5,469 bases of DNA from Nitrospinae bacterium RIFCSPLOWO2_12_FULL_45_22 (GTDB lineage: Bacteria; 2-12-FULL-45-22), in contig MHDQ01000168.1 of NCBI GenBank assembly GCA_001803565.1, forward strand, positions 1 to 5,469, in the 5' to 3' direction. Made by a program: the position numbers and the translations under genes. How positions within the stretch are numbered: position 1 is the stretch's first letter; each line of letters opens with the position of its first letter. The notes below the pieces were generated by a model. The model did not search any database, was not told the origin of the DNA, and saw nothing but the letters and a program-made list of their open reading frames with translations. Shown piece by piece: positions 1 through 5,469 of this stretch.

Positions 1-445
1 TGGAGGCCAGGGCTACTTAAAGGTTGATCCCAACTTTACCATTATCTTCACCAGTAATCCCGAAGAGTATGCCGGGGTATTCCGTAGTCAGGATGCCCTA
101 CGGGACCGAATGGTAACTTTAGATCTGGACCACTTTGACAAAGAGACAGAGTTAGCCATTACCCAGGCAAAGTCCGGGATATCCGGCCCGGAGGCAGAAA
201 AGATCGTCGCTATTGTGCGGACGTTGAGAGAATCAGGAGAGTATGAATTTGCCCCCACTATCCGGGCCTGCATAATGATAGCCAAGACATTAAAGGTCAG
301 GAACGGGTCGGTTGACTCCGGCAATAAGATTTTAAGGGAGACCTGCCTGGATGTCCTGGCCTCAGAGGCCAGCCGAATGGGCAACAAGGCCAGCCGGGCA
401 AAGATTGAATTGGTAATAAACAAACTGATTAAAAAATACTGTTAG
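1..445 (+). CDS. gvpN: GvpN gas vesicle AAA+ ATPase, C-terminal part (5' truncated by window edge)
   Basis: Reading from base 2, 147 residues of GvpN are visible before the TAG stop; the Walker A and Walker B half lies outside the window. GvpN is a cytoplasmic MoxR-type AAA+ ATPase that promotes gas vesicle growth. The visible part has the sensor-1 segment IIFTSNPEEYAGV (residues 14-26 of the fragment), with Asn19 as the polar sensor. Next comes SQDALRDRM (29-37), the conserved element holding the arginine-finger region. A helical lid follows, with PTIRACIMIAK (about 86-96), where the Arg is the likely sensor 2. The SNPEEYAGV...QDAL.DRM signature is typical of GvpN and separates it from other MoxR ATPases. 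The C-terminus looks natural, ending KKYC. The next gene starts 17 bases downstream, so co-transcription is likely. Identification is firm; only the N-terminus is missing. Confidence 0.95.
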   Translation, partial: GGQGYLKVDPNFTIIFTSNPEEYAGVFRSQDALRDRMVTLDLDHFDKETELAITQAKSGISGPEAEKIVAIVRTLRESGEYEFAPTIRACIMIAKTLKVRNGSVDSGNKILRETCLDVLASEASRMGNKASRAKIELVINKLIKKYC

Positions 446-462
446 GAAGAGGGGTTATCTTA

Positions 463-633
463 ATGGCATTAATGCGGGTTTTTTCCAAGGTGGATGCAGA
501 CGGTCGAATTATCATTCCCCGTAATGTTAGATGGGAAATAGGTATAGAGAAGGGACAGTTAGTCGAGATAAAGGTCTCCGGTACTAATAAAGCCCAGTAC
601 ATAGTTATCCACAAGCGCAAGCAAGCAAGATAA
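463..633 (+). CDS. Small AbrB/MazE/SpoVT-type swapped-hairpin protein in the gas vesicle cluster
   Basis: This is a 56-residue protein. The start ATG is preceded by a strong AGGAAGAGGGG ribosome site (445-455), with about 7 bases of spacing; a second Met at residue 4 is a less likely start. Residues 9-36, KVDADGRIIIP followed by RNVRWEIGIEKGQLVEI, match the AbrB/MazE/SpoVT pattern: K-V-D..GR..IP, then a short helix and a 'G-I..G..VEI' strand. Proteins of this family dimerise by swapping hairpins and usually bind DNA as transition-state regulators or antitoxins. The protein is essentially one AbrB domain with a basic tail (HKRKQAR). No toxin gene is adjacent, which argues against an antitoxin role. 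It lies 17 bases after gvpN and before a coiled-coil gene, so a local regulator of gvp expression is the simplest idea. A structural or adaptor role cannot be excluded. The family call is strong; the function is inferred. Confidence 0.85.
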   Translation: MALMRVFSKVDADGRIIIPRNVRWEIGIEKGQLVEIKVSGTNKAQYIVIHKRKQAR

Positions 634-640
634 ATAATTA

Positions 641-702
641 GGGCATTAGGTTATTGGGTCATTGGGTTATTTGTTGTGCTGATGGCCTAATGACCTGGTA
701 AC
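641..702 (+). repeat. Octamer tandem repeat forming a 21-bp RNA hairpin with compensating G:U pairs
   Basis: The octamer YATTRGGT is repeated three times head to tail (CATTAGGT 644-651, TATTGGGT 652-659, CATTGGGT 660-667), then a decayed copy. An inverted version follows at 682-702. Bases 650-670 pair with 682-702 over 21 consecutive positions in the + strand transcript. The six non-Watson-Crick positions are all G:U wobbles, and the loop is 11 bases. On the minus-strand RNA the same positions would be A·C mismatches, so the structure favours + strand transcription. There is no U tract after the stem, so it is unlikely to be an intrinsic terminator. It ends 12 bases before the ribosome site of the next gene, where it could affect mRNA processing or translation. 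Confidence 0.7.
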
Positions 703-714
703 GCAATTACCTTT

Positions 715-724
715 GGAGGAAGGG
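715..724 (+). promoter_or_regulatory. Ribosome binding site that fixes the start of the coiled-coil gene
   Basis: GGAGGAAGGG lies 9 bases before the ATG at 734. An in-frame TTG at 713 would place the start directly on top of this Shine-Dalgarno and has no ribosome site of its own, so ATG 734 is the chosen start. Confidence 0.8.
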
Positions 725-733
725 TTAAAACCT

Positions 734-1048
734 ATGAGTCAAAAAATAGCCGGTCTACTTGATATAAAAACCAGTCAAAAGGCAAAGATTCCGTCAAAGT
801 CCAGGGGTGGGGGACAGGAATACCTTGACCTATACCTGACGATTAAAGAAAAGGAGCGGTTAAAAAACTATAATTCTGTAATAGGTAACTGCGTGAACCA
901 GACCCAGGCTAAGTTACAAGAATTAGACCGCAAGCTAGAGAATCTGGAAGAATCTCTACTAAAAAAAAATGAACACGCCATCAGCCAGGGAATGGCGAAA
1001 AAAGCGATAGCGAAAAAACCGGTGAAAACAATGGTTTTGGATTACTAA
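734..1048 (+). CDS. Small lysine-rich coiled-coil protein of unknown function, gas vesicle cluster
   Basis: I do not recognise a named family for this 104-residue protein. The ATG start is set by the GGAGGAAGGG site 9 bases upstream. Three parts can be seen. First is a polar, basic N-terminus (1-29) with a GGGQEY transition. Second is a long, charged, heptad-like helix (about 30-80, from [14 protein letters not shown] through [18 protein letters not shown]) that should form a coiled coil. Third is a lysine/alanine-rich tail (about 88-98) ending in the hydrophobic-acidic motif TMVLDY. There is no signal peptide or membrane segment, so it is probably cytoplasmic. The gene ends 13 bases before the CDC48-type ATPase gene, which suggests co-translation and perhaps an adaptor or substrate-presenting role. 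A structural role on the vesicle surface is equally possible. A run of nine A at 961-969 lies inside the coiled-coil coding region. Confidence 0.75.
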
Positions 1049-1056
1049 GAGGGGGG
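1049..1056 (+). promoter_or_regulatory. Strong G-rich ribosome binding site before a TTG start
   Basis: GAGGGGGG ends 5 bases before the TTG at 1062 and starts immediately after the stop codon of the preceding gene. It supports TTG as the start of the CDC48-type ATPase. That start also gives the complete N-terminal barrel, beginning [13 protein letters not shown]. Confidence 0.75.
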
Positions 1057-1061
1057 TAAAC

Positions 1062-3200
1062 TTGTCAGAGGAGATCGTTCTTAGGGTCTCAGAGGCAAAG
1101 AGCCGGGATGTGGGTCGAGGAATAGCCAGGATAGACCCAGCGGATATGGAAATAATTGGCGCCTCAATAGGAGACATAATCGAGATCAAGGGCAAACGGG
1201 GAACCGTAGCCAAACTTATGCCCGCATATCCCGAAGATCGAGGAAAGGATATTATCCAGATGGATGGCCTGATCCGGGAAAATGCCCAGATTAGTCTGGA
1301 TGAGAAGGTATCTATCAGGCTAACGACTTCTAACCCGGCTGAAAGGATAGTCTTGTCTCCTCTGACAGTGATGAGGACTATCCGGGGTGAGAGGGATATA
1401 AAATATATTGGCCGGCTATTAGAAGGAATGCCTTTAGCGGCAGGAGATCGGATAAGGGCTACCCTGTTTGGGGCCCGGGGTCAGGATTTTACTGTCATCT
1501 CCACTGTGCCTAAAGGCCCAGTATTAATATCTTCCCACACTAATATAAGCATAAAAGAAGAGGAGACATCAAAGGAGGGGGGACTCAAGATATCCTATGA
1601 AGATATTGGGGGATTGAGTAAAGAGATCCAGAGGATCCGGGAGATGATCGAGCTCCCCCTGAAATATCCCCAGGTCTTTGAGCGGCTGGGTATTGAGCCG
1701 CCCAAAGGGGTATTACTCCACGGCCCCCCTGGATGCGGTAAGACTCTTATTGCCCGGGCGGTGGCTAATGAGACCGAGGCCTATTTCACCCAATTGAGTG
1801 GCCCGGAAATCATGCATAAGTTTTATGGCGAGAGTGAGGCCCATCTGCGGGGAATATTTGAAGAGGCCAGCCGCCATGCCCCAGCCATTGTCTTTCTGGA
1901 TGAGATAGACGCTATTGCTCCCAAACGGGAAGAGATGGGTGGGGAGCGTCAACTGGAACGGCGGGTGGTGGCCCAGCTCCTGGCCCTGATGGATGGAATG
2001 AACTCCCGCGGCCAGGTCATCGTCATTGGGGCTACCAATATCCCGGATGTATTGGACCCGGCCTTAAGGCGCCCGGGCCGATTTGATCGGGAGATTGCTA
2101 TCAGTGTCCCTGATAAAAATGGGAGGATGGAGATCCTCCAGATTCATACCCGGGGGATGCCCCTCTCTGAGGAAGTAGACCTGGAAAAGTTAGCGGAGAT
2201 TACCCATGGATTTGTGGGGGCAGACCTGGAGGCCCTATGCCGAGAAGCCGCTATGGTAGCCTTACGAAAGATTATGCCTAAAATTGAGTTCGATACCGAC
2301 TATATTCCTTACGAAACGCTGATGGAGCTTCAGGTCACCATGGATAATTTTCTGGAGGCCCTTAAGGATGTTGAGCCCTCGGCCATAAGAGAGGTATTTA
2401 CTGAAATCCCTGACGTGAAATGGGATGAGGTAGGGGGTCTGGTCGATATAAAGAGGCTCTTGAAAGAGACCATTGAGTGGCCGCTCAAATATGCCAAATT
2501 ATTTGAGTACGCAAGCACCAAACCACCCAAGGGATTATTGTTATATGGCCCGCCTGGTACGGGAAAGACCTTGCTGGCCAAGGCCGTAGCCAGTGAAAGC
2601 GAGGTAAATTTTATCTCTATAAAAGGGCCAGCTCTGATGTCCAAGTATGTGGGAGAGAGCGAGAGGGGAGTCAGGGAGGTATTCAAAAAGGCCAGGCAGG
2701 CATCACCCTGCATTGTATTTTTTGATGAGATAGATGCCCTGGCCCCTATTAGGGGGAGGGGAGACTCTCAAGCAACCGAACGCGTAATCTCCCAACTCCT
2801 TACTGAGCTGGACGGGATAGAGGAGCTTAAGGGAGTGGTCATCCTGGCTGCTACTAACAGGCTGGATATTGTTGACCCGGCTTTATTACGTCCCGGGAGG
2901 TTCGATTTTCTCCTGGAGCTGCCTATCCCTGATGAATCTAGCAGATTAGAGATATTTAAGGTTCATACCAGGTGGAAGCCTCTGTCCGAGGACGTTGATC
3001 TGGGGGGCCTGTCCAGGGAGGAAACATCGGGTTTAGTAGGTGCGGATATAGAGTCTATTTGCCGGAAAGCTGCTATGTCAGCCATAAGGGAGTTTATAGA
3101 AAGTAAAACGGATAAAGATATCCAGGATTGCTCTCACTTCAAAATATCAAATAAGCACTTTAAGGAGGCCCTAAAAGAGCATACTAAATCTATAGCATAG
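1062..3200 (+). CDS. CDC48/p97/VAT-type double AAA+ ATPase (unfoldase) in the gas vesicle cluster
   Basis: This 712-residue hexameric ATPase of the CDC48/VCP/VAT family uses ATP hydrolysis to pull proteins apart. Domain order is complete: N-terminal double-psi barrel (about 1-90, [13 protein letters not shown]...GRGIARID), CDC48 domain 2 (about 95-165), ring D1 (from about 177), a linker with the VTMDNF...PSAIRE signature, and ring D2 (from about 452). D1 has Walker A GPPGCGKT 221-228, Walker B IVFLDEID 276-283, sensor-1 Asn326 and arginine fingers Arg337/Arg340. D2 has GPPGTGKT 496-503, IVFFDEID 551-558, Asn599 and Arg610/Arg613. Both rings therefore look active. Pore loops are KFYG (253-256) and KYVG (528-531), aromatic in both rings as in archaeal VAT rather than p97. 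No C-terminal HbYX proteasome-docking motif is present. The TTG start has a strong ribosome site. The position among gvp genes suggests a role in shell-protein assembly, remodelling or turnover. Confidence 0.95.
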
Positions 3201-3213
3201 GAATTTCCATCTT

Positions 3214-3376
3214 GGACACAGATGAACACAGATTTCAATGCAAAATGCAAAATTAGCAATTAGCATTTCAAAATCAATTCCTTCTTGTTAATTGCTAATT
3301 TTTAATTGTTAATTTTGCAATGAAGGCCAAAAGTGTCCCGTGTTTCATCTGTGTGAATCTGTGAAAATCTGTGTCC
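3214..3376. repeat. Nested palindromic intergenic repeat (ACACAGAT-type outer arms, AATTAGCAATTA-type inner stem)
   Basis: This fills most of the gap between the CDC48-type gene and the GvpF/L gene. The outer arms are 10 perfect pairs, GGACACAGAT (3214-3223) with 3367-3376, then after a 3-base internal mismatch 8 more pairs around CACAGATT. The inner stem is 16 pairs with one G:U, bases 3250-3265 with 3286-3301, around a 20-base loop. Related copies of the TGCAAAATT motif lie on both sides. I see no reading frame in it. ACACAGATTT-type palindromes are, from general knowledge, scattered through intergenic DNA of many environmental bacteria. This is therefore probably a copy of a non-coding dispersed element rather than a site specific to this cluster. 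Whether it contains a promoter or weakens read-through cannot be told from sequence. Confidence 0.75.
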
Positions 3377-3400
3377 TAATTAATTTAGGGAGGTAGAGGG

Positions 3401-4468
3401 ATGAAATATGGGCGCTATATCTATGGGGTAATCAATACCAATGAAAAGATAGACTTTGGCGTGAGGGGGATTGGTGAGCATAAAGCCGAAGTCTATACCA
3501 TTACCCATAATGATATTGCTGCGGTCGTTAGCCCTTTTCCCACTGTTCCCTTTAATTCTTTACCCAAAGAGACGATCCTCCTTTATCTAGCTATATACCA
3601 GTCAGTCATTGAGGAAGTGATGAAAAGCTATTATATCATCCCATTAAAATTTGGGACTGTGGCCGTAGATGAAGAGGAGGCAAGGGACATATTGGAGCAG
3701 GGCTATCCCTGCTTTAAAACGGCCCTCCATACTATGGCAGGCAAAATAGAACTGGATGTTGTGGCCTTATGGAGCCAGTTGAATGAGATCTTACAAGAAA
3801 TTGGCAGGAAGGAAGAAATCAAGAGGGTTAAAGAGGAGAGAGCGGCCAACCCCTTTCATCAGGCCTATGAAGACATGATAAAGGTGGGTCAGATGGTTAA
3901 AGCAGCCCTAGACGAACAACGCAGCCGGACCAATCTGGAAATAGTAACGGCCTTAAAGGAGTGTGCTACTGACTTTCGCAGTCACGACCTCCTGGATGAT
4001 TCTATGATAATGAATGCTGCCTTCCTGCTAGATACAGATAAAGAGAGGGTATTTGAGCAGGAGGTTCACGAGTTAAACGCAAGATATGCCGAGCGAATAA
4101 ACTTTAGGGTAGTAGGGCCCCTGCCGCCTTATAGCTTCAGTACCCTGGAAATAAAAAAGCTTGGATTTGAGGTCATAAATGAGGCCAGGAAGACCTTAGG
4201 GTTGGGGGAAGAGGCTACTCTCTCTGAAATAAAGAGGGCCTATCGGCAGTTGACCCAAAATTACCATCCAGATAAACATCCGGGTAATTTAGAAGTCACT
4301 AAACAATTTGGACAGATTAATAAGGCCTACAAAATCCTGATGGATTGCGTTCAGAGTGACTACTGCTCATTTATAAGGCCAGTGGGCAAAGAGGTCCTGC
4401 TAGTAGGACTCGTAGATCGTCCGGATATCAGCCCGGATCAACCAGTAAGCTCAAGCAGGACTATGTGA
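3401..4468 (+). CDS. GvpL/GvpF family gas vesicle protein fused to a C-terminal DnaJ J-domain
   Basis: This is a 355-residue fusion protein. Residues 1 to about 255 are a GvpL/GvpF domain, opening with GRYIYGVI...FGVRGIG, with IIPLKFGTV at about 78-86 and FRVVGPLPPYSF near its end. GvpF/L proteins are assembly accessories that contact GvpA. A complete J-domain follows (about 262-318): EARKTLGLGEEATLSEIK, basic helix II, the HPD motif at 289-291, and helix III INKAYKILMD. HPD is the residue set that triggers Hsp70 ATP hydrolysis, so the J-domain should be functional. The remaining ~35 residues are a variable tail. The ATG start is supported by GGGAGG (3388-3393), 7 bases upstream. Typical GvpF/L proteins lack the last ~100 residues; there is no frameshift or stop between the parts, so this is a true fusion. 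It probably recruits Hsp70 to shell-protein folding. GvpF and GvpL cannot be told apart here. Confidence 0.93.
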   Translation: MKYGRYIYGVINTNEKIDFGVRGIGEHKAEVYTITHNDIAAVVSPFPTVPFNSLPKETILLYLAIYQSVIEEVMKSYYIIPLKFGTVAVDEEEARDILEQGYPCFKTALHTMAGKIELDVVALWSQLNEILQEIGRKEEIKRVKEERAANPFHQAYEDMIKVGQMVKAALDEQRSRTNLEIVTALKECATDFRSHDLLDDSMIMNAAFLLDTDKERVFEQEVHELNARYAERINFRVVGPLPPYSFSTLEIKKLGFEVINEARKTLGLGEEATLSEIKRAYRQLTQNYHPDKHPGNLEVTKQFGQINKAYKILMDCVQSDYCSFIRPVGKEVLLVGLVDRPDISPDQPVSSSRTM

Positions 4469-4477
4469 AAGGGTCTG

Positions 4478-5167
4478 ATGAGGAAATTACTCTATGTGCC
4501 CATTATTCATACTGCACCCGATTTAGGAAGTATTGCGCCATTGATCGAGCAGAGAAGTAGCGAGATATGCGGAAAAGAGCGCTGGGATAAGCATAAAGAG
4601 ACAGTCTACCTATTCTGGGATTCCCTAAGCCGATACTTTGACACGGTAAAAGCCCCTGAGCTTAAGATCTATCAGGACGGTTTAATGGCTTCTGGCGAGT
4701 TAGGCAGAAAGATCATAGAAGAAGGGGCTGCCAGGGGAAGCAAGAATCACCAAATTGTCCTTAAATTGATCCAGAGAGATGGGGAGATCAGGAAGACCGA
4801 GGACGTCTCTCTCCTTAAAAAAGAATATGATTACATCCTCAGATTAGCTCAAACTAAATCCCCTTTTGAAAAAGGGTTGGTCTATTTTGGATATAAGCGT
4901 GATAAGTATAGGCTGCTGGAGGAAAGGGATAAATTTGTGGCCAATACTATTAATGAAACCTTAAAAGAAGGAGAATTTGGGGTTCTTTTTATCGGGGTTT
5001 ATCATGATGTGCTGCACCGGCTTGCCAGAGATATTATTGTCCGGGAAGTAAAAGAAAGGGAGAAGGTGAAGGCCTATTTTGAAGAACTCCTGCACGGAGG
5101 GGATGATGATAGATTTAACCAGCTTGCTGAGTATCTAGCCTCACCCGTGAGCAGTGAATCGTTTTGA
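4478..5167 (+). CDS. Protein of unknown function, weakly TraB/TIKI-like, gas vesicle cluster
   Basis: This 229-residue protein starts 9 bases after the GvpF/L-J gene, with a GAAAGGG ribosome site, so the two are probably co-translated. I do not recognise a named gas vesicle family. It has no signal peptide or membrane helix and looks cytoplasmic. The N-terminus LLYVPIIHTAPDLGSI (4-19, His11) resembles the 'GT.H..P.S' opening of TraB/TIKI/GumN-type proteins. Near the C-terminus, LLEERDKFVANTI (146-158) followed by GVLFIGVYHDV (168-178, His176) resembles their 'R...+A..I' helix and terminal 'G..H' motif. KIYQDGL (63-69) and KGSKNHQ-like GSKNHQ (87-92) are other conserved-looking stretches. The last ~45 residues are charged and helical. 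If the resemblance holds, it may be a metal-dependent hydrolase of that fold, possibly a protease acting in the cluster. This assignment is by eye and tentative. Confidence 0.8.
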   Translation: MRKLLYVPIIHTAPDLGSIAPLIEQRSSEICGKERWDKHKETVYLFWDSLSRYFDTVKAPELKIYQDGLMASGELGRKIIEEGAARGSKNHQIVLKLIQRDGEIRKTEDVSLLKKEYDYILRLAQTKSPFEKGLVYFGYKRDKYRLLEERDKFVANTINETLKEGEFGVLFIGVYHDVLHRLARDIIVREVKEREKVKAYFEELLHGGDDDRFNQLAEYLASPVSSESF

Positions 5168-5176
5168 CATTGTCAA
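5165..5176. repeat. Copy 1 of the palindromic 12-mer TGACATTGTCAA
   Basis: This is the first of two exact copies in the same gap. Its first three bases are the stop codon of the preceding gene. The core TGACA-T-TGTCA is a dyad with a single central base, extended here by one flanking pair (TTGACA-T-TGTCAA). It could be an operator half of a two-site regulator or a duplication flanking the palindromic repeat between the copies. Confidence 0.55.
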
Positions 5177-5188
5177 ATTAGATAAATC

Positions 5189-5305
5189 CTAAATCCTAAA
5201 CAAATTCAAATGACCAAAATTCAAAAGTATAAAAATGGTTTTGAGATTTGGATTTGGGATTTTGATATTGTTTAGGATTTAGTGCTTGGGATTTAGAATT
5301 TGGTC
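5189..5305. repeat. Palindromic intergenic repeat of the AAATCCTAAA type
   Basis: Bases 5189-5203 pair perfectly with 5268-5282 over 15 positions (CTAAATCCTAAACAA arm). A further 5 pairs, 5206-5210 with 5261-5265, lie after a two-base mismatch. An outer related pair is TGACCAAAATTC (5211-5222) against GAATTTGGTCA (5295-5305), inverted and differing by one base. Imperfect extra copies of the AAATCCTAAA/TTTGGGATTT unit occur on both sides. No reading frame is present. From general knowledge this resembles dispersed palindromes of environmental bacterial genomes. It is unrelated in sequence to the palindromes at 641-702 and 3214-3376, so the window holds three different families. The remaining bases to the next gene (5306-5375) contain copy 2 of the 12-mer and a ribosome site. 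Confidence 0.7.
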
Positions 5306-5329
5306 AGCCCGGTTGCTATCCAGTAAATG

Positions 5330-5341
5330 TGACATTGTCAA
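5330..5341. repeat. Copy 2 of the palindromic 12-mer TGACATTGTCAA
   Basis: This is identical to the copy at 5165-5176, in direct orientation and 165 bases away, and lies 34 bases before the start of the second GvpL/GvpF gene. That spacing would suit an operator or activator site for that gene. No convincing -35/-10 pair is visible beside it, so the regulatory role is inferred only. Confidence 0.55.
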
Positions 5342-5375
5342 GCTATTTTGGCTAAGCAAAATCCCTGGAGAGGAT

Positions 5376-5469
5376 ATGGCCGGAGAAGGAAGATATATTT
5401 ATTGCGTAATAGGGACGGATCAAGAGAGAAACTTTGGCCTTATGGGTATTGGCGGTCGGGGGGACGAGG
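5376..5469 (+). CDS. GvpL/GvpF family gas vesicle protein, N-terminal part (3' truncated by window edge)
   Basis: Thirty-one residues are visible, opening MAGEGRYIYCVIGTDQ and continuing NFGLMGIGGRGDE. The G-R-Y-I-Y-x-V-I start and the F-G-x-x-G-I-G turn are the N-terminal signature of GvpL/GvpF and line up with the same positions of the J-domain fusion protein upstream. This is therefore a second paralogue in the cluster. Multiple GvpF/L paralogues per cluster are usual, as they form part of the accessory complex around GvpA. The ATG is preceded by GGAGAGG (5367-5373). It follows a 208-base gap with a palindromic repeat and two 12-mer copies, so it may begin a new transcription unit. Whether it also carries an extra C-terminal domain cannot be seen. 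Confidence 0.9.
   Translation, partial: MAGEGRYIYCVIGTDQERNFGLMGIGGRGDE

Follow-up and report, generated by a model that had tools for sequence, protein, structure and literature searches.

A recurrent fusion of a GvpL/GvpF domain to a C-terminal J-domain in gas vesicle gene clusters, a candidate class C co-chaperone

The window, that is, the whole stretch of 5,469 nucleotides that was analysed, is an entire contig (C168) carrying part of a gas vesicle (gvp) gene cluster. It shares its final 86 bases exactly with the beginning of contig C302, and because of this end identity the two contigs very probably join. Window coordinates given here all refer to the forward strand. The 3' part of a gvpN gene, cut at the contig start (2–445; TIGR02640, 6e-35), is followed by a small AbrB-like gene, a gene for a protein of 111 amino acids (713–1048), a gene for a CDC48-family AAA ATPase (1062–3200; TIGR01243, 4e-294), directly downstream of it the gene that we call gvpF-J (3401–4468), and a gene for a protein of 229 amino acids (4478–5167). 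The 5' start of the next gvpF/L gene (5376–5469) continues on C302, where the gene order is GvpF/L, GvpG, a zinc ribbon protein, a GvpO-like protein, two ArsA-type ATPases, a GvpA-like protein, Hsp20, GvpK, GvpF/L, a second GvpA-like protein, DnaK and Hsp20. The GvpO-like gene was named from its position and likeness, no family match having been obtained for it.

Two genes of the window have no assigned function. The 111-amino-acid gene recurs in related clusters between gvpN and the CDC48 and gvpF-J genes; its product ends in KTMVLDY, and 16 loci encode, near gvpN, relatives whose C-termini are similar (KTMAINY, for instance). The 229-amino-acid gene is present in 19 of 83 gvpF-J loci, and its product matched no Pfam or NCBIfam family. 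That protein has several invariant positions (H11, QDG at 66–68, TE at 107–108, RD at 150–151 and FxGxxH at 171–176) and was modelled with a pLDDT of 91, and a fold search with the model gave no PDB match with an E-value below 0.001; it is possibly an enzyme. The intergenic regions at 3211–3380 and 5171–5300 contain imperfect palindromes and repeats (ACACAGAT / ATCTGTGT; CCTAAATCCTAAA / TTTAGGATTTAG), which are perhaps dispersed repeat elements.

The gvpF-J gene starts with ATG, is preceded by a Shine-Dalgarno-like GGGAGG (3388–3393), and runs as a single open frame of 355 codons, as the initial annotation had described. Residues 4–247 (3410–4141) match the Pfam family GvpL_GvpF (PF06386, E 3.3e-59) with 201.3 bits against a cut-off of 23.6, covering profile positions 1–244 of 245. 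The C-terminal J-domain, which had been expected near residues 262–318, is a significant match to DnaJ at residues 264–315 (4190–4345; PF00226, E 2e-16), with 60.2 bits against a cut-off of 27.8 over profile positions 4–55 of 63, and its HPD motif can be read directly and intact at residues 289–291 (4265–4273). These were the only two Pfam families above cut-off, and a PDB sequence search returned GvpF structures (6l5d, 4qsg) and J-domains. The chain contains no G/F region, no zinc finger and no DnaJ C-terminal domains, which places it in class C of the J-proteins. A frameshift or a chimeric contig is ruled out as the source of the gene, because the same fusion recurs in 78 other loci.

An AlphaFold2 model, built from an alignment of 53 fusions from which the plasmid-borne Octadecabacter row was left out, has a mean pLDDT of 93 and a pTM of 0.85, and both expected folds were recovered in it. 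The model superimposes on Anabaena GvpF over 238 residues (Z 21.1), and its C-terminal part on J-domains over 54 residues at about 1.0–1.1 Å, the DnaK-bound J-domain 5nro_B being among the matches. Three J-domain helices are predicted at residues 256–265, 274–288 and 297–316, with the HPD motif between the second and the third, and they follow the last GvpF strand (249–254) without a linker. Helix IV is absent from the model, where a short strand (332–337) is found instead of the fourth helix of a canonical J-domain. The J-domain had been called complete; this holds for helices I to III and the HPD loop but slightly overstates the case at the end of the chain, and on the model we class the module as a J-domain shortened at its end.

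The fusion had been presented as a trait of this one bacterium. It belongs instead to a widespread GvpF/L subfamily. We scanned genome contigs with an alignment of four fusions as the query and kept the best 80 loci; a scan with one single protein as the query confirmed nothing. A J-domain was detectable behind the GvpF/L domain in 78 of these 80, which carry 28 phylum-level labels, although metagenome bins can be mislabelled and, since the loci were ranked by similarity to the fusions, the set shows breadth and not frequency. A sample of 386 genomes, searched with a query profile that favours fusions, contained 22 with a GvpF/L match, and the fusion was present in 14 of these. Cultured carriers include Ktedonobacter, Dictyobacter, Oscillochloris and Octadecabacter arcticus 238, whose fusion lies in a plasmid-borne cluster and is named in RefSeq as a GvpL/GvpF protein only. 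All 53 fusions of our alignment (A3) matched both Pfam families.

Within the J-domain, the HPD motif shows the highest conservation (71–72 of 73 alignment rows). Among the detected fusions, only L099 and L109 lack it; no J-domain was detected in L104, where a decayed remnant is present. In these Chloroflexi copies (L099:9923-10987, L104:1459-2541 and L109:444-1508), HPD is replaced by QRA, QRQ or QRD, and the cluster DnaK is retained. A further fusion match, at G265:C227:67865-68872 (L116), contains two in-frame stops and is probably a frameshifted or decaying copy. In a quick tree of the GvpF/L domains of 46 fusions and 55 paralogues without a J-domain, 44 of the fusions form one clade (SH-aLRT 99), apart from the J-less paralogues of the same clusters, and the other two are placed just outside it. 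Two changes in the presence of the J-domain are enough to explain this tree, compared with about 33 when the labels are shuffled. This clustering indicates that the J-domain was probably acquired on one or two occasions and has persisted since, in gene clusters where paralogues without it are also encoded.

The DnaK gene of the cluster (L015:7131-8984, on C302) is a second, non-housekeeping Hsp70 gene, encoded within the cluster, since a separate canonical dnaK-dnaJ-grpE-dnaJ set lies elsewhere in the genome, on C256. Apart from gvpF-J, this genome has three genes with a J-domain; it has a single GrpE, and no gvp-linked GrpE was found in it. We saw a gvp-linked DnaK in 11 loci (the window genome, L037, L043, L052 at a contig edge, L068, L090, L091, L099, L104, L109 and L110), usually just behind GvpK, GvpF/L and GvpA. 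Eight of these proteins form one clade, apart from housekeeping DnaKs, when compared with 15 DnaKs of the same and other genomes (support 100/100), and again when compared with 42 others (SH-aLRT 96, in a quick tree with some long branches). By its scores, the window genome's copy is a divergent DnaK: it reaches 783.7 bits against NF001413 (DnaK; cut-off 648), 762.4 against the TIGR02350 prok_dnaK equivalog (below the cut-off of 822.55) and 572.9 against the TIGR01991 HscA equivalog (below the cut-off of 708.55).

Residues R167, Q378, L391, D393 and P419, which form the DnaK side of the HPD and linker contacts (PMC8215388), are intact in all eight gvp DnaKs, that of the window genome included. 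The acidic tail that is present in all housekeeping DnaKs aligned is absent from the gvp DnaKs; in HscA, a short tail has been linked to specialisation for few clients (PMC8215388). At position 70 (E. coli numbering), where seven of the gvp DnaKs have the catalytic K, the window genome's protein has an aligned N, and because a K adjoins this N the alignment there is ambiguous. No consistent charge swap between GvpF-J and the gvp DnaKs was found at the K48–D477 contact. Most fusion clusters showed no DnaK in the available stretch, many being truncated. When 13 other GvpF-J genomes were searched, 12 had one or two DnaKs, none of which the tree placed in the gvp clade, and G175 had none at E 1e-80. 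A dedicated DnaK is therefore optional, and the coupling between the J-domain and the gvp DnaK is not universal, as the Chloroflexi lineage with a decayed HPD and a retained gvp DnaK makes clear.

The best clues to function are this dedicated DnaK, the CDC48 neighbour, and a stand-alone protein of related clusters that resembles the zinc-finger region of DnaJ; the initial annotation had noted none of the three. The last is encoded in 33 of 83 gvpF-J loci and was not found among the gvp genes of the window genome; one such protein, with CxxCxGxG repeats, is encoded at L018:9869-10249 on the reverse strand, where G039 (Ca. Desantisbacteria) has its gvp cluster. The best reading of these comparisons is that GvpF-J is a class C co-chaperone that would load a dedicated or a general Hsp70 onto GvpA or onto some other Gvp client. 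GvpF has been reported to bind GvpA early and transiently, and it has been proposed to chaperone GvpA2 transiently, the binding being through its hydrophobic part (PMC11445434). We suggest that GvpF-J holds its client, a Gvp protein and most likely the aggregation-prone GvpA of the shell, with the GvpF/L domain, and that the rigidly attached J-domain would, via its HPD motif, trigger ATP hydrolysis in an Hsp70. The J-domain would thereby bring ATP-bound Hsp70 next to the client, which the Hsp70 would clamp and keep assembly-competent. The Hsp70 partner is most likely the second DnaK of the same cluster in the window genome, and would be the housekeeping DnaK in clusters that have none of their own. 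ATPase stimulation by GvpF-J, the identity of its client and its pairing with the cluster DnaK are what we infer here.

We lean towards this reading as a whole, in which GvpF-J is a class C J-protein of the gas vesicle assembly line with GvpA as its likeliest client, an HPD-triggered Hsp70, and the partners just proposed. The initial annotation went further and had Hsp70 delivered directly to the nascent vesicle shell. The architecture that it described and its idea of Hsp70 recruitment are well supported, by the HPD that is nearly invariant under 28 phylum-level labels and by the cluster DnaK with its intact J-contact residues; delivery to the shell is still an inference. The presence of an Hsp70 gene in the gvp cluster of this genome suggests a chaperone machine dedicated to the sticky protein of the bubble shell. 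More tentatively, and with a little less than even confidence, we consider that many bacterial gas vesicle clusters encode a self-contained Hsp70 machine made up of GvpF-J, Hsp20, CDC48, in some lineages the tail-less DnaK and in some the DnaJ-type zinc-finger protein, which would pass hydrophobic GvpA on to the growing shell.

Several observations count against the best reading: HPD is lost in L099, L109 and L104 despite their gvp DnaK, helix IV is missing, there is no gvp-linked GrpE, most fusion clusters (many of them truncated) show no DnaK in the stretch available, and position 70 of the window genome's gvp DnaK is ambiguous. The first two would also fit a J-domain that serves for docking or structure and leaves Hsp70 unstimulated, since in those three copies the domain or its remnant stays while its HPD has decayed, and the helices are joined to the GvpF strand without a linker. 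A purely structural role, however, would not need the HPD, which is the very part that is most conserved, and we regard this explanation as improbable.

In other systems, CDC48 and Hsp70 unfold proteins and dissolve aggregates. GvpF-J and CDC48 might extract or disassemble misassembled Gvp proteins or collapsed vesicles, as a form of quality control, rather than feed the shell. The CDC48 gene lies directly upstream of gvpF-J in 54 of 81 loci, with a contig end cutting seven more, and in the 386-genome sample it is present in 11 of the 14 fusion clusters (all three without it are truncated), compared with two of the eight non-fusion genomes. Quality control nevertheless seems unlikely to us: the early and transient binding of GvpF to GvpA that has been reported (PMC11445434) fits assembly, and no protease was seen among the cluster genes scanned in the window or on C302. 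The recruited Hsp70 could also serve a Gvp client other than GvpA, such as a minor shell protein, GvpN or the CDC48 partner. Only one of the several GvpF/L paralogues in each cluster bears a J-domain, so that this copy may have a client of its own, and more than one GvpA-like protein is encoded per cluster. GvpA is, however, the primary partner of GvpF in other systems (PMC11445434), and another client is in our estimation rather unlikely.

With GvpF-J loading Hsp70 onto GvpA as the preferred reading, the conserved fusion, joined in some lineages by its own DnaK, offers a testable ATP-driven mechanism against aggregation of hydrophobic GvpA before it enters the shell. The mechanism might help heterologous gas vesicle expression for imaging, and if the more tentative self-contained machine exists, gas vesicles would have an organelle-dedicated Hsp70 system. 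We found no description of the GvpF-J fusion or of a gvp-linked DnaK in the open-access papers searched; the fusion may be listed in the J-protein catalogue of Barriot et al. 2020 (cited in PMC8215388) or in domain databases. Papers on Psychromonas and Rhodobacter mention DnaJ as a general chaperone only, and the parts of the Octadecabacter genome paper available to us list gvp genes with no mention of a J-domain.

Among known systems, the GvpF proteins of Anabaena and Microcystis (6l5d, 4qsg) share the GvpF/L fold with residues 2–249 of GvpF-J (Z 21.1 and 19.6, with about 22% identity), but they end at the GvpF/L domain and have no J-domain. That ArsA homologues and Hsp20 are encoded among gvp genes has been published (PMC2963123), whereas neither a J-domain fusion nor a gvp-linked DnaK is mentioned in the portion of that paper available to us. 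DjlA resembles GvpF-J in having a C-terminal J-domain, and the HPD half of GvpF-J weakly matches PRK09430, yet DjlA has no GvpF/L domain and no gas vesicle context. The HscB-HscA pair likewise combines a class C J-protein that has a client-specific domain with a specialised Hsp70 that lacks a long acidic tail (PMC8215388). In contrast to GvpF-J, HscB has its J-domain at the N-terminus and a different client domain, and unlike HscA the gvp Hsp70 scores as a DnaK. If our reading holds, the principle of HscB and HscA, in which a J-protein with a built-in client domain works with a specialised Hsp70, would extend to a gas-filled organelle.
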